Source of the DNA: Paenibacillus sp. FSL H7-0326
GTDB taxonomy: Bacteria > Bacillota > Bacilli > Paenibacillales > Paenibacillaceae
NCBI RefSeq assembly: GCF_001955535.1
Contig: NZ_MPVN01000012.1
Coordinates: 1-64,000, forward strand
DNA: 64,000 bases
Reading direction: 5' to 3'
A model generated the notes under the pieces. The model did not search any database. It saw nothing but the letters and a program-made list of their open reading frames with translations, and was not told where the DNA came from. Positions 1 to 64,000 of the stretch are shown in pieces; position 1 is the first letter of the stretch; every line of letters begins with the position of its first letter. The position numbers and the translations under genes were made by a program.

Positions 1-225
1 ACCGGGATGGACGTACCGCTGGTGTACCAGTTGTTCCGCCAGGAGCACCGCTGGGTAGCTATGTACGGACGGGATAAGCGCTGAAAGCATCTAAGCGTGA
101 AGCCCCCCTCAAGATGAGATTTCCCAATTAGTAAGACCCCTTGAAGACGACGAGGTAGATAGGCTGGGGGTGGAAGTGCAGCAATGCATGGAGCTGACCA
201 GTACTAATCGGTCGAGGGCTTATCC
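1..225 (+). rRNA. rrl: 23S ribosomal RNA, 3' end (partial)
   Basis: The first 225 bases match the conserved 3' part of bacterial 23S rRNA, including the segment around GTACGGACGGGATAAG and the typical final stretch near GTACTAATCGGTCGAGGGC. The gene begins outside the window; the mature 3' end is placed at about 225, just before an A-rich run. A 5S gene and terminator follow, so this is the distal end of an rrn operon. Confidence 0.95.
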
Positions 226-525
226 AAAAAAAACCAAGAAAGTGAAGCGAATGCTTCGAAGGTGAATCCGAATACTTTCTCGGGGACCGGAATAAAACCG
301 GGTAAACAAAGATTCTAACATCGCTCATTGTTTCGTATCTAGTTTTCAGGGAGTAAATTCCTTGTAAAGATTTTACGCTGCATGTCCTTTTTAAGGATTG
401 ATATTTTGCTGGTGATGATTCGCCGAAGATATCACAGCGCAAAAATCCTAACGCTATTGGTTTCATACTCACGAAGCGTGATGTACCGAAACCAACGCGG
501 ATCGCATTTGTTGCACAAATGCTTG
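226..525 (+). other. 23S-5S rRNA spacer with a hairpin next to 5S
   Basis: A 300-base spacer with no tRNA and no credible reading frame. It carries the phrase GTATCTAGTTTTCAGGGAG, a motif I associate with Bacillales rrn spacers (from memory). A perfect 8-bp hairpin lies at 504-522 (GCATTTGT / ACAAATGC, loop TGC), ending four bases before the 5S gene. It is probably a processing or folding element for pre-5S RNA; that role is inferred. Confidence 0.6.
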
Positions 526-642
526 TTTGGTGGCGATAGCGGAGGGGTTCCACACGTACCCATCCCGAACACGACCGTTAAGCCCTCCAGCGCCGATGGT
601 ACTTGGACCGCAGGGTCCTGGGAGAGTAGGACGTCGCCAAGC
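526..642 (+). rRNA. rrf: 5S ribosomal RNA
   Basis: A 117-base stretch with the expected 5S termini (TTTGGTGGCGATAGCGGAGG at the start, GTAGGACGTCGCCAAGC at the end) and the internal CCCATCCCGAACACG loop region. The two ends pair to form helix I. It follows the 23S gene by 300 bases, as in a standard rrn operon. Confidence 0.96.
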
Positions 643-650
643 ACACAAAA

Positions 651-685
651 GACACTATCGATGAAATTCGATAGTGTCTTTTTTT
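651..685 (+). terminator. rrn operon terminator
   Basis: A perfect 10-bp stem (GACACTATCG at 651-660 with CGATAGTGTC at 669-678), an 8-base loop and a run of seven T. It starts eight bases after the 5S gene and ends the rRNA operon. Confidence 0.93.
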
Positions 686-841
686 ACGTGCATAACCTCT
701 CACATAAAACTCTTGAGATTGACATTTATCAATAGATCTGACACACTCTTGCTAGACTAGATCCTTTAATTCGCTTTTTTAAATACATATACACTAGAAT
801 TATGCTAACCTACTAAATGATAAAAATAGTGAGGTGGGACC

Positions 842-2008
842 ATGAAGATTCGGCAATTAAATATGGAAGAGTTTGATGTAAGTACACAGTTATCTGAATA
901 TGCTTTTAGATATAAGCTGACTGCTGAAGAGAAGGAACAGCGGCGACAGCACTTCGTTCCCGAGCAGTACTGGGGCTTGTTTGATGAAGCTGAACTGCAA
1001 GCGAAGCTGACTCTATTGCCTTTGCAAGTATATATAAATGGCAAAGTATTTGATATGGGAGGCATTGCCGGGGTCGCCACTTGGCCGGAAAATCGTAGAA
1101 AGGGACATGTTGCTCAGTTGCTCAAGCATGCGCTGCAGGAAATGAAGAATCAGGGACAGACCTTATCGTTCTTACACCCTTTCTTGGTGCCATTTTACCG
1201 TAAATATGGCTGGGAGGTCTTTGCTGAGTACAAAAGGTATTTCATTCAAGCTCACCAGCTCCCGCCAAGAGTTGATTACGAAGGGAAAATTGTCCGTGAT
1301 GTAACGGATATCGCTACACTTGATGGATTATATCAATCCTTCGCTAGTCGTTATAATGGCACGTTAGTCCGTGATGAAGTATGGTGGAAGCGCTCCGTGC
1401 TGAACGGAAATGGACACACAGCAGTTTACTACTCTTCTGAAGGAGAGCCGCAAGGCTATGTGCTTTACGAGAATAAAGACAAAGAGCTTATATGCGATGA
1501 ATTTGTTTATCTGAATGAGAATGCACGCCGGGCGCTGCTGACTTATTTTGCAAACCATCCTAGTGAACAGTTTAAGATGAATATGGTACCTGTAGATGAC
1601 GAGCTGCCCTTCTTGTTACCTGAGCCGAGAGTGAAGCAGGAGCTTGTTCCTTATTTTATGGCACGTATTGTCGATCTTAGTGCTTTTATTGCTCTATATC
1701 CGTTTGAAGTGAATCACAGCTTGGATCTGGTCATCCAAGTAGAGGATTCTGCCGCCTCCTGGAATACGGGATATTGGCACCTGACTGTAAGCGAGGATGG
1801 ACAAGGTAATATAGAACCTCTTTCTTCTGATGATAAGTTAACTGCTGATATATCTGGTGACATTCAATCCATTACAGCGTTATTTATGGGCTACAAGCGG
1901 CCACGTGAACTTTATTTAATGGAACGATTAGCAGGTAATCCGCTTCGAGCAACAGAGCTGGATCGAGTGATTCCTGCCGGACGAACACTTTTTATGGACT
2001 TCTTCTAA
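842..2008 (+). CDS. GNAT N-acetyltransferase of the Eis type
   Basis: 388 residues, the usual length for Eis-like proteins (two GNAT folds plus a C-terminal SCP2-like domain). Residues 70-110 hold the acetyl-CoA part of the first GNAT domain, with GGIAGVATWPENRRKG and the pyrophosphate-binding RRKGHV at about 85-90. The chain ends in a phenylalanine (DFF), as in Eis enzymes where the terminal carboxylate takes part in catalysis. Known Eis proteins acetylate amines, including aminoglycosides and peptides; the substrate here cannot be told from sequence. The start is ATG 842 after GAGGTGGG. The gene is alone, between the rrn terminator and its own terminator. I saw no convincing sigma-A promoter in the 156 bases upstream. 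Confidence 0.82.
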   Translation: MKIRQLNMEEFDVSTQLSEYAFRYKLTAEEKEQRRQHFVPEQYWGLFDEAELQAKLTLLPLQVYINGKVFDMGGIAGVATWPENRRKGHVAQLLKHALQEMKNQGQTLSFLHPFLVPFYRKYGWEVFAEYKRYFIQAHQLPPRVDYEGKIVRDVTDIATLDGLYQSFASRYNGTLVRDEVWWKRSVLNGNGHTAVYYSSEGEPQGYVLYENKDKELICDEFVYLNENARRALLTYFANHPSEQFKMNMVPVDDELPFLLPEPRVKQELVPYFMARIVDLSAFIALYPFEVNHSLDLVIQVEDSAASWNTGYWHLTVSEDGQGNIEPLSSDDKLTADISGDIQSITALFMGYKRPRELYLMERLAGNPLRATELDRVIPAGRTLFMDFF

Positions 2009-2054
2009 ATTTAACTTTGATGCTTCTTAGCCGAAGTATGACACTTGAAGATCG

Positions 2055-2086
2055 AACTCTCCTGAACAATGCAGGGGAGTTTTTTT
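2055..2086 (+). terminator. Terminator of the Eis-type gene
   Basis: A stem of about 10 bp (AACTCTCCTG / CAGGGGAGTT, one G-U pair) with a 7-base loop and six to seven T, 47 bases after the stop codon. Confidence 0.85.
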
Positions 2087-2138
2087 CGTAAGACGCATAT
2101 TTTAGGTCAAAATGAGAAAAATGAAAAAGGAACCCCTC

Positions 2139-2166
2139 TTGAGAATTCTACATAATGTGGTATAAT
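2139..2166 (+). promoter_or_regulatory. Sigma-A promoter of the ctsR operon
   Basis: TTGAGA at 2139-2144 and TATAAT at 2161-2166, 16 bases apart. The predicted start of transcription is about 2173, giving a leader of roughly 235 bases before ctsR. The CtsR operator begins nine bases after the -10 hexamer and so covers the start site. Confidence 0.8.
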
Positions 2167-2174
2167 GAATACAA

Positions 2175-2191
2175 AGTCAAAGAAAGTCAAA
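2175..2191 (+). promoter_or_regulatory. CtsR operator
   Basis: AGTCAAA-GAA-AGTCAAA at 2175-2191 fits the known CtsR direct heptad repeat (RGTCAAA-NAN-RGTCAAA). A third, partial copy (GTCAAC) follows at 2192-2197, and an isolated AGGTCAAA lies upstream at 2104-2111. The operator overlaps the expected start of transcription of ctsR-mcsA-mcsB-clpC, so CtsR would block initiation; heat or McsB activity would relieve this. Confidence 0.9.
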
Positions 2192-2216
2192 GTCAACAGA
2201 GATCAAACAGAGTAAT

Positions 2217-2338
2217 GTATCAGGGGTAGCAGGACTTCTCATGGAGTTTTCTAGATGAATGAGATTCGCAATCCGTCCAAGATGGGTAATTTTAAGGATG
2301 GATAGTGACCCCAGTTGGGAAGCCTTTCCCTTAGATAC
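2217..2338 (+). promoter_or_regulatory. Candidate structured 5' leader of ctsR
   Basis: The 122 bases between operator and ctsR can fold into a closed multi-branch structure. GTATC 2217-2221 pairs with GATAC 2334-2338 and GGGGT 2223-2227 with ACCCC 2308-2312. Inside are hairpins ACTTC/GGAGT (2234-2247) and TCCGTCC/GGATGGA (2272-2302), and beside the closing helix GGGAA/TTCCC (2317-2330). It matches no riboswitch class I can recognise. Folding was done by eye; function is unknown. Confidence 0.45.
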
Positions 2339-2407
2339 AGATTAGCATTGTAATTTAATGTAATGAATTTAAGTTATTTAAGGGGCTAATATAGTGGGGG
2401 ATGTAGA

Positions 2408-2869
2408 ATGCGCAATATTTCTGATATTATCGAGCAATATCTGAAAAATATTTTGCAGGATAGCTCTGAGGGCATGATTGAGATCCAAAGAAACGATCTC
2501 GCAGATAAGTTCTCTTGTGTACCGTCTCAGATTAATTACGTCATCAGCACAAGGTTTACCCTTGAGAAAGGCTATCTGGTGGAAAGTAAGCGTGGCGGAG
2601 GCGGCTATATTCGCATTCAGCGTGTGGAGCTTCCTGCACAGTTTGCTCTAAATGGGCATTTTCATCAGCATATTGGAGATGAGATTAATCAGACGTCAGC
2701 AGAAGGGCTTATCTATCAGCTGGAAGAGGCCGGATTCCTCAACCGTAGAGAGGCCGCTTTGGTCAAAGCGGCTATATCGCGAGAAGTACTGCTTATTAAA
2801 CTTCCCTATCGTGATCAGATTCGCGCTCGAATGCTCAAAGCAATGCTGATCTCGGTCTTGGGCAAATGA
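2408..2869 (+). CDS. ctsR: Transcriptional repressor CtsR
   Basis: 153 residues, the normal length of CtsR, the repressor of class III heat-shock genes in Firmicutes. The N-terminal 75 residues form the winged helix-turn-helix; the glycine-rich wing RGGGGY at about 62-67 is the known heat-sensing and minor-groove-binding loop. The C-terminal half is the dimerisation and McsB-contact domain. It is the first gene of ctsR-mcsA-mcsB-clpC and its own operator lies on the promoter, so it is autoregulated. The ATG at 2408 follows a GGGG-type ribosome site at short distance. Confidence 0.97.
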   Translation: MRNISDIIEQYLKNILQDSSEGMIEIQRNDLADKFSCVPSQINYVISTRFTLEKGYLVESKRGGGGYIRIQRVELPAQFALNGHFHQHIGDEINQTSAEGLIYQLEEAGFLNRREAALVKAAISREVLLIKLPYRDQIRARMLKAMLISVLGK

Positions 2870-2919
2870 ATAGGATTGTTCATATGATCAAGAATGTAAG
2901 GCAAAGGAGGTAAGCGGTC

Positions 2920-3441
2920 ATGATGTGTCAACAATGTAATGAACGCCCGGCTACGCTCCATTTTACGAAGATTGTAAACGGAGAGAAGACGGAATTCCAT
3001 ATCTGTGAGAACTGTGCTAAGGAAAAAGGGGACCATATCTCAGGCATCTCTAATGGCTTTTCTATTCACGGGCTCTTGTCAGGACTTATGGATTTTGAGT
3101 CAGGTAAATATAAAACAGCGGGAGCACCCTCACCGGAGACGCTTCGCTGTGAGCAATGCGGAATGACATTTAGTCAGTTCAGTAAGCTGAACCGATTTGG
3201 TTGCAGTTCCTGCTATAATCATTTCTCAAACCGCTTGGATCCGCTGCTGAAGCGGGTGCATGGCAACACTACACATATCGGGAAAGTTCCGGTTCGCGCA
3301 GGTGAGAAAATTCATTTGAAACGCAGAGTGGATGAATTGAAGCGTGAAATGCAGGAGAAGATCAATCTGCAGGAATTCGAAGAGGCCGCTAAATTGCGTG
3401 ACCAGATTCGTGAGCTTGAAAAAGAGATAGCACAGGAGTAA
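2920..3441 (+). CDS. mcsA: Protein-arginine kinase activator McsA
   Basis: 173 residues with three CxxC pairs (C3/C6, C29/C32, C77/C80) and a fourth at C95/C98, forming zinc-binding modules, and a C-terminal UVR motif at about 135-170 of the kind that binds ClpC. McsA activates the arginine kinase McsB and helps bring it to ClpC. The start is ATG 2920 (or the next codon, also ATG) behind AAAGGAGG. It lies 50 bases after ctsR and 31 before mcsB, in one operon. Confidence 0.95.
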   Translation: MMCQQCNERPATLHFTKIVNGEKTEFHICENCAKEKGDHISGISNGFSIHGLLSGLMDFESGKYKTAGAPSPETLRCEQCGMTFSQFSKLNRFGCSSCYNHFSNRLDPLLKRVHGNTTHIGKVPVRAGEKIHLKRRVDELKREMQEKINLQEFEEAAKLRDQIRELEKEIAQE

Positions 3442-3472
3442 AGTTTGGTAATAGAGTAAGGAGGTGTGCACC

Positions 3473-4534
3473 ATGTCGGATATCCGGTTTACCGAAAAAC
3501 CACTTAGTGATTGGATGCGGAATACCGCTGCTGACTCAGAGATTGTCATCAGTAGCCGGGTAAGAGTCGCTCGTAATATACAGAGCTTTCCGTTTCCAAT
3601 GCTGGCAACAGAAGAGCAGTCGAGAGAAGTACGTCGTAACATTATTGATGTTCTTGGATTTGAGGAGGTTCATAGGTTTGGTGAATTCCATGTACTGAAT
3701 CTGAATGAACTGGATCAATTCGATAAAGAAGTTCTGGTGGAAAAACATTTGATCAGCCCTGATCTTGCGAACGAATCGAGAAACGGAGCTGTCATACTCA
3801 GTGAAGATGAATCCATCAGCATTATGGTGAATGAAGAGGATCACCTGCGTATTCAATGTTTATTCCCGGGTTTCCAGGTGCAGGAAGCATGGAAGAGAGC
3901 ATCAGCAATTGATGATGTGTTCGAAGCCCATATTGATTACTCATTTGATGACCGAAGGGGCTATCTAACAAGCTGTCCTACCAATGTGGGTACAGGTCTC
4001 CGAGCTTCCGTAATGATGCATTTACCTGCTCTTGTCATGACGAAGCAAATTAGCCGAGTGCTTACTGCTGTATCTCAAGTAGGTCTCGCGGTTCGCGGAA
4101 TTTACGGAGAAGGCAGTGAGGCGACAGGAAATCTGTTTCAAATATCGAATCAAATTACATTAGGACAGTCTGAAGCCGAAATTATTGAGAACTTATATAG
4201 TGTCGTGCTTCAAATTATTGGCCATGAGCGCAATGCACGCGAGAGACTGATGCGTGATTCGAAGCAGCGGATTATGGACCGGGTCATGCGCTCTTACGGG
4301 ATTCTATCCCATGCGGTGATTATGGATTCCAAGGAAGCAGCGCAGCGCTTGTCAGATGTTCGTCTAGGCATTGATCTTGGCTTGATTGAAGAGCCTTCTA
4401 TTGTGCAAATGAATGAACTGAATGTCATGACTCAGCCTGGATTTTTACAGAAAAAATTCGGTGAAGAAGTCTTGGATCCCAATGCGAGAGACATCTACCG
4501 TGCACAAATGATACGAGATGTTCTGAAGCATTAG
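3473..4534 (+). CDS. mcsB: Protein-arginine kinase McsB
   Basis: 353 residues, a phosphagen-kinase-fold enzyme that phosphorylates arginines on proteins and so marks them for ClpCP. Visible family features are the early ISSRVRVARNI, and CPTNVGTGLRASVM, the conserved active-site cysteine loop. I start it at ATG 3473 (MSDIRF), six bases after GGAGGTG; a GTG at 3464 in the same frame overlaps that ribosome site and is unlikely. In this operon McsB also inactivates CtsR under stress. Confidence 0.95.
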   Translation: MSDIRFTEKPLSDWMRNTAADSEIVISSRVRVARNIQSFPFPMLATEEQSREVRRNIIDVLGFEEVHRFGEFHVLNLNELDQFDKEVLVEKHLISPDLANESRNGAVILSEDESISIMVNEEDHLRIQCLFPGFQVQEAWKRASAIDDVFEAHIDYSFDDRRGYLTSCPTNVGTGLRASVMMHLPALVMTKQISRVLTAVSQVGLAVRGIYGEGSEATGNLFQISNQITLGQSEAEIIENLYSVVLQIIGHERNARERLMRDSKQRIMDRVMRSYGILSHAVIMDSKEAAQRLSDVRLGIDLGLIEEPSIVQMNELNVMTQPGFLQKKFGEEVLDPNARDIYRAQMIRDVLKH

Positions 4535-4651
4535 CAACCTGCAAAAGTAATTCGATTCACCGTCATAGCCATACGTTATTTTATTGGATATTATAACAGT
4601 AATAACCTGACTGATTGCTGTTCTTGTATAAGTTAACAGGAGGATCGCAAT

Positions 4652-4689
4652 CGGCTTGGGATGATACCGACGATTGTCGGCCAGAGCTG
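4652..4689 (+). promoter_or_regulatory. Candidate hairpin in the mcsB-clpC gap
   Basis: In the 213-base gap between mcsB and clpC, CCGAC 4667-4671 pairs with GTCGG 4676-4680 around GATT, and the flanks CGGCTTGG 4652-4659 and CC-A-GAGCTG 4681-4689 extend the stem across a 7-base bulge. No T-run follows, so it is not a terminator. It may be an mRNA processing or stability element that sets ClpC output apart from the upstream genes. No clear promoter was seen in the gap. Confidence 0.3.
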
Positions 4690-4747
4690 TCCTTGAGGCA
4701 ATCTGGATAGAGATATAGGCAATTAAACTTGTGGAGGTGCAAGAACT

Positions 4748-7198
4748 ATGATGTTTGGAAGATTTACAGAACGAGCGCAAAAAGTGCTGGCTTTAGCTCA
4801 AGAAGAAGCGGTTCGTTTAGGTCATAATAACATCGGTACCGAACATATTTTGCTCGGCCTGATTCGTGAAGGGGAAGGCATTGCTGCCAAAGCTCTGATC
4901 GGTCTGGGTCTAGGACTTGAGAAAATTCAAGATGAAGTAGAAACGCTTATTGGCCGCGGCCAAGAGCAGCCTACGAACATTGCATATACACCACGTGCCA
5001 AAAAAGTCATTGAACTTTCGATGGATGAAGCACGTAAACTGGGCCATACCTACGTTGGAACCGAACATATTCTGCTCGGCCTTATCCGTGAAGGTGAAGG
5101 GGTAGCAGCACGAGTGCTGAACAACCTGGGCATCAGCCTGAACAAAGCTCGTCAGCAAGTGCTCCAATTGCTTGGAAGCAGCGAAGCGGTGTCCAGTCAC
5201 AATGGAGCCCAGGCTAACGTTAGCACACCAACACTGGACAGCCTTGCGCGTGACCTTACTTCCATTGCGAAGGAAGGCAACCTTGATCCGGTGATCGGCC
5301 GGAGTAAAGAGATCGAACGTGTTATTCAGGTGCTCAGCCGTCGTACGAAGAACAACCCGGTATTAATCGGTGAGCCAGGGGTAGGTAAAACAGCGATCGC
5401 TGAAGGCCTAGCTCAGAAGATTATCGCGAATGAAATTCCTGAAACGCTGCGTGACAAACGCGTAATGACTCTGGATATGGGCTCAGTCGTTGCAGGAACG
5501 AAATACCGTGGTGAATTTGAAGACAGACTGAAGAAGATTATGGATGAGATCCGCCAGGCAGGAAATATTATTCTCTTCATTGATGAGCTGCATACGCTTA
5601 TTGGAGCAGGGGGAGCAGAAGGAGCTATTGACGCCTCTAACATTCTGAAGCCGGCTTTGGCTCGTGGAGAACTGCAATGTATTGGTGCGACTACGCTGGA
5701 TGAGTATCGTAAATATATTGAAAAAGATGCTGCGCTTGAGCGTCGTTTCCAGCCGATTAATGTGGATCAGCCCTCCGTGGATGAAGCAATTCAAATCCTG
5801 CACGGCTTGAGAGATCGTTATGAAGCTCATCACCGTGTGAAAATTACGGATGAAGCGATTGAACAGGCAGTTAAATTGTCTGATCGTTACATCACAGACC
5901 GGTTCCTGCCGGACAAAGCGATCGACCTGATTGACGAAGCGGGCTCCAAAGTAAGGCTCAACTCTTATACAGTACCGCCTAATCTTAAGCAGCTTGAGAA
6001 CAGACTTGATGATATCCGTAAAGAGAAGGATTCAGCTGTTCAGAGCCAGGAATTCGAGAAGGCTGCTGCCCTGCGAGATACAGAGCAGAAGATTCGCGAA
6101 GAGCTTGATGTAACGAAGAATCAGTGGAAGGAAAAACAAGGCCGCACGGACTCCGAGGTTACTCCTGAGGATATCGCACAGGTCGTAGCCAGCTGGACGG
6201 GTGTGCCTGTCAACAAGCTGAAGCAGGAAGAAACGGATCGACTGATGAATATGGAAGGAATTCTGCATGAGCGTGTTATCGGGCAGGATGAGGCCGTCAA
6301 AGCAGTCAGCCGTGCAATCCGCCGGGCACGTGCCGGTCTGAAAGACCCGAAACGTCCAATGGGCTCCTTTATCTTCCTGGGACCAACTGGGGTAGGTAAG
6401 ACTGAGCTGGCTCGCGCACTTGCTGAATCAATGTTTGGCGATGAGAATGCCGTTATCCGGATTGATATGTCGGAATACATGGAGAAGCACTCCACATCCA
6501 GACTGGTTGGGGCGCCTCCGGGATATGTAGGCTATGAAGAAGGCGGACAGCTGACTGAAAAAGTACGCCGCAAGCCGTACTCTGTCGTTCTCCTGGATGA
6601 GATTGAAAAAGCCCATCCGGAAGTATTCAATATCCTGCTTCAAGTGCTGGAAGACGGACGACTGACGGATTCGAAGGGTCGTGTAGTCGACTTCCGCAAC
6701 ACGCTCATTATATTGACGTCGAACGTGGGTGCAGATGCGATTAAACGTAATTCTACACTGGGCTTTACAGCGGTTGTAGATGCTGGAGCGAATTACGACA
6801 ACATGAAGGGTAAAGTGATGGATGAACTGAAGAAGAGCTTCCGTCCTGAATTCCTTAACCGGATTGATGAGATCATCGTGTTCCATTCCCTTGAGGAGAA
6901 ACATATCGGTGAGATTGTTACCTTGATGGCGGAGGAGCTGCGTAAACGTCTGCGTGAGTATGATGTCGACTTCGAGCTGACCGATCAAGCGAAGGCATTC
7001 CTTGCCAAAGAAGGCTTTGATCCTGCTTACGGGGCAAGACCGCTTCGTAGAGCAATTCAGAAGCACATTGAAGACCGACTCTCTGAAGAGCTGCTCACGG
7101 GTAACGTGACGAAGGGTGATTCTCTTCTAATCGATGTGAATGATGGAGCTCTGGTTGTTACCAAAAAAGATAATGTATCAACAACAAGCTCATCTTAA
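4748..7198 (+). CDS. clpC: AAA+ unfoldase ClpC
   Basis: 816 residues, the usual size of ClpC, the ATPase that unfolds substrates for ClpP. Domains in order: two Clp-N repeats (about 1-70 and 80-145), first AAA+ module with Walker A GEPGVGKT at 208-215, coiled M-domain with a UVR motif ([13 protein letters not shown]) near 430, second AAA+ module with GPTGVGKT near 545, and the C-terminal D2-small domain. It reads phosphoarginine marks set by McsB. The start ATG 4748 has GGAGGTG nine bases upstream. Last gene of the CtsR operon. Confidence 0.97.
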
Positions 7199-7230
7199 TT
7201 GTTGTAGATAAGCCTAACTGAATATACTGG

Positions 7231-7270
7231 AAAGGGTTCTTGTCGCGTGAGCGATAAGAACCCTTTTTTT
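7231..7270 (+). terminator. Terminator of the ctsR-clpC operon
   Basis: A 16-bp stem (7231-7246 with 7251-7266, one G-U pair), a GTGA loop and a T-run to 7270. It separates clpC from radA, which therefore needs its own promoter somewhere in 7271-7460; none stood out. Confidence 0.93.
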
Positions 7271-7468
7271 AAGAAAAATGCATAATAGATACACATCAAT
7301 TTCAGAGTGATGACTTGGAAAAAATACATCCTGTGTAAAGTTTGGCAATTAAGCTTTACGTCAAAATGCATTCAATGTTAAACTTTTATTAAATCCTTTT
7401 TTAGTAAATTCGGCATTTGCACTTAAAGACGATTTTAGTCGAATAGTGTAAAAATAAGGAGAAGTGAA

Positions 7469-8836
7469 GTGGCTAAAGTTAAAACGAAGTTTTACTGTAC
7501 CGAATGCGGCTATGAAGCCCCTAAATGGTATGGTAAATGTCCAGGATGTCAGTCCTGGAACTCCATGGTGGAGGAAACCGAAAGTATTGTTAAGACACAA
7601 GGGAGAGGATCTTCCCTTTTTGATAGTAAAGAAAAGCCTCAGCCCATCATAAACATAGAGAGTGACCAGGAGCCCCGCATCCTGACGGGTATTAAAGAGC
7701 TGAATCGAGTGCTCGGCGGTGGAGTCGTTCCGGGCTCACTTGTTCTAGTCGGTGGAGATCCGGGCATCGGTAAATCCACATTGCTGCTGCAAACCTCTCA
7801 TGCCATGACCACAGCAGGATTGCGAGTACTGTATATTTCCGGTGAGGAATCGGTAAGACAGACGAAGCTGCGTGCAGATCGGCTGGAAGCCTTGTCTCCT
7901 GAGCTGTATGTGCTCAGCGAAACCAACATGGAACGGATTGAGGAAGCCGTCAAACAGGTGGAGCCGCATTTTCTAGTTATTGACTCCATTCAAACGGTAT
8001 ATTTACCGGAAATTACGAGTGCGCCGGGCAGTGTGGCACAAGTTAGAGAATGTACTTCAAGATTTATGCGAATCGCTAAAGGACAGGGCATTGCGACCGT
8101 GCTTGTAGGGCATGTTACTAAGGAAGGTGCTATTGCAGGACCGCGAATGCTTGAGCATATGGTGGATTGCGTGCTTTATTTTGAAGGCGAGAGACATCAT
8201 ACGTACCGGCTGCTTCGTGCGGTGAAGAACCGTTTTGGCTCAACCAATGAAATGGGGATTTTTGAGATGGGTGAAATCGGGTTAACCGAGGTTGCCAATC
8301 CATCCGAGATGTTCTTGTCTGAACGACCGCTTCGGGTAGCAGGCTCCACTGTTGCTGCCAGCATGGAAGGGACCCGTCCAATGCTTGTTGAGCTTCAGGC
8401 GCTGGTATCCGCAACCCAGTTCCCTTCTCCAAGACGCATGGCTACCGGTGTAGATTACAATCGTATGGCCCTCATCATCGCCGTATTGGAAAAGCGCCAG
8501 GGTATGTTCTTACAGAACCAGGATGCTTATATAAACGTCGCCGGAGGGGTGAAGCTGGATGAGCCCGCTATTGATTTGGCGGTTGCTGTCAGTGTTGCAT
8601 CCAGCTTCCGGGATATGCCGACCAAACCATATGATGTTGTATTTGGAGAGGTAGGCCTTACGGGTGAGGTTCGGGCTGTGTCTCGTGCGGAGCAGAGAGC
8701 CAAAGAAGCGCAGAAGCTTGGATTCAAACGGGTGATTATGCCAGAGAAGAGCCTAAAAGGCTGGAAGCACCCGAAGGGAATAGAACTTATCGGTGTAAAC
8801 ACCGTCGGAGATGCACTAGCGGTTGCTTTAGATTAG
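7469..8836 (+). CDS. radA: DNA repair protein RadA
   Basis: 455 residues. A four-cysteine zinc finger (C10, C13, C24, C27) leads into a RecA-like ATPase core with Walker [11 protein letters not shown] at 95-104, the RadA signature KNRFG near 255, and a C-terminal Lon-like domain. RadA promotes branch migration during recombination and, in B. subtilis, works with DisA at stalled forks. The start is GTG 7469, preceded by AAGGAG. disA follows after 13 bases, so the two are co-transcribed. Confidence 0.96.
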
Positions 8837-8849
8837 GGGGCATTGAAAG

Positions 8850-9926
8850 ATGAAAGAATCGAGCCAATTGGATAAAATGAATAATCTCTTAAGATTGGTT
8901 TCGCCCGGAACGCCATTTAGAGAGGGACTCGAGAACGTGTTGCGTGCAAAAACGGGCGCGCTGATCGTCGTAGGCTACAGTCCCGAGGTAATGGAGGTTG
9001 TGGATGGCGGTTTTTCAATCAATTGTGATTTTTCTCCAAACTATCTATATGAGCTGGCAAAGATGGATGGAGCCATTATCTTAAGTGAGGATTTAAAACG
9101 GATTTTGTATGCAAATACGCAGTTGATTCCTGATTCCTCTATTTCGTCTTCAGAAACAGGAATTCGCCACAGAACTGCCGAAAGAGTTGCGAAGCAGACA
9201 GGCAAGCTCGTTGTATCGATATCGCAAAGACGTAATATAATTACGCTCTACCAAGGTACACTGCGGTATGCATTGAAGGAAATCGGCGTAATTCTGACCA
9301 AAGCAAATCAGGCGATCCAAACGCTTGAGAAATACAGGGCCGTGCTCAACCAATCTTTGACCAATCTCAGCGCGTCTGAATTTGAAGAGCTCGTGACCAT
9401 ACCTGAGGTTGTGAATGTCATTCAGCGTGTGGAAATGGTGCTTCGGATTAAGATGGAGATCAAGCGCTACATTAATGAGCTGGGTAATGAAGGACGGCTT
9501 ATCTCCATGCAAATGGAGGAGCTTGTCAGTAATACGGAAGAAGAAGCGATGCTTCTGTATAAGGATTATGCCAAGGATGACAGCGATGAGAAGATCAAAG
9601 AGATCGTGAATGGGCTCAAACGTTCAACAGATGATGAACTGCTGGACACCCACCATATTGCTCGTTTGCTCGGATATCCCGCATCCGCTGCGACTTCTGA
9701 AGAATCAGTGGCTCCAAGAGGGTACCGTGTTCTCAGTAAGATCCCACGTCTGCCGAATGTAATCATTCATAATTTGGTGGAGCAGTTTGAACATTTGCCG
9801 CACGTCATTATGGCAACCATTGAAGAATTGGACGAAGTTGACGGTATCGGAGAAGTACGTGCGCGTACGATTAAGGATGGATTGAAGCGCCTGCAGGAGC
9901 AAATGTTCATTGACAGACAGATCTAA
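8850..9926 (+). CDS. disA: DNA-integrity scanning diadenylate cyclase DisA
   Basis: 358 residues. The N-terminal DAC domain shows both catalytic motifs, DGA at 73-75 and RHR at 106-108 (RHRTAER); a helical spine follows, and the C-terminus has helix-hairpin-helix DNA-binding motifs ([17 protein letters not shown]). The enzyme makes cyclic di-AMP from two ATP while scanning DNA for branched structures. Its closeness to radA fits the known physical and functional link between the two proteins. ATG start with GGGGG upstream. Confidence 0.97.
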
Positions 9927-9980
9927 ATAACTCAGAATGACATATGATTATTTTTATTGCCGCACATACGAGGTGACGTG

Positions 9981-10709
9981 ATGATAACGAAATCAATTCC
10001 GAATTTATTTACCTTGGGTAATTTATCACTCGGAATGATTGCCATTTTGCTGGCCTCAGAAGATCAGTATACGCTAGCCGCTTTTATGGTGGTTATTGCT
10101 ATGCTTCTGGATGGCTTGGATGGCCGGATTGCAAGGGCGCTGAATGCTCAGAGCGAATTTGGTAAAGAACTGGATTCACTATCTGACATTGTATCATTTG
10201 GTGCCGCCCCGGCTTATCTGATGTACACCGTTTCGTTTCAGGAAGCGCCAGTAAGTATTGCCTGGATCGTAACCAGCATATTTCCGATATGCGGTGCACT
10301 GAGGTTAGCCCGATTTAATGTTAAACCCGGGATTCCCGGTTATTTCACAGGACTGCCGATACCGGCGGCAGGTGGTGTACTTGCACTGCTGTCCTTATTT
10401 AACAAAGATATTTCTGCACCCTTTATGATGGTGGCTACACTGCTGTTATCCTATCTCATGATCAGTTCGCTGAAATATCCGAATTTCAAAAAAGTAGGCA
10501 TTCCCAAAAAAGCAGTATGGATCGCTCCATTAGTCGTTTTGTTTTCGATTGCACTTGCATTTTTGTTCTCTGAGCAATTATCCATGTTTGTATTTATTCC
10601 TTTGGTGTTGTATGCCGTATACGGCATGTACCATAGTGTACAACGCTACATTCATCGCAGACGCAATCGGAACAAGAGCCAGGAAGACGAAACATCACAT
10701 CGTTATTAG
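9981..10709 (+). CDS. pssA: CDP-diacylglycerol-serine O-phosphatidyltransferase
   Basis: 242 residues, mostly transmembrane helices, with the full CDP-alcohol phosphatidyltransferase signature D47-G-x2-A-R-x8-G61-x3-D65-x3-D69. The family swaps CMP for an alcohol; similarity in length and in the PNLFTLGNL N-terminus points to the serine enzyme that makes phosphatidylserine, the precursor of phosphatidylethanolamine. I start at ATG 9981, five bases after AGGTG; a TTG at 9957 in frame has no ribosome site. It lies 54 bases after disA with no terminator between, so it is probably in the same transcript. No psd (decarboxylase) gene is adjacent. Confidence 0.88.
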   Translation: MITKSIPNLFTLGNLSLGMIAILLASEDQYTLAAFMVVIAMLLDGLDGRIARALNAQSEFGKELDSLSDIVSFGAAPAYLMYTVSFQEAPVSIAWIVTSIFPICGALRLARFNVKPGIPGYFTGLPIPAAGGVLALLSLFNKDISAPFMMVATLLLSYLMISSLKYPNFKKVGIPKKAVWIAPLVVLFSIALAFLFSEQLSMFVFIPLVLYAVYGMYHSVQRYIHRRRNRNKSQEDETSHRY

Positions 10710-10740
10710 GGAAATATCGAGCCGAGATGCTCATTCAAAT

Positions 10741-10793
10741 AAAAAAAGCATTTATTCTTTCGTATAACACGACGAGAATAAATGCTTTTTTTT
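10741..10793. terminator. Bidirectional terminator between pssA and a minus-strand gene
   Basis: An 11-bp stem (GCATTTATTCT 10748-10758 / AGAATAAATGC 10775-10785) flanked by an A-run at 10741-10747 and a T-run at 10786-10793, so it can work on both strands. It serves pssA on plus and the convergent gene at 10891-11286 on minus. Confidence 0.92.
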
Positions 10794-10890
10794 GTGTACT
10801 GTTTCATTCATAGCAGCGAGGATCAATAGGGTGTAGAAGGCTGTGTATATTGGCAGAACTTATTAAGTATTTACTTACATTTGAATTTCG

Positions 10891-11286
10891 TTACGATAGG
10901 TTGAATATGCCTAGTGTGGAACACTTGTTGGCTTCATTCTCAAGGACGTCCTCGAGCTGAATATTGAGCAGATTGCAAAGCGCCGACATATAGAACAGAT
11001 TGCGTCCAAGCTCTGAGCTGACAATCTCTTTACAATGATCGCACAGATCTCCATGTACATGCGTCTCTACAGAAGATCTAGCGTCCTCCAAGTTCCCGTT
11101 AGGTGTGTATGACTGCTTGGAAGCATGAAGTTCAATACATCCGCATTCCGTAATGGCTTTGGAAACTGCACGATTAACAGAAGCATCGGCTTGTCCTAAC
11201 TTTGACAACACATCAATCAGACTACGGTGACGGAGCAACAATTCGGATACTTGGTCTTGAAAGGTTTGCAGGCTGGAAGTGCTCAT
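10891..11286 (-). CDS. Small cysteine-containing protein of unknown function
   Basis: 131 residues, mainly helical, with no signal peptide or membrane segment. I do not recognise a firm function. From memory it resembles a family conserved in Paenibacillus near yacL, possibly the one called DUF1573; this is unverified. The tail (ENEANKCSTLGIFNLS) recalls MazG-like nucleotide pyrophosphohydrolases, but the usual acidic metal-binding motif is not obvious. Cysteines come in pairs (ECGC at about 47-50, CDHC at about 82-85) with nearby histidines, so a bound metal is possible. It is the only minus-strand gene in the first 60 kb. ATG start with AAGGA just upstream. Confidence 0.7.
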   Translation of the reverse strand: MSTSSLQTFQDQVSELLLRHRSLIDVLSKLGQADASVNRAVSKAITECGCIELHASKQSYTPNGNLEDARSSVETHVHGDLCDHCKEIVSSELGRNLFYMSALCNLLNIQLEDVLENEANKCSTLGIFNLS

Positions 11287-11533
11287 TCCTTATATTCACC
11301 TCGGTGTGTTTTCAGTTGAATTTATTATATGCCACCCTACAAACCATTTTCAACCATGATTTACAGTTAGATACTTATCCCGGGACGTAGCATCAAATGT
11401 GCTTTAATCACCTTCATGTGAATGGAGAGGAGATTGTTGAGATATTTTTCCTTAAATATCCTGCCCTACAGGATTAGGACCTTCTGAATTGGTTCATACT
11501 GGATAAGGAAAAGGTCAAAGGAGGTGAAGGGAC

Positions 11534-12622
11534 ATGTGGAAAAAAGTCATTTTAACATTGACCGGACTCATGGGAGCATGGTCTGGTTATGCGTTATATC
11601 ATTCAGTAGGAGTAACGGTCCCTTGGTTAAGTGAACTGGCAGACAGGCTGGGGACGACAACAGCACTTGCGTTATGGATGCTGACAGGGGTTGCCGTATT
11701 TACTTTACTATTCAGTTCACTTGGTTCTGTGGTGAATTTAAGGGTAGAAGAAGGAGTAACGAAGCTCGCTCGTGTTCCTATGAGTGAATTGGCAGCGGGG
11801 GCTTTGGGGCTGGGAATTGGATTATTGTTCGCTATACTTCTTTATCCGTCATTCAATTGGCTTGGTAAGCCAGGAGAGCTGCTTCAAGTGGCTATGATGC
11901 TTGTCTTCAGTTACATGGGACTTCGGGTGGGTCTTGCGAAGAAAGAGGACCTAGGAACGTTCTGGACTTCAGGACGTTGGAATAACGGTGCGATAAGTGA
12001 AGACAGACGGATTGAAGAGCATAAGATACTAGATACGAGCGTCATTATTGATGGCCGGATTGCGGACATCTGCAAGACAGGGTTCATCGAAGGGACCATC
12101 GTCATCCCTGAATTCGTACTGGAGGAGCTCCAGCATATTGCAGATTCCTCAGATCTGCTCAAGCGAAACCGCGGACGCCGCGGGCTTGACATCCTTAACA
12201 AGATTCAAAAGGAATTGGAGATTAAAGTACTGATCTATGAAGGCGATTTTGAAGAAATATCTGAGGTGGACAGCAAGCTGGTTAAGCTCGCCAAGGTACT
12301 TCAGGGCAAGGTCGTAACCAATGACTTTAATCTGAACAAAGTATGTGAGCTTCAAGGCGTATCGGTACTGAACATTAATGATTTAGCTAATGCAGTCAAG
12401 CCGGTTGTATTGCCAGGTGAGGAAATTATGGTCCAGATCATCAAGGACGGCAAGGAGCATGGTCAGGGCGTAGCCTACCTGGATGACGGCACCATGATTG
12501 TAGTCGAGGGCGGAAGAGAATATATCGGTACGATGATGGAGGTGCTTGTGACAAGCGTTCTCCAAACCTCTGCAGGACGAATGATTTTTGCCAAGCCGAA
12601 ACTGTTGGAAAAAGCTCAATAA
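11534..12622 (+). CDS. yacL: PIN/TRAM-domain membrane protein YacL
   Basis: 362 residues. Four transmembrane helices fill the first 135 residues, followed by a cytoplasmic PIN domain starting at [13 protein letters not shown] with the expected acidic residues, and a C-terminal TRAM domain (about 290-350) likely to bind RNA. The family is conserved in Firmicutes as a putative membrane-bound ribonuclease; its target is not established. ATG 11534 follows AAAGGAGGTG. It heads the gene line yacL-ispD-ispF-gltX. Confidence 0.92.
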
Positions 12623-12704
12623 AGCGGTATGATGGAGATTGAGTGTTCCAATCGCTGAATGCGCTGAATGCTTAAGCAGATGAACAAGGCAGGGGTTTAA
12701 GAGC

Positions 12705-13391
12705 ATGAACAATTCATGGGGAGCCGTCATTGTGGCAGCAGGCAAGGGTACGCGTATGGGTTACGCGGAGAGCAAGCAGTTTCTGCTGCTGCAGGACAAG
12801 CCCATCTTTATACATACGCTTGAGGTGTTCAGCCGTGTGTCACGAATCAAAGAGATGATTGTCGTTACCGGTGCTGCAGACGTTAAACGCTGTGAAGAGT
12901 GGATTCGTAGATATGGCCTTGAAGCTCAGGTTCGGGTAACTGCAGGAGGCTCTGAAAGGCAGGATTCTGTGTATGCAGGCTTGAAGCAGCTTACTTCTGA
13001 TTATGTGCTTGTACATGATGGAGTCAGGCCTTTTGTGACGCCGGAGCTTATCGAGAACTGTATGGAAGCTGCGATGGAGCATGGGGCCGCTGTGCTTGCA
13101 GTACCTGTAAAGGACACGATCAAACAAGTAAATGAAGAGGGCATTATCATGTCCACGCCGGATCGGCGAAGTCTGTGGAGTATCCAAACACCACAGGCTT
13201 TTCGTCTGTCTGCACTGCTTGAGGCACATGAGCGGGCGAAGCAGGAGGCGTTTCTCGGCACAGATGACGCGATGCTGATTGAACGGCTTGGGAAGCAGGT
13301 AAAGGTCATAGAAGGCCGGTATACGAATATTAAAATCACGACGCCGGATGATCTGGATTATGCTGTATTTATGCAAAAAAGGGGAGAGTAG
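12705..13391 (+). CDS. ispD: 2-C-methyl-D-erythritol 4-phosphate cytidylyltransferase
   Basis: 228 residues. It joins CTP to methylerythritol 4-phosphate, the third step of the MEP isoprenoid pathway. The CTP-binding loop AAGKGTRMG is at about 11-19, with the conserved VHDGVRPF and TPQAFR motifs further on. ispF starts four bases after the stop, and its ribosome site GGGGAG lies inside the last ispD codons, so the two are translationally coupled. Confidence 0.97.
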
Positions 13392-13395
13392 ACTT

Positions 13396-13884
13396 ATGAT
13401 CCGTGTAGGACAAGGATTTGACGTTCATCAATTAGTGGAGGGCAGACCCTGTATCATTGGGGGAGTCACGATTCCCTATGAAAAAGGACTGCTGGGGCAC
13501 TCCGATGCGGACGTGCTTCTGCATGCGATAAGTGATGCCATACTTGGTGCGCTGGGTCTTGGGGATATCGGCAAGCACTTTCCGGATACGGATCCGGTAT
13601 TTAAAGACGCGGATAGTCTTAAGCTGCTGGAGCGAGTATGGGAGCTTGCTGTAGAGCGGGGCTATCAGCTGGGCAACGTGGATTCGACGATTATTGCTCA
13701 AAAGCCAAAGATGGCTCCCTATATTCCGCAAATGGCAGAGATCATTGCTAAGGCGCTTGGTGCAGAGCTCTCTCAAGTTAATGTAAAAGCGACGACTACA
13801 GAGCAGCTTGGCTTTGCGGGACGGGGTGAGGGCATTGCTGCGCAATCGGTTGTATGCCTGATCCAACCTGTGCTATCATCTTGA
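13396..13884 (+). CDS. ispF: 2-C-methyl-D-erythritol 2,4-cyclodiphosphate synthase
   Basis: 162 residues, typical for IspF, which cyclises the CDP-methylerythritol 2-phosphate made downstream of IspD. Zinc ligands are visible in GFDVHQL (D8, H10) and the [11 protein letters not shown] segment carries another histidine. ATG 13396 (MIRVGQ) is chosen because it matches the family N-terminus and has GGGGAG ahead of it. Twenty-three bases separate it from gltX. Confidence 0.97.
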
Positions 13885-13907
13885 AATAATGAATCGGAGG
13901 GGATATT

Positions 13908-15362
13908 ATGAGCACGGAGGTTCGCGTGCGTTATGCGCCGAGTCCGACAGGACATTTGCATATCGGAAATGCAAGAACGGCATTATTCAACTATTTATAT
14001 GCGAGAAATCAAGGCGGGAAATTTATTATCCGCATTGAAGATACGGATACGAAGCGGAACATTGAAGGCGGAGAAGAGAGCCAGCTGACGTATTTGAAAT
14101 GGCTCGGCATGGAATGGGATGAGAGTATTGATGTTGGGGGTGAATATGGCCCTTATCGTCAAACAGAGCGTCTCGATATCTATAAGAAATACTGGCAGGA
14201 TTTGATTGACCGCGGCCTCGCTTATTTCTGTTACTGTACAGAGGAAGAGCTTGAAGCGGAGCGAGAGGAGCAGATGTCGCGCGGGGAAACACCTCGTTAT
14301 TCCGGCAAGCACCGTGACCTGACGGAAGAGGAACGCAAGGCGTATGAAGCCGAAGGCCGCGTGCCAAGTGTCCGTTTCCGTGTGCCGGAAGAGAAAGTGT
14401 ACACCTTTAATGATATGGTTAAAGGAACCATTTCCTTTAATTCCAAAGAAACCGGGGATTTCGTTATCGTCAAAAAAGACGGCATTCCAACGTACAATTT
14501 TGCTGTTGCCCTTGATGATCATTTGATGAAAATCACCCATGTTCTGCGTGGGGAGGATCATATCTCCAATACACCTCGCCAGCTGATGATTTATGAAGCT
14601 TTTGACTGGGAACCGCCGGTATTCGGTCATATGACCCTCATTGTTAATGAGAATCATAAGAAGCTCAGCAAGCGCGATGAATCGATTATTCAATTTATTG
14701 AGCAATACGACAAGCTCGGTTATTTGCCGGAAGCATTGTTTAACTATATTTCACTGCTCGGCTGGTCTCCGGAAGGGGAAGAGGAAATTTTCAGCAAGGA
14801 CGAGCTGATCAAGATTTTTGATCCGTCAAGGCTGTCCAAGTCTCCTGCGGTATTTGATACGAATAAGCTGGCTCACCTTAATAACGCTTATATCAAGAAT
14901 GCGGAGCCGAAGCGAATCGCGGATCTTGCGATTCCGCACTTGCAGCAAGCGGGACTGCTTCCAGATGAGCTTGATGCAGACAAGCAGGCATGGGCAGAAG
15001 AGCTGGTGGCGCTGTATCAGGAGCAGATGGTTGCAGCATCCGATATTGTGGAGCTCGCTTCCTTGTTCTTCAAGGATGAAGTGCAATTTGAAGGTGAAGC
15101 TGAATCGGTGCTGAAGGAAGAGCAGGTTCCAACGGTCCTCAAGGCTTTCGCTGAGAAAGTAGAGGCTTCCGCTGACTTTACGGCTTCCCATATGCAGGCT
15201 TTGATCAAAGAAGTGCAGAAAGAAACAGGCTTTAAGGGCAAACAGCTGTTCATGCCGATTCGTGTGGCACTGACAGGCCAAACCCATGGCCGGGACTTGA
15301 ATGCAACCATTTATCTATTGGGCCGCGATAAGGTGTTAAGCCGATTGAAAGCCCAATTTTAA
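13908..15362 (+). CDS. gltX: Glutamyl-tRNA synthetase
   Basis: 484 residues, class I synthetase. The HIGH-type motif is in [13 protein letters not shown] (about 11-23) and the KMSKS-type motif is KLSKRDE near 250. It charges tRNA-Glu and, in Gram-positives lacking GlnRS, usually also tRNA-Gln for later amidation. ATG start after GGAGGGG. In Bacillus gltX lies directly before the cysE T-box, and the same order is seen here. Confidence 0.97.
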
Positions 15363-15373
15363 ATTTGTACTGA

Positions 15374-15412
15374 GGCTGGTAAGGATAATCCTTGTCAGCC
15401 GAAGTTCTTTTC
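15374..15412 (+). terminator. Probable gltX terminator
   Basis: A 12-bp stem (15374-15385 with 15389-15400, two G-U pairs) with a TAA loop, followed by a broken T-tract (TTCTTTT). The weak tail makes it likely to allow some read-through into the cysE leader. Confidence 0.6.
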
Positions 15413-15514
15413 GCTAAGATATATAAAAAGCACTACATCAAGATAAGCAGGCTCTGTTTGTCCTAATGTGATTAAGCGTACCCGTATGGGGAAGAATGAA
15501 TATACTGAACAGCT

Positions 15515-15817
15515 GTGAACAGGAGAAGTACACAGTCATGAACGTGGACCAGAGAAGATAACCGGGTAAGACTCTAACAAGTCTTCAAGGCTGGAAGTTA
15601 TCTCACGCTCTGCTGATCGAAATGCGCCTGGGAGCTGCGCCTCCGAACCTGGACCTTTCCGCTTTTGCTGGAAAGCTACTTCGGGTAGGTAGCGACGTCT
15701 CGTCCTCGTTACGGACGTCCGAGATAGGATGCGTGCGTTATGCGAATCCTAAGCAGAGTGGAACCGCGATTTTTTTAGACGCCTCTGCAGCCGAATCTGG
15801 CTGCAGAGGCGTTTTTT
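15515..15817 (+). promoter_or_regulatory. Cysteine T-box riboswitch of cysE-cysS
   Basis: A T-box leader about 300 bases long. The near-invariant T-box sequence is at 15755-15767 (AGAGTGGAACCGCG region). Stem I features AGTA (15527-15530) and AGAGAA (15551 on) are present, and a TGC triplet follows GAAA at 15623-15625, matching the usual specifier context; TGC codes cysteine. The intrinsic terminator is at 15779-15817: a 14-bp perfect stem, GAATCT loop and six T. Uncharged tRNA-Cys would favour the antiterminator and turn on cysE and cysS. The 5' limit is approximate and a second TGC at 15636 is an alternative specifier. Confidence 0.9.
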
Positions 15818-15891
15818 GATTCCATAAGCTACTAAGCAGAATCAAGCTTAAGGAAGACGAACGGGCAAATGATGCGAAGAGGGGAACAGAT

Positions 15892-16572
15892 ATGTTTAAG
15901 AAATTGAAATCTGATATTCAGGCCGTCTTTGATAACGACCCGGCTGCTAGAAGTCGGTTTGAAGTGATCTTTACTTACTCCGGCTTACATGCCATCTGGG
16001 CCCATCGCTTGGCGCATCATTTTTACCGATGGGGATGGTACACTGTGGCCAGAATTATCTCTCAATTCAGCCGGTTTATGACGGGGATAGAGATTCACCC
16101 GGGGGCAACCATCGGGAATCGGCTCTTTATTGATCATGGTATGGGGGTCGTCATTGGGGAAACATGCGAAATTGGTGATGATGTGGTGATTTATCAAGGT
16201 GTGACCCTAGGCGGAACGGGTAAAGAGAAAGGAAAGAGACATCCTACCATTGGTAATAATGTGGTGATATCCTCAGGCTCCAAAGTGTTGGGATCCTTCA
16301 AAGTAGGGGATTACAGCAATATTGGAGCAAATTCCGTGGTACTAAGAGAGGTTCCGCCAAATAGTACGGTCGTTGGTATTCCAGGCCGGGTCGTTAAGCA
16401 GGATGGCCGGAGAGTGGATCGACTAAGCCAGCAGCTGCCCGATCCGGTTGTTGATTCCATGCGTGAGCTGCAGCAAGAGTTGATCACTTTGCGAGCGGAG
16501 CTGGATCAGCTTAGATCCGCTGCGAATGAAGAGGGCCGTAAAGAAGCGGTCATACGTGGTAACAAATCGTAA
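15892..16572 (+). CDS. cysE: Serine O-acetyltransferase
   Basis: 226 residues. It makes O-acetylserine from serine and acetyl-CoA, the entry to cysteine synthesis. After an alpha-helical N-terminus come hexapeptide repeats of the left-handed beta-helix, including [17 protein letters not shown] with the catalytic histidine. The tail beyond about residue 180 is charged and helical. Control is by the cysteine T-box 75 bases upstream. ATG start after GAGGGG. Confidence 0.96.
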
Positions 16573-16619
16573 ACGTGGTACAATATAATGATTGAAATGT
16601 ATTGAAAGGAACGTGAATT

Positions 16620-18017
16620 ATGGCGCTTCATATTTATAATACGCTCACAAGGAGCAAGGATGTATTTACTCCACAGGAGCCGGGAAAAGTGAAAATGTAC
16701 GTGTGCGGACCGACAGTATACGACTATATCCATATCGGAAATGCACGGCCGATGATATTTTTCGACGTAGTTCGCAGCTACTTAGAGACGGTGGGTAATG
16801 ATGTGAATTATGTCGTTAACTTCACGGATGTAGACGATAAATTGATAAGAAAAGCAGAGCAGACAGGACTCACAGTGCCGCAGGTTGCCGATCGTTTTAT
16901 TAAAGCGTACTACGAAGACCTAGATGGACTGGGCATTCCAAGAGCAACCCATAATCCGAGAGTTACCGAGAATATGGATTTGATCATTGATTTTATTGAT
17001 CAGCTGTTCAAGGAAGGAATTGCTTATGAGAATGGCGGGGATGTGTATTATCGCACACACAAATTCCCAGAGTATGGCAAGCTCTCTAAGCAAAATCTCG
17101 ATGAGCTTCAGTTCGGCATCCGAATCGGTGTTGATGAACGCAAAGAAAATCCGCAGGATTTTGTTCTATGGAAAGCAGCAAAGCCCGGTGAAATTTATTG
17201 GGAAAGCCCTTGGGGTCCGGGACGTCCCGGCTGGCATATCGAGTGCTCGGCCATGGCGCGCAAGCTGCTCGGTGACACTCTGGATATTCATGGAGGCGGC
17301 CAAGATCTGCAGTTCCCGCATCATGAGTGTGAAGTGGCCCAATCTGAAGCACTAACAGGCAAGCCGCTGGCCAATTATTGGATGCATAACGGCTTCATTC
17401 GAATCGATAACGAGAAAATGTCGAAATCGTTGGGTAACGGTATTTTGGTAAAAGATCTGCGTAATCTCTATCGCCGTGAAGCCATTCGATACTTTATGCT
17501 GTCGACACATTATCGGAATCCACTCAATTTCAGTGAAGATATTATGCAGCAGGCCGAGAACAGTGTGGATCGGATTGCGATTGCGGTAAATAATGTGAAG
17601 CACCGTCTTGGAACGGTCACTCTGGACCAGCCTGTATCCGAGGAGCTGAAATCGAAGCTTTCCGAAATTCTGGCCAGCTTCCATGAGAAAATGCAGGATG
17701 ATTTTAATACACCAGATGCTATTACGGCTGTGTTTGAATGGGTAAATGAGGTCAACAGCCTTCTTCAGGCTGAAGTGGCTAACCGTTCTGAGCTTGAGGC
17801 GGTACTGACAGCATTTGATGAGATGAACGGAGTGCTCCGTATATATACATCGGATGAAGATGGTCTGCATGAGGATGTAGAGAAACTGATTGCAGAGCGT
17901 AACGAGGCACGTAAAACGAAGAATTGGGCGCGCGCAGATGAAATTCGTGATGAATTGACGGCTATGGGCATTGTTATCGAAGATACAGCTCAAGGCATAA
18001 GATGGCGGCGCAAATGA
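16620..18017 (+). CDS. cysS: Cysteinyl-tRNA synthetase
   Basis: 465 residues, class I synthetase. The N-terminal CGPTVYDYIHIGNARP holds a zinc-ligand cysteine and the HIGH-type motif; WHIECSAM and HHECE supply further zinc ligands; KMSKSLGN is the KMSKS loop. Together with cysE it is controlled by tRNA-Cys charging, so supply and use of cysteine respond to one signal. The 3' end overlaps mrnC by 16 bases. Confidence 0.97.
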   Translation: MALHIYNTLTRSKDVFTPQEPGKVKMYVCGPTVYDYIHIGNARPMIFFDVVRSYLETVGNDVNYVVNFTDVDDKLIRKAEQTGLTVPQVADRFIKAYYEDLDGLGIPRATHNPRVTENMDLIIDFIDQLFKEGIAYENGGDVYYRTHKFPEYGKLSKQNLDELQFGIRIGVDERKENPQDFVLWKAAKPGEIYWESPWGPGRPGWHIECSAMARKLLGDTLDIHGGGQDLQFPHHECEVAQSEALTGKPLANYWMHNGFIRIDNEKMSKSLGNGILVKDLRNLYRREAIRYFMLSTHYRNPLNFSEDIMQQAENSVDRIAIAVNNVKHRLGTVTLDQPVSEELKSKLSEILASFHEKMQDDFNTPDAITAVFEWVNEVNSLLQAEVANRSELEAVLTAFDEMNGVLRIYTSDEDGLHEDVEKLIAERNEARKTKNWARADEIRDELTAMGIVIEDTAQGIRWRRK

Positions 18018-18469
18018 GTGAACTAGATACTCATCTTAATGAACAAGGAGAGCGGGATTGGTTATTTCCTTACTCTCCTTCACGCAAGCCGGAGCTGATT
18101 CCGCCCATTGCGCTGGCCTATATCGGAGATGCGGTATACGAGGTAGCGGTAAGGCAATATTTGCTGTCGAAGCCCAACCTGCGTCCGCATCACCTTCATC
18201 AAAAGGCGACCAGTTTCGTGTCAGCTAAAGGACAAAGTCGAATATTGTCCCTAATCGAGTCGATGCTGGATGACAAGGAACAGGACGTTGTTAGACAAGG
18301 ACGTAATGCCAAGTCGAGCGTGCCGAAAAATGCGGATGTACAGCAATACCGCCATGCGACAGCATTTGAATGTCTTGTCGGATATTTGTACTTAAGCAAA
18401 AAGGAAGCGCGGCTGCGCGAACTGATAGATCTGGGAATTACACAAATGCAGCAGGAGAACAACAACTAA
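18002..18469 (+). CDS. mrnC: Mini-ribonuclease 3
   Basis: 155 residues: an RNase III catalytic domain without a double-stranded RNA-binding domain. The IAYIGDAVYEVAVR segment carries the catalytic acidic residue, and NADVQQYRHATAFECLVGYLYL is the second conserved block. It matures 23S rRNA ends in Bacillales. The start at ATG 18002 has AAGG six bases upstream and overlaps cysS; ATG 18014 (TGA/ATG overlap) is the alternative. Confidence 0.95.
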   Translation: MAAQMSELDTHLNEQGERDWLFPYSPSRKPELIPPIALAYIGDAVYEVAVRQYLLSKPNLRPHHLHQKATSFVSAKGQSRILSLIESMLDDKEQDVVRQGRNAKSSVPKNADVQQYRHATAFECLVGYLYLSKKEARLRELIDLGITQMQQENNN

Positions 18470-18506
18470 TCGAATTGAAGGCGTCAGCCAGGAGGATAAA
18501 GGAAAT

Positions 18507-19247
18507 ATGGAAGAAGAATGGATTGCCGGCAAGCACTCGGTTATCGAGGCGCTGCGTTCCGGAAGAACGTTAAACAAAGTGTGGATTGCCGACCAAGCCC
18601 AGAAGCACTTGACGATGCCAATTATTGCAGAAGCCAAAAAAGCGGGCGTCATCATACAGCAAGTGGATAAGCGTAAACTGGATCAGATGGTTCCCGGCAT
18701 CCAGCATCAAGGAGTGGTCGCTCAGGCTGCACCTTACCAATACGCTGAAGTTGAGGATATCCTTGCTTCTGCACAGGAGAAGGGAGAACCTCCGTTTCTA
18801 GTACTGCTGGATGAGATTGAAGATCCCCACAACCTCGGCTCTATTTTGCGGACAGCGGATTGCACAGGTGCGCATGGTGTCATCGTGCCAAAGAGAAGGT
18901 CGGCGCAAGTGACAGCAACAGTATCCAAGACCTCTGCTGGAGCTGCTGAATATGTACCTGTGGCAAGAGTAAGCAATTTGGCGCAAACGATTGAGGAGCT
19001 GAAGGAAGCGGGAGTCTGGGTTGTAGGCACTGATGTAAGAGCTACGGAATCTGTCTTCGGCAATGGAGTGTTTACAGGGCCTGTTGCGATAGTGATTGGA
19101 AACGAAGGCAAGGGCATGGGCCGCCTGGTTCGAGAAAAATGCGACATTCTTCTCAAGCTTCCAATGGCAGGACAGATCAATTCATTGAACGCCTCGGTTG
19201 CAGCCGGTGTCGTCATGTACGAAGTGCTCCGATCCCGAAAGGCCTAG
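18507..19247 (+). CDS. rlmB: 23S rRNA (guanosine-2251-2'-O-)-methyltransferase RlmB
   Basis: 246 residues. An N-terminal substrate-binding domain (starting EEEWIAGKHSVIEAL) precedes a SPOUT methyltransferase domain with its trefoil-knot motifs NEGKGMGRLVREKC and NSLNASVAAGVVMYE near the C-terminus. It methylates a guanosine in the peptidyl-transferase region. AGGAGG start site; it is the middle member of mrnC-rlmB-rae1, all RNA-processing genes. Confidence 0.95.
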   Translation: MEEEWIAGKHSVIEALRSGRTLNKVWIADQAQKHLTMPIIAEAKKAGVIIQQVDKRKLDQMVPGIQHQGVVAQAAPYQYAEVEDILASAQEKGEPPFLVLLDEIEDPHNLGSILRTADCTGAHGVIVPKRRSAQVTATVSKTSAGAAEYVPVARVSNLAQTIEELKEAGVWVVGTDVRATESVFGNGVFTGPVAIVIGNEGKGMGRLVREKCDILLKLPMAGQINSLNASVAAGVVMYEVLRSRKA

Positions 19248-19259
19248 GGCTGGCGGGTC

Positions 19260-19784
19260 ATGAAGGATCTCCGTGATGTGCTTCTCGTGGACGGCTACAA
19301 CATGATCGGAGGGTGGAAGGAGCTATATACGCTAGCTCAGACGGACCTGGATGGAGCTCGGGACAAGCTTCTGGCGAAGCTTGCTGAATACCAGGGCTTC
19401 TCAGGCCGAAGAGTCATCGTCGTATTTGATGCGTACCGAGTTCCCGGCCTGGGCAAATCCTTTACGGAGAACAAAGTTCAGGTCTATTTCACAAAAGAAA
19501 AAGAAACGGCAGACGAGTGCATCGAGCGTCTTGTTGGCGAGCTCAGCTCCCGCAGACGTCAGATCTATGTGGCAACGAGCGATATGGTGGAGCAGCATGT
19601 CATTTTTGGACAAGGTGCACTCCGCCTGTCTGCACGCGAACTTCTGATTGAGCTGGAACAGAATGAGAAGGAAGTGGGTAAACGTATCAAAGAAGATTTT
19701 CAAAAAAAATCGACAAAAAATACAATAGATTCAAAGCTCACACCGGAAATGCGAAAATTGTTCGAGCAGTGGAGAAGAGATTGA
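19260..19784 (+). CDS. rae1: Ribosome-associated endoribonuclease Rae1
   Basis: 174 residues of the NYN/PIN-like nuclease family. The N-terminal LLVDGYNMIGGW contains the first catalytic aspartate, and ATSDMVEQHVIFGQGA carries another acidic residue. The B. subtilis homologue (formerly YacP) cleaves mRNA in the ribosomal A-site. ATG 19260 lies 12 bases after rlmB. The stop codon overlaps the -35 element of the likely sigH promoter. Confidence 0.93.
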   Translation: MKDLRDVLLVDGYNMIGGWKELYTLAQTDLDGARDKLLAKLAEYQGFSGRRVIVVFDAYRVPGLGKSFTENKVQVYFTKEKETADECIERLVGELSSRRRQIYVATSDMVEQHVIFGQGALRLSARELLIELEQNEKEVGKRIKEDFQKKSTKNTIDSKLTPEMRKLFEQWRRD

Positions 19785-19809
19785 CAAATACCCTCAGAGT
19801 GTAAATAAT
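19781..19809 (+). promoter_or_regulatory. Likely sigH promoter
   Basis: TTGACA at 19781-19786 and AATAAT at 19804-19809, spacing 17. It overlaps the rae1 stop codon and precedes sigH by about 145 bases. A second TTGACA at 19826 has no good -10 partner. Confidence 0.6.
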
Positions 19810-19955
19810 TGGTATTATGTATCTCTTGACATTTATATCATTCTTTTCTTTTTTAGGCGGTGTGTGGTTGACGATGGAAGGTTCGATCATTTATACTGAT
19901 GCTATTATTTTGATAGGTGACGGGGTTCCTTGCGTTGCAGCCGGAGGGATTGTTA

Positions 19956-20600
19956 GTGAGTGTTGACCTCAAAGATATCATGTTGTCCGAGTTTGATTAC
20001 CTAAGCGATGAGGATATTGTCCAAGCGGTTCATAACAACGATAGTGATGCGCTGGAATACTTGATCAACAAGTATCGCAATTTTGTACGCGCCAAAGCAA
20101 GATCTTACTTTTTAATCGGTGCCGATAGGGAAGATATCATTCAAGAAGGAATGATCGGGCTTTACAAGGCGATACGTGATTTCAGAGGGGACAAGCTGGC
20201 TTCATTCAAGGCATTTGCAGAGTTATGTATAACCAGGCAGATTATTACAGCCATCAAGACTGCAACTCGTCAGAAGCATATTCCGCTGAATTCGTATGTT
20301 TCTTTGGACAAGCCGATCTATGATGAAGAGTCAGACCGTACGCTGCTGGATGTCATTTGTGGATCCCAGGTGAGTGACCCTGAAGAGCTTATAATTAATC
20401 AGGAAGAGTTTGTCGGCTTGGAAGACAAGATGTCCGAGATTTTAAGTGATCTGGAACGCAAAGTATTGATGCTATATTTAGACGGCAGATCCTATCAAGA
20501 AATAGCGGTTGATCTGGATCGTCATGTGAAGTCCATCGACAATGCACTGCAGAGAGTTAAGCGCAAACTTGAGAAATATCTTGAAGTACGAGATAATTAG
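19956..20600 (+). CDS. sigH: RNA polymerase sigma-H factor
   Basis: 214 residues. Strong similarity to B. subtilis SigH through sigma regions 2 and 4, with the hallmark blocks YRNFVRAKARSYFLIGADRE and ELCITRQIITAIKTATRQK. SigH directs early sporulation and stationary-phase genes. I chose GTG 19956 (MSVDLKDIM) because GGAGGG stands seven bases upstream; a GTG at 19917 in frame has a much poorer site and would add 13 residues not found in the family. Confidence 0.96.
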   Translation: MSVDLKDIMLSEFDYLSDEDIVQAVHNNDSDALEYLINKYRNFVRAKARSYFLIGADREDIIQEGMIGLYKAIRDFRGDKLASFKAFAELCITRQIITAIKTATRQKHIPLNSYVSLDKPIYDEESDRTLLDVICGSQVSDPEELIINQEEFVGLEDKMSEILSDLERKVLMLYLDGRSYQEIAVDLDRHVKSIDNALQRVKRKLEKYLEVRDN

Positions 20601-20617
20601 AATAATACAACTTGAAG

Positions 20618-20643
20618 AAAGACTCGAATAAGAGTCTTTTTTT
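20618..20643 (+). terminator. sigH terminator
   Basis: An 8-bp perfect stem (AAAGACTC / GAGTCTTT) around GAATAA, with a T-run to 20643. The rest of the gap to rpmG (20644-20830) shows no gene, RNA or repeat that I can support. Confidence 0.85.
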
Positions 20644-20833
20644 GCTTGCAGCAAAGACAGGACGTTTAAAAACAAAGGAATGTTTAATACTGTTTAATAT
20701 TGGCGTTTCTATCATTCGTGTTCGTCCAATTTATCGGTTGCATAGGAGAGAGACGCTTTCTGAGAACAAAATGAGACCTGAAAGTTCGCCGACTACAGGT
20801 TATTTTAGCCAGTGAATAAGGCTTATTCTTGCA

Positions 20834-20862
20834 TTGACATGAATATACCCTTGTGATAAAGT
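20834..20862 (+). promoter_or_regulatory. Promoter of rpmG-secE-nusG
   Basis: TTGACA at 20834-20839 and TAAAGT at 20857-20862, spacing 17. The sigH terminator upstream and the rpmG start 90 bases downstream make this the likely promoter for the secE-nusG and perhaps L11 genes. Confidence 0.75.
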
Positions 20863-20951
20863 GTTTTAGGTAGGCCTAAATTCGCGCTTTTTTTTAGGAT
20901 CAATTTAGAGACTTCTGATAATGCTTCGGATGTCTTCGGGAGGTGCACATC

Positions 20952-21101
20952 ATGCGGGTAATTATTACTTTGGCTTGTACGAATTGCAAACAAAGAAATT
21001 ACACAACGACAAAAAACAAGCGTAATCACCCTGACCGCATGGAGATGAAGAAATTTTGCAAGTTTTGTAACGAGCAGACTTCTCATCGCGAAACCAGATA
21101 G
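20952..21101 (+). CDS. rpmG: 50S ribosomal protein L33
   Basis: 49 residues, too short for most gene finders. It reads [12 protein letters not shown] and ends TSHRETR. Two CxxC pairs (C9/C12, C36/C39) show the zinc-binding form of L33. GGAGGT stands eight bases before ATG 20952. It lies 22 bases before secE, its usual place in Bacillales. Confidence 0.95.
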
Positions 21102-21123
21102 TTAATTTGGAGGTGTAGTCGGC

Positions 21124-21315
21124 GTGAAACGTAGTTTCAAGTCTCTGTTTTCCTTTTTCTCAGAAAGCTGGGCAGAGCTTAAAAAAGTTCGCTGGCCTAA
21201 TCGTAAAGAGTTAACTAACTACACCCTGATTGTTCTGGGGACGGTTATAGTTATCACGCTTTATTTTTGGGTTCTTGACATCGGAATTTCCTATGTGATC
21301 GATGCGATAATTTAA
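21124..21315 (+). CDS. secE: Preprotein translocase subunit SecE
   Basis: 63 residues with one C-terminal transmembrane helix (about 33-58) and the amphipathic WAELKKVRWPNRKEL segment that lies on the membrane and contacts SecY. GTG start at 21124 behind GGAGGTG. It is co-transcribed with nusG, 22 bases on; its partner secY lies in the spc operon at 47796. Confidence 0.96.
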   Translation: MKRSFKSLFSFFSESWAELKKVRWPNRKELTNYTLIVLGTVIVITLYFWVLDIGISYVIDAII

Positions 21316-21337
21316 GAAGGGTCCCAGGTGGCTTGAT

Positions 21338-21871
21338 ATGGAAAAAAGATGGTATGTCGTTCATACCTATTCAGGGTATGAGAACAAAGTCAAAGCCAAT
21401 TTGGAAAAGCGCGTAGAGTCCATGGGCATGGAGGACAAGATATTCCGTGTTCTTGTTCCAATGGAAGAAGAAGTGGTGAATAAGGACGGTAAGAAAAAGA
21501 CTGTCATGCGTAAGATTTACCCCGGATATGTCCTGGTCGAAATGATTCAAACGGATGATTCCTGGTATGTTGTTCGCAACACGCCTGGAGTAACTGGGTT
21601 TGTAGGATCGACAGGGTCAGGTTCAAAGCCGACACCATTGCTGCCAGATGAAGTTGAACAGATTCTGAAGCATATGGGTGTGGTAGAACCGAAACCGAAG
21701 ATTGAATTCGACATTAAGGAATCTGTACGAATTAAGGTTGGTCCTTTTGCGAATTTTGTGGGCTCCGTGGAAGAAATATTGGCTGAGAAAAGTAAACTGA
21801 AAGTTCACGTCAACATGTTTGGACGGGAAACCCCGCTTGAGCTGGATTATACTCAAGTGGAGAAATTATAG
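21338..21871 (+). CDS. nusG: Transcription termination/antitermination factor NusG
   Basis: 177 residues: N-terminal NGN domain (WYVVHTYSGYENKVKANL) that binds the RNA polymerase clamp, and a C-terminal KOW domain (SVRIKVGPFANFVGSVEEI). NusG couples transcription to translation and aids pausing and termination. ATG start after an AGGTGG site. Confidence 0.97.
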   Translation: MEKRWYVVHTYSGYENKVKANLEKRVESMGMEDKIFRVLVPMEEEVVNKDGKKKTVMRKIYPGYVLVEMIQTDDSWYVVRNTPGVTGFVGSTGSGSKPTPLLPDEVEQILKHMGVVEPKPKIEFDIKESVRIKVGPFANFVGSVEEILAEKSKLKVHVNMFGRETPLELDYTQVEKL

Positions 21872-21955
21872 AAGCTTTATCGAAGCTGAAATTGGTTTCT
21901 TGTGGGAGGGCTTATGAAGCTCGTCGACCACTATTGATGCAAGGAGGTGTCTTAC

Positions 21956-22381
21956 ATGGCCAAGAAGGTAATCAAAATGGTAAAACTGCAGATCCCTGCA
22001 GGGAAAGCGAATCCTGCGCCTCCGGTAGGTCCGGCATTGGGTCAAGCGGGTGTCAACATCATGGCATTCTGTAAAGAATTCAACGCTCGTACAGCCGATC
22101 AAGCAGGTTTGATCATTCCAGTTGAAATCACGGTGTTTGAAGATCGTTCTTTTACTTTCATCACCAAAACTCCACCGGCTGCAGTTCTGCTTAAAGTAGC
22201 TGCTAAACTTGAAAAAGGATCCGGTGAGCCGAACAAGAAAAAAGTCGCAACTGTTAAACGCGATACTGTTCGTCAAATCGCTGAGCAAAAAATGCCTGAC
22301 CTGAACGCTGCGAACGTTGAGTCTGCAATGCGTATGGTAGAAGGTACTGCTCGCAGCATGGGTATCACCATCGAAGACTAA
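21956..22381 (+). CDS. rplK: 50S ribosomal protein L11
   Basis: 141 residues. L11 forms the base of the GTPase centre together with the L10-L12 stalk. ATG 21956 ([12 protein letters not shown]) sits six bases after AAGGAGGTG and gives the normal family length; an upstream in-frame start at 21947 overlaps that site. First gene of rplK-rplA. Confidence 0.97.
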
Positions 22382-22464
22382 TTGAAGTGTTCGTAACGCG
22401 GGCCTTATAAGCGCCCGCCATGTGGGAGGTATATCCGTTAAAACCACAAAGGAGGAATAGAAAC

Positions 22465-23157
22465 ATGGCTAAACATGGTAAGAAATATGTTGAAGCTGCT
22501 AAGCTGATTGACAGCGAAGCAAGCTACGAGCCTTTGGAAGCTGTAGAGCTTGTCAAAAAGGCAGCGACTGCTAAATTCGACGAAACGGTTGAAGCTGCAG
22601 TTCGTTTGGGCGTAGACCCACGTAAACAAGACCAAGCTGTGCGTGGTGTTGTTGTCTTGCCTCACGGTACAGGTAAAACACAACGCGTATTGGTATTTGC
22701 AAAAGGTGAAAAAGCGAAAGAGGCGGAAGCAGCTGGAGCAGACTTTGTTGGGGATCAAGATATGATCAACAAAATCCAACAAGGTTGGTTCGAGTTCGAT
22801 GTCTGCGTAGCTACACCTGATATGATGAGTGAAGTAGGTAAATTGGGCCGTCTGCTCGGCGGTAAAGGCCTGATGCCTAACCCTAAAGCCGGAACGGTTA
22901 CTTTCGATGTTTCCAAGGCTGTTCAAGAAATTAAAGCCGGTAAAATCGAGTATCGTCTGGATCGTGCAGGTCAAATTCACGCGCCAATCGGTAAAGTATC
23001 TTTCTCTGCTGAGCAGTTGAATGATAACCTTAAAGCACTGATTGATGCACTTAACCGTGCTAAACCAGCTGCTGCAAAAGGTGTTTACCTGAAAAACATC
23101 AGCCTGTCCTCAACAATGGGACCTGGTGCTCGTGTGAATACAGCTTCTTACAGATAA
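22465..23157 (+). CDS. rplA: 50S ribosomal protein L1
   Basis: 230 residues. L1 forms the mobile L1 stalk that guides deacylated tRNA from the E-site and can repress its own operon. ATG 22465 ([12 protein letters not shown]) is preceded by AAAGGAGG. Conserved [10 protein letters not shown] and [14 protein letters not shown] blocks are present. Confidence 0.97.
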
Positions 23158-23239
23158 TAAATACCAGTTGACTTTGGTCTGCTGAATCTGTTACTCTGTA
23201 AAAGTTGTTAAGTCATAAGTGACTGACCCTTAAATTCGA

Positions 23240-23374
23240 ATATGCTTACCGTAGACAGTAGGTGCTTGTTATAAGCTTAATTTCCTACCGAGGTGTGATG
23301 ATAGAACGTATCAATTGAGTTTCTATGCTCAATCTGACTTTATCAAGCCTTCGTGATTCTACGGAGGCTTTTCT
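23240..23374 (+). promoter_or_regulatory. L10 leader and attenuator of rplJ-rplL
   Basis: The 349-base gap before rplJ has the L10-leader type of fold: GTAGG 23258-23262 pairs with CCTAC 23284-23288, enclosing the small hairpin GCTT/AAGC (23264-23276). A terminator-like hairpin follows, 10 bp with one G-U pair (23345-23354 / 23361-23370), then TTTTCTT. Known L10 leaders bind L10(L12)4 and reduce rplJL expression by promoting termination. Recognition is by sequence pattern and position only. Confidence 0.75.
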
Positions 23375-23506
23375 TATTGGATAAATGAAGCTGATACATC
23401 GGATCAAGCCTCACCTATCTTACGGGAAACTTCCGCTTCTAGCGGTTAACGAAGATGCGAAGTGCCATGCGGTACTGAGCAAGGAATCTATCAGGAGGTG
23501 TACAAT

Positions 23507-24013
23507 TTGGCAAACGCAAAAGTGATTCAAGCTAAACAAGAAGCGGTTGACGTGGTAACTGCGAAATTGCGTGAGAGCGCAACTACAGTAGTAGCTGACT
23601 ACCGTGGTCTGAACGTTGCCCAAGTAACTGAGCTGCGTAAACAGCTTCGTGAAGCGGGTATCGAATTCCAAGTCCTGAAGAACACATTGCTTCGCCGTGC
23701 AACTGCAGCTGCAGAGCTGACTGAACTTGATGAAGTTCTGACAGGTCCTACTGCGATTGCATTCAGCGGTGAAGATGCTGTTGCTCCAGCTAAAATTTTG
23801 AACGACTTCGCTAAGAAGAACGATGCACTGAAATTGAAAGGTGCAGTAGTTGAAGGACGTGTTGTTGGTGTTGAAGAAGTTAAAGCACTGGCAGAACTTC
23901 CATCCCGCGAAGGACTTCTTTCCATGCTCCTCAGCGTGCTTCAAGCACCTGTACGCAACTTCGCCCTTGCGGTTAAAGCAGTCGGCGAACAAAAAGAAGA
24001 GCAAGGCGCTTAA
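23507..24013 (+). CDS. rplJ: 50S ribosomal protein L10
   Basis: 168 residues. L10 anchors the L7/L12 dimers to 23S rRNA; the long C-terminal helix that binds them is visible at the end of the chain. I start at TTG 23507 ([12 protein letters not shown]) because AGGAGGTG lies seven bases upstream and the length fits; nothing further upstream in frame has a ribosome site. Expressed with rplL under the L10 leader. Confidence 0.95.
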
Positions 24014-24068
24014 TTTTTTGAAATACCAGGCTATATAAAATACTAATTTAAATAATGGAGGTTCTACC

Positions 24069-24434
24069 ATGAGTAAAGAGCAAATCTTGGAAGCAATTAA
24101 AGGTATGACTGTTTTGGAACTGAACGATCTTGTTAAAGCAATCGAAGAAGAATTCGGCGTAACTGCTGCAGCTCCTGTAGCTGTTATGGGCGGCGCTGTT
24201 GGCGGTGCTGAAGCTGCTGAGCAAACTGAGTTCGACGTAATCTTGGCATCTGCTGGTGCTTCCAAAATCAACGTAATCAAAGCGGTTCGCGAAATCACTG
24301 GTCTTGGCTTGAAAGAAGCTAAAGAACTCGTTGACAACGCTCCAAAACCACTGAAAGAAAAAGTAAGCAAAGAAGAAGCAGAAACAGTTAAAGCTAAACT
24401 TGAAGAAGTTGGCGCTTCTGTTGAAGTAAAATAA
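24069..24434 (+). CDS. rplL: 50S ribosomal protein L7/L12
   Basis: 121 residues. An N-terminal dimerisation domain (1-35), an alanine/glycine-rich hinge (about 36-52), and a C-terminal domain with [20 protein letters not shown] that contacts elongation factors. GGAGG lies eight bases ahead of ATG 24069. Confidence 0.97.
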
Positions 24435-24473
24435 TTGATTTCACTTAACTAGTGAATTGGAAACAAAACATAC

Positions 24474-24506
24474 AAACCCCTTGATAGAGTCAAGGGGTTT
24501 GTTGTT
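24474..24506 (+). terminator. Terminator after rplL
   Basis: A perfect 11-bp stem (AAACCCCTTGA / TCAAGGGGTTT) with a TAGAG loop, ending in TTTGTTGTT. The T-tract is interrupted, so it is probably partial and lowers rather than stops transcription into ybxB. Confidence 0.75.
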
Positions 24507-24553
24507 ATGAATGGCTGCAACTTTTGTAAGTGAAGGTGAATTGGAGGTATCCC

Positions 24554-25153
24554 ATGTCAGATCATTATTATTCTAATAAGCCTGAAGCCGCTCACGATAG
24601 ACAAACTCTTGAAACAGAGCTGAGAGGTTACAAGCTTAAACTAACCAGTGATGCAGGAGTATTTTCAAAGAACGGTGTGGATTATGGCAGCAGGGGTCTT
24701 ATTGGAGCGATGGATCTTCAGGGAGCCAAGTCAGTTCTGGATGTAGGGTGCGGCTACGGTCCAATCGGGATTGTGGCAGCTAAGCTCCTGCCGGATGCAG
24801 TGGTTACGATGATTGATATCAATGAGCGTGCCGTAGAACTGGCAAGGCATAATGCAATTCAAAACCAGGTAAGTGCAAATACCGTTATTAAACAGAGTGA
24901 CCGGCTGGAAGCAGTGAGAGAAGATAGGTTCGATGTCATCCTAACCAATCCTCCGATCCGGGCTGGTAAGGACGTTGTACATGCAATTTTTGAAGAAGCC
25001 TATGAGCAGCTGAACGAAGGTGGAACACTGTGGATTGTTATACAGAAGAAACAAGGGGCACCTTCTGCCAAAGCGAAGTTGGAATCGATGTTTAGTGTGG
25101 TTGAAGAAGTAACGAAGGACAAAGGGTATCGGATATTCAGGGCAAAGAAATAA
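24554..25153 (+). CDS. ybxB: Class I SAM-dependent methyltransferase (RsmC-like, YbxB)
   Basis: 199 residues. The SAM-binding motif VLDVGCGYGPIGI and the catalytic NPPIRAG (an NPPF-type motif of N2-guanine methyltransferases) put it in the RsmC family, which methylates G1207 of 16S rRNA in E. coli; the exact target of YbxB is inferred. ATG 24554 follows TTGGAGG. Its position between rplL and rpoB is the same as in B. subtilis. Confidence 0.9.
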   Translation: MSDHYYSNKPEAAHDRQTLETELRGYKLKLTSDAGVFSKNGVDYGSRGLIGAMDLQGAKSVLDVGCGYGPIGIVAAKLLPDAVVTMIDINERAVELARHNAIQNQVSANTVIKQSDRLEAVREDRFDVILTNPPIRAGKDVVHAIFEEAYEQLNEGGTLWIVIQKKQGAPSAKAKLESMFSVVEEVTKDKGYRIFRAKK

Positions 25154-25201
25154 TGCGGGTATATTAGTATATACAAACTAAAAAAAATCGCAATAGGACT
25201 A

Positions 25202-25230
25202 TTGACTTGGTATCGCCATTGTGGTATTCT
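25202..25230 (+). promoter_or_regulatory. rpoB promoter
   Basis: TTGACT at 25202-25207 and TATTCT at 25225-25230, spacing 17. It would yield a leader of about 325 bases before rpoB. Between 25231 and 25562 I see no gene; a second TATAAT at 25328 has no partner -35. Confidence 0.7.
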
Positions 25231-25562
25231 TAATAAATGTCAGTATTAAGATGCCCTACTTAGCTTTAGTTTGTTAAAATGTCAATCTTTTTTTCGCTTG
25301 GATCGCATATTTGTGTGTGGATCCGCGTATAATATGTACATTTTGGGCAGACTATGAGGTGAGTGGGTTTTTCTGGGATGAAGGAGAAATTCACTAATAA
25401 GTTGCTCTTTTTTCGAAAAAACATTCGAGTAAGGGCTTTTCTTTATTTGTGGATGCTCTCTCTCTGGTTGATTCATCTTATATGAGTTCCATTATAAGGT
25501 TACAAACAGAGGTTCGCAACGAAATTTTTAAAAGTGAGTAGACATTGAGGGGTGAGTTTAAG

Positions 25563-28500
25563 TTGGCAGGACATCTTGTTCAGTATGGTCGACGCACTCG
25601 GCGCAGTTATGCACGAATTAACGAGATACTCGAAATTCCGAACCTGATAGAAATCCAACAAAAATCTTACGAATGGTTTTTGGAGGAAGGATTGCGCGAA
25701 ATGTTCCAGGATATCTCGCCAATTCAGGATTTTACAGGTAATCTCGTATTGGAATTTATCGACTACAGTCTCGGTGAACCGAAATATACGGTAGACGACG
25801 CGAAAGAACGCGACGTTACTTATGCCGCACCGCTTCGGGTAAAAGTCCGGCTCATTAATAAGGAAACGGGCGAAGTCAAAGAGCAGGAAGTGTTCATGGG
25901 TGATTTCCCGCTGATGACCGAAACAGGCACCTTTATTATCAACGGTGCGGAACGGGTTATTGTCAGCCAGTTGGTTCGCTCTCCTAGCGTCTATTTCAGC
26001 ACTAAATTAGATAAGAACGCAAAGAAATCTTATACCGCAACAGTGATTCCGAATCGCGGAGCGTGGCTGGAGCTTGAGATGGACGCGAAGGACATTATCT
26101 ATGTTCGTATCGACCGTACTCGTAAGATTCCAGTGACTGTACTGCTGAGAGCGCTTGGGTTTGGTACAGATGCTGAGATTTTGGATTTGCTGGGTAATGA
26201 TGAATATATCCGGAATACGCTGGATAAAGACAACACAGATTCGACAGAGAAAGCACTGATCGAAATTTACGAACGTCTTCGTCCGGGTGAACCACCGACT
26301 TTGGATAATGCGAAGAGCTTGCTTGTAGCACGTTTCTTTGATCCAAAACGTTATGATCTTGCGAACGTAGGTCGTTACAAAATCAATAAAAAGCTTCATA
26401 TCAAGAACCGTCTGTTCAATCAACGTCTTGCAGAATCTTTGATTGATATCTCTACTGGAGAAATCATTGCAGAGGCTGGACAAATTGTTGACCGCAGATT
26501 GCTTGATGAAATTATGCCTGCACTTGAGAGTGAAGAGGCGGTTGGACAACGTACTTATCATGTGGCGAACGGTGTTCTTGATGCTAATGATATTCCGGTC
26601 CAAACTATTGATGTATTCTCTCCAATAGAAGACGGTAAAGTCGTTAAATTGATTGCGAACAGCAACATTGATAAATCTGTTAAGCATATTACGCCAGCAG
26701 ATATCATTTCTTCCATCAGTTACTTCTTGAACCTGCTTCATGGTATTGGTGATACAGACGATATCGACCACTTGGGTAACCGTCGTCTTCGTTCTGTTGG
26801 TGAGCTCTTGCAGAACCAGTTCCGTATTGGTCTATCCCGTATGGAGCGCGTTGTTCGTGAGAGAATGTCTATTCAGGATGCGAACGTCATTACACCTCAG
26901 GCGTTGATCAACATTCGTCCGGTTATTGCATCCATTAAAGAGTTCTTCGGAAGCTCGCAGTTGTCTCAGTTTATGGACCAAACGAATCCGCTGGGCGAAC
27001 TTACGCATAAACGTCGTCTGTCTGCTCTAGGACCTGGTGGTTTGACTCGTGAGCGCGCAGGCTTTGAAGTCCGTGACGTACATCCATCCCACTATGGGCG
27101 TATGTGTCCGATCGAGACTCCAGAGGGACCGAACATCGGTTTGATCAACTCCTTGTCTACATTTGCACGCGTCAACGAATATGGCTTCATCGAAGCTCCA
27201 TATCGCTGGGTAGATCCGAAGACAGGCCAAGTTACAGATCAAGTTCGTTATGTAACTGCAGACGAAGAGGATAACTATGTTATTGCTCAGGCGAATGCGA
27301 AATTGAATGAAGACGGTACTTTTGCTGAGGATATGGTCGTTGTTCGTTACAACAAGCAGTCTGACAACATCACAACGATGCCGAATGACCGCGTTGACTA
27401 CATGGACGTATCTCCTAAGCAGGTTGTATCCGTTGCAACGGCGCTCATTCCGTTCCTTGAGAACGATGACTCCAACCGTGCACTCATGGGATCTAACATG
27501 CAGCGGCAGGCGGTTCCACTTCTTATTCCTAAAGCTCCGCTTGTAGGTACGGGTATGGAACACAAAGCTGCGAAAGACTCCGGTGTATGTATTGTATCCA
27601 AACATGACGGTATTATTGAGAGATCTTCTGCCAATGAAATTTGGGTTCGCAGAATTGAACTTGTTGACGGCAAGGAAGTTAAGGGCGATATCGTTAAACA
27701 TAAATTACACAAATTTATGCGTTCGAACCAAGGAACATGCATTAACCAACGTCCAATCGTAAAAATTGGCGATCACATTAAAAAAGGCGACATTTTGGCA
27801 GATGGACCATCTACTGAAATGGGTGAATTGGCACTGGGCCGCAACGTAGTCGTTGCCTTCATGACTTGGGAAGGTTACAACTATGAGGATGCGATTCTTC
27901 TTAGCGAAAAACTTGTTAAAGAAGACGTGTACACTTCCATTCACATTGAAGAATATGAGTCTGAAGCTCGTGATACGAAGCTCGGACCTGAAGAAATTAC
28001 TCGCGATATTCCTAACGTGGGTGAAGAAGCACTTCGTAACCTTGATGAGCGCGGAATTATCCGCATCGGTGCTGAAATTGCAGCCGGCGACATTCTTGTT
28101 GGTAAAGTTACACCTAAAGGGGTAACCGAGCTTACAGCGGAAGAGCGTCTCCTTCATGCGATCTTCGGTGAGAAGGCTCGTGAAGTTCGCGATACTTCAC
28201 TTCGCGTACCACACGGTACAGACGGAATTGTGGTAGACGTTAAAGTCTTCACACGTGAGAACGGTGATGAACTGCCTCCGGGTGTTAACCAGCTCGTACG
28301 TGTCTATATCGCTCAAAAACGGAAAATTTCCGAGGGTGACAAAATGGCCGGACGTCACGGTAACAAAGGGGTCGTGGCCCGTATTCTTCCAGAAGAAGAT
28401 ATGCCATTCCTTCCGGATGGTACACCGGTTCAAGTCGTGCTTAACCCACTAGGGGTACCATCCCGTATGAACATCGGACAGGTGCTTGAGGTTCACTTGG

Positions 28501-29114
28501 GTATGGCTGCTATGCAGCTTGGTATTCATGTAGCTACACCGGTATTTGACGGTGCTACAGAGCATGATGTGTTTGACACGATGGAAGAAGCAGGCATGCA
28601 GCGTAATGGTAAGACTGTGCTGTTTGATGGACGTACGGGCGAGCGCTTCGAGCGTGAAGTTACCGTCGGTGTCATGCACATGATCAAGCTGGCGCACATG
28701 GTTGACGATAAGATCCACGCCCGCTCCACAGGACCATACTCACTTGTTACGCAACAGCCGCTGGGTGGTAAAGCTCAGTTTGGTGGTCAGCGTTTCGGTG
28801 AGATGGAGGTTTGGGCGCTTGAAGCCTATGGTGCAGCATATACCCTGCAAGAGATTCTTACAGTTAAGTCTGATGACGTTGTTGGACGTGTTAAGACTTA
28901 TGAATCCATTGTCAAGGGTGAGAATGTTCCAGAACCAGGTATCCCTGAGTCCTTCAAGGTACTGATCAAAGAGCTGCAGAGCTTGGGTATGGACGTTAAA
29001 ATGCTTACCAAAGACGAAGAAGAGATCGATCTGAAAGAATCGGATGACGATGATGACGCTGCAGGCGATAAGCTGAGCCTCAACCTTGAAGGCACAGAAG
29101 TCGGTGTAGAATAA
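25563..29114 (+). CDS. rpoB: DNA-directed RNA polymerase beta subunit
   Basis: 1183 residues. TTG 25563 ([19 protein letters not shown]) is chosen: GAGGGGTGAG precedes it and the N-terminus lines up with B. subtilis RpoB; a TTG at 25545 overlaps that site. With this start, rifampicin-contact residues fall at Q469, D472, H482 and S487, the B. subtilis wild-type residues and numbers. Catalytic-region blocks such as [16 protein letters not shown] are intact, and the tail is acidic ([11 protein letters not shown]). It forms the active centre with beta'. Confidence 0.98.
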
Positions 29115-29158
29115 CATAGTCGACTGTAACAATACCGGAATTTTCATCAGGCTCTAAT

Positions 29159-29187
29159 CCCCTCTGAAGCATCTCGCTTCAGAGGGG
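29159..29187 (+). promoter_or_regulatory. Perfect hairpin between rpoB and rpoC
   Basis: A perfect 12-bp stem (29159-29170 / 29176-29187) with an ATCTC loop. A GGAGAACC stretch follows instead of a T-run, so it is not an intrinsic terminator. It lies 43 bases before the rpoC start and is probably an RNase site or a 5'-end stabiliser for the rpoC part of the message. Confidence 0.6.
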
Positions 29188-29229
29188 GGAGAACCTAAAA
29201 TTTAGGACTTGGTTAAGGAGGGTTGCTCC

Positions 29230-32200
29230 TTGTTGGACGTAAACAATTTCGAATATATGAAAATCGGGCTTGCATCCCCGGAAAAAATTCGCTCTTGGTC
29301 CCGCGGAGAAGTGAAAAAACCGGAGACGATTAACTATCGTACGCTAAAACCGGAAAAAGAGGGTCTGTTCTGCGAGAAGATCTTCGGTCCTACTAAGGAC
29401 TGGGAATGTCACTGTGGTAAATACAAGCGCGTTCGTTATAAAGGCGTCGTTTGTGACCGTTGCGGCGTTGAAGTGACTCGTGCCAAAGTACGCCGTGAGC
29501 GTATGGGGCATATTGAACTGGCTGCTCCGGTATCACATATCTGGTATTTCAAAGGCATTCCAAGCCGTATGGGTCTGGCTCTGGATATGTCTCCAAGATC
29601 TCTTGAAGAGATCATTTATTTTGCATCTTATGTTGTTACCGATCCAGGTGAGACTCCACTGGAGAAAAAACAACTGCTGTCTGAAAAAGAATACCGCAGC
29701 TACCGTGAGAAATACGGCTACGGGTTCCAAGCAGGCATGGGTGCAGAAGCGGTTAAAAAGCTGCTTCAAGACCTCGACGTTGATAAAGAGCTTGAATTCT
29801 TGAAAGAAGAGCTCCGCACAGCTCAAGGTCAGCGCCGTAATCGTGCGATTAAGCGCCTTGAAGTTATCGAAGCTTTCCGTAATTCCGGCAACAGACCGGA
29901 TTGGATGATCATGGATGTACTTCCTGTCATTCCACCGGAGCTTCGGCCGATGGTTCAGCTTGACGGCGGCCGCTTTGCGACTTCTGACTTGAATGATCTG
30001 TATCGTCGTGTAATTAACCGTAATAACCGTCTGAAACGCCTTCTTGATCTTGGTGCACCAGACATCATCGTTCAGAATGAGAAGCGTATGCTTCAAGAAG
30101 CAGTTGACGCTCTGATCGATAACGGCCGTCGTGGCCGTCCTGTTACAGGTCCTGGTAACCGTCCGCTCAAATCTCTCAGCCACATGCTGAAAGGTAAACA
30201 AGGTCGCTTCCGTCAGAACTTGCTCGGTAAACGTGTTGACTATTCTGGTCGTTCCGTTATCGTCGTAGGTCCTTACCTTAAGATGTACCAATGCGGCTTG
30301 CCTAAGGATATGGCGCTTGAGTTGTTCAAGCCTTTCGTTATGAAAGAGCTTGTGAACAAAGGTCTGGCGCATAATATTAAGAGTGCAAAACGTAAAGTTG
30401 AACGTGTGAGTCCTGAAGTATGGGACGTTCTTGAAGAAGTAATTAAGGAACATCCAGTACTTCTTAACCGTGCCCCTACGCTTCACCGTTTGGGTATTCA
30501 AGCATTTGAACCGATTCTGGTGGAAGGTAAAGCGATCCGTTTGCATCCGCTCGTATGTACGGCTTACAACGCCGACTTTGACGGTGACCAAATGGCCGTT
30601 CACGTACCTTTGTCCGCTGAAGCTCAAGCCGAAGCTCGTCTTCTTATGCTTGCGTCAGGTAATATCTTGAACCCTAAAGATGGTAAGCCGGTTGTTACTC
30701 CATCTCAGGATATGGTTCTTGGATCCTTCTATCTGACAATGGATAACAAAGAAGAAAAAGGCTCAGGTATGATCCTTCGTACAGTGAATGAAGCTGTATC
30801 TGCTTACCAACGCGGAACTGCGGGTCTTCATGCACGTGTTGCAATTCCGGTCAAAGCTCTTAACAAAACAAGCTTTACGGATGAGCAGCAAAATGCGATG
30901 CTGATCACAACGGTCGGTAAGATTATCTTTAACGAAATCTTCCCAAGCAGCTTCCCATACATTAATGATGCAACTCGCGCTAACCTCTTCCAAGGTACGC
31001 CGGAGCATTCCTTTGTGTATGAGAAAGGCGCTGACCTGAGAGAAGCAATTATGAATGCACCTCAAGCGGGTGGAGTCGGCAAAGACTATCTTGGTCATAT
31101 CATTGCACGCTGCTTCGAGGTATACCATACAACACAAACATCTATGATCTTGGATAAGGTCAAACAGCTTGGATTCACGTATTCTACTCGTGCTGGGGTT
31201 ACCGTTGGTGTATCCGACGTTATTGTCCCTGATGAGAAGAATGAGATTCTGCGTGTGTCAGATGAGAAGGTTGCTGTCGTTACGAATCAGTACCGTCGTG
31301 GTTTGATCACGAACGAAGAGCGTTATGACCGCGTCATTGATATCTGGTCCAAAGCAAAAGATGATATCACGGAAGTCCTTATGAAATCGATGGATCGCTT
31401 CAACTCCATCATGCTCATGGTTGACTCTAAAGCCCGTGGTAACAAATCTCAGATTACACAGCTGGGCGGTATGCGGGGTCTGATGGCCAACCCATCAGGA
31501 CGTATTATCGAGCTCCCAATCAAATCGAACTTCCGTGAAGGTCTGACGGTACTCGAGTACTTCCTGTCCACGCACGGTGCACGTAAAGGTCTTGCCGATA
31601 CAGCCCTGCGTACAGCTGACTCAGGTTACCTGACTCGTCGTCTCGTTGACGTAGCGCAAGATGTGATTGTTCGGGAAGATGATTGCGGAACAGATAAAGG
31701 CTTCACTGTAAGCCGTATTCAAGATGGTAAAGAGGTTATCGAGGATCTATATGATCGTATCGAAGGCCGCTATTGCTTCCAAACGGTTCGTCATCCTGAG
31801 ACAGGTGAAATCATTGCACATCGTAATGAGCTCATCGATTCTGACAAAGCTGAGGCTATTGTTAAAGCAGGAGTAGACAAACTGCAAATACGTTCTGTGC
31901 TTAGCTGCCGTGCTCGTCATGGTGTCTGCAAGAAGTGTTATGGACGCAACCTGGCAACAGGTAAACACGTCGAGATCGGGGAAGCAGTTGGTATCATCGC
32001 TGCACAATCCATCGGTGAGCCAGGAACACAGCTTACAATGCGTACGTTCCATACCGGTGGTGTCGCTGGAGACGATATTACTCAGGGTCTTCCGCGTATC
32101 CAGGAGCTTTTCGAAGCGCGTAATCCGAAAGGTCAAGCAACCATCAGTGAAATTGATGGTGTTATCAAAGAGATCCGTGAAGCTAAAGATCGCCGTGAAA

Positions 32201-32844
32201 TTGAAGTTCAAGGTGAAGCTGAGACGAAAGTCTATGCAGTTACCTATGGCTCCCGTCTGCGCGTAAGCGAGGGAATGGAGATTGAAGCGGGGGATGAGCT
32301 TACGGATGGTTCAATTGACCCGAAAGAAATGCTGCGTATCAAAGGTGTACGTGGCGTTCAAAACTACATTCTGCAAGAAGTACAGCGCGTATATCGTAAC
32401 CAAGGTGTAGAAATCAACGACAAGCACGTAGAAGTAATGATTCGTCAAATGCTGCGCAAGATTCGTATCGTGGATGCAGGAGATACTACGCTTCTTCCAG
32501 GTTCGTTTGTTGATACTCATGAATATGAAACAGCAAACAAGACGGCAATTCTTAGTGACAAGGAGCCTGCAGTGGCTAAGCCAGTCCTTCTGGGTATCAC
32601 CAAGGCGTCTCTTGAAACAGATTCCTTCTTGTCCGCAGCTTCCTTCCAGGAAACGACTCGTGTCCTGACGGATGCAGCAATCAAAGGTAAGGTCGATCAG
32701 CTTCTTGGATTGAAGGAAAATGTAATTATCGGTAAACTGATCCCTGCAGGTACAGGTATGAACCGTTACCGCAGTGTGAAGTTTGCTAATCCGGAAGATG
32801 GCGAATCTCAATTAGAAGAGCTTGAACCGGTATCTGTAGACTGA
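29230..32844 (+). CDS. rpoC: DNA-directed RNA polymerase beta' subunit
   Basis: 1204 residues. Start at TTG 29230 (two TTG codons in a row, as in B. subtilis [10 protein letters not shown]), eight bases after AAGGAGG. The N-terminal zinc finger ([20 protein letters not shown]), the catalytic NADFDGD Mg-binding loop, the trigger loop region [16 protein letters not shown] and the second zinc site ([13 protein letters not shown]) are all present. The family's Gram-positive form lacks the long E. coli insertion, as here. Confidence 0.98.
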
Positions 32845-32905
32845 TGAATAGCTCGAATCCGCCTGTTTAAGGTGAATTTGATCGGTAAACACGTACCCGA
32901 TTGTA

Positions 32906-32939
32906 TATCAGGAGAGAAGGCTCATACTTCCTCCTGATA
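32906..32939 (+). terminator. Possible partial terminator after rpoC
   Basis: A 13-bp stem with one bulged A (32906-32919 / 32927-32939) and a 7-base loop, followed only by CTACAATTTT. The tail is poor, so it may be a weak terminator or a 3'-end stabiliser for rpoBC. A new promoter follows at 32975. Confidence 0.5.
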
Positions 32940-32974
32940 CTACAATTTTAATGTTTAGAGTTTGATTGAATCTC

Positions 32975-33004
32975 TTGACAACGAATGTGTTGTAATGCTA
33001 ATAT
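32975..33004 (+). promoter_or_regulatory. Promoter of ybxF and the str operon
   Basis: TTGACA at 32975-32980 and TAATAT at 32999-33004, spacing 18. It lies 56 bases before ybxF and after the rpoC hairpin, so it can drive ybxF-rpsL-rpsG-fusA-tuf. Confidence 0.75.
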
Positions 33005-33059
33005 AGCAAAGGTGCGTGAGTAGCCGCATGTTATCATGTCTTCTCGGAGGTATTGATAA

Positions 33060-33311
33060 ATGTCGAATGACAACTTTTTGCAGGATGCTCATGTCAAGAT
33101 CGGTACCAAGCAAACCATGAAGATGGTTGAATCAGGACTGGCTGTTGAAGTTTATGTAGCTCAGGACGCTGATATGCGAATCACTTCTAAGATCAAGTCG
33201 CTATGTGAGAAGCATCAAGTGAAGCTGAACATAGTCGATACGATGGAGCAGCTCGGCAAGGCTTGCGGAATTGAAGTGGGAGCGGCTATGGTAGCTGTAT
33301 TGAAACAATAG
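33060..33311 (+). CDS. ybxF: L7Ae-family K-turn RNA-binding protein YbxF
   Basis: 83 residues of the L7Ae/L30e fold (IGTKQTMKMVESGLAVEVYVAQ; then CEKHQVKLN). In B. subtilis YbxF binds kink-turn RNA and associates with ribosomes; its cellular RNA targets remain unclear. GGAGG lies upstream of ATG 33060. It sits just before rpsL, as in B. subtilis, where it is also named rplGB. Confidence 0.93.
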   Translation: MSNDNFLQDAHVKIGTKQTMKMVESGLAVEVYVAQDADMRITSKIKSLCEKHQVKLNIVDTMEQLGKACGIEVGAAMVAVLKQ

Positions 33312-33457
33312 GTATAAGAAGATGTTTTTGTCTGGAATGCAAGAGCTTCCTAAACGGCAAAAACTTTTCATTTGTTCTTTTATGAACCGCCTGGGTCTGT
33401 GGACTTAAGAATTGAGGTTTATAAATAGAATGACGAATCTAGGAAGGGGGTGGCAAC

Positions 33458-33880
33458 ATGCCAACAATTAATCAGCTCGTTCGTAAAGGACGTCAAGCAA
33501 AGATCTACAAATCCAAATCTCCTGCGTTGCAAAAAGGCTTCAATGCCCTGAAACGTGAGTCTACTGATATCAGTGCTCCGCAAAAACGTGGTGTTTGTAC
33601 TCGTGTAGGTACGATGACTCCGAAGAAACCGAACTCCGCGCTTCGTAAATATGCCCGTGTACGTTTGACTAACCGTATCGAGGTTACTGCTTACATCCCA
33701 GGTATCGGACACAACTTGCAAGAGCACAGTGTCGTTCTGATCCGTGGTGGTCGGGTTAAAGACCTTCCGGGTGTACGTTACCATATCGTTCGTGGTGCGC
33801 TTGATACTGCAGGTGTTAACAACCGTATGCAAGCTCGCTCCAAGTATGGTGCGAAACGCCCTAAAGCTAAAAAAGCGTAA
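33458..33880 (+). CDS. rpsL: 30S ribosomal protein S12
   Basis: 140 residues. S12 lies at the decoding centre. The streptomycin-relevant lysines are wild type: K56 in TPKKPNS and K101 in [20 protein letters not shown] precedes ATG 33458. First ribosomal gene of the str operon (rpsL-rpsG-fusA-tuf). Confidence 0.98.
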
Positions 33881-33993
33881 GATCAACACATTGATTTTAC
33901 AGTCAGTAAGCCGTTTGCGAATTAGCGCTTCGGTTACAGAACAACAACAACAACAAATTAAGAATAATAAACATGCAAGAAAGGGGGATATCC

Positions 33994-34464
33994 ATGCCAC
34001 GCAAAGGTCCAGTTACCAAAAGAGACGTGTTGCCTGATCCGGTGTACAACAGCAAACTTGTTACTCGTCTGATCAACCGCATCATGCTTGATGGAAAACG
34101 TGGTGTTGCTCAAAGCATTCTTTACAATGCGTTCAACTTGATTCAAGAACGTACAGGTAAAGATCCTATGGAAGTTTTTGAAGCAGCTATCAAAAATATT
34201 ATGCCGGTTCTGGAAGTTAAAGCTCGTCGTGTCGGCGGTGCTAACTACCAAGTACCTATCGAGGTTAAACCGGAAAGACGTACTTCCCTTGGTCTACGTT
34301 GGCTCGTAAACTACTCCCGCAGCCGCGGTGAGAAAACAATGGAAGAGCGTTTGGCAGCTGAGATTATCGATGCTTCCAACAACACTGGTGCTTCCGTTAA
34401 GAAACGTGAAGACACACACAAAATGGCTGAAGCGAACAAAGCGTTTGCTCACTACCGTTGGTAG
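33994..34464 (+). CDS. rpsG: 30S ribosomal protein S7
   Basis: 156 residues, the standard length. S7 nucleates assembly of the 30S head and, in many bacteria, represses the str operon. ATG 33994 ([16 protein letters not shown]) follows AAAGGGGG; an ATG at 33973 in frame has no such site. Confidence 0.97.
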
Positions 34465-34514
34465 GATTTATCAGTCTTTAAAATATAACTTCATTTTGAA
34501 GGGAGACCCATGTC

Positions 34515-36590
34515 ATGGCAAGAGAGTTCTCCTTGAAAAATACACGTAACATCGGGATCATGGCGCATATTGACGCCGGTAAAACTACTACCACTGAGCG
34601 GATCTTGTTCTACACAGGCCGTACGCACAAAATCGGGGAAGTTCACGAGGGTGCTGCGACTATGGACTGGATGGAGCAGGAACAGGAGCGCGGGATCACG
34701 ATTACTTCCGCTGCTACGACCGCTCAATGGAAAGGTCACCGCGTTAATATCATCGATACCCCGGGACACGTTGACTTCACAGTTGAAGTTGAACGTTCCC
34801 TTCGTGTATTGGACGGAGCAGTAGGTGTTTTCAGTGCGAAAGAAGGCGTTGAGCCTCAGTCTGAAACTGTATGGAGACAGGCTGACCGTTACGGCGTTCC
34901 TCGTATCGCATATGTAAACAAAATGGATATCATCGGTGCAGACTACCTTAACGTTGTTAAGGATATGCGCGAGCGTCTTCAAGCAAATGCTGTTGCTATC
35001 CAGCTTCCTATCGGTGCTGAGAATGATTTCATTGGTATCATTGATATCGTTGAGCAAAAAGCATATATGTACAAAGACGATCTTGGTAAAGACATCGAAG
35101 AAACTACAATTCCTGCAGAATATGCAGATCAAGTTGAAGAACTTCGTATGGAACTGATCGAGAAAGTAGCAGAGCTTGATGAAGATCTGACTATGAAATA
35201 CCTAGAAGGCGAAGAAATCACTGTTGATGAGATCAAATCCGCTCTTCGTAAAGGTGTAGTAGAAGTTAAAATCTTCCCAGTTATCTGTGGATCTTCTTAC
35301 CGTAACAAAGGTGTTCAGCTGATGCTGGATGCGGTTCTGGACTATCTGCCAGCTCCTATTGATGTTCCTGACATCAAAGGTACTTTGGAAGATGGAACTG
35401 AAGCGATTCGTAAATCTTCTGACGAAGAGCCATTCTCGGCACTTGCGTTCAAGATCATGACGGATCCTTATGTGGGTAAATTGACATTCTTCCGCGTATA
35501 CTCTGGTGTTCTTACATCTGGATCTTACGTATTGAATGCAACTAAAGGAAAACGTGAACGTATCGGTCGTATCCTTCAAATGCACGCGAACAGCCGTCAA
35601 GAAATCACTGAAGTATATGCTGGTGATATCGCATCTGCTGTAGGTTTGAAAGATACAGGTACAGGTGATACACTATGTGATGAGAAGAATCCGGTCATTC
35701 TGGAGTCTATGAACTTCCCTGATCCGGTTATTCAAATCGCGGTTGAACCAAAAACCAAAGCCGACCAAGACAAAATGTCTGTTGCTCTCGGTAAGTTGAC
35801 TGAGGAGGATCCAACTCTTCGTGCTCATACTGATGAAGAAACAGGTCAAACAATTTTGGCTGGTATGGGTGAGCTTCACCTTGATATCATCATCGACCGT
35901 ATGCGTCGTGAGTTCAAAGTGGACACAAACATTGGTCAACCACAGGTTGCTTACCGTGAAACATTCCGTCAAGCAGCGCGCGTTGAAGGTAAATTCGTAC
36001 GTCAGTCCGGTGGCCGCGGTCAATATGGACACGTATGGGTTGAATTCGAACCGCTTGAAGCGGGTAGCGGTAACCAATTCGACAGCAAAATTGTGGGTGG
36101 ATCTGTACCACGTGAATACGTTGGTCCTGCTCAACAAGGTATTGAAGAAGCTATGAAAAATGGTGTCCTTGCAGGATTCCCACTTGTAGACGTTAAAGCT
36201 ACAATCGTAGACGGTTCATACCATGATGTCGATTCCAACGAGATGGCGTTTAAAATTGCCGGATCGATGGCACTTAAAGCAGCTAAAGACAAGTGTAAAG
36301 CTGTCCTGCTTGAGCCAATCATGAAAGTGGAAGTAACTGTTCCAGAAGAGTACATGGGTGACGTAATGGGTATGCTGAACTCCCGTCGCGGTAGAATCGA
36401 AGGTATGGATTCCCGTGGTGGTACGCAAATCATTCGTGCTAAAGTGCCTCTCTCTGAAATGTTCGGATATTCCACAACTCTCCGTTCTGGTACACAAGGA
36501 CGCGGGGTGTTCTCTATGGAACTTTCTCACTATGAAGAAGTACCAAGAACAATCTCCGAAGAAATCGTGTCCAAAGTTAAGGGAGAATAA
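34515..36590 (+). CDS. fusA: Elongation factor G
   Basis: 691 residues. GTPase domain with G1 [12 protein letters not shown] and G3 DTPGHVDF, followed by the four remaining EF-G domains, including the decoding-site domain IV. It catalyses translocation and, with RRF, ribosome recycling. GGGAG precedes ATG 34515 by nine bases. Confidence 0.98.
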
Positions 36591-36604
36591 GTTTTACTCA
36601 CTGA

Positions 36605-36649
36605 TGTACACAGCGTCATAAGGTTTAATGACTCTTATGGTGCTGTACA
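36605..36649 (+). promoter_or_regulatory. Hairpin between fusA and tuf
   Basis: A 16-bp imperfect stem: TGTACA 36605-36610 with 36644-36649, and GCGTCATAAG 36613-36622 with CTTATGGTGC 36634-36643 (two G-U pairs), with a 2-base bulge and an 11-base loop. No T-run follows. The phrase TGTACACAG also occurs twice directly. Probably a processing or protection element that lets tuf mRNA accumulate above fusA. Confidence 0.5.
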
Positions 36650-36696
36650 CAGTGCCAACATATAATATAAACCACTTTTAAGGAGGCCACGTTCAA

Positions 36697-37887
36697 ATGG
36701 CAAAGGCTAAATTCGAACGTAATAAACCACACGTTAACATTGGTACTATTGGTCACGTTGACCATGGTAAAACTACTTTGACTGCAGCAATCACTACTGT
36801 ATTGTCCAAAACTTACGGCGGTGCAGCAGTTGCATTCGATCAAATCGACAAAGCTCCAGAAGAGCGCGAACGCGGTATCACTATCTCTACTGCACACGTA
36901 GAGTACGAAACTGATGCACGTCACTATGCACACGTTGACTGCCCAGGTCACGCCGACTATGTTAAAAACATGATCACTGGTGCTGCACAAATGGATGGAG
37001 CGATCCTGGTTGTATCCGCAGCTGATGGTCCAATGCCACAAACTCGTGAGCACATCCTTCTGTCCCGCCAAGTAGGCGTACCTTACATCGTAGTATTCTT
37101 GAACAAATGCGATATGGTAGAAGACGAAGAACTTCTTGAGCTGGTTGAAATGGAAGTTCGCGACCTTCTTAGCGAATATGACTTCCCAGGTGATGACACG
37201 CCAATCACTCGTGGATCTGCTCGTGAAGCTCTTCAAAACCCAGAAGGCGAATGGGCTCAAAAAATCGTTGAGATGTTCAAAGAAATCGATACTTACATCC
37301 CAACTCCAGAGCGCGACACTGACAAGCCTTTCTTGATGCCTGTCGAGGACGTATTCTCCATCACTGGTCGTGGTACAGTTGCTACAGGCCGTGTAGAGCG
37401 TGGTACTGTTAAAGTCGGCGATGAAATCGAAATCGTTGGTATCGCTGAAGAGTCCAAAAAATCCGTAGTAACGGGCGTTGAAATGTTCCGTAAACTTCTG
37501 GATTCCGCTCAAGCAGGTGACAACATCGGAGCATTGCTTCGTGGTGTAGACCGTACTCAAATCGAGCGTGGACAAGTTCTTTCCAAACCAGGTTCAGTTA
37601 AACCTCATACTGAGTTTACTGCTCAAGTATACGTATTGACTAAAGAAGAAGGTGGCCGTCATAAGCCTTTCTTCACTGGATACCGTCCTCAGTTCTACTT
37701 CCGTACAACTGACGTAACTGGTATCATCAACCTGCCAGAAGGTACTGAAATGGTTATGCCTGGCGACAACATCGAAGTAACAGTATCTCTGATCGCTCCA
37801 ATCGCTATCGAAGAAGGAACTAAGTTCTCTATTCGTGAAGGTGGACGTACAGTAGGCGCTGGTGCGGTAGCAACAATCATTAAATAA
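36697..37887 (+). CDS. tuf: Elongation factor Tu
   Basis: 396 residues. GTPase motifs GHVDHGKTT (G1), DCPGHADY (G3) and NKCDMVED (G4) are intact, followed by the two beta-barrel domains that hold aminoacyl-tRNA. AAGGAGG lies upstream of ATG 36697. Last gene of the str operon. Confidence 0.98.
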
Positions 37888-37955
37888 TTTGGCTGCATGC
37901 CGAATCATATAAAGCAACAATGTACTGGAACGAGCAACAGTGTATCGGAACGAAC

Positions 37956-37994
37956 AAAAGGATCTCGGCGTTAATCGCCGAGATCCTTTTTATA
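37956..37994 (+). terminator. str operon terminator
   Basis: A perfect 15-bp stem (37956-37970 / 37976-37990) with a TTAAT loop, its 3' arm ending in TTTT and followed by TATATTT. Confidence 0.93.
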
Positions 37995-38138
37995 TTTAAA
38001 CTTTTTTTCATAAATTACCTTTGGCTTTTTAGAGCTTCATCATATATAATAGTACGAGTTGCGATTCGGGAAGTGCATTCGAAAAAATAGAGAGCTGAAG
38101 TCTATTCAGAATTTTATCTATCTTTTTTATATAAAAGC

Positions 38139-38167
38139 TTGCATTACGCCTAGGTTTTCTATATAAT
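38139..38167 (+). promoter_or_regulatory. S10 operon promoter
   Basis: TTGCAT at 38139-38144 and consensus TATAAT at 38162-38167, spacing 17. It lies 140 bases before rpsJ and after the tuf terminator, so it is the likely principal promoter for the S10-spc-alpha cluster. Confidence 0.85.
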
Positions 38168-38197
38168 AATGAATGTTGTTCTGTGACGTTGCGATGA

Positions 38198-38614
<417 letters not shown>

Positions 38615-38652
38615 TTTAGTATTGTATTAATGGAAGGAAAAGAGGTGTCAAC

Positions 38653-39276
38653 ATGAAAGGTATCTTAGGTAAAAAACTAGGCATGACGCAAGTGTTTACT
38701 CCAGAAGGTAACGTAATCCCTGTTACAGTTATTGAAGCAGGTCCATCTGTTGTCTTGCAAAAGAAAGACCTTGAGAACGACGGCTATGAAGCGGTTCAAC
38801 TAGGTTATGCCGATAAGAAAGAAAAAAATGCTAACAAACCTGAAACAGGACATGCGAAAAAAGCTAATACAGCTCCTAAGCGCTACGTTCGCGAACTCCG
38901 CGGTGTTGATCTTGCGGGATTCGAGGTTGGCCAAGAAATTAAAGCAGACATCTTCGCTGAAGGCGAATTTGTTGACGTAACAGGAATCTCCAAAGGTAAA
39001 GGTTTTGCCGGCGTTATCAAACGTTGGGGACAAAGCACTGGACCTATGTCTCACGGTTCCCGTTATCATAGAGGCCCTGGTTCCATGGGTTCCATCCAAG
39101 CGAACCGCGTTCCTAAAGGTAAACACCTTCCAGGACATATGGGTCATGAAACAATCACAATTCAACGTCTTGAAGTTATTAAAGTAGACGCTGAACGTAA
39201 CGTATTGCTTGTTAAAGGCTCTATTCCTGGACCGAAAAACAGCTTCGTTAAAATTAAAGAATCGGTGAAGAAATAA
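38653..39276 (+). CDS. rplC: 50S ribosomal protein L3
   Basis: 207 residues. An early 23S-binding protein whose central loop reaches the peptidyl-transferase centre (the region with [20 protein letters not shown]). ATG 38653 ([15 protein letters not shown]) follows AAAAGAGGTG. Second gene of the S10 operon. Confidence 0.97.
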
Positions 39277-39302
39277 TCACCTAAAGAAAGGAGGAACACA
39301 AA

Positions 39303-39926
39303 ATGCCAAAAGTAGCACTTTTTAATGTCAGTGGTAGCCAAGTAGGAGAAGTTGAACTGAACGATGCAGTATTCGGAATTGAGCCGAACACTCATGTACT
39401 TCACGATGCTGTTGTTATGCAACGCGCTTCCCTGCGTCAAGGTACACACAAAGTAAAAGGACGTTCTGAAGTACGCGGCGGCGGACGTAAGCCTTGGAAA
39501 CAAAAAGGTACTGGACGCGCTCGTCAAGGTTCGATCCGTGCACCACAATGGGTAGGCGGCGGTACTGTATTTGGTCCAACACCACGCAGCTACGCGTTCA
39601 AACTGCCTAAGAAAGTTCGTCGTCTGGCGATTAAATCCGCTTTGTCTTCCAAAGTGATTGATAACGAAATTATCGTTCTGGATGCTCTTGCTCTGAATGC
39701 ACCGAAAACTAAAGAATTTGCAGCTATTTTGAATAACCTCAAAGTAGATCGCAAAGCTTTGATCGTTGCTCCAGGCTATGATGATAATGTTGCTCTTTCC
39801 GCAAGAAATATTCCTGGTGTGAAATTTGTAGCGGCTGACGGCATTAATGTTCTTGACGTACTTACGTACGACAAACTGATCATTACGAAAGAAGCAGTTC
39901 AGAAGGTAGAGGAGGTGCTCGCGTAA
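39303..39926 (+). CDS. rplD: 50S ribosomal protein L4
   Basis: 207 residues with the arginine- and glycine-rich exit-tunnel loop ([20 protein letters not shown]). In E. coli L4 represses the S10 operon; whether it does so here is not known. AAGGAGG upstream. Its stop codon overlaps the rplW start by one base. Confidence 0.97.
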
Positions 39927-40216
39927 TGAAGAATCCTCGTGACATTATTAAACGTCCGGTGATTACTGAACGTACAGCTGATATGATGGCCGACTTGAAA
40001 TATGTATTTGAAGTCGATATTCGTTCGAACAAAACCGAAATCAAAGCTGCTATTGAAGAAATCTTCAACGTTAAAGTAAAAGACGTGAACACTCTTCGCG
40101 TACCTGGTAAGTTAAAACGCTACGGACGCTACTCTGGATATACTCCTGAGTGGAAAAAAGCATTCGTAACTTTGACTCCAGACAGCAAAGCTCTTGAGTT
40201 CTTTGAATCGGTATAA
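39926..40216 (+). CDS. rplW: 50S ribosomal protein L23
   Basis: 96 residues. L23 sits at the tunnel exit and docks trigger factor and SRP. ATG 39926 shares a base with the rplD stop (TAATG), so translation is coupled; GGAGGTG lies inside the end of rplD. Confidence 0.97.
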
Positions 40217-40247
40217 TAAGAAACTGTAAAGTAAGGAGGGAAAATCA

Positions 40248-41078
40248 GTGCCAATCAAAAAGTACAAACCGACGTCTCCGGCTAGACGTAACATGTCTGT
40301 GTCTACTTTTGAAGAGATCACAACAAACCAGCCAGAGAAATCGCTGCTTGCTCCACTGAGCAAAACAGCTGGCCGTAACAACCAAGGTAAAATTACGGTT
40401 CGTCACCATGGCGGCGGACACAAGCGTAAATACCGTATTATTGACTTTAAACGTACTAAAGATGGAATACCGGGCCGCGTTGCTACAATCGAGTATGACC
40501 CGAACCGTACTTCCAACATCGCTCTGATCCATTATGCAGATGGTGAGAAACGTTATATCATCGCTCCTAAAGGCCTTAAAGTAGGGGATCAAATCGAGTC
40601 CGGACCTAGCTCTGACATCAAAACAGGTAACGCACTGCCGCTTGAAAACATTCCAGTAGGTACCGTTATCCACAACATCGAACTTCAACCAGGTAAAGGT
40701 GGACAATTGGTTCGCGCAGCTGGTACTGAAGCTCAACTTCTTGGTAAAGAAGAAAAATACGTAACAGTTCGTCTTTCTTCCGGTGAAGTACGCCGCATCC
40801 TTAAAACTTGCCGTGCTACAATCGGATCTGTTGGTAACGAAGACCACGAACTCGTTAAAATCGGTAAAGCAGGCCGTAGCCGCTGGCTCGGACAACGTCC
40901 TGAAGTTCGCGGGGTAGTAATGAACCCTAACGATCACCCTCACGGTGGTGGTGAAGGACGCGCTCCAATCGGACGTAAATCGCCAATGTCTCCATGGGGT
41001 AAACCAACTCTTGGTTACAAAACGCGTAAGAAAAACAAAGCTTCTGACAAATACATCGTTCGCCGCCGCACGAAGTAA
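40248..41078 (+). CDS. rplB: 50S ribosomal protein L2
   Basis: 276 residues. L2 is needed for subunit joining and peptidyl transfer; the conserved C-terminal block with [18 protein letters not shown] holds the essential histidine. Start is GTG 40248 ([14 protein letters not shown]) behind AAGGAGGG. Confidence 0.97.
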
Positions 41079-41156
41079 TACACAGTCTATCTGTGCATAA
41101 CTTCGCGCGAGCGATCGTGAATGAACGAGAACATTGGATGAAGGGAGGATTTACAC

Positions 41157-41435
41157 ATGAGTCGCAGTCTTAAAAAAGGGCCATTCGTTGATGGCTACCT
41201 GTTGAAAAAAGTAGAAGACATGAACGAGTCTGGCAAAAAGCTGGTGATCAAAACTTGGTCCCGTCGTTCTACAATTTTCCCACAATTCATTGGACATACG
41301 TTTGGTGTGTATGACGGCCGTAAACACGTTCCTGTTTATGTAACGGAAGATATGGTTGGACACAAGCTGGGTGAGTTCGCTCCTACGCGTACTTATAAAG
41401 GCCATGCAGCAGACGATAAGAAGACTAGAAGATAA
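41157..41435 (+). CDS. rpsS: 30S ribosomal protein S19
   Basis: 92 residues, 30S head protein next to S13. Typical N-terminus [22 protein letters not shown] precedes ATG 41157. Confidence 0.97.
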
Positions 41436-41474
41436 ATGATCATCAAGCGCTAATGTTTGAGAGGAGGTTAAACA

Positions 41475-41807
41475 ATGGAAGCAAAAGCACATGCCAAGTT
41501 TATTCGGATTGCTCCTCGTAAAGTTCAACTCGTTGTTGACTTGATTCGCGGCAAGCAAGTGGGCGAGGCGATCGCGATTCTGCGCCACACTCCAAAATCC
41601 GCTTCTCCAGTTGTTGAGAAATTGCTGAACTCTGCTATCGCAAACGCAGAGCACAACTACTCCCTGGATGTTAACAAACTGGTTATCTCGCAAGCTTACG
41701 TAAACCAAGGTCCGACAATGAAACGTTTCCGCCCTCGTGCAATGGGACGTGCAAGCCGGATCAACAAACGCACTAGCCACATCACTTTGGTGGTATCTGA
41801 AAAATAA
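41475..41807 (+). CDS. rplV: 50S ribosomal protein L22
   Basis: 110 residues; its beta-hairpin (around [17 protein letters not shown]) lines the exit tunnel, where macrolide-resistance changes can arise. No insertion or deletion is apparent there. GAGGAGG upstream. Confidence 0.97.
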
Positions 41808-41820
41808 GGAGGGAAAACGT

Positions 41821-42486
41821 GTGGGACAAAAGGTAAATCCCGTCGGACTCCGTATCGGCGTAATCCGTGATTGGGAATCCAAATGGTACGCAGGCAAAGA
41901 TTTCGGTGATCTTTTGCTAGAAGACGTAAAAATTCGTGAATACCTGAAAAATAAATTGAAAGACTCCGCAGTATCTCGTATCGAAATCGAGAGAGCGGCT
42001 AACCGTGTCAACGTAACGATCCACACTGCTAAACCAGGAATGGTTATCGGTAAAGGTGGTTCTGAAGTTGAAATTCTCCGTGGTCAAATCACGAAGATTG
42101 CTGGCGGTAAGAAAGTTCATATCAACATTTCTGAAATCAAACAACCAGACCTTGACGCAATTCTCGTTGCTGAAAGCATTGCACAACAATTGGAACGCCG
42201 TGTTTCTTTCCGTCGTGCTCTGAAACAAGCAATTCAAAGAACTATGCGTGCAGGTGCTAAAGGTATCAAAACACAAGTAGGCGGACGTCTTGGCGGCGCT
42301 GAGATCGCACGTTCTGAAGGCTACAGTGAAGGAACTGTTCCACTGCACACGCTTCGTGCCGACATCGACTATGGTACAGCAGAAGCTCATACAACTTACG
42401 GCCGTCTTGGCGTAAAAGTATGGATCTATCGTGGAGAGGTTCTTCCTACGGCTAAGAAACAAGCTGCTAAGGAAGGAGGCAACTAA
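41821..42486 (+). CDS. rpsC: 30S ribosomal protein S3
   Basis: 221 residues. KH domain with the GKGG motif ([14 protein letters not shown]) and the helicase-related mRNA-entry surface. I start at GTG 41821 ([18 protein letters not shown]), nine bases after AAGGAGGG; longer in-frame versions would overlap rplV. Confidence 0.97.
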
Positions 42487-42488
42487 TC

Positions 42489-42923
42489 ATGTTGGTGCCA
42501 AAACGCGTAAAACACCGCAAGCAACAACGCGGTCACATGAAAGGTCAAGCTAAAGGCGGAACTACACTGAACTTTGGTGAGTACGGTCTTCAAGCAACTG
42601 AACCATCTTGGATTACGAACCGTCAGATCGAGGCTGCTCGTATCGCGATGACTCGTTACATCAAACGTGGTGGTAAAGTTTGGATCAAAATCTTCCCAGA
42701 CAAACCTATTACTCAAAAGCCTCTCGAAGTACGTATGGGTAGTGGTAAAGGTAACGTCGAGAAATGGGTTGCTGTTGTAAAACCAGGAAAGATCATGTTC
42801 GAGCTTTCTGGTGTATCTGAAGAAGTTGCTCGCGAAGCAATGCGTCTGGCTGCTCACAAGCTGCCAATCAAGACGAAGTTCGTGAAACGTGAAGAATTGG
42901 GTGGTGAAGTAAATGAAGGCTAG
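42489..42923 (+). CDS. rplP: 50S ribosomal protein L16
   Basis: 144 residues. L16 contacts tRNA in the A- and P-sites. AAGGAGG lies within the end of rpsC, two bases before the rplP start region, so the two are coupled. It overlaps rpmC by 11 bases. Confidence 0.97.
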
Positions 42924-43110
42924 TGAATTCCGCAACCTAACCACTGCTGAAATTGAGCAAAAGATTGCCGGATTTAAAGAAGAACTCTTTAACCTCCGCT
43001 TTCAACTCGCTACCGGTCAGCTTGATAACCCGACACGTATTCGTGACGTACGTAAAGAAATTGCACGTGCTAAAACGATCATCCGTGAAAGAGAACTTGG
43101 GATTAGCTAA
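42913..43110 (+). CDS. rpmC: 50S ribosomal protein L29
   Basis: 65 residues, two helices, at the exit tunnel next to L23 ([18 protein letters not shown]). The start overlaps the end of rplP; the ribosome site GGGTGG is inside rplP. Confidence 0.97.
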
Positions 43111-43161
43111 TAAATAGTACCGGATGGAACATCCGTCTGTAATTGAGGAAGGAGGCCAACA

Positions 43162-43428
43162 ATGAGCGAAGAACGTAACGCACGTCGAGTGCAAATCGGT
43201 AAAGTGGTTAGCGACAAAATGGACAAAACAATCGTGGTTGCTGTAGAAACTTACAAAAAGCATGACTTGTACCATAAACGCATCAAATACACGAAAAAGT
43301 TCAAAGCACATGATGAAAATAACACTGCTAAAATCGGTGATACTGTTAAAATCATGGAAACTCGTCCTTTGTCGAAAGACAAGAACTGGAGACTTGTTGA
43401 AGTCGTAGAAAAAGCGGTTATCATTTAA
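43162..43428 (+). CDS. rpsQ: 30S ribosomal protein S17
   Basis: 88 residues; an early 16S-binding OB-fold protein. Conserved [17 protein letters not shown] is present. GAAGGAGG upstream of ATG 43162. Confidence 0.97.
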
Positions 43429-43462
43429 TGATATTCAGCTTTGCTGAAAGGAGGAAAACAAG

Positions 43463-43834
43463 ATGATTCAACCATTTACACGTTTGGCTGTAGCTGACAA
43501 CTCTGGTGCGAAGGAACTGATGTGTATCCGAGTACTGGGTGGTACGGGACGTAGTCGTACAGCACAAATCGGAGACCTGATCGTTTGTTCTGTCAAACAA
43601 GCAACACCAGGCGGCGTTGTCAAAAAAGGTGATGTAGTAAGAGCGGTAGTTGTTCGTACAAAACGTTCTGTTCGTCGTAAAGACGGATCTTACATCGCAT
43701 TTGATGAGAATGCAGCAGTTGTTGTTAAAGAAGACAGAAGCCCACGCGGAACTCGTATTTTCGGACCAGTTGCTCGCGAACTTCGCGAGAAAGACTACAT
43801 GAAGATCGTTTCCTTGGCTCCAGAAGTTATCTAA
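43463..43834 (+). CDS. rplN: 50S ribosomal protein L14
   Basis: 123 residues. L14 forms an intersubunit bridge and is the binding site of RsfS. It ends in the usual [27 protein letters not shown] upstream of ATG 43463. Confidence 0.97.
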
Positions 43835-43906
43835 TGAACGTATATTGATCCTTGTATAAAGGATTCGATTCATACTTGTTCACGCAAGTCATAGGAGGTG
43901 TACGAA

Positions 43907-44260
43907 ATGGCAAAAGTGAAAAAAGTTCTGGAATCTCATAACAACAAGTTGCACGTCAAAAAAGACGACACTGTTATGGTGATCAGCGGTAAAGACAAAG
44001 GCAAAAAAGGCCGTGTCATCGCAGCTTACCCTCGTGAGAATCGCGTTCTTGTTGAAGGTGTTAACCTCGTGAAAAAACACCAAAAGCCTAACCAGCTGAA
44101 TCCACAAGGCGGCATCATCGAGAAAGAAGCTCCAATCCATGTATCGAACGTGATGCACATTGATCCGAAGAGCGGAAACGTAACTCGTATTGGTTACAAA
44201 GTTTTAGACAACGGCAAAAAAGTACGCGTTGCTAAACGTTCCGGAGAATCGATCGACTAA
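43907..44260 (+). CDS. rplX: 50S ribosomal protein L24
   Basis: 117 residues with an N-terminal KOW motif ([18 protein letters not shown]). Assembly initiator of the 50S subunit. ATG 43907 ([14 protein letters not shown]) is set seven bases after AGGAGGTG; a GTG at 43898 falls in the ribosome site itself. Confidence 0.96.
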
Positions 44261-44292
44261 TGTAATCGAATGAGAAAGGAGGTCCATAATTC

Positions 44293-44832
44293 ATGGCAAG
44301 AATGAAAGAACGTTTTCTGAATGAAGTAACTCCTGCTTTGATGCAGAAGTTTGAATACAGCACAGTAATGCAAGTTCCTAAAATCGAGAAAGTGGTAATC
44401 AACATGGGTGTGGGCGACGCTGTCCAAAACTCCAAAGTGCTTGATTCCGCTGTGAACGATATGCAGCTGATCTCTGGTCAAAAACCAGTAATCACTAAAG
44501 CTAAAAAATCAATCGCCGGTTTTAAACTTCGTGAGAACATGCCAATCGGGGTTAAAGTAACACTGCGCGGAGAGCGTATGTATCACTTCCTTGATAAATT
44601 GTTCAACATCACTCTACCTCGTGTACGTGACTTCCAAGGCGTATCGAACAGAGCGTTCGATGGTCGCGGTAACTACACACTTGGACTTAAAGAACAACTC
44701 ATCTTCCCAGAGATCGAGTATGATAAAGTCGACAAAGTACGCGGTATGGATATCGTAATCGTAACTACGGCTAAAACGGACGAAGAGTCCCGCGAATTGC
44801 TTACTCAACTTGGAATGCCATTCGCAAAGTAA
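44293..44832 (+). CDS. rplE: 50S ribosomal protein L5
   Basis: 179 residues. Binds 5S rRNA with L18 to form the central protuberance. Conserved [13 protein letters not shown] and [24 protein letters not shown] upstream. Confidence 0.97.
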
Positions 44833-44903
44833 TAAATAACAGTATCCGGGAATCCAGCTAGGGTCCCGAATTCTCCGAAATTATTTAGGAGGTGTCAGGC
44901 TAA

Positions 44904-45089
44904 GTGGCAAAAACTTCAATGAAAGTTAAACAACAACGCACACCGAAGTACAAAGTTCGTGCTTATACTCGTTGTGAACGTTGCGGTCGTCCACATTCTG
45001 TATTGCAGAAGTTTAAAATTTGCAGAATTTGTTTCCGTGAATTAGCTTATAAAGGCCAGATCCCTGGCGTGAAAAAAGCAAGCTGGTAA
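44904..45089 (+). CDS. rpsZ: 30S ribosomal protein S14, zinc-binding type
   Basis: 61 residues. Four cysteines (C24, C27, C40, C43) show the short zinc-binding (C+) form rather than the longer zinc-free one. GTG start at 44904 after AGGAGGTG. Usual place between rplE and rpsH. Confidence 0.96.
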
Positions 45090-45121
45090 AAAGTCCTGAA
45101 CGGGAAGGAGGTTTACACACA

Positions 45122-45520
45122 ATGACTATGTCTGATCCAATTGCAGATATGCTTACTCGCATTCGTAATGCGAACACAGTTCGTCACGAAACGGTAGAAA
45201 TGCCTGCTTCGACGATGAAAAAACAAATCGCTGAAATCCTGAAGCGTGAAGGTTTCATCCGTGATGCAGAATATGTGGATGATAACAAACAAGGCATCAT
45301 CCGTATCTTCTTGAAATACGGTCAAAACAACGAGCGCGTTATTACTGGTCTGAAAAGAATCAGTAAACCAGGCCTTCGTGTTTACACGAAAAGCAATGAA
45401 GTACCTCGCGTACTTGGTGGTCTCGGAATCGCGATCATCTCTACTTCCAAAGGTGTAATGACAGATAAAGAAGCTCGTCAAGCTAAATCTGGCGGCGAAG
45501 TTGTCTGCTACGTTTGGTAA
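45122..45520 (+). CDS. rpsH: 30S ribosomal protein S8
   Basis: 132 residues. A central 16S-binding protein and in E. coli the repressor of the spc operon. ATG 45122 ([18 protein letters not shown]) follows GAAGGAGG; ATG 45128 is possible but less likely given the family N-terminus. Confidence 0.97.
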
Positions 45521-45552
45521 TATAAAGTCACAGAACAAGGAGGTGCAACAAC

Positions 45553-46095
45553 ATGTCCCGTATTGGTCGTAAACCAATTACAGTACCAAGTGGCGTAGAA
45601 GTCACTCTGGACAACACCGCAATTACGGTTAAAGGTCCTAAAGGTACACTTACACGTGAACTTCATAAAGAAATGAAGGTTTCCGTTGAAAATAATGAAA
45701 TTACAGTAACACGTCCTTCTGATCACAAAACACATCGTTCTTTGCACGGTACTACTCGTTCCGTAGTAAATAACATGGTACTTGGCGTAACTGAAGGATT
45801 CTCCAAATCTCTGGAACTGGTTGGGGTCGGATATCGTGCAAGCAAATCCGGAGATAAAATCGTTCTGAACGTAGGTTACTCCCATCCGGTAGAAATCACG
45901 CCGGAACCGGGGATTGAGTTCGAAGTTCCTTCGAACACTAAAATCATCGTTCGTGGAATCAACAAAGAGCGCGTAGGTGCTTATGCAGCTGAAATCCGCT
46001 CTGTTCGCGAACCTGAGCCTTACAAAGGTAAAGGGATTAAATATGAAGGCGAACGCATCATCCGTAAGGAAGGTAAAGCCGGTAAGAAGAAATAA
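45553..46095 (+). CDS. rplF: 50S ribosomal protein L6
   Basis: 180 residues with the duplicated L6 fold. Lies by the sarcin-ricin loop. The C-terminus [21 protein letters not shown] is typical. AGGAGG upstream of ATG 45553. Confidence 0.97.
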
Positions 46096-46213
46096 GATTT
46101 CTTACCGACTTTGTGCCGTCCCCTGGCTTTTCAGGAGATGCTCGTGTTTCTAATATACCCTGTGCGTCTTAATGTGAAGCTATTCAAGGCTAACTGAAGG
46201 GAGGAAACGTGAA

Positions 46214-46582
46214 ATGATTACTAAACAAGATAAGAACAAAGTGCGTCTGAAAAGACATATCCGTGTTCGTGGTAAAATTTCTGGTACGGCTGAGCGTCCA
46301 CGTTTGAACGTATTCCGTTCCGATAAACATATCTATGCTCAACTGATCGATGATGTAGCAGGTGTAACACTTGTATCTGCATCGACGGTCGACAAAGAAA
46401 TCAGCGGCGAAATCACAAACGGTGGTAACGTTGAGGCAGCTAAGAAAGTTGGCGCTCTCGTTGCTAAACGTGCGAAAGAAAAAGGATACACTAACATCGT
46501 TTTCGATCGTGGTGGCTACCTGTATCATGGACGTATTCAAGCTTTGGCTGATGCTGCTCGTGAAGCAGGGCTTGAATTCTAA
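46214..46582 (+). CDS. rplR: 50S ribosomal protein L18
   Basis: 122 residues. Brings 5S rRNA into the 50S subunit together with L5; conserved [16 protein letters not shown] and [18 protein letters not shown] precedes ATG 46214. Confidence 0.97.
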
Positions 46583-46609
46583 GATATTTTTTAAAAGGAG
46601 GTTAACGAC

Positions 46610-47107
46610 TTGCGTGTAGATCCTAACACTTTAGAACTCACTGAAAGAGTTGTAAATATTAATCGCGTTGCTAAAGTAGTAAAAGGCGGACGTCGTTTCA
46701 GCTTCAGCGCTCTGGTAGTTGTCGGTGACGGCAACGGCTGGGTTGGAGCTGGTATCGGTAAAGCAGGCGAAGTACCTGATGCGATCCGCAAAGGTATTGA
46801 AGATGCTAAGAAAAATCTAATCCACGTACCACTCGTAGGAACAACAATTCCTCACTTGATCACTGGTAAATTCGGAGCTGGCCGTGTTCTTTTGAAACCA
46901 GCTGCTGAAGGTACTGGGGTTATCGCTGGTGGTCCAGTTCGTGCCGTTCTGGAACTTGCTGGTGTGGGTGACATTTTGACAAAATCACTGGGTTCTTCGA
47001 ATTCCATGAACATGGTCAATGCGACCTTGGAAGGTTTGTCCCGCTTGAAACGCGCTGAAGATGTAGCGAAATTGCGTGGAAAAACTGTCGAAGAGCTTCG
47101 GGGCTAA
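46610..47107 (+). CDS. rpsE: 30S ribosomal protein S5
   Basis: 165 residues. The dsRBD-like N-terminal domain contains the [18 protein letters not shown] segment where spectinomycin-resistance changes map; it appears unaltered. The start is TTG 46610 ([14 protein letters not shown]), behind AAAGGAGG. Confidence 0.96.
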
Positions 47108-47119
47108 GGAGGGAATCTC

Positions 47120-47305
47120 ATGTCTAAACTGGAAATTACCCTCGTTCGCAGTTTGATCGGACGTCCTGAGACACAAAGAACGACTGTTAACACACTCGGT
47201 CTTCGCAAACTCAACCAAACTGTGGTTCATAACGATAATGCTGCGATCCGCGGTATGGTGAATAAAGTAAGTCACTTGGTTTCTGTTAAAGAAATCGAGG
47301 CGTAA
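47120..47305 (+). CDS. rpmD: 50S ribosomal protein L30
   Basis: 61 residues, with the usual [20 protein letters not shown]. It starts 12 bases after rpsE; AAGGAGG lies just after the rpsE stop. Confidence 0.97.
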
Positions 47306-47355
47306 GGAATAGCATCATAGGGCTTGTTCCCATAAATCATTAAGGAGGTGCAACG

Positions 47356-47796
47356 ATGAAGTTACATGAGCTTTCTCCAGCTCCTGGATCCCGCAAAGAG
47401 CGTAAACGCAAAGGTCGTGGTCCAAGTAGCGGAATGGGTAAAACTTCAGGTCGCGGTCACAAAGGTCAAAACGCTCGTTCTGGCGGTGGTGTTCGTCCAG
47501 GCTTCGAGGGTGGTCAAAACCCACTGTATCGTCGTCTGCCGAAACGCGGTTTCGTAAACCCAACTCGCAAAGAGTATGCGGTTGTGAACATCGAAGATCT
47601 GAATAGTTTTGAAGCAGGTACAGAAGTAACTCCAGAAGTTTTGGTTGAAACAGGTATTGTGAAAAACACAAAATCTGGCATCAAAATTCTTGGCAATGGC
47701 GAAGTTACTGTAAAACTTACAGTAAAAGCGAATAAGTTCTCTCAATCTGCGGTAGAGAAAATCGAAGCTGCCGGCGGTAAAACCGAGGTGATCTAA
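47356..47796 (+). CDS. rplO: 50S ribosomal protein L15
   Basis: 146 residues. The extended glycine- and arginine-rich N-terminus ([18 protein letters not shown]) threads into 23S rRNA. AAGGAGGTG upstream. The stop codon overlaps the secY start (TAATG). Confidence 0.97.
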
Positions 47797-49094
47797 TGCT
47801 CACATCCCTAAAGAATATATGGCGAGTCGAAGATCTTCGTAAACGAATATTGTTCACTCTCTTTGTTCTAATTATTTACCGCATCGGCTCCTTTGTTCCT
47901 GTTCCAGGAGTTAACAAGGAAGTATTCGACGCGGTAGATTCGCAAGGCAGGGAATTGTTCGGTCTTCTGAACACATTCTCAGGCGGAGCGTTGTTCCAGT
48001 TCTCGATCTTTGCGCTAGGGATTATGCCATATATTACAGCATCCATCATTACACAATTGTTATCGATGGATGTTATTCCGAAGCTTGCGGAATGGGCCAA
48101 ACAAGGTGAGCATGGTAAGAAAAAATTAGCCCAGCTCACTCGGTATGGTACAGTGGTGTTGGGATTAATCCAAGCATTTGGTACATCGATCGGATTTAAC
48201 CGGTTGTATGGACAGGAAATGGTGCCTAATGCTACTTTCGTTGACTATATTGTCATCGCGATTGTATTGACGGCAGGTACTTCATTCCTCATGTGGCTTG
48301 GTGAGCAGATTACGGAAAGAGGTATTGGTAACGGGATTTCAATCATTATCTTTGCCGGTATCGTTGCTACCATTCCGAATGTTATCCGTACAACAATAGA
48401 ATCAGAATTTATTCAGGCAGATCAGCTGTTCATGAACATCCTTAAGGTGGTTATTGTGGCACTGGTTCTTCTCCTGACCATTGTAGGGGTTATCTACATC
48501 CAGCAGGCGATCCGGAAGATCCCGGTTCAATATGCAAAACGTGTTGTAGGTAACAAAATGTATGGTGGACAAAACACCCATATTCCGCTGAAAATCAATG
48601 CGGCGGGCGTTATCCCTGTCATTTTCGCTGTATCACTTCTTCAGTTTCCGATCATTATCGCATCCTTCTGGGCCGGTTATGGCTGGGCTAACTGGGTTAC
48701 AACGCATTTGTCTTATGACAAACCGTTAGGTATGGTGCTCTATGTTATCATGATTATTGGTTTCACGTTCTTCTACACTTTCGTGCAGATGAACCCGCAG
48801 CAAATGGCTGATAACATGAAGAAGAACGGCGGTTATATCCCAGGCATTCGTCCGGGTAAAGCAACTGAGAAATACTTGTCCCGTGTCTTGACTCGTTTGA
48901 CGATGACCGGAGCTTTGTTCTTGGCTGTCATTTCCGTTCTACCTGTATTCTTGGGCTCACTTTCCGGTTTGCCTCAAGTTGCACAGCTTGCTGGTACTTC
49001 CATGCTGATCGTTATTGGTGTAGCATTGGATACGACCAAGCAGATTGAAAGTCAATTGATCAAACGCCATTACAAAGGTTTCATCAATAAATAG
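47796..49094 (+). CDS. secY: Preprotein translocase subunit SecY
   Basis: 432 residues and about ten transmembrane helices. Forms the protein-conducting channel with SecE (21124) and SecG. Starts inside the rplO stop codon, so it is translationally coupled. Conserved plug and lateral-gate regions (GALFQFSIFALGIMPYITAS) are intact. Confidence 0.97.
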   Translation: MLTSLKNIWRVEDLRKRILFTLFVLIIYRIGSFVPVPGVNKEVFDAVDSQGRELFGLLNTFSGGALFQFSIFALGIMPYITASIITQLLSMDVIPKLAEWAKQGEHGKKKLAQLTRYGTVVLGLIQAFGTSIGFNRLYGQEMVPNATFVDYIVIAIVLTAGTSFLMWLGEQITERGIGNGISIIIFAGIVATIPNVIRTTIESEFIQADQLFMNILKVVIVALVLLLTIVGVIYIQQAIRKIPVQYAKRVVGNKMYGGQNTHIPLKINAAGVIPVIFAVSLLQFPIIIASFWAGYGWANWVTTHLSYDKPLGMVLYVIMIIGFTFFYTFVQMNPQQMADNMKKNGGYIPGIRPGKATEKYLSRVLTRLTMTGALFLAVISVLPVFLGSLSGLPQVAQLAGTSMLIVIGVALDTTKQIESQLIKRHYKGFINK

Positions 49095-49207
49095 CCATAG
49101 GTTCCGGTAAAGAATGCAATAGTTCGCCCTTGCTGGTGAGTTGCTAAGACCGGCACCTATTGTGCTGTTTCTTGTTGAAGGGATAGTCTTGGAGGGAGTG
49201 ACATAAC

Positions 49208-49852
49208 GTGAACATCTTATTCATGGGCCCTCCTGGGGCAGGAAAAGGGACACAAGCAGAAGCGATTGTTAATGAATTCGGCATTCCTCACATTTCGACA
49301 GGCGATGCATTTCGTTTGGCGATTAAGCAAGGAACTCCTATTGGGATTAAAGCTAAAGAATACATGGATCAGGGTAAGCTTGTACCAGACGATGTTACCA
49401 TAGGTATTGTTGAAGAACGTCTTCAGCAGCCTGATTGTGAGAAGGGCTTCCTATTGGATGGATTTCCACGGACCATTTCACAAGCAGAAGCACTGGACGG
49501 TATTCTGGAACGTTTAAATACTGGTTTGGATCATGTCATCAACTTGAAGGTTGACCGTAACAAATTGCTGGCTCGATTAACAGGTCGCCGTTTGTGCAAA
49601 AATTGCGGTTCTACGTATCATGTTGTTTTTAACCCGCCTAAACAGGAAGGTATTTGTGATAAATGCGGCGGCGAGTTGTATCAGCGTTCTGACGACAACG
49701 AAGAGAGCGTAGGTACTCGTCTTGACGAATATATCAACAAAACAGCACCACTCCTCACGTTTTATGAGAACAAAGGTCTTCTGCGTCAAATCGACGGGGA
49801 ACAGGAAATTCATGCGGTATCGCAAGAGATCGTATCCTTACTGCGGGGTTAA
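49208..49852 (+). CDS. adk: Adenylate kinase
   Basis: 214 residues. P-loop GPPGAGKGT at 7-15. The LID domain has four cysteines (C130, C133, C150, C153) that bind structural zinc, as in other Gram-positive long-form enzymes. GTG start at 49208 behind GGAGGGAGTG. Interconverts AMP, ATP and ADP. Confidence 0.97.
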
Positions 49853-49857
49853 TGGTA

Positions 49858-50175
49858 ATGATCATTTGTAAGTCCGATGCAGAACTGGGTTGGAAGAGTG
49901 AGTCACGGTTATCCAGTACGCAAGTACAGGAAGATCAGATGGTTCACGATTTATCCCGGGTTTTGACCGGAGAACTTCACCAAATGACTGATCAATATCA
50001 TCGCAGTCAAGGGGCTGTGTCGTCTTTCACAGGTTATCACGGTTTTCCTGCCAGTATTTGTACTTCAGTCGATGAACCGAAAGTGCATGGGTTGCCCAGC
50101 TATATTCGATTGTTTGCAATGTCGTATGACGGTCGATCTGTACTCCATTTTTGCGAAGGCGAGATGCGTAGGTGA
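49858..50175 (+). pseudogene. map: Truncated, degraded methionine aminopeptidase
   Basis: 105 codons in the place normally held by map (about 250 codons). The first codons MIICKSDAELG and the stretch SQGAVSSFTGYHGFPASIC followed by SVDEPKVHGLPS are clear type I methionine aminopeptidase. The segment between lines up residue for residue with the family but many normally conserved positions are changed. After VHGLPS, where the metal-binding half should begin, similarity stops, and the frame ends 25 codons later at the KOW gene. Only the substrate histidine (VHG) remains of the active-site residues; both metal-binding aspartates, later histidines and glutamates are missing. It cannot be an active aminopeptidase. 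There is no in-frame stop, so a leftover or repurposed peptide is possible. Another map must exist elsewhere in the genome. Confidence 0.85.
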
Positions 50176-50182
50176 TGAGAAG

Positions 50183-50473
50183 ATGAATGAAGAAATCCCA
50201 CAAATCGGTCAAATCGTAAAAATCCTTCGAGGCAGGGATGCTGGCCAGTTTGCAGTAGTCATCGCTGTTGAGGACAACAGATATGTATATATTGCTGACG
50301 GGGACAAACGCAAGTTTGATGGAGCTAAGAAGAAGAACCTTCTTCATCTGGATCCCCAGCCGATGATCAGCAGCGAGGTTGTAAACAGTATTAACGAAAT
50401 TGGACGGGTTACGAACGGAAAACTGCGTTATGCAGTACAGCAGTTCATAAATGCAAGCGAAGTTCAAAGCTGA
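50183..50473 (+). CDS. KOW-domain RNA-binding protein
   Basis: 96 residues. The N-terminal half has an L14e/KOW-like domain ([20 protein letters not shown], then [15 protein letters not shown]). Proteins of this type lie between map and infA in many Firmicutes (YbzG in B. subtilis, from memory); they are presumed ribosome- or RNA-associated. I start at ATG 50183 with AGGTG eight bases upstream. A longer in-frame start would run into the map remnant and adds residues unlike the family. Confidence 0.85.
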
Positions 50474-50492
50474 AGAAGAAAGGAGACTATCT

Positions 50493-50708
50493 GTGGCCAA
50501 AGAAGATGTCATTGAAGTGGAAGGAACGGTTATAGAGCCGCTTCCTAACGCAACGTTCAAAGTAGAGCTTGAGAATGGTCATCAAATTCTAGCTCACGTA
50601 TCCGGCAAACTGCGGATGCATTTTATCCGCATTCTGACAGGAGATAAAGTGGTTGTTCAGTTATCGCCTTATGATCTAACCAAAGGGCGTATAACTTATC
50701 GTAAATAG
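50493..50708 (+). CDS. infA: Translation initiation factor IF-1
   Basis: 71 residues, an S1-like OB fold that blocks the A-site during initiation. GTG 50493 ([19 protein letters not shown]) is behind AAAGGAG. Its start lies 19 bases after the KOW gene. Confidence 0.97.
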
Positions 50709-50846
50709 TAAGGTGCATTTTCTGAAATAACGAATGAGAGTTACAACAGTTTTGCATGTGAATGCAATCTTGGTGTACCCTATGTACATGAGACTGCTTC
50801 CATAGAAGCTGTGAAATGCTTTCGAAGTCAGTTTTACTCATCGTAA

Positions 50847-50981
<135 letters not shown>

Positions 50982-51002
50982 TAGAAGGGGGTGTAGCGTA
51001 AA

Positions 51003-51371
51003 ATGGCTCGTATAGCTGGTGTGGATTTGCCACGTGACAAACGCGTTGAGATCGCCTTGACTTACATTTTCGGAATCGGTAAAACGACTTCCCAGAAAAT
51101 TCTGAGCGAAACAGGCATTAGTCCAAATACTCGTGTCCGTGATCTGACGGAAGATGAAGTGAGCAAATTACGTGATGGTATCGACAAAACGGTTAAGGTA
51201 GAAGGTGACCTTCGTCGAGAAATTTCTTTAAATATTAAACGTTTGACTGAGATCGGATGTTACCGCGGTGTTCGTCACCGTCGTGGCCTTCCTGTTCGTG
51301 GACAACGTACTAAAACAAATGCTCGTACGCGTAAAGGTCCTCGTCGTACAGTAGCAAACAAAAAGAAATAA
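51003..51371 (+). CDS. rpsM: 30S ribosomal protein S13
   Basis: 122 residues with a helix-two-turn-helix motif and a basic C-terminal tail that contacts the P-site tRNA ([20 protein letters not shown]). First gene of the alpha operon with rpsK, rpoA and rplQ. AAGGGGG upstream. Confidence 0.97.
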
Positions 51372-51390
51372 GAAGGGAGGATAATCTACA

Positions 51391-51786
51391 ATGGCTAAAC
51401 CGAAAAAAGTCGTACGTACTAAACGTCGTGACCGTAAAAATATTGAGTCTGGCGTGGCACACATCCGTTCCACGTTCAACAACACAATTGTTACCATTAC
51501 GGATCCACACGGTAACGCTATTTCCTGGGCAAGCTCCGGCGGTCTTGGATTTAGAGGTTCCCGTAAGTCGACTCCATTCGCAGCTCAAATGGCAGCAGAA
51601 ACTGCAGCTAAAGCAGCAATGGAACACGGCATGAAAACAGTTGAAGTTATGGTTAAAGGACCAGGTGCTGGCCGCGAAGCAGCTATCCGCTCTTTGCAAG
51701 CTGCAGGTCTGGAAGTTAACCTGATCAAAGACGTAACTCCTGTGCCACATAACGGATGCCGTCCTCCAAAACGTCGTCGTGTCTAA
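51391..51786 (+). CDS. rpsK: 30S ribosomal protein S11
   Basis: 131 residues. Platform protein near the mRNA exit. Conserved [18 protein letters not shown] and the C-terminal [17 protein letters not shown] upstream of ATG 51391. Confidence 0.97.
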
Positions 51787-51806
51787 TGAGATTTGCCCCC
51801 TTAGTG

Positions 51807-51815
51807 TGGTATAAT
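51807..51815 (+). promoter_or_regulatory. Possible internal promoter before rpoA
   Basis: An extended -10 element (TGG-TATAAT, 51807-51815) in the 134-base gap between rpsK and rpoA, without a good -35. It could raise rpoA expression relative to the ribosomal genes; this is inference. Confidence 0.4.
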
Positions 51816-51920
51816 CCGGCACAATCTGTTAATAATGGTTGTTTAGGCATACTACATGGCTACACTAGATAAGGTAAATGTTTCATATAGGACAGGACGT
51901 TTTGAAGGAGGGGTATTGCA

Positions 51921-52865
51921 GTGATAGAAATCGAAAAGCCGAAAATTGAGACGGTAGACGTCAATGATGATGGCACTTATGGCAAATTTGTGGTGGAACC
52001 GTTGGAACGTGGATATGGTACGACGCTGGGCAACTCGCTTCGCCGTATCTTGCTTTCTTCGCTTCCAGGTGCAGCAGTAACATCGGTACAAATCGATGGC
52101 GTGTTGCACGAATTTGCTACAGTTCCTGGCGTAATGGAAGACGTAACGGAAATCATTTTGAACCTGAAAGCTTTGTCTTTGAAAATTCATTCGGATGAAG
52201 AGAAAGTTCTTGAGATTGATGCTGAAGGTGAAGGGGCTGTAACAGCCGGAGATATTCGTGCGGATAGTGATGTGGAAATCCTTAACCCGGATCTTCATAT
52301 CGCAACTCTTGGTCCAGGTTCGAGACTACACATGCGTATTTTTGCCAATCGCGGTCGTGGCTACGTCCAAGCGGATCGGAATAAACGCGATGACCAACCG
52401 ATCGGCGTCATCCCTGTGGATTCCATCTATACCCCGATTGCACGTGTCAACTATGGTGTTGAGAATACGCGTGTTGGTCAAGTAACGAACTACGACAAGC
52501 TGACGCTTGAAATTTGGACTGATGGAAGCATTCGTCCAGAAGAAGCGGTTAGCCTTGGCGCCAAAATTTTAACCGAGCACCTGTTCTTGTTCGTTGGTTT
52601 GACTGACGAAGCTAAAGATGCAGAGATCATGGTTGAAAAAGAAGAAGACAAAAAAGAAAAAGTACTCGAAATGACGATCGAAGAGCTCGATCTATCTGTT
52701 CGATCCTATAACTGCTTGAAGCGTGCGGGTATTAACACGGTTCAGGAATTGACCACGAAAACTGAAGAAGACATGATGAAGGTACGTAACCTTGGTCGCA
52801 AATCTTTGGAAGAAGTGCAAGAGAAGCTCGAAGAGCTAGGTTTGGGTCTTCGTACAGAAGAATAG
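51921..52865 (+). CDS. rpoA: DNA-directed RNA polymerase alpha subunit
   Basis: 314 residues. N-terminal domain for dimerisation and beta/beta' assembly ([18 protein letters not shown]), a linker near 230-245, and the C-terminal domain that binds UP elements and activators ([34 protein letters not shown]). GTG start at 51921 after GAAGGAGGGG. Confidence 0.98.
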
Positions 52866-52898
52866 CAAGCGATTGTTTGAAGTGAAGGAGGGGAAAAC

Positions 52899-53264
52899 AT
52901 GGCATACCAAAAGTTGGGTCGTAACTCCAGTGCTCGTAAAGCATTGTTCCGTGACCTCGTAACGGATCTGTTCTTGTACGAGCGTATTCAAACGACTGAA
53001 GCAAAAGCGAAAGAAGTTCGTTCTATCGCTGAAAAGCTGATCACCAAAGCGAAGCAAGGGGATCTTCATGCACGTCGTCAAGTGGCTGCTTATGTACGTC
53101 GTGAGACGATTGATGGTGAACAGGATGCAATTCAAAAACTGTTTGGCGAAATCGCACCACGTTACGCTGAGCGTCCAGGTGGATACACTCGTATCATGAA
53201 ACTAGGACCTCGTCGCGGTGACGCTGCGCCTATGGTTTACTTGGAACTGGTAGACCGTGCGTAA
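52899..53264 (+). CDS. rplQ: 50S ribosomal protein L17
   Basis: 121 residues, near the tunnel exit. [20 protein letters not shown] is typical. GAAGGAGGGG upstream. Last gene of the alpha operon; a terminator follows. Confidence 0.97.
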
Positions 53265-53354
53265 ATAGTGGCATAAAGTGAGGGAAGGGTGACAGGATTT
53301 ACATTCTGAACATGCCCTTTTTTTCCTTGCCTCATTGAAGCAACGGTTTGGGGA

Positions 53355-53378
53355 GGAGCTCCGATAGGAGCTCTTTTT
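53355..53378 (+). terminator. Terminator of the S10-spc-alpha cluster
   Basis: A perfect 7-bp GC-rich stem (GAGCTCC 53356-53362 / GGAGCTC 53367-53373) around GATA, with five T. It lies 91 bases after rplQ. Confidence 0.8.
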
Positions 53379-53456
53379 CATTGTGATGAGGATTGGAAGC
53401 TGCATGTTAGGACTTAGAAGGCTGTGTGCTTAGTATGGGATAAAGGTGTGAATTCG

Positions 53457-54233
53457 ATGCGGAACATATGTATGAAAGTGAATTATGATGGTACGGATTA
53501 TTTCGGTTTCCAAACCCAGCCGATCGGCAACACCATTCAGGATCGAATTGAAGAAGCGATTAAATCACTGACAGGTGAAGTGGTCAAAATACATGCATCA
53601 GGTCGTACTGACGCTGGAGTGCATGCTATTGGACAGGTTTTTCATTTTCATACTGAATCCATGATTCCGATTGATCGCTGGTGTATGGCGCTGAATGGCA
53701 GACTGCCTGAGGACATCATACTCACCGATGCTTACGAAGTTCCGCTTGAGTTCCATTCCAGACGTTCTGCCAAGAGAAAAACCTATCGTTACACCATTAA
53801 TGCCAATCAGTTTCTCGATCTATTTAATAGACGGACGCAGCTGCATCATCCAGGTAAGCTGGATATCCAAGCGATGCGGGAGAGTCTCCCATACTTGCTT
53901 GGGACTCATGACTTTACCTCTTTCGCCTCTCGGCACTCCACCAAGCAATCTCATATCAGGACACTGTATGAGGCAGAGCTGAAGGTCGATACTTCCATGA
54001 GCCGGAAAGGTCACCCGAGAGATCAAGGTGTTATACATCTGTTTATTACGGGAAACGGCTTCTTGCAGCATATGGTTCGTATTATTGTCGGCACGTTGCT
54101 GGAGGTCGGAGAAGGGAAGCGTAAGCCACAAGATATGAAAATGATCTTGGAGGCAGAGGATCGGTCTGCAGCAGGTCCTACAGCAGTTAGCAAAGGGCTG
54201 ATGCTGTGGAATGTGGAGTATGAGGATTTCTAA
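53457..54233 (+). CDS. truA: tRNA pseudouridine(38-40) synthase TruA
   Basis: 258 residues. The catalytic aspartate is in SGRTDAGVHAIGQV. Modifies uridines in the anticodon stem-loop. ATG 53457 (MRNICMKVNYDGTDYFGFQ) is preceded by AAAGGTG; GTG 53448 is possible. In B. subtilis the ecfA1-ecfA2-ecfT genes stand between rplQ and truA; here they are absent. Confidence 0.95.
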   Translation: MRNICMKVNYDGTDYFGFQTQPIGNTIQDRIEEAIKSLTGEVVKIHASGRTDAGVHAIGQVFHFHTESMIPIDRWCMALNGRLPEDIILTDAYEVPLEFHSRRSAKRKTYRYTINANQFLDLFNRRTQLHHPGKLDIQAMRESLPYLLGTHDFTSFASRHSTKQSHIRTLYEAELKVDTSMSRKGHPRDQGVIHLFITGNGFLQHMVRIIVGTLLEVGEGKRKPQDMKMILEAEDRSAAGPTAVSKGLMLWNVEYEDF

Positions 54234-54254
54234 AAAAAACCTCGGATAAATGCC

Positions 54255-54283
54255 TTGCGAACTGGGCTGCAATCGTGTAATAT
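54255..54283 (+). promoter_or_regulatory. Promoter of rplM-rpsI
   Basis: TTGCGA at 54255-54260 and TAATAT at 54278-54283, spacing 17, just after truA. The predicted transcript begins shortly before the L13 leader hairpin. Confidence 0.7.
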
Positions 54284-54297
54284 ATAAGTTGTGTTTT

Positions 54298-54327
54298 CTT
54301 AATGGCTTTCCCACAGCCCCAATTAAG
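54298..54327 (+). promoter_or_regulatory. Probable L13 leader hairpin
   Basis: CTTAAT 54298-54303 pairs with ATTAAG 54322-54327, and GGCT 54304-54307 with AGCC 54315-54318, with a 3-base bulge. It lies at the very 5' end of the predicted rplM transcript, where Firmicutes carry the L13 autoregulatory leader. Assignment rests on position and shape. Confidence 0.6.
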
Positions 54328-54441
54328 TGAACAACCAAATGTAACACCAATCCATCATAAACAAACAGTTAAATTTAACGAATATAAAAGACTAACATTT
54401 ATGCGTATTATGAACGCGAACATTTGAAGGAGGATCTTTTC

Positions 54442-54879
54442 ATGCGTACCACTTATATGGCGAAGCCTAATGAAGTTGAGCGTAATTGGCACATCATCGA
54501 TGCTGAAGGCAAAACGCTCGGCCGTTTGGCAAGCGAAGCTGCGGCTTTGATTCGCGGTAAACACAAGCCACAATTCACTCCACATGTTGACACTGGCGAT
54601 TTCGTTGTTGTTATCAATGCAGAGAAAATTGTTCTTACTGGTAAGAAAATGGAGAACAAAAACTACTACCGTCACTCTATGCACCCAGGTGGACTGAAAG
54701 TCACTCCTGCTAAAGAGATGGTTAAGAACAAGCCTGAACGTATGATCGAACTCGCTGTACACGGCATGCTTCCTAAGACTCGTATGGGTAACCAAATGAA
54801 ACTTAGATTGAAAGCATACGCTGGCGCTGAACATCCACATGCAGCACAAAAACCTGAAGTTTACGAACTTCGCGGATAA
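54442..54879 (+). CDS. rplM: 50S ribosomal protein L13
   Basis: 145 residues; an early assembly protein. ATG 54442 ([16 protein letters not shown]) has GAAGGAGG eight bases upstream. Co-transcribed with rpsI, 19 bases on. Confidence 0.97.
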
Positions 54880-54898
54880 TTAAAAGGAGGACAGTTTC

Positions 54899-55294
54899 AT
54901 GGCACAAGTACAATACTATGGGACAGGTCGTCGTAAACATTCGGTAGCACGTGTTCGCCTTGTACCGGGTGAAGGACGCATTGTCATTAACAAACGCGAC
55001 ATCAACGATTATTTCGGCGGTTTGGAAACACTCAAACTGATCGTTAAACAACCACTTGAACTGACTGAAACTTTGGGTAACTACGATGTTCTCGTAATCG
55101 CTCATGGTGGTGGTATCACTGGTCAAGCAGGCGCAATCCGTCACGGTATCTCCCGTGCACTTCTGAAAGCTGACCCAGAATACCGTCCAGGTCTGAAAAA
55201 AGCAGGCTTCCTGACTCGTGACCCACGTATGAAAGAACGTAAAAAATACGGTCTCAAAGCCGCTCGTCGTGCACCACAGTTCTCGAAACGTTAA
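54899..55294 (+). CDS. rpsI: 30S ribosomal protein S9
   Basis: 131 residues. The C-terminal tail ends in the conserved arginine (RRAPQFSKR) that touches the P-site tRNA. AAAGGAGG upstream. Confidence 0.97.
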
Positions 55295-55321
55295 TATTAT
55301 CTTGGACTTTCAAGATTACAC

Positions 55322-55349
55322 CCTCTGGCCATCAGGTCAGAGGTTTTTT
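55322..55349 (+). terminator. rplM-rpsI terminator
   Basis: A 9-bp stem with one G-U pair (CCTCTGGCC 55322-55330 / GGTCAGAGG 55335-55343), ATCA loop and six T. The remaining 185 bases to the next gene show nothing I can name. Confidence 0.9.
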
Positions 55350-55534
55350 ATTTTACTTTGCCTATCCTTCTCTAAAGTGTCCGCGCTTATATTCTTTAGT
55401 AGCGCATTAGAACAACTTCCTCAATCCCATCCTATGCCATTGCTGCAACCTTCTGAAGGACGTCATCGTTTAGAGTACAAGAAGGAATCCTCTTCTTATA
55501 ACAACTTAATTTAATTAGAAGGCAGGTTATAACG

Positions 55535-56203
55535 ATGCGACGATTGAATAAAAATGTGATTGGGTTCATGGCGGTTTCTTTAGCTATTACATTAGGTAGT
55601 GGCTTAACGTATGCAAATGTCGGCTTCACGGATATTCAAGGTACATATGGGGAAGCGGAGATCCGTTCCTTACAGGAAAGAAGTATCGTCAGAGGGATAG
55701 GGAACGGGGAATTTAAGCCTGAGTCCTCCTTATCGACTGCTGAGGCTGTACAATTGATTGCAGGAGGTCTTAAGTCGATTTCTAGCGACAAGAAGGAAGA
55801 GCTTAAGTTGGAAGGCGAGACAGTTGAAATGTATAGTGAGGTATGGCTTGAAGGCTGGTATGCAGATGCATTCATAGACTTTAATGACAATGGCCTTTCG
55901 GTTCCTGCGGAGCTGACACCATCATCCTCAATAACCAAGGAGCAATATACGGCATTACTCATAGATATGATCGAGAAATACGCCGGTTTGCCGCTGATCA
56001 ATATCAAGCCTGAGGAAATCTCAGATGCAGATGACATCACACCTGCTTACCAAGGCGCCATTCAGCGCTCATTAGTTTGGGATATTACAGAGCTGGATGA
56101 TAAGCTTAACTTTTCTCCGAGAGCGGAGATTACACGGGCAGAGGCTTCGGTTATGCTCTTCCATGCACTGGAGTTTTTGAGCAAGCATCCTTATAGGCAC
56201 TAA
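55535..56203 (+). CDS. Secreted S-layer-homology (SLH) domain protein
   Basis: 222 residues. A signal peptide (positive MRRLNKN, hydrophobic core, likely cleavage after about residue 27 in LTYA) is followed by SLH-like repeats: about 30-77 (VGFTDIQGTYGEAEIRSL), about 105-147 (WYADAFIDFNDNG), and about 160-215 with ITRAEASVMLFHAL. SLH domains bind pyruvylated secondary cell wall polymers, so it is probably held on the cell surface. There is no attached enzyme domain. Function unknown; it may be a small wall-bound regulatory or structural protein. GAAGG ribosome site. Confidence 0.85.
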   Translation: MRRLNKNVIGFMAVSLAITLGSGLTYANVGFTDIQGTYGEAEIRSLQERSIVRGIGNGEFKPESSLSTAEAVQLIAGGLKSISSDKKEELKLEGETVEMYSEVWLEGWYADAFIDFNDNGLSVPAELTPSSSITKEQYTALLIDMIEKYAGLPLINIKPEEISDADDITPAYQGAIQRSLVWDITELDDKLNFSPRAEITRAEASVMLFHALEFLSKHPYRH

Positions 56204-56250
56204 ATGTACAGTGAAACACGAATCTTCATCGTTTTACCTTAGAAATTGTA

Positions 56251-56366
56251 AAAGGCTTGTTCTTCTTTAAAGTTAAACTAAACAGATAATGCATTGGGTA
56301 TTCTTCGGAGCTGCCCGTGTCTACTTCTGAATGGTCACTTTACTAACGAAGAACAGGCTTTTTTTG
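56251..56366 (+). terminator. Long-range hairpin with T-run (terminator or leader element)
   Basis: A 15-bp stem with two G-U pairs (56251-56265 / 56348-56362) enclosing an 82-base loop, then a T-run to about 56365. Inside, GGGTA and TGCCC can form a second hairpin. It could end the SLH transcript or be an attenuator. The rest of the 331-base gap holds the cysH promoter. Confidence 0.5.
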
Positions 56367-56438
56367 CATACTTTTTATCAAAAACAAATAAAGTTTCAAA
56401 AAAACCTTAAATTCTTAGTAAAAAAGTTGGATTTAGCA

Positions 56439-56466
56439 TTGACTTTCTCCTGGTAAGATTTATACT
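56439..56466 (+). promoter_or_regulatory. cysH-sat promoter
   Basis: TTGACT at 56439-56444 and TATACT at 56461-56466, spacing 16. It comes after the long hairpin and 69 bases before cysH. Confidence 0.65.
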
Positions 56467-56534
56467 TAATTGTAATTCATATCTAAATTGTAGGCTTTAA
56501 TGTAAGGTAGTACACATATGGGAGGCAAGTACAA

Positions 56535-57227
56535 ATGAATTTGTTAGAAAAAGAAGAATTGGCTAGAGTTAAAGCGATCGAGCTCGAGGATGCAACGCCG
56601 GAGGATATTATTCGTTTTGCTGTTGAGACATTTCCGAACATCACATTTGCTTGCAGTTTTGGTGCCGAAGATGTTGTCTTGGTTGATATGCTTCAAAAAA
56701 TCAGTCCTAAATCAGACATATTTTATCTAGATACAGATTTTCATTTTAAAGAAACATATGAGACACGGGATCGTCTTGTAGCTCGTTATCATATTGATTT
56801 TGTCAGAGTATCACCAAAGATTACACCCGAAGAGCAAGCGCAGGAGCATGGTGCAGAGCTGTGGAAGTCTGATCCGAATGCATGCTGCAACATTAGAAAG
56901 GTAGAGCCTTTGACACGTATCCTATCTCAATATGATGCATGGATTACCGGAATTCGTCGTGACCAGGCACCTACTCGCGCAAATGCAAAGAAAGTAGAGT
57001 ACGATACGAAATTTGGCCTAATGAAATTCAATCCGATTGCGGGCTGGACGAACGAGGATGTATGGAACTATATTCGGGAGAACAATCTGATCTATAATCC
57101 GCTCCATGATCAAAATTACCCAAGTATAGGATGCGAATATTGCACTAGACAGGTAATGCCGGGAGAAGATCCCCGAGCAGGACGCTGGTCAGGTAATGAT
57201 AAAACGGAGTGTGGATTGCACAAATAA
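56535..57227 (+). CDS. cysH: Adenylylsulfate (APS/PAPS) reductase
   Basis: 230 residues. It reduces activated sulfate to sulfite with thioredoxin. The CC pair in PNACCNIRKVEPL and the CxxC in GCEYCTRQV are the four ligands of a [4Fe-4S] cluster, which marks the APS-using type. CSFGAEDVVLVDM is the PP-loop region. The catalytic C-terminal ECGLHK is present. AGGAGGCAAG-type site before ATG 56535. Operon with sat, 81 bases on. Confidence 0.95.
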   Translation: MNLLEKEELARVKAIELEDATPEDIIRFAVETFPNITFACSFGAEDVVLVDMLQKISPKSDIFYLDTDFHFKETYETRDRLVARYHIDFVRVSPKITPEEQAQEHGAELWKSDPNACCNIRKVEPLTRILSQYDAWITGIRRDQAPTRANAKKVEYDTKFGLMKFNPIAGWTNEDVWNYIRENNLIYNPLHDQNYPSIGCEYCTRQVMPGEDPRAGRWSGNDKTECGLHK

Positions 57228-57308
57228 GCGATTCAATTTATTAAATTTAAATAGCTTGCGTAACTTCAAATCATCGTTATAGACAATCGCTCATAAGGAG
57301 ATGGGTTC

Positions 57309-58481
57309 ATGGCTGCGATATTGCCTCATGGTGGAACACTAGTTAATCGGATTGTAACAGGTGCAGAGCGAGAAGAACAGCTCAAGCAAGCTAAGGAGCT
57401 AAGACAGCTGCCCATTACCAATTGGACCATATCGGATTTGGATTTGATTGGTGTGGGTGCATTTTCTCCGTTGACCGGGTTTTTAAATGAAGAGGATTAT
57501 CAGTCTGTAGTTCATAACATGCGACTTGCAAATGGTACGGTGTGGAGCATTCCGATTACACTTGATGTGAATCCCGAGTATGCAGCATCGTTTGAAATCG
57601 GTGAGGTCATTGCTCTAGTAGGTCAGGAAGATAGTGTGATCTATGGGACGCTGACTGTGGAAAGTGTGTATAAGGCAGATCATGAGGTTGAAGCAGTAAA
57701 AGTCTATAAAACAAATGATAAAGAACATCCTGGTGTGAAAAAGCTGTTTGAACGCCATACAACTTACGTAGGCGGTTCGATTCAAGTGTTGAATCGTAAG
57801 CAGCCAGCGAAGTTCGAAGAATTTTATTATGATCCGGCAGAGACACGTGAACAGTTTGAAGCCAAAGGCTGGAAGACAGTGGTAGGGTTCCAAACACGTA
57901 ATCCTGTTCACCGTGCACATGAATATATTCAGAAGAGTGCGATGGAGATTGTGGATGCTCTGTTCCTTAATCCACTTGTTGGTGAGACGAAGTCAGATGA
58001 TGTGCCGGCGGATGTCCGTATGAAGAGTTATCTGGTTCTGCTCGAGAATTACTATCCGGCGAATCGGACTTTCCTGGGTGTATTTCCGGCAGCGATGCGT
58101 TATGCAGGTCCGAGGGAAGCGATCTTCCATGCGATGGTCCGCAAGAACTATGGCTGTACTCATTTTATCGTTGGCCGTGATCATGCAGGGGTAGGCGATT
58201 ATTATGGTACCTATGAGGCCCAGGAGATCTTCACTAATTTTACAGCTGAGGAGCTTGGGATTACTCCGCTATTCTTCGAACACAGCTTCTTCTGTACGAA
58301 ATGCGGAAATATGGCCTCCAGCAAGACTTGCCCGCATGGCAAAGAGGACCATTTAACATTGTCGGGTACGAAAGTAAGAGGGCTCCTGAGAGAGGGACAA
58401 TGCCCGCCGCCGGAATTTACGCGCCCGGAAGTAGCGGAAGTGCTGATTGAGGGTATGACGGAGCAGCAGGTAACCACATAA
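57309..58481 (+). CDS. sat: Sulfate adenylyltransferase (ATP sulfurylase)
   Basis: 390 residues, monofunctional. Makes APS from sulfate and ATP, the substrate of CysH. Motifs [13 protein letters not shown] and [13 protein letters not shown] form the nucleotide site; [16 protein letters not shown] is a zinc-binding segment. AAGGAG before ATG 57309. No APS kinase (cysC) or sulfate permease follows, which fits direct APS reduction. Confidence 0.96.
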
Positions 58482-58514
58482 TTTAGGTTTGTCCTTATAT
58501 AAATGAATATTTGT

Positions 58515-58568
58515 CCACCTCGTCCCATATAGATCATTATGGTCAGTTTGGATCGGAGGTGGCTTTTT
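58515..58568 (+). terminator. Terminator-like hairpin that contains the cwlD ribosome site
   Basis: CCACCTC 58515-58521 pairs with GAGGTGG 58556-58562 across a 34-base loop and a run of six T follows. The 3' arm is also the Shine-Dalgarno sequence of cwlD (GGAGGTGG, seven bases before ATG 58570). So sat read-through RNA would have this site masked, or would terminate. Confidence 0.55.
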
Positions 58569-58569
58569 T

Positions 58570-59325
58570 ATGCGAAAAAAACGTTCGAATAAGCTCTTGG
58601 TGTGGATTCATGTTCGAACCATGAAGAGAGTCCTGCTGGGAGCTCTTCTGCTGGCTCTATTTGTCTGTATCGCTATATATGAGGTACCGGCATCTAAAAC
58701 GTGGAATTATTGGAGCCTGCCGTTGTCAGGGAAGGTCATTGCTCTGGATGCAGGGCACGGTGGTCCAGACGGGGGAGCCGTGAGCAAGCAAGGGGTTATT
58801 GAGAAAGATATCAATTTAGCTGTAGCCTTGTATTTACGGGACTATTTGCAGCAAGCAGGTGCTACTGTGGTCATGACCAGAGAAACAGATGTCGACCTCG
58901 CTCCTGAAGATACCAAGGGATATTCCAAACGAAAAACAGAGGATCTGAAGCAGCGTGTAAGAATGATTGAGGATAAGCAGGTGGATATGTTTATTAGCAT
59001 TCACATGAACAGCATCCCTTCTAATCGCTGGAGCGGAGCACAGGTATTCTATTACCCGAATCATGAAGATAATCCAAACTTTGCTGCACTCATTCAGGAC
59101 GAGATTAGACGAAACCTAGAGAATACAGATCGAATCGCAAAAACTGTTAACACCGTATATATGCTTCAAGCATTAAAAATGCCGTCTGTGCTTGTTGAGG
59201 TGGGCTTTCTGTCACATCCCGAAGAATCCAGACTACTGGCAGAGGATGAGTATCAGCGTAAGGTAGCAGCATCTGTCTACAAAGGAATTTTGAGATATGC
59301 CTCAGGGGAAAAAATGAAAAACTAA
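58570..59325 (+). CDS. cwlD: N-acetylmuramoyl-L-alanine amidase CwlD
   Basis: 251 residues. One N-terminal membrane-spanning segment (about 20-40), then an Amidase_3 domain with zinc ligands in ALDAGHGGPDGG, an acidic residue in the following block, and FISIHMNS, with the catalytic VEVGFLSHPEE. In spore formers CwlD strips peptides from muramic acid in the cortex, the first step to muramic-delta-lactam needed for germination. SD overlap with a hairpin suggests translation control. Confidence 0.93.
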   Translation: MRKKRSNKLLVWIHVRTMKRVLLGALLLALFVCIAIYEVPASKTWNYWSLPLSGKVIALDAGHGGPDGGAVSKQGVIEKDINLAVALYLRDYLQQAGATVVMTRETDVDLAPEDTKGYSKRKTEDLKQRVRMIEDKQVDMFISIHMNSIPSNRWSGAQVFYYPNHEDNPNFAALIQDEIRRNLENTDRIAKTVNTVYMLQALKMPSVLVEVGFLSHPEESRLLAEDEYQRKVAASVYKGILRYASGEKMKN

Positions 59326-59331
59326 AATAAT

Positions 59332-59403
59332 GCACCTCAGAGTGTTATAATAGATCTGTACTTGTATAAAAGGAATACATGCCAATAGATAAAGCTGAGG
59401 TGC
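59332..59403 (+). promoter_or_regulatory. mrp promoter inside an SD-masking inverted repeat
   Basis: GCACCTCAG 59332-59340 and CTGAGGTGC 59395-59403 are perfect inverted repeats; the second holds the mrp ribosome site (GAGGTG). Between them is an extended -10 promoter (TGTTATAAT, hexamer 59346-59351). RNA from this promoter would start near 59358 and lack the first arm, leaving the ribosome site free; RNA from cwlD would carry both arms. Confidence 0.55.
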
Positions 59404-59410
59404 TATCATC

Positions 59411-60535
59411 ATGTTATCAAGAGACCAAGTGCTGGAATTATTATCTGACATTCAGGAGCCTGTGAGCGGACTTCGGTATGCAGATCTGAACTTTATTCGC
59501 GATATCATGGTTAAAGAGGATCGAACCCATTTGACCATGATTTGTTTGACTGAAGATGAAAACGTTCGCAGAACGCTTAAAGATCAGGCAGCCTCTGTAC
59601 TGCGTCAGGCAGGAGTGAATGAAGTCCATGTGCGGCTTCGCAATGCTTCAGACATGGAGCGAGAAGGCGCGTTAGGGGATAGCAAGAAGAGGAATACAGA
59701 AGCAGCAGAACCAACTGATGAAGAAGTGCTGGTCAAAGGACACGCTGCAGGGATGGAGAATAACGATCTCCTAGATCCTGCGTCAGGAGTTCAGTTTATC
59801 GCCATTGCAAGCGGCAAAGGCGGAGTCGGCAAATCGACGGTTTCCGTAAACCTGGCTGCTGCCCTCGCGAGGCAGGGGAAGAGAGTAGGAATCATTGACG
59901 CGGATATTTACGGCTTCAGCGTTCCCGATATGATGGGGATTGAAGAGGGGCCTGCAGTGGTGGATGGAGCAATTCAGCCTGTGGAGCGTTTCGGTGTCAA
60001 AGTGATGTCTATGGGCTTTTTCGTTCAAGAGAACAGTCCAGTTGTCTGGAGAGGCCCGATGCTGGGGAAAATGCTGAGACAGTTCTTCAGTGATGTGAAT
60101 TGGGGGAGTCTTGATTATATGATCCTTGATTTGCCTCCAGGTACAGGAGACATTGCACTGGATGTACATCAAATGATACCGCAAAGCAAAGAGATTATTG
60201 TAACGACACCACATGCTACAGCAGCCTTTGTTGCGGCGCGAGCTGGAGCGATGGCGATACAGACGCAGCATGAGATTCTGGGCGTAATCGAAAATATGGC
60301 TTATTATCAATGTGGATCCTGTGGAGAGAAAGATTATGTGTTCGGAAGAGGCGGCGGGGGGCGGTTAGCCGAAAGCCTGCATACGGAATTGCTCGCCCAA
60401 ATTCCACTCGGTAATCCGGATAATCACATTTCTGAGCCTGATTTCTCTCCGTCGATTTATAAGGATCATACAGAGATCGGACAAATGTATAATGATGTTG
60501 CAGCAGCGATTATTGATAAGACAACTGTTGAATAG
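59411..60535 (+). CDS. salA: Mrp/NBP35-family P-loop ATPase (SalA)
   Basis: 374 residues. N-terminal MIP18/DUF59 domain (about 1-75), a linker (about 80-125) and a P-loop domain with the deviant Walker A SGKGGVGKST, plus PPGTGD and a CGSCGE pair that may carry an Fe-S cluster. The family transfers Fe-S clusters; the B. subtilis homologue SalA also represses scoC. The order cwlD-salA-gerD-kbaA matches B. subtilis. GAGGTG before ATG 59411. Confidence 0.93.
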   Translation: MLSRDQVLELLSDIQEPVSGLRYADLNFIRDIMVKEDRTHLTMICLTEDENVRRTLKDQAASVLRQAGVNEVHVRLRNASDMEREGALGDSKKRNTEAAEPTDEEVLVKGHAAGMENNDLLDPASGVQFIAIASGKGGVGKSTVSVNLAAALARQGKRVGIIDADIYGFSVPDMMGIEEGPAVVDGAIQPVERFGVKVMSMGFFVQENSPVVWRGPMLGKMLRQFFSDVNWGSLDYMILDLPPGTGDIALDVHQMIPQSKEIIVTTPHATAAFVAARAGAMAIQTQHEILGVIENMAYYQCGSCGEKDYVFGRGGGGRLAESLHTELLAQIPLGNPDNHISEPDFSPSIYKDHTEIGQMYNDVAAAIIDKTTVE

Positions 60536-60546
60536 AAATATTGAAT

Positions 60547-60621
60547 AAAAAAACCAAGCCGCACTGATGTCATAGGCCGTCTTATGGACGAGCTAATGCC
60601 ATGATTGGCTTGGCTTTTTTT
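60547..60621. terminator. Bidirectional terminator between salA and gerD
   Basis: CCAAGCC 60554-60560 pairs with GGCTTGG 60607-60613; A- and T-runs flank the stem on both sides and extend it, with one bulge. The 46-base loop can form a small inner hairpin (CGTC/GACG). It serves the convergent genes salA (plus) and gerD (minus). Confidence 0.85.
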
Positions 60622-60644
60622 ATTAGGTTGAGACTCAAATAGGG

Positions 60645-61448
60645 TTAACTGCTGCCACCAGATCCGCTTTCTCCGCCTTCGCCGCCGCTTTCATTCCCGC
60701 CTTCACCACCGCCGCCGCCTTCGCCGCCGCCACCTTCGCCTTGAGCTCCCCCAGCGCCTTCACTTTGTTTAGGCTGCAGCTCCTCTTTGACAACGGCCTG
60801 CAGCAGCTCCATAACTTCCATACGGAAGAGTGGATTCTGCATAGCTTCCTGCATGACACTCATCGTCTGTTTGCGATAATCAGCACTTTGAGTGAGCTCC
60901 AGCATCATTTTTTGCATTTCAGGAGATTTCAGCATATCCTCCATCGACTTTTGGTACGTAGGGTCCTTAATAAGCTCCATGTGAATTTGCTTGCTCTGGG
61001 CGTTAACCACCTTGGCAAATTCTCCTGCAAATTTCGGGTCCTTCATGATCTCTTCAAATTCCTTCTTGTACTCAGGGGAGGAGAGGGTGTCTTTGACCGC
61101 AAGACGAATATCCTCACTTGATCCGCCTGAAGTAAGCATTCGAATACCAAAGCTTCCTGAAGCAGAGCCTCCGCCTGATCCTGAACCCGATCCGCCTCCG
61201 GATCCTGATTCTTCTTCCGAACCGCCCTCACCGCCGCCGCTTCCTGTACTGCTTTGACCAAGAAGGGCTTCCTCCATTGCTTTTTTACCTTCATCGCTTT
61301 TCAAAATATCAACGACCATCGTCTTCATTTCTTTATAACTGCCGCCTTGGGATCCAGAGCTTTGATCAGACCCGCATCCGGATAAAAGGGTGGCCATACC
61401 GCCTACCAAACACAAGTAACGTAAATTATGCCATTTCACGCGCCTCAC
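60645..61448 (-). CDS. gerD: Spore germination lipoprotein GerD
   Basis: 267 residues; B. subtilis GerD has about 185. Signal peptide with lipobox LLSGC (Cys25 lipidated). The helical GerD core is clear (about 36-64 and 110-225: DEGKKAMEEALLG; KDPKFAGEFAKVV; MLKSPEMQKMMLELTQSADY). Two low-complexity tracts of Gly/Ser/Glu are added, at about 65-100 and 229-267. GerD gathers germinant receptors into the germinosome in the spore inner membrane. The tracts may be flexible linkers and tails; their effect is unknown. Confidence 0.92.
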   Translation of the reverse strand: MRRVKWHNLRYLCLVGGMATLLSGCGSDQSSGSQGGSYKEMKTMVVDILKSDEGKKAMEEALLGQSSTGSGGGEGGSEEESGSGGGSGSGSGGGSASGSFGIRMLTSGGSSEDIRLAVKDTLSSPEYKKEFEEIMKDPKFAGEFAKVVNAQSKQIHMELIKDPTYQKSMEDMLKSPEMQKMMLELTQSADYRKQTMSVMQEAMQNPLFRMEVMELLQAVVKEELQPKQSEGAGGAQGEGGGGEGGGGGEGGNESGGEGGESGSGGSS

Positions 61449-61565
61449 AGCCCCTTTTTAAGATACTGATTGTAGTATGAGGGGAATACACGATAATTAT
61501 GTCCGATAAGCCATGGTTTTTTATTGAGAAGGTTGGTAAAATAAAGACTCGGAGGTGGAAAAGGT

Positions 61566-62219
61566 TTGAATTTAAGGAAATGGTTTTATTTATTTTGGCG
61601 AACCTTATGTGTCGGGGGAATTGCTTCACTGATTACAGGCTTTATTCTTACGACCGGTGATTATGTATCCTCAGGAACAGCGGATTATCTTTTGTATCTG
61701 GTTATTCTGTTCGGCTCGGGCATGATGATCAGCTTGTACTCACAGCTTGGTTTTTTTGCTTATTTGATCTTGAACTATATGGGACGAGGCACCTTTTCTC
61801 AAAAAACATGGACTTATATTCAGCTTGCCTTAACAGCCCTTGCCTTGCTCGAATTAATGTTTTTCCGGATATTCATGAACGAAGGAAATGGAGCATCGGA
61901 CCTTATCCTCGGCATCATTATTCTATTGACCGCTGTTGTAACCGCTTATTTTAAAGTGAGAGCTACCAATAATCATGCCCTTATACCGACATTATTTTTC
62001 ATGATTGCATTGACAATTGTTGAGACAATCGGAGTGCTTAGCATAGGGGATCATTCAGCTACTGCCTTTACCGTTATTCCACTTCTGGCCTGCAATACAT
62101 ATCAAATTCTAATGCTGCACCGCATTGCACCAGCGTCAAGTGACGCATCAAGCAATCATACGGCAGACAGTAAGCCGGTCGGAGGGAAGACATCAAGCAT
62201 GAATACGTCTGTAAATTAA
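61566..62219 (+). CDS. kbaA: KinB-signalling pathway activator KbaA
   Basis: 217 residues with six or so transmembrane helices and a Ser/Thr-rich polar tail (from about 190). Similar in topology and place (next to gerD) to KbaA, which is needed for activation of the sporulation kinase KinB. TTG start at 61566 (MNLRKWFYLFWRTLCVGG), eight bases after GGAGGTGG. gerD is divergent, about 117 bases away. Confidence 0.9.
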   Translation: MNLRKWFYLFWRTLCVGGIASLITGFILTTGDYVSSGTADYLLYLVILFGSGMMISLYSQLGFFAYLILNYMGRGTFSQKTWTYIQLALTALALLELMFFRIFMNEGNGASDLILGIIILLTAVVTAYFKVRATNNHALIPTLFFMIALTIVETIGVLSIGDHSATAFTVIPLLACNTYQILMLHRIAPASSDASSNHTADSKPVGGKTSSMNTSVN

Positions 62220-62229
62220 AAAAAATGCC

Positions 62230-62260
62230 AAAGAGCTAACCGGGGTTAGCTCTTTTATTT
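62230..62260. terminator. Terminator between kbaA and pdaB
   Basis: An 11-12-bp stem (62230-62241 / 62244-62255) with a short loop and TTTTATTT downstream. It ends kbaA; on the minus strand the A-rich 5' flank offers a weaker T-run for pdaB. Confidence 0.88.
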
Positions 62261-62326
62261 TATATTCAAGTGTTCATCTGCCGATCACTAGGTCGAGCAA
62301 ATTATTGCAAAAATAGAGCAGCAGTG

Positions 62327-63118
62327 TTAAAGCTGTGTATCGTTCATCGCTTGATCGCGTACTTCGGCACCTTTAACATTAGATTGATTGATCAATTCGG
62401 ATACAGTAACGAACTCATATCCTTTTTGACGTAGCTGCTCGATAATTTGAGGAAGGGCTTCATGGGTTTGTTTAACAGAATCACTGGCATGCAGGAGTAC
62501 AATATCTCCAGGATGAGCTTTACTTACAACACGATCTACGATTTGGTCGACGCCAGGGTTCTTCCAATCCAGGGAATCGGTGTCCCACTGAACCACTTGA
62601 TAATTCAAAGTATCAGCGATACGAAGGACTCGTTTATCAAAATCACCGTTTGGCAAACGAATTAAGCTCGGTTCTTTTCCGGATACTTCGGTTAAAATAC
62701 TATGTGCTGTTGAAATCTGCTTGCGAATTTCTTCATCAGTCAGACTGCTGTAATTGACATGCTTGTGACCATGGCTTCCAATTTCATAACCTGCGTCCTT
62801 TATGGAAGCTACGATCTCAGGATGGGTTTTACTCCAGGGAGAGGATAGGAAGAAGGTAGCCCTCTGGACATTTTGCTCCTCCAGTACTTTGAGAATAGGT
62901 TCTGTTCGCTTGTCACCCCAGCTGATATCAAATGTAAGAGCGATCACTTTCTTCTCCGTAGGTACACTGTATACAGCTGCAGGAGCTCCGCCTTCGGAGA
63001 ACACGGAAATATCCTCTGTTTCAATATAGATGATCCCGAGTGTAAAGATTGCAGCGGCGAACACGATGAGGAACCTTTTGATTTTTCTCCCGTTTAATAC
63101 ATAGAAATATGAGTTCAT
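62327..63118 (-). CDS. pdaB: Sporulation polysaccharide deacetylase PdaB
   Basis: 263 residues. One N-terminal membrane anchor (about 14-34), then a NodB/CE4 deacetylase domain: ALTFDISWGDKR holds the catalytic aspartate region, GSHGHKHVNYSS the zinc histidines, and IVLLHASDS the last motif. In B. subtilis PdaB is needed to keep spores after late sporulation. Start ATG on the minus strand at 63118, behind GGGAGGAG. Confidence 0.93.
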   Translation of the reverse strand: MNSYFYVLNGRKIKRFLIVFAAAIFTLGIIYIETEDISVFSEGGAPAAVYSVPTEKKVIALTFDISWGDKRTEPILKVLEEQNVQRATFFLSSPWSKTHPEIVASIKDAGYEIGSHGHKHVNYSSLTDEEIRKQISTAHSILTEVSGKEPSLIRLPNGDFDKRVLRIADTLNYQVVQWDTDSLDWKNPGVDQIVDRVVSKAHPGDIVLLHASDSVKQTHEALPQIIEQLRQKGYEFVTVSELINQSNVKGAEVRDQAMNDTQL

Positions 63119-63256
63119 GTCATTGCTCCTCCCATTAGCAGGCTCGTTTACTTTTATGTGTATGCTCGTACCTTGTACATATGACTAGTACGTACTATCA
63201 AAGATCTGATAGCTAAATGGGTTGGTTTAATTTCTAAGGAAGAGGGTAATAAGAAG

Positions 63257-63868
63257 ATGTTTCGTTTTCAAACCTTTTTAATGGATGCTCGATCAATATC
63301 TCGATACATACTCGTAGCAACACTGATCTTTATAGGTGGTGGAGTGCTCGGTTGGATGAGTACAGGAGTTCTGCAGGATATCATGCTTCAGCAAATCAGT
63401 GGACTTAGCGAGATCAGCAACGAGCTGCGGCAAAGTGAGAATGTCCAGTGGAGCTTTTTCACGTTTATTTTTTTCAATAATGCCATAAAAGGTGTGCTTG
63501 TCATCTTTGCAGGAGCACTCGGCGGAATTATCCCCGTAATCTTCTTAATCATAAATGGCGGAGTGCTAGGCTTCTTGTTGCATGCAGCATGGCAGCAGGG
63601 AATTAGCTATTACGAGGTCGTAGTAAAAGGTTTGCTGCCACATGGCATTATCGAAATTCCAGCCATTATTATTGCTTGTGCCTTTGGACTGAAGCTCGGT
63701 GTAATGATATATAAGGCGCTGGGTGAAATCGGTATGGAAACAAGCACGAGATCCATTAGACTAGGTACATATATGAGACAGACGGCGACCGCATCCTTAT
63801 GGATTGTAATACTTTTGTTTATTGCTGCTATTATAGAGAGCACATTGACATACTTCTTGGTACAGTAA
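63257..63868 (+). CDS. SpoIIM-family membrane protein
   Basis: 203 residues, five or more transmembrane helices with the SpoIIM/DUF95 features FFNNAIKGVLVIFAGA and HGIIEIPAIII. SpoIIM is part of the DMP complex that remodels peptidoglycan in engulfment. The true spoIIM commonly lies elsewhere in Bacillales, so this may be a paralogue; the family also occurs in non-sporulation roles. GAAGAGGG site before ATG 63257. Confidence 0.8.
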   Translation: MFRFQTFLMDARSISRYILVATLIFIGGGVLGWMSTGVLQDIMLQQISGLSEISNELRQSENVQWSFFTFIFFNNAIKGVLVIFAGALGGIIPVIFLIINGGVLGFLLHAAWQQGISYYEVVVKGLLPHGIIEIPAIIIACAFGLKLGVMIYKALGEIGMETSTRSIRLGTYMRQTATASLWIVILLFIAAIIESTLTYFLVQ

Positions 63869-63967
63869 AAAATTTTTCGGCTATGATTCATAAATTTCCC
63901 AAAACTTGAGCATAACAATAAAACATCTTGTTAGTCAGACAAATAAAGTAGATGAAGGAGAAGTTCG

Positions 63968-64000
63968 ATGCTCGGAATGCTGTTTAATGAAAAAGAATGT
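63968..64000 (+). CDS. Start of a further gene (partial)
   Basis: Eleven codons, MLGMLFNEKEC, from ATG 63968 with AAGGAG eight bases upstream, running off the window. Too short to assign a function. Confidence 0.6.
   Translation, partial: MLGMLFNEKEC

Follow-up and report, generated by a model that had tools for sequence, protein, structure and literature searches.

Remnants of genes within essential operons are usually classed as pseudogenes, and the regulation of ribosomal-protein operons in Gram-positive bacteria has been mapped only in part. Translationally coupled gene pairs are generally known and offer a further comparison for neighbouring genes in such operons. As for methionine aminopeptidase (MAP), a study of Bacillus subtilis describes both enzymes, encoded by map and yflG, as active and attributes the essentiality of map to the high expression of map and the low expression of yflG (PMC1266368).

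The window, i.e. the whole stretch of 64,000 nt analysed here, carries adk, a 107-codon ORF, a KOW-domain gene and infA in this order, all on the plus strand. The adk gene (49208..49852) ends with a TAA (49850-49852) that overlaps the first ATG of the ORF (49852..50175); counted from the native map start, ATG 49858, the remnant has 105 codons, which confirms the first-pass annotation in that only 105 codons are left at the map position (105-107 codons, 49852/49858-50175). It is followed by the KOW-domain gene (50183..50473, ATG 50183), which by its position we take to be ybzG-like, and by infA (50493..50708), which starts with the GTG at 50493. The ORF occupies the position of map after adk, and its N-terminus is collinear with that of map. 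With the intact map of a sister genome as the query, the only match in the window lies at 49858-50106 and covers map residues 1-83 (49% identity, E 2.1e-17), far above chance. The TIGR00500 model aligns with residues 36-83 at 40.3 bits, below its cut-off of 171.35 bits, and a Pfam search of the remnant returned zero families, PF00557 included. The FDIG, GHGIG, IEP and FEHT blocks, presumably those of the metal ligands and the substrate, are present in 52/52 intact maps of the genus and missing from the remnant, as had been noticed at first sight for the metal-ligand part. It is thus near certain that the enzyme of the adk-linked map is dead in this genome. No paper describing the remnant was recognised by title or by the start of the abstract among the literature matches listed.

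The tail of the remnant (50074..50172) evolves freely and contains scraps, one of which resembles map codons 142-149, as judged by eye; another consists of roughly the final 15 nt of map, read in a different frame. The class A frame (defined below) ends out of register with map: it runs past the former TAG to a TGA lying 4 nt beyond (50173..50175). The early suggestion that the last 25 codons may hold a C-terminal scrap needs correcting in that the tail is not simply the C-terminus of map.

Five genes of the M24 family are present in the genome besides the remnant. Three of them have frames of 248-249 codons and are intact type I MAPs (TIGR00500 scores of 322.8, 265.9 and 262.9 bits), so the whole-genome search that had been proposed bears out the idea that another map can cover for the lost enzyme. 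The nearest of the other MAPs is 51% identical to the adk-linked map and has a counterpart at an identity of at least 81% in 75/75 genomes of the genus, which indicates that the redundancy predates the loss.

The adk-infA interval was read in all 75 genomes of the genus. In 52 of these, map is intact with 250 codons; 15 belong to class B and eight, including the window genome, to class A. The frames of class A are 106-119 codons long; those of class B have 177-179 codons, ∼71 codons being missing from the middle, and 120 codons in L071 because of a frameshift. A scan of named genomes identified class A as Paenibacillus and added a ninth class A genome, J45TS6 (L170), and an intact 250-codon frame (L175). 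The comparison of related Paenibacillus called for in the first-pass annotation thus finds the truncation in 8/75 genus genomes and in L170, and as it is common to nine genomes, a sequencing error or an assembly collapse, the refutation foreseen there, is excluded; nor can the remnant be very recent. The contig JAMBOW010000013.1 (L171), titled Neobacillus mesonae MER 107, also falls within the Paenibacillus class A clade and is probably misnamed. Outside the genus, 60 loci of the family were read: 59 carry a map frame, as judged from its length of 248-252 codons, and one (L116, genome G209) holds a third, decayed remnant with a stop at codon 71.

In a tree of adk, the KOW-domain gene and infA (50 rows, with 15 intact genus maps and 12 other-genus loci; L130 and L136 left out), class A and class B form separate clades, each supported at 100/100. 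Class A is placed beside the main intact clade (93/89), and class B is grouped with other intact species (99/97). Since each of the two is closer to intact species than to the other, the losses were independent, unless intact maps have been regained by transfer. Together with L116, this makes three independent losses of map from the adk-infA cluster among the 135 loci read.

With borders that were set after the class A alignment had been viewed, the remnant divides into segments of very unequal variability in eight class A genomes (L170 was left out of the site-variability and substitution counts, the stop-to-KOW distances and the stop simulation). The translation start region, E1 (49852..49890; ORF nt 1-39), has one variable site out of 39. 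The freely evolving segment that follows (49891..49968; nt 40-117) varies at 43/78 sites, whereas the block E2 (49969..50077), which corresponds to map codons ∼38-75 and is conserved as nucleotides, varies at 7/105 (49969-50073; nt 118-222), with two variable sites in its core (50002-50077). The tail varies at 41/99 sites. Changes in the free segments are spread evenly over the three codon positions (13/14/16 and 15/13/13), compared with 15/2/76 in adk, and codon-phase bias is likewise lacking when L170 is included. Over all sites, E2 is far less variable than the free segments (7/105 vs 84/177, p 7e-14), and its third positions are less variable than those of adk (1/35 vs 76/214, p 2e-5), the changes in E2 being few (7).

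A similar picture was obtained for the 15 genomes of class B, in which codons 38-90 vary at 17/159 sites, compared with 71/162 in codons 14-37 and 151-179 (p 1e-11), and at 4/53 third positions, compared with 77/214 in adk (p 2e-5). Codons 91-150, outside that comparison, lie between the two groups (42/180), and codon-phase bias is absent from class B as well. Two pieces of map, codons 1-13 and ∼38-75, are conserved at the nucleotide level in two independent losses, third positions included. The part that the first-pass annotation regarded as eroded is the freely evolving one, and the flanking blocks, which were taken for clear map protein, are those conserved as nucleotides.

In 22 closely related intact genomes of the main clade (21 for secY), synonymous change in map, taken in windows of 20 codons, is lowest at codons 50-70 (O/E 0.16); in the two genes compared, secY and adk, windows of 0.3 or lower are located at the gene ends. 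A broader cut of the intact genus maps gives a dS of 0.199 for codons 38-78, 0.241 for map and 0.370 for adk, and among all 52 genomes the third positions of codons 49-78 vary at 20/30, which amounts to a modest constraint. A family-wide synonymous trough was also considered; it is not clear outside the genus, as in two other genera the trough at codons 51-60 is absent (O/E 1.00 and 1.31) and codons 61-70 have O/E values of 0.45 and 0.71. We read E2 as a nucleotide-level element that, in this genus, would predate the loss of map. In the intact clade (L014-L035), synonymous O/E values are also low over the ∼20 codons at the end of secY and the ∼20 codons at the beginning of adk (0.15 and 0.28; window 49035-49267), possibly reflecting another signal around the adk start.

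The frame of the remnant is open in 9/9 class A and 14/15 class B genomes, L071 having the single frameshift among the latter. Across the remnant, the gapped columns of the class A alignment total 39 and 36, both multiples of three, and L009 has a 39-nt deletion within the counterpart of 49891..49968. By parsimony, the free segments have accumulated 137 substitutions in class A (8 genomes) and 178 in class B (14 genomes, L071 being left out of the stop count and the simulation). Given nonsense fractions of 0.037 and 0.030, 5.1 and 5.3 stops are expected, respectively, against zero observed (P 0.0057 and 0.0048; 0.006 and 0.0125 by simulation along the trees). Selection on the open frame is statistically supported by these counts, in line with the original remark that the frame has no stop and keeps its start and spacing. 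The distance from the stop to the KOW ATG is 7 nt in 8/8 class A genomes, 9 nt in 14/15 class B genomes and 8-10 nt in 52/52 intact loci of the genus; among the 59 loci of other genera, it is 3-4 nt in 23 and 9-10 nt in seven, 29 being without a value. The open frame and the geometry of its stop favour translation of the remnant, perhaps for the sake of coupling or against polarity.

The best-supported reading, to which we assign a probability of about 0.5, is that the map remnant is a dead enzyme gene retained for cis reasons, that is, a spacer that is translated and in which a nucleotide element serving the downstream genes is embedded. One of the other type I MAPs, found throughout the genus, may have made the adk-linked map dispensable, whereupon the enzyme was lost. 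Ribosomes would start at map's own start region and pass through the open frame, the residues being mostly irrelevant, and translation would end 7 nt before the KOW-domain gene, thereby staying continuous (by coupling or protection from polarity) toward KOW-infA and, further along, rpoA and the ribosomal genes. E2, the former map codons ∼38-75, would be the nucleotide-level element, with a core that seems to have been under synonymous constraint already in the intact gene, and would act in the mRNA on the expression of downstream genes. The translation of the remnant, the coupling and the RNA-level action of E2 are inferred. Evidence against a cis element comes from the third loss: the remnant of L116 has decayed, and its E2 retains 69/114 bases as in an intact relative, compared with 92/123 between an intact pair; 28/35 bases are kept at its codons 79-90.

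The same third remnant is an example of what a plain pseudogene looks like, and it may be asked whether classes A and B are anything more, i.e. whether map was lost, the remnant drifts, and the open frame and the conserved blocks are due to chance or recency. The free segments do look neutral, with a dN that approaches or exceeds dS in class B and no phase bias in class A, and the AlphaFold model of the peptide lacks a confident fold (mean pLDDT 37; a shallow alignment of 7 sequences). However, E1 and E2 do not look neutral, the third positions of E2 are nearly frozen in two independent losses, and zero stops are found where ∼5 are expected per clade. Moreover, dS of adk within the class A clade reaches 0.42-0.51, so that the recent pseudogene suggested at the outset is not borne out, and simple decay seems improbable for these two classes.

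Consensus folding was applied to all three forms of the gene, with 12 of the 52 intact maps included. In sliding consensus folds, the best class A windows, over ORF nt 1-160, reach z values of -4.8 to -6.9; class B has flagged windows to -3.5, elsewhere in the frame as well, and the intact maps have three, to -2.5. Over nt 1-165, class A has a z of -4.46 without L009 and of -2.99 with it, class B one of -2.58 and the intact maps one of 0.07; since values to -2.5 are also met elsewhere in intact maps, the class B value of about -2.6 is weak. The consensus helices of the candidate class A fold span 49880..49990, and the freely evolving segment 49891..49968 could fold into a hairpin in which pairs covary. 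Three base pairs have changes on both sides in the class A alignment without L009 and L011. The covariation score and the double-change cells of the class A fold (nt 1-165) exceed those of all 500 shuffles, and slid controls are lower, but the number of double-change pairs is not unusual, having been reached in 123/500 shuffles. Because such shuffles ignore relatedness, the support for this fold is suggestive only.

E2 itself has no significant fold of its own in the folding tests, and neither a three-way junction nor a long hairpin, both of which were considered for it, is supported. An Rfam search gave no match to the remnant or to E2, and no match to a known family of ribosomal-protein leader RNAs was obtained. 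Elsewhere in the window, an L10 leader RNA was detected at 23231-23383 (83.5 bits). The window also begins in the 3′ end of a 23S gene, and as searches of the assembly did not find a full 16S or 23S gene, the rRNA operons seem to have collapsed at the ends of contigs. Conservation of E2 in sequence without a stable RNA fold is what might be expected of a DNA-level element, such as a promoter, an operator or another protein-binding site, the frame being kept for other reasons. Nevertheless, sigma-A-like promoter sites in E2 do not rise above shuffles and ∼75 contiguous bases would be long for a single site, which leaves this explanation unlikely. No second copy of E2 was found in the genome and no exact match to its core in viral contigs. 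Gene conversion from another map copy was rejected as well, since elsewhere in the genome the E2 region matches best over 31 bases at 84%, and not in a map gene, and so was an antisense ORF, every antisense frame being stopped in or beside E2 in the 13 sequences inspected.

The domestication of a small protein, with a new function for a peptide of 105-119 residues in class A and a protein of 179 residues in class B, was also suggested by the first-pass annotation. It would agree with the retention of the start, the frame and the end, and, in the dN/dS comparison of class B and intact maps (18 intact maps; L071 and L072 left out), with a dN of 0.011 below the dS of 0.05 in the E2 of class B. 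This is the exception, however. The dN/dS measurement envisaged for the remnant gave, for the E2 block (120 nt) of L008 and L010, a dN of 0.079 above the dS of 0.039 (adk dS 0.416, KOW dS 0.549), 6/7 of the class A changes in E2 fall on codon position 1, third-position bias is lacking in the free segments and the predicted structure is not a confident one either. Ordinary protein selection is thus not what the remnant displays, and domestication appears quite unlikely.

Those same 6/7 changes leave an ambiguity in class A, as they occupy third positions of the KOW frame (+1). In 9/9 class A genomes this frame stays open into the KOW-domain gene from nt 137 of the ORF or further upstream. It might be the target of selection, perhaps by extending the KOW protein at its N-terminus through frameshifting or a non-standard start, but this is very unlikely, given that 8/9 genomes have no ATG, GTG or TTG before nt 221, that the class B changes do not favour that frame and that it is stopped within codons 49-72 in at least 39/52 intact genus maps. 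As an observation in its own right, the KOW frame of class A, open over 49988-50182 of the window and thus far upstream of the KOW start, would provide an in-frame N-terminal extension derived from dead map DNA.

Returning to the translated spacer with its cis element, the repeated and independent loss of map removes the protein constraint and thereby reveals what other needs the sequence may have, an open frame and ∼75 nearly frozen bases. If this is confirmed, it would provide a clean and testable route to regulatory elements hidden in the coding genes of ribosomal-protein operons. A bolder version can be put forward only tentatively: map of Paenibacillus in the strict sense may contain, at codons ∼50-70, a cis-acting RNA element without an Rfam family that predated and outlived the enzyme, two lineages having turned the dead gene into its translated carrier, which would set the expression of KOW-infA and of the genes beyond, rpoA among them.

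Among known systems, the autoregulatory RNAs of Firmicutes ribosomal proteins (L10 and L20 leaders) are similar in that conserved non-protein sequence precedes genes of a ribosomal cluster. E2, in contrast, lies midway in a long cluster, inside a coding or formerly coding gene; it has no Rfam match and shows no significant fold. As in translationally coupled gene pairs, the upstream frame stops close to the following start, at a distance of 7-10 nt in the genus, whether map is intact or dead and apart from L071; here the upstream product is dispensable, and the coupling is putative. The map gene of B. subtilis, which belongs to the spc-alpha cluster and is accompanied by the second enzyme YflG, resembles the Paenibacillus locus in its position after adk, its start region, residues 1-83 and the presence of further MAP genes. 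The remnant, however, codes for no enzyme, and in Paenibacillus the other MAP genes would have to do the work.
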